A DNA stretch of 5,295 nucleotides from an uncultured Desulfomonile sp. (GTDB taxonomy: Bacteria; Desulfobacterota; Desulfomonilia; Desulfomonilales; Desulfomonilaceae), in the NCBI GenBank assembly GCA_903853735.1, contig CAINUH010000069.1, positions 1-5,295 of the forward strand, written 5' to 3'. This document shows positions 1 through 5,295 of the stretch, piece after piece. Every line of letters starts with the position of its first letter. Position 1 is the stretch's first letter. Position numbers and translations under genes: made by a program. The notes under the pieces were generated by a model. That model worked only from the letters and a program-made list of their open reading frames with translations, had not been told where the DNA came from and made no database searches.

Positions 1-271
1 CCTCGTCCGTTGGGAATGTCTTCCACGGAACTCGTATGAAATTCTTTCCACTGGAAGAGCCATTCTTTTCCACGGCAAGACCGCAAAAAGCACAGTTTGC
101 TCGACAACCGCCGGCATAAGTGAGAAGCAAATTTATACATCCGAGGCGGGCATTCCTGTAAAACCAACCCTTAGTGAACCCCATCGTCATGGCGGCTGCC
201 AGTGAAAGCCTTACATAATCCGGGCTTTCTTCCTGTGTGCCCGGACTTACCATTGCCTTTGGAAGAGGCAT
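1..271 (-). CDS. lipS2: Radical SAM protein, N-terminal part, probable lipoyl synthase subunit LipS2
   Basis: This is the first 90 residues of a gene that continues past the left edge. From the ATG at 271 the frame reads MPLPKAMVSPG and contains ARLGCINLLLTYAGGC, then the radical SAM cluster motif CRANCAFC (C56, C60, C63), and GKNFIRVPW (75-83) after it. The motif spacing CxxxCxxC and the LLLTYAGGC lead-in resemble the biotin synthase-like radical SAM proteins recruited as lipoyl synthases. C45 precedes the cluster motif and may be a ligand of a second cluster. In the Thermococcus system LipS2 adds the first sulfur, at C8 of a protein-bound octanoyl chain. The start is secure: AGGAGG lies nine bases upstream. 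Position next to the other radical SAM gene in a ligase-flavoprotein operon supports the pair. Which of the two is LipS1 and which LipS2 could be swapped. The SAM-binding and C-terminal parts cannot be judged here. Confidence 0.78.
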   Translation of the reverse strand, partial: MPLPKAMVSPGTQEESPDYVRLSLAAAMTMGFTKGWFYRNARLGCINLLLTYAGGCRANCAFCGLAVEKNGSSSGKNFIRVPWKTFPTDE

Positions 272-280
272 TGATCTTTT

Positions 281-286
281 CCTCCT
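281..286 (-). promoter_or_regulatory. Shine-Dalgarno site of the second radical SAM gene
   Basis: The minus strand reads AGGAGG, nine bases before the ATG at 271. It is the only consensus-quality ribosome binding site visible in the cluster. It fixes the start of the truncated gene and suggests that the gene is translated independently, not by coupling to the gene before it. Confidence 0.85.
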
Positions 287-323
287 GAAAGTCTCTCACA
301 AACGTCCCAGGTGGTTCTTGATG

Positions 324-349
324 AAAAACAACATCTTGATACCAAGATG
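324..349 (-). terminator. Possible weak intrinsic terminator or attenuator
   Basis: In the 117-bp gap after the first radical SAM gene, the minus strand carries a perfect 7-bp inverted repeat, CATCTTG-GTAT-CAAGATG (332-349). It is followed at once by TTGTTTTT (324-331). The shape fits a Rho-independent terminator. The stem has only three G-C pairs and the T-run is broken by a G, so termination would be partial at best. It sits 40 bases after the upstream stop codon and upstream of the AGGAGG site of the next gene. It could lower expression of the last gene relative to the rest, or be a chance hairpin. Confidence 0.45.
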
Positions 350-388
350 ACTGTTGAACGACCCGGGAAGTTCTCATCATATCCTAAC

Positions 389-1342
389 CTATCCCAGGGA
401 ACAGCAATATTCATGGTAATCAAGCTCCAGCCCTCTGGACTCAGCCTCCTCGAGTGCCAAGTCCGAAGGCAAGGCCAAGGAATTGATTCCCGCCATCACT
501 GCAAGCACATCCAGCTCTTTTCTATACATACCCCTCGGCCTGGCGCATCCAAGGGAAGTCTTGAGCCCCGGCAGTCGAAGTCGGGCTTCAGCGATGAATT
601 GGGCGACCCTGAGAGGCTGGGGGGGCTGGACATCAGCCATGGCTGTCCCTCTGGTAGGCATTAACACTACTATAACGTATTTGTTTACAGGAAACTCCAC
701 AATAATTTCCAGAGCGGCCATCTCACCCTTCTCGCGTCCATAATGGAGACCAAAGAGTATGTGCGGAACTGTATCAAGACCGACCGCGGCGAGGGATTCC
801 AAAGATCGCCGGATCGAGGAAATTCCGTTGCTAAGGTGATAGACTTCTCTCGCGGTATCCTCGTCTCCAATGACATCAATCAAGGCCTGATCAACGCCGG
901 ATTCTTTTAACCGTGCAGAAGTTTCAGGATCCACAAGCCCCGTATGCACAGTGATAATAAGACCGGTTCTCGCCTTTAGAAATTTGATGGCAGGAGTAAA
1001 CTCTTTCCAGGGAAGCCTCCCCTCATGATCGCAACCCCCGGAGACCAGTAATCCATAATCACCTCTAGCTTCGGCTTCTAGTCCCAGGTCTATCAGGTCT
1101 TGAGGCGTGAGGGCATGAGACATGGTCCGGAGGAGCGACCCCCTGCAATGTTCGCAATCAAGTAGGCACTTGTCTCCGGTTATGGAGACTGCCCGATATT
1201 TTCCACGCCTGCCATTGACGACGAACATTCCTGGCACATGTACCGTCAAACGATTGCCGTGAATTGACCGGGAGACGTCCCATGCCCTACGGAAGAGAGA
1301 CGAAAGTTCCTGACTAATCTCACTGGTAAATCGTCTTGACAT
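389..1342 (-). CDS. lipS1: Radical SAM protein, probable lipoyl synthase subunit LipS1
   Basis: This radical SAM enzyme is predicted to insert one of the two lipoyl sulfurs. Numbered from the ATG at 1342 (317 residues), it has VHVPGMFVV (34-42), ISITG-like VSITGDKC, the cluster motif CLLDCEHC (C59, C63, C66) and the SAM-contacting LLVSGGCD (98-105). Other cysteines, C104, C266 in LGCARPRG and the adjacent C313-C314 near the end, are candidates for a second Fe-S cluster. Both characterised Thermococcus LipS proteins carry two [4Fe-4S] clusters, unlike biotin synthase with its 2Fe-2S. LipS1 of that system acts on 8-mercaptooctanoyl substrate (C6 insertion). Assigning this protein to LipS1 rather than LipS2 is my tentative reading from sequence style. 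A TTG at 1366 would add eight residues and overlap the lipT stop as TTGA. I prefer the ATG because it is the common start and leaves a normal 20-base gap. Neither has a strong ribosome binding site. It ends in TAG, 117 bp before the next gene. Confidence 0.8.
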   Translation of the reverse strand: MSRRFTSEISQELSSLFRRAWDVSRSIHGNRLTVHVPGMFVVNGRRGKYRAVSITGDKCLLDCEHCRGSLLRTMSHALTPQDLIDLGLEAEARGDYGLLVSGGCDHEGRLPWKEFTPAIKFLKARTGLIITVHTGLVDPETSARLKESGVDQALIDVIGDEDTAREVYHLSNGISSIRRSLESLAAVGLDTVPHILFGLHYGREKGEMAALEIIVEFPVNKYVIVVLMPTRGTAMADVQPPQPLRVAQFIAEARLRLPGLKTSLGCARPRGMYRKELDVLAVMAGINSLALPSDLALEEAESRGLELDYHEYCCSLG

Positions 1343-1362
1343 TTTTTCTTGAGATATGTTTT

Positions 1363-2559
1363 TCAATCCCAGTTGCCGTGGTTACACCGATTGTCCTTCA
1401 AAACACGTTTCTTGTAACCGTCAAAGGCAATCCATGTATTCATGCAAATAGATTCAAAATCCTGATAATTCCAGTTTTGAATCATGAGTGTTCTCTTGGA
1501 CAATGCATGCCGAATTACCCCACCATATCGCCCCATTATTTCAGCCTCGTAATCTGCGAGGTGCCTCCTGTCACCGGTTTTCAGACTAGCGGCAACAACT
1601 CGACCTGCCAATTCTCCGGAAACTACAGCTTGCGGAATTCCTGCGCCGGTAATCGGGTGGGTTAAGCCTGCTGCATCTCCGGCAAAAATAACATTCCCGT
1701 TCACCAACGTTGTTCGCGGACCAGACACAGGGATCAGGCCGCTTGAGACCGCCAGCCGTCCTGGCCTGATCATCCGTTGTTTTGACAAAGCCTCCAGCAA
1801 ATCCCCAAGAACTGACCTTGAATCAATTCCGCTCTTCGAGGCAACGCCAACGCCGACGTTTGCCACTTTTCCCTTTGGGAAAAGCCAGCCGTACCCCCCG
1901 AAAAACTTCGGGTGCAAGAAAACAAATGTCCTGTCCACACGATTTTCCAGGGGCACTTCCACTTGAACGCCTTTAAGAACTTCCGGAGACCGAAATCCGA
2001 GGGCATGGGCTACGGTTGATATGGCTCCGTCAGCCGCGACAATGAATTTGGCATTAAGAACCGATTTCTCAGAGCCACATCTTATAACGCAACAATCGTT
2101 CTCAAATCCGACGAATCTGCAACAACAGAGCACGGTCACGCCGGCAGCCGCAGCTTCTCCAGCCAGGTCCCTGTCAAAGCGAACACGGTCAATCAAGTAA
2201 CCCGATGAATTTGTTACAATCTTTTTGACCGGATCTCCATGGATTTGTCCGAATGATGAGGCGCCCGATTCATCTCTGCGTTCTCCGGGACCTGCGGAAC
2301 TTTGCATAGGTGATTGAGAGCCCAAGATACGGGTTTCCATCAAGGACACGCTCTGGATCACTGATGCCCTGTCGAGCCCGCACTCGGAAAAAAGGCGAGC
2401 AGGAACGTACTCCCCACAGTGGGGTTGCTCGCCAATGCGGCGTTTAGCATCTATGAGGACTGTACTGATTCCCTCGGCCGCTGCCGTGGCGGCTGCCCTG
2501 GAACCCGCCGGCCCTGCTCCGACAACCAATAAGTCCCATTGTGTTTCAGCAAGAACCAT
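1363..2559 (-). CDS. lipT: FAD-dependent oxidoreductase, geranylgeranyl reductase family, LipT-like
   Basis: This is a predicted soluble flavoprotein of 398 residues. Visible motifs in order are the FAD dinucleotide fold VVGAGPAGSRAA (12-23) with acidic D37 after strand 2, CGEYVP (48-53), the family's DRVRFDRDL (124-132), VAADGAIS (174-181), the GGR-type YGWLFPKG (223-230), and FAGDAAGLTHPITGAGI (292-308), which contacts FAD phosphate and isoalloxazine. These place it with geranylgeranyl reductase-like monooxygenase-fold enzymes. In the LipS1/LipS2 clusters of sulfur oxidisers an enzyme of this kind is called LipT and is thought to handle electrons for lipoate assembly. That role is inferred here from location between the ligase and radical SAM genes. 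A lipid (prenyl) reductase remains the alternative. ATG is the start, with a partial site (AGGCG) inside the end of the ligase gene, so translation is probably coupled. Oddities are an extra polar stretch at about residues 83-112 and six cysteines within 145-161. It ends in TGA, near or overlapping the next gene. Confidence 0.82.
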   Translation of the reverse strand: MVLAETQWDLLVVGAGPAGSRAAATAAAEGISTVLIDAKRRIGEQPHCGEYVPARLFSECGLDRASVIQSVSLMETRILGSQSPMQSSAGPGERRDESGASSFGQIHGDPVKKIVTNSSGYLIDRVRFDRDLAGEAAAAGVTVLCCCRFVGFENDCCVIRCGSEKSVLNAKFIVAADGAISTVAHALGFRSPEVLKGVQVEVPLENRVDRTFVFLHPKFFGGYGWLFPKGKVANVGVGVASKSGIDSRSVLGDLLEALSKQRMIRPGRLAVSSGLIPVSGPRTTLVNGNVIFAGDAAGLTHPITGAGIPQAVVSGELAGRVVAASLKTGDRRHLADYEAEIMGRYGGVIRHALSKRTLMIQNWNYQDFESICMNTWIAFDGYKKRVLKDNRCNHGNWD

Positions 2560-4114
2560 TAAAGCGCCTGAGAGTTTTTTCTATCAGTTTCAAATTGAGA
2601 GATGTCTTGTTGTCAAAATTCCCCTTGTACGCAGCGCTGCCTTTGCCCAGATCGTAACAGGTAGTGGAATCCAGATTGATGAGTATTCCACGTGCCGAAA
2701 TATTCTCCATTTCTCGCTGATGCTTCGAATAAAAGGCTTCACAGCATGAGCCCACGTAGATTCCGTCGCGATTGGCGCATGTGTTTTGTAAAACCTGCAT
2801 CAGGTGCTCAAAACTCTGAACCGTGATAGGGTCCAAATTGAGGGATCGGGCTAGAGCAAAGCACTCTCCTATTTGGCATTCCCCACATTCGTCACATCCT
2901 GGGATTTTCCGATAAGGGCAGTCGAGATTCTTCGAACAATAGGGCAGCAGGAGCCACCTGGGAGTATGTCGCAACAGTTCCAACGGCTGAATATTAAGCA
3001 AGAAAAGTTCGTTTGCCTCGGCAGGGGTGAAGCTGCCGTCTATAAGACCTAATCGCTCTCCTGCCAAGGAAACTGCCTCAGCTACCTGTGAAGGGGCAAT
3101 CCCGAGAATCTCTCCACGGTATTCACGAAAAAATGAGGATACAGCTCCTGCTAGTGGATCGCGTTCTGCGGGAACCCCTACGAGTGCAGCTTCCAGGTCA
3201 TGAACAAGTCTTTCCGGAATCGCAAAAAAATCTCCCGTGAGAAGAGCCTTGCTGACTCGACGACCACCTGGAGCGAGCCACAAATGCACACGCATGGTCC
3301 CGGCCTCGGTCTGAGTAATAGAGCGAATGGGTTCTCCCTCCACCGCGGGCCGCGTCCGCGATGAGATCCACTGTGGGCTTTGAAAGTACGCGAGGTTTGT
3401 TTTCAGGCGATCCTTCTCAATTTCAGTGAGTTCTTCAGGCGCCAAATTCACTTGAAGAGCTTCACGGAATTCAGCGGCCAAAGCTTCTTTGATAATTGCT
3501 GTGGTCGGAGCAGGGGCAACGATATCGCTCAAAAAACACATCCTGTCCATAACTGATTCTATTTCGCGCTTTTTTAACTTCTCCACTGGAACACGAAGCG
3601 CCCTCAAAAAAAGTTCGATCTCGTTAGTGACGAGTAATGTCCCCTGGAACATGTATGCATTGGAAATCGTTACGCCCCCAGTACCTGAGATCTTTCTGCC
3701 ATCTACCTCGATGTCGTTGCGGGGCCTGAAACAGGCTTTCACTCCGAGCCGCGATATACCACCGGCTGCAATGGAACATATTTCATTCAGGATAGTTTCA
3801 AATGAACCGCAAAACGGCTTTTCCCCACGAATGCCGAAAAGCTCCCATCCTAAGGCCGACTCCTGAAAGAGGATGCTCCCGCCCCCGGTGAGCCTTCGAT
3901 TAATGTCTATTCCGTGAGATCGGCAGTAATCAGTGCGTATTTCCAGATCCACGTCCTGATGATACCCCACCAGGGCAGATGCGGGTTTGAATTGGAGAAA
4001 GCGAAGAGTGGGTGGACTTCGCAGTGCCGCGACTTCCTCCAAAATTATTTTGTCTAGGGCCATGTTGGCTGCAGCCGATAGAGGCCCTGTGTCCAGGAGT
4101 CGATAAGTTTTCAA
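2546..4114 (-). CDS. slpl(AB): Lipoate/octanoate-protein ligase, LplA-LplB-like, with C-terminal DUF116-like domain
   Basis: The protein is predicted to activate octanoate or lipoate with ATP and transfer it to a carrier-protein lysine. Residues 1-252 form an LplA-type catalytic domain: RRLTGGGSILF (73-83), NDIEVDGRKISGTGG (133-147) with K141 as the expected catalytic lysine, and YMFQGTLL (154-161). Residues about 255-350 resemble the LplA C-terminal/LplB accessory domain (GDFFAIP, 294-300) needed for adenylation. Residues about 385-520 look like DUF116, a domain of unknown function: LLLPYC (388-393), CPYRK, CDECGECQIGEC (407-418), GSCCEAF (455-461) and TTCYDLG, with about 11 cysteines that could bind an Fe-S cluster. 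Typical LplA is about 340 residues, so the last ~150 are extra. The start is TTG because an in-frame TAG lies seven codons upstream and the next ATG (residue 18) would remove the conserved N-terminal strand KTYRLLDTG. No clear ribosome binding site precedes it. The 3' end overlaps lipT by 14 bp. The match to the sLpl(AB) group rests on gene context. Confidence 0.85.
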   Translation of the reverse strand: MKTYRLLDTGPLSAAANMALDKIILEEVAALRSPPTLRFLQFKPASALVGYHQDVDLEIRTDYCRSHGIDINRRLTGGGSILFQESALGWELFGIRGEKPFCGSFETILNEICSIAAGGISRLGVKACFRPRNDIEVDGRKISGTGGVTISNAYMFQGTLLVTNEIELFLRALRVPVEKLKKREIESVMDRMCFLSDIVAPAPTTAIIKEALAAEFREALQVNLAPEELTEIEKDRLKTNLAYFQSPQWISSRTRPAVEGEPIRSITQTEAGTMRVHLWLAPGGRRVSKALLTGDFFAIPERLVHDLEAALVGVPAERDPLAGAVSSFFREYRGEILGIAPSQVAEAVSLAGERLGLIDGSFTPAEANELFLLNIQPLELLRHTPRWLLLPYCSKNLDCPYRKIPGCDECGECQIGECFALARSLNLDPITVQSFEHLMQVLQNTCANRDGIYVGSCCEAFYSKHQREMENISARGILINLDSTTCYDLGKGSAAYKGNFDNKTSLNLKLIEKTLRRFNGSC

Positions 4115-4185
4115 TGATTGACCATGAATCTATAAGCTAGAGTTAAGGCCAAGGAGGCATCTGTGTTCCGATGCTGATCCATTCC
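4115..4185 (-). other. Intergenic gap between lpd and ligase genes
   Basis: This 71-bp spacer is the second-longest break in the cluster. On the minus strand I see a 5-bp inverted repeat, GCATC/GATGC (4157-4174), with an 8-base loop and no T-run, so it is not a convincing terminator. I see no well-spaced -35/-10 pair and no Shine-Dalgarno sequence before the TTG at 4114. The two genes could be co-transcribed, but the spacer alone does not prove it. Confidence 0.4.
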
Positions 4186-5295
4186 TTAGCCGGCAAAAAC
4201 CTTGGTCCTGGAAACAGCATGCAAAGGCCCTCCCAAAAATCCTAGGACTGCTTCCCTCATTGCCTCTGAGACCGTGGGGTGAGGGTGTATGGTTTCGGCT
4301 AAATCAGATGCCGAAAGTCCTTTTTTCATCGCCAGGGCTGCTTCGCCGACGAGTTCGGACACGTTTGGACCGAGAAAGTGCGCACCAATAAGCTTGCCGG
4401 TGCCGGTGTCCTCGATCAGCTTGAGCAGGCCATGAGATTCCCCGACTGCAAGGGCTTTCCCACTGGCAGAAAGCGAAAAGGAGCTTGTACGGAATGGCCT
4501 TCCAGATTTCTTGACCTGATCCTCGGTAAGACCTGCCCAGGCAATTTGAGGGGTAGTGAAAACACAAGCCGGAACGATATCATCCTCGCAGGGTTTCTCG
4601 TGGCCCGCAATATTCTCAGCAACAATTTCTCCGTGATAGGAGGCTACGTGTGCCAGCATCTTTCGACCGACAACATCACCCACGGCATAGATTCCGGCCA
4701 AAGATGTTTGTAGGAATTCGTCAACTTGAACAGCTCCGTTAATTGTGCGGACGCCTAACTCCACAATTCCCGAGCCGTCAATATTGGGACGGCGGCCGGC
4801 AGCGATCAAGACCATGTCTGCAGAGGCAACCTTTTCTTTGTCCCGCCATTGGTAAAAAACCTTTAGATGGTCTCCGGATTTCTCGATTCTGTTTATCCGG
4901 ACGTGGACTTCAGTTGTTATTCCCAGTGAGGGCAATAAAGCCGAGTACCTTTTGACAATCTCTTCATCAACGTTGTTAAGGACACGCCCAAGAGTCTCTA
5001 ATATGGTCACCTCGGTGCCGAGGCCGGAAAAGATAGCCGCAAACTCCTGACCTATTACCCCCCCTCCAACAACAACCATCTTCTCAGGAACCTTTTCCAT
5101 GTCGAGAGCCTCTCTGGTGCCCTTGACGCCCGGCAAGTCCGTTCCCGGGATAGGTGGAACCCAGGGACGAGAACCCGTGGCAATAACTATATTAGCGGCC
5201 TTTATGATTTTCCCCGAAACAGTCACCAGAGTACCGGGTTCCGGAACTCTGGCTGGTTCATTGATCAAAGTAATTCCAGTGCTGGACAGAAGGCC
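4186..5295 (-). CDS. lpdA: Dihydrolipoamide dehydrogenase (E3), N-terminus outside window
   Basis: This flavoenzyme reoxidises protein-bound dihydrolipoamide with NAD+, as the E3 component of 2-oxoacid dehydrogenase or glycine cleavage complexes in the cytoplasm. 369 residues are visible. The frame stays open to the window edge, so about 100 residues are missing, including the first FAD Rossmann motif and the redox-active disulfide (usual length about 460-475). Counting from the window edge, I see ATGSRP (39-44), the NAD-binding GGGVIGQEFA (77-86) followed by an acidic residue after the second strand (E100), the second FAD motif IYAVGDV (202-208), and the C-terminal dimerisation domain with HPHPTVSEA (337-345). 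H339 and E344 match the catalytic His-Glu pair of the family. That pair separates it from mercuric reductase and most other relatives. The TTG at 5268 is internal and not the start. It ends in TAA, 71 bp before the ligase gene. Other members of the disulfide oxidoreductase family are possible because the active-site cysteines are not visible, but the C-terminus is typical of Lpd. Confidence 0.93.
   Translation of the reverse strand, partial: GLLSSTGITLINEPARVPEPGTLVTVSGKIIKAANIVIATGSRPWVPPIPGTDLPGVKGTREALDMEKVPEKMVVVGGGVIGQEFAAIFSGLGTEVTILETLGRVLNNVDEEIVKRYSALLPSLGITTEVHVRINRIEKSGDHLKVFYQWRDKEKVASADMVLIAAGRRPNIDGSGIVELGVRTINGAVQVDEFLQTSLAGIYAVGDVVGRKMLAHVASYHGEIVAENIAGHEKPCEDDIVPACVFTTPQIAWAGLTEDQVKKSGRPFRTSSFSLSASGKALAVGESHGLLKLIEDTGTGKLIGAHFLGPNVSELVGEAALAMKKGLSASDLAETIHPHPTVSEAMREAVLGFLGGPLHAVSRTKVFAG

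Follow-up and report, generated by a model that had tools for sequence, protein, structure and literature searches.

A lipoate ligase with a cysteine-rich DUF116 domain as a candidate redox partner of the LipS1/LipS2 lipoyl pathway

What might a cysteine-rich domain do at the end of a lipoate ligase? The question is raised by a 5,295-nucleotide stretch of DNA from an uncultured Desulfomonile sp., analysed as a whole and hereafter called the window. The original prediction described a ligase of LplA-LplB architecture extended by a DUF116-like domain with an Fe-S or thiol-type cysteine pattern, and suggested a role in lipoyl assembly. The genes and domains of the window are as follows.

2..271, minus strand: LipS2, N-terminal piece cut at the window end (NF053743 on residues 20-89, 21.8 bits, cut-off 270, E 1.1e-4)
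389..1366, minus strand: LipS1, radical SAM sulfur insertase (NF053742, 229.5 bits, half a bit short of the cut-off of 230, E 5.5e-68)
1363..2559, minus strand: LipT-like FAD oxidoreductase of the geranylgeranyl reductase family (TIGR02032, 190.8 bits, cut-off 158.8)
2546..4114, minus strand: LplA-LplB lipoate:protein ligase with C-terminal DUF116 fusion, 522 aa (profile matches and alignment)
3455..4114, minus strand: LplA catalytic part, residues 1-220 (PF21948, 131.5 bits on residues 14-217, and alignment)
3068..3331, minus strand: LplB-like accessory domain, about residues 262-349, with a GDFF motif (profiles below cut-off, Foldseek)
2651..2965, minus strand: DUF116 domain, residues 384-488 (PF01976, E 3.3e-8; domain model pLDDT 91.2)
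2876..2938, minus strand: cysteine loop C393, C399, C407, C410 and C413, all invariant, following the domain's first strand (alignments)
2741..2746, minus strand: C457-C458 of GSCC; C458 is common to stand-alone-type DUF116, C457 was observed in the fused type only
2657..2659, minus strand: C486 of TTC, invariant and common to stand-alone-type DUF116 (alignments)
4186..5295, minus strand: dihydrolipoyl dehydrogenase (Lpd), protein cut, its 5' end lying beyond the window (TIGR01350, 342.5 bits, cut-off 408.8)

The fused-ligase ORF opens with a TTG start. In its catalytic part, the PF21948 (LplA-B_cat) score compares with a cut-off of 27 bits, and K141 (3692-3694, minus strand), which we take from known LplA enzymes to be the catalytic lysine, is invariant in the 63 aligned fused-ligase rows. 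The LplA half of the predicted architecture thus stands by profile, whereas PF10437, representing the LplB part, remains below its Pfam cut-off on the window protein (17.6 against 24 bits), as does NF053749 on the same part (30.1 bits). Nevertheless, PF10437 matches 52 of the 63 aligned fused members at E ≤ 0.01, and Foldseek aligned the window ligase to two-domain LplA structures over about 355 columns, covering both domains; with the full-length model, the 50 matches listed comprised only proteins of the lipoate/biotin ligase family. An octanoate- or lipoate-attaching ligase (LplA-LplB) of the LipS1/LipS2-type lipoyl pathway is the best explanation for this protein. The DUF116 domain predicted at its C-terminus was recovered in the same ORF by the profile search proposed as a check, since PF01976 scores 33.6 bits against a curated cut-off of 25, and both PF21948 and PF01976 were found in all 63 aligned members (E ≤ 0.01).

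The span originally assigned to this domain, 2546-2992, corresponds to residues 375-522 plus the stop codon and does contain the 11 Cys announced (C393, C399, C407, C410, C413, C418, C446, C457, C458, C486 and C522), and the motifs quoted for it, CPxxK (here CPYRK), CDECGECQIGEC, GSCCEA and TTC, were all located. Eight of these Cys are invariant across the 63 aligned bacterial and archaeal sequences, which include that of the window and show identities down to 38%; this conservation exceeds chance. When 44 fused-type and 8 stand-alone-type DUF116 rows were aligned, seven of the eight, together with one Pro, stood in register, while C457 was confined to the fused-type rows. The DUF116 stretch is conserved about as well as the catalytic domain, with 25 of 117 columns invariant and a mean column identity of 62%, compared with 36 of 220 columns and 65%. 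Its invariant residues other than Cys include E459, H465, Y487 and G498. Judged from sequence, the cysteine pattern appears compatible with the Fe-S or thiol-type site originally proposed.

The domain model is a confident alpha/beta structure, and a Rossmann/receiver-like fold is predicted, with the invariant Cys placed at or after strand ends. Sequence matches of the domain to solved structures in the PDB all had E values of 0.19 or worse, none being significant, and two structure comparisons returned no known Fe-S fold among the 50 matches listed in each. The NifU domain PF01106 found no match in the window ligase at E ≤ 1, which sets the protein apart from Nfu-type members. No kinship with the Hdr CCG domain was found (profile probability 4%), a weak result as the CCG-type profile comprised 3 rows.

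The fused form was found in Desulfobacterota, Chloroflexota, Thorarchaeota, Thermoplasmatota and others, mostly in one cluster with LipT, LipS1 and LipS2, the gene order varying between lineages. In the window, lipT begins before the ligase gene has ended, and LipS1 likewise begins before the end of lipT; close relatives (e.g., loci L002 and L023) have a longer LipS2 after LipS1, and in Desulfomonile relatives the Lpd gene precedes the ligase. Hdr-like CCG proteins recur close to some fused loci. With regard to the cysteines of the insertases, all six conserved ones (3+3) are present in 43 of 43 LipS1 rows and are kept in 41-42 of 42 LipS2 rows; these rows come from the surveyed loci, a few of them unfused, and the window was added for LipS1 only. 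A DUF116 giving cluster ligands lost from LipS1 or LipS2 is ruled out by these counts.

Among the 23 fused loci flanked by over 5 kb on either side, a strong LipT (scores from about 290 bits upwards) accompanies 22, LipS2 21, LipS1 19 and all three 18; the LipT match in L037 (56 bits, in a much longer frame) was not counted. LipT adjoins 22 of these 23 fused loci versus 1 of 26 unfused LipS loci, where a 40-bit match in L151 was not counted, and where the 13 unfused loci of Thermoplasmatota, drawn chiefly from the best LipS1 scores, are not a random set. A fused locus checked beside the unfused ones (L166) has LipT at 337 bits. Since the LipT, LipS1 and LipS2 profiles derive mainly from fused loci, they may overlook a divergent LipT among the unfused loci. 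In the neighbourhood count, 7 of 74 loci were excluded, five as truncated or masked (L035, L064, L065, L068 and L072) and two as unfused (L073 and L074); none of LipT, LipS1 and LipS2 lies nearby in 5 of the 67 retained. Searches of 10 fusion genomes whose cluster was incomplete or missing located LipS1 in 8, and in the two where it was not found (those of L021 and L022) the fusion lies at a contig end. The domain has apparently been lost twice, in a LipT-containing cluster without DUF116 (L133) and in a duplicate ligase of L020.

At the genome level, LipS1 is present in 20 of 21 fused-form genomes versus 6 of 127 others in the Desulfobacterota sample (148 genomes), in 8 of 9 versus 40 of 107 in Thermoplasmatota, and in 3 of 3 versus 6 of 148 in Chloroflexota. 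In the first two samples the fused form was recognised manually, as an incomplete match of low score within a frame of at least 500 aa. One centre genome per sample (G001, G004 and G005) had been found via the fusion, and its removal leaves 19 of 20, 7 of 8 and 2 of 2; G007 and G314 were also already known from the fused-locus survey. The sole fused Desulfobacterota genome without LipS1 (G106) carries the fusion at the end of a 3.6-kb contig, and the Thermoplasmatota exception is G354. Conversely, the fused form is missing from 6 of 26 LipS1 genomes in the Desulfobacterota sample, including G130, which stays counted there although its fusion is present and was missed by the PF01976 search, and from 40 of 48 in Thermoplasmatota. 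Stand-alone DUF116 has no such link, as LipS1 occurs in 1 of 48 genomes with it versus 5 of 79 without DUF116, among genomes lacking the fused form, which rules out DUF116 as a general lipoate marker. In a quick LipS1 tree, labelled by locus or genome of origin and including a very distant paralogue (L126), the fused label requires 5 changes versus a shuffled mean of 9.5, and unfused rows fall inside fused ones; no LipS1 subfamily bound exclusively to the fused form emerges clearly. The fused form thus occurs almost only alongside the LipS1/LipS2 sulfur-inserting pathway, in bacteria and archaea, so that the co-occurrence reaches well beyond the lineage in which it was first suspected. The domain, its fusion and its co-occurrence with LipS1/LipS2 bear out these parts of the original prediction; an obligate part in every LipS pathway is excluded, since the fused form is absent from many genomes that have LipS1.

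We propose, with a probability of roughly 0.4, that DUF116 is a metal-cluster redox domain of the LipS pathway, most likely relaying electrons from LipT to LipS1 and LipS2. The eight invariant Cys would most likely bind one Fe-S cluster or more. Tethered to the ligase, which deals with the carrier protein, DUF116 would act as a dedicated redox partner, receiving electrons from LipT, the FAD enzyme, and handing them singly to LipS1 and LipS2, which require low-potential electrons to cleave SAM. The putative elements of this scheme are the binding of a cluster, the transfer of electrons and contacts of the domain with LipT, LipS1 and LipS2. According to the accessible sections of the respective papers, LipT has been proposed as an electron source (PMC10332631), and LipS1/LipS2 run with ferredoxin/ferredoxin reductase/NADPH (PMC9585515); furthermore, the DUF116 family has been predicted from context to function in electron transfer (PMC5898192, section 3.6). 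Counting against the relay are the LipT cluster without the domain in L133, the presence of LipS1 in many genomes without the fused form, the lack of a significant sequence relative among solved structures and that of a known Fe-S fold among the structural matches listed; moreover, thiol chemistry or a sulfur site would be just as compatible with the eight Cys. For the carrier to be modified in E. coli, a helper plasmid carrying lipS1-slpl(AB)-lipT-lipS2 of a sulfur oxidiser suffices; as DUF116 goes unmentioned in the accessible sections of that paper (PMC10332631), LipT systems can work without it.

The main rival to an electron relay, although somewhat unlikely, is the renewal of clusters or sulfur, whereby DUF116 would rebuild the consumed auxiliary [4Fe-4S] clusters of LipS1/LipS2 or supply sulfide, as an in-built equivalent of NfuA. 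LipS1 and LipS2 indeed draw the inserted sulfur from their own auxiliary clusters, with just 1.5 and 1 turnovers when a biological reductant is used (PMC9585515, accessible sections), and NfuA and NFU1 set a precedent by renewing the auxiliary cluster of the LipA-type lipoyl synthase (PMC9585516, likewise); the tracking of LipS1 by the fused form and the extra C457 of the fused type also fit. However, all 21 fused-form genomes sampled in Desulfobacterota encode NifU-type domains, as do 113 of the 127 others (p 0.22), hence no carrier is missing and a DUF116 replacing an absent NfuA is unsupported. The eight invariant Cys would resemble a stable site more than a transfer site, many LipS1 genomes manage with no fused form, the special link to LipT is not what renewal predicts, and its scope is limited too by the neighbouring LipS1 and LipS2 retaining all their own cluster cysteines.

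DUF116 could instead be a docking or structural module, holding a structural cluster or metal, moving no electrons or sulfur, and keeping LipS1/LipS2 or the octanoylated carrier beside the ligase. The fusion and the recurrent gene cluster, in differing order between lineages, would suit such a dock, as would the invariant E459, H465, Y487 and G498 if they served binding, but we regard it as unlikely: seven of the eight invariant Cys are common to stand-alone-type DUF116 of genomes mostly without LipS1, which argues for a common metal or redox function and not for a lipoate-specific dock. It appears very unlikely that DUF116 handles product thiols, opening or reducing the lipoyl disulfide or an 8-mercapto intermediate via its CC pair. 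That pair was seen in the lipoate-linked type only, the Desulfomonile relatives have Lpd ahead of the ligase, and the neighbourhoods of some loci repeatedly contain Hdr-like CCG proteins; yet the domain has no profile similarity to CCG-type proteins (4%, from 3 rows), and it is Lpd that normally deals with the lipoyl disulfide. Finally, the two apparent domain losses would be expected of a passenger, an old fusion that persists as the operon is inherited and plays no part in lipoate assembly. We give this reading hardly any credence, since eight Cys are invariant across bacteria and archaea and the association with LipS1 and LipT stays strong through changes of gene order.

With somewhat less than an even chance of being right, we thus see DUF116 as a dedicated Fe-S partner in a fused-ligase assembly line, which would attach octanoate and power or resupply LipS1/LipS2 via DUF116 and LipT. 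The tethered domain is a concrete candidate for electron supply to LipS1/LipS2 or for renewal of their consumed clusters, and the LipS1/LipS2-linked fusion a sharp functional clue for DUF116. No paper connecting DUF116 with lipoate emerged from our literature search, and on DUF116 function we found only the context-based prediction in PMC5898192. An Fe-S partner role, if true, would be the first function for an old and widespread family, and would suggest stand-alone DUF116 proteins as redox partners in other pathways.

With regard to known systems, the bacterial sLpl(AB)-LipS1/S2 and archaeal LplAB-LipS1/S2 pathways, as described in the accessible sections of PMC10332631 and PMC9585515, have the same clustered gene set of LplA-LplB, LipT, LipS1 and LipS2, and LipS1/LipS2 likewise possess three SAM-cluster and three further invariant cysteines; the ligase described here differs by its extra DUF116 domain, and in those sections the sole word beginning with DUF in PMC9585515 is an author's name. 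The stand-alone membrane-type DUF116 (PF01976/COG1852/arCOG02078) shares seven cysteines in register with the fused type, and its predicted fold is flavodoxin-like where ours is predicted as Rossmann/receiver-like (PMC5898192). N-terminal membrane helices are described for the arCOG02078 type in the same paper, and by eye the stand-alone proteins have an N-terminal hydrophobic region; they do not track LipS1, whereas the fused domain, which follows a ligase and bears an additional Cys in GSCC, does. Like NfuA/NFU1 (PMC9585516, accessible sections), DUF116 would be a Cys-bearing partner of an enzyme consuming its auxiliary cluster, a hypothetical likeness, but it belongs to a different family, holds more Cys, is fused to a ligase and goes with LipS1/LipS2 instead of LipA. 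A parallel in layout may be drawn with the LplA-LipA fusion NF053790, which matches the window protein over the ligase part only (residues 46-325; 98.6 bits, cut-off 800): in both, a ligase is joined to a protein of the sulfur step, the partner there being the lipoyl synthase itself.

The gene for the lipoate ligase with a C-terminal, cysteine-rich DUF116 domain (PF01976) lies among genes of the lipoyl pathway:

4186-5295, minus strand: lpd, its 5' part cut by the window
2546-4114, minus strand: ligase-DUF116 gene
1363-2559, minus strand: lipT-like FAD oxidoreductase gene
389-1366, minus strand: lipS1
2-271, minus strand: lipS2, beginning only

The ligase gene overlaps lipT by 14 bases, and lipT overlaps lipS1 by 4 bases. 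The closest named relative is a Desulfomonile (locus L001, 75% identity). The immediate precedence of lpd over the ligase gene is shared with seven close relatives (L001, L002, L003, L023, L047, L064 and L071), and lpd was not found directly ahead of the ligase in the remaining loci of the scan. The LipS1 of the window (389-1366) has 54 N-terminal residues ahead of its NF053742 match, and its score is half a bit below the curated NF053742 cut-off.

A scan of the family, with one genome per species, returned 74 loci, 67 of which harbour a recognisable ligase-DUF116 fusion; the fusion proposed in the original prediction is real, and occurs in many bacterial and archaeal lineages. By record titles, these comprise Desulfomonile, Desulfarculales, Chloroflexi, Thorarchaeota, Thermoplasmata, Thermoprotei, Bacillota, Actinobacteria, Caldisericia, WOR-3, Sumerlaeota and others. 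A tree built on the ligase portion, with an arbitrary root and several long branches, places all 69 fused rows inside one 74-row set (support 99/90), and unfused ligases of Thorarchaeota, Thermoplasmatales and Lokiarchaeota outside it. Five rows of this set are devoid of DUF116. L035 lacks the domain only because its contig ends; for L133 (genome G013) and for a duplicate ligase in L020, loss is the best reading; L132 and L073 pair with each other, on a long branch that arises at an unresolved fork. The fused label requires four changes on this tree, which we read as a probable single ancient fusion with wide spread and few losses.

The L020 duplicate (Dethiosulfatarculus, 6850-7980) lies directly upstream of the fused ligase (7920-9548). 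L133 (6416-10868) has kept lipT, lipS1 and lipS2, and a separate DUF116 gene is present on another contig of G013. In four Thorarchaeota loci (L029, L030, L041 and L056), the gene cluster of the fused ligase also contains a second, unfused ligase.

With regard to neighbours, 23 fused loci have flanks that each exceed 5 kb; of these, 21 contain lipS2, 19 lipS1, and 18 both together with lipT, in varying gene orders and strands; at least one of the three genes is present at 62 of all 67 fused loci, whatever their flank length. LipT, counted at 290 bits or more with a profile built mainly on fused loci, which a distant LipT could escape, was strongly detected at 22 of these 23 loci, versus 1 of 26 LipS1 or LipS2 loci without the fusion (p 1e-11). 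The latter comprise six Chloroflexota loci (all unfused LipS1 genomes of that sample), 13 out of 40 from Thermoplasmatota, five from the Desulfobacterota sample, L073 and L074. The sole unfused locus with LipT is L133, the apparent DUF116 loss, and LipT is found at none of the 16 unfused loci whose flanks each measure 3 kb or more. Proteobacterial sulfur oxidisers, in which LipT is reported beside sLpl(AB) (PMC10332631), lie outside this locus sample.

Profiles were run on one representative of each of ten other recurrent neighbour clusters, and one representative gave no match. A GcvH-type carrier and an Hdr-like CCG iron-sulfur protein recur at six loci each, and OmpH, RNase E/G, trigger factor, a radical SAM/DUF2344 protein, beta-CASP, an ABC transporter and GHMP kinase are lineage-specific. 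GcvH-type carriers and Hdr-like CCG/4Fe-4S proteins, noticed at L037, L038, L048, L049, L055, L067, L072 and L074, hint at a lipoyl carrier serving an Hdr-type redox complex.

The 148 genomes of the Desulfobacterota sample (the phylum of G001, a Desulfocarbo) include 69 with DUF116, 21 with the fused form and 26 with LipS1, called at 180 bits or more. LipS1 is present in 20 of the 21 fused genomes versus 6 of the 127 others (Fisher p 1.7e-18), and shares a contig with the fused gene, within about 3 kb, in 19 of these 20 (checked by hand; the exception is G019). The association of the fused form with LipS1 is also seen in Thermoplasmatota (8/9 versus 40/107, p 0.0036) and Chloroflexota (3/3 versus 6/148, p 1.5e-4, two of the three being known beforehand from the fusion). 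Presence of the fused form thus almost guarantees LipS1, but the converse does not hold. The suspected co-occurrence of DUF116 with LipS genes is borne out, for LipS1, with the fused form in three phylum samples, but not with stand-alone DUF116, which gives a clean control (LipS1 in 1/48 versus 5/79, p 0.41, in Desulfobacterota genomes without the fused form). Taken together, the domain fusion is real, old, widespread and tightly linked to one lipoyl pathway.

Five genomes with a fused ligase carry two LipS1 genes (G004, G007, G161, G355 and G393); in four of these, G355 being the exception, one copy reaches at least 280 bits and the other falls below that, and the lower-scoring one shares the contig of the fusion in G007 and G161. 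G324 and G331 have two LipS1 genes without the fusion. As judged by eye, stand-alone DUF116 directly follows a putative methionyl-tRNA formyltransferase (Desulfobacterota sample; L090, L092, L094 and L098), and a Thorarchaeota protein (L075, 1306-2976) joins DUF116 to a putative polyprenyl synthetase, a fusion also described in Pirellula (PMC5898192).

That publication was the only one recognised as treating the DUF116 family in a full-text search including alternative names, in which 24 papers contained a word starting with DUF116 and the rest were assessed by their listing entries; none joining DUF116 and lipoate was found, subscription papers and most preprints being outside reach. NCBI product names, where given, read 'DUF116 domain-containing protein', and JGI names the fused protein lipoate-protein ligase. 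Databases thus contain the fused architecture, but it is undiscussed in print as far as these searches extend.

The LipS1 and LipS2 proteins of these loci look complete, since each retains its three SAM-cluster cysteines and another three that are invariant. A flavin enzyme can handle electrons pairwise, and a radical SAM cluster accepts them singly; a cluster-bearing domain between LipT and the LipS enzymes would be a natural converter. As the fused form is tied to LipT, we favour, tentatively (probability about 0.4), DUF116 as an electron relay from LipT to LipS1 and LipS2 over a role in renewing their auxiliary clusters. LipS1 and LipS2 do require single electrons and consume these clusters (PMC9585515), and renewal, although rather unlikely here, is conceivable because NfuA and NFU1 perform it for LipA-type lipoyl synthase (PMC9585516); NifU-type domains are, however, present in 21/21 fusion genomes of the Desulfobacterota sample, which removes one argument for it. 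The fusion opens a testable route to the function of this uncharacterised domain: as a relay, DUF116 would receive electrons from LipT, the proposed supplier with NAD(P)H as source (PMC10332631), and pass them to enzymes for which ferredoxin, its reductase and NADPH gave 1.5 (LipS1) and 1 (LipS2) turnovers (PMC9585515).
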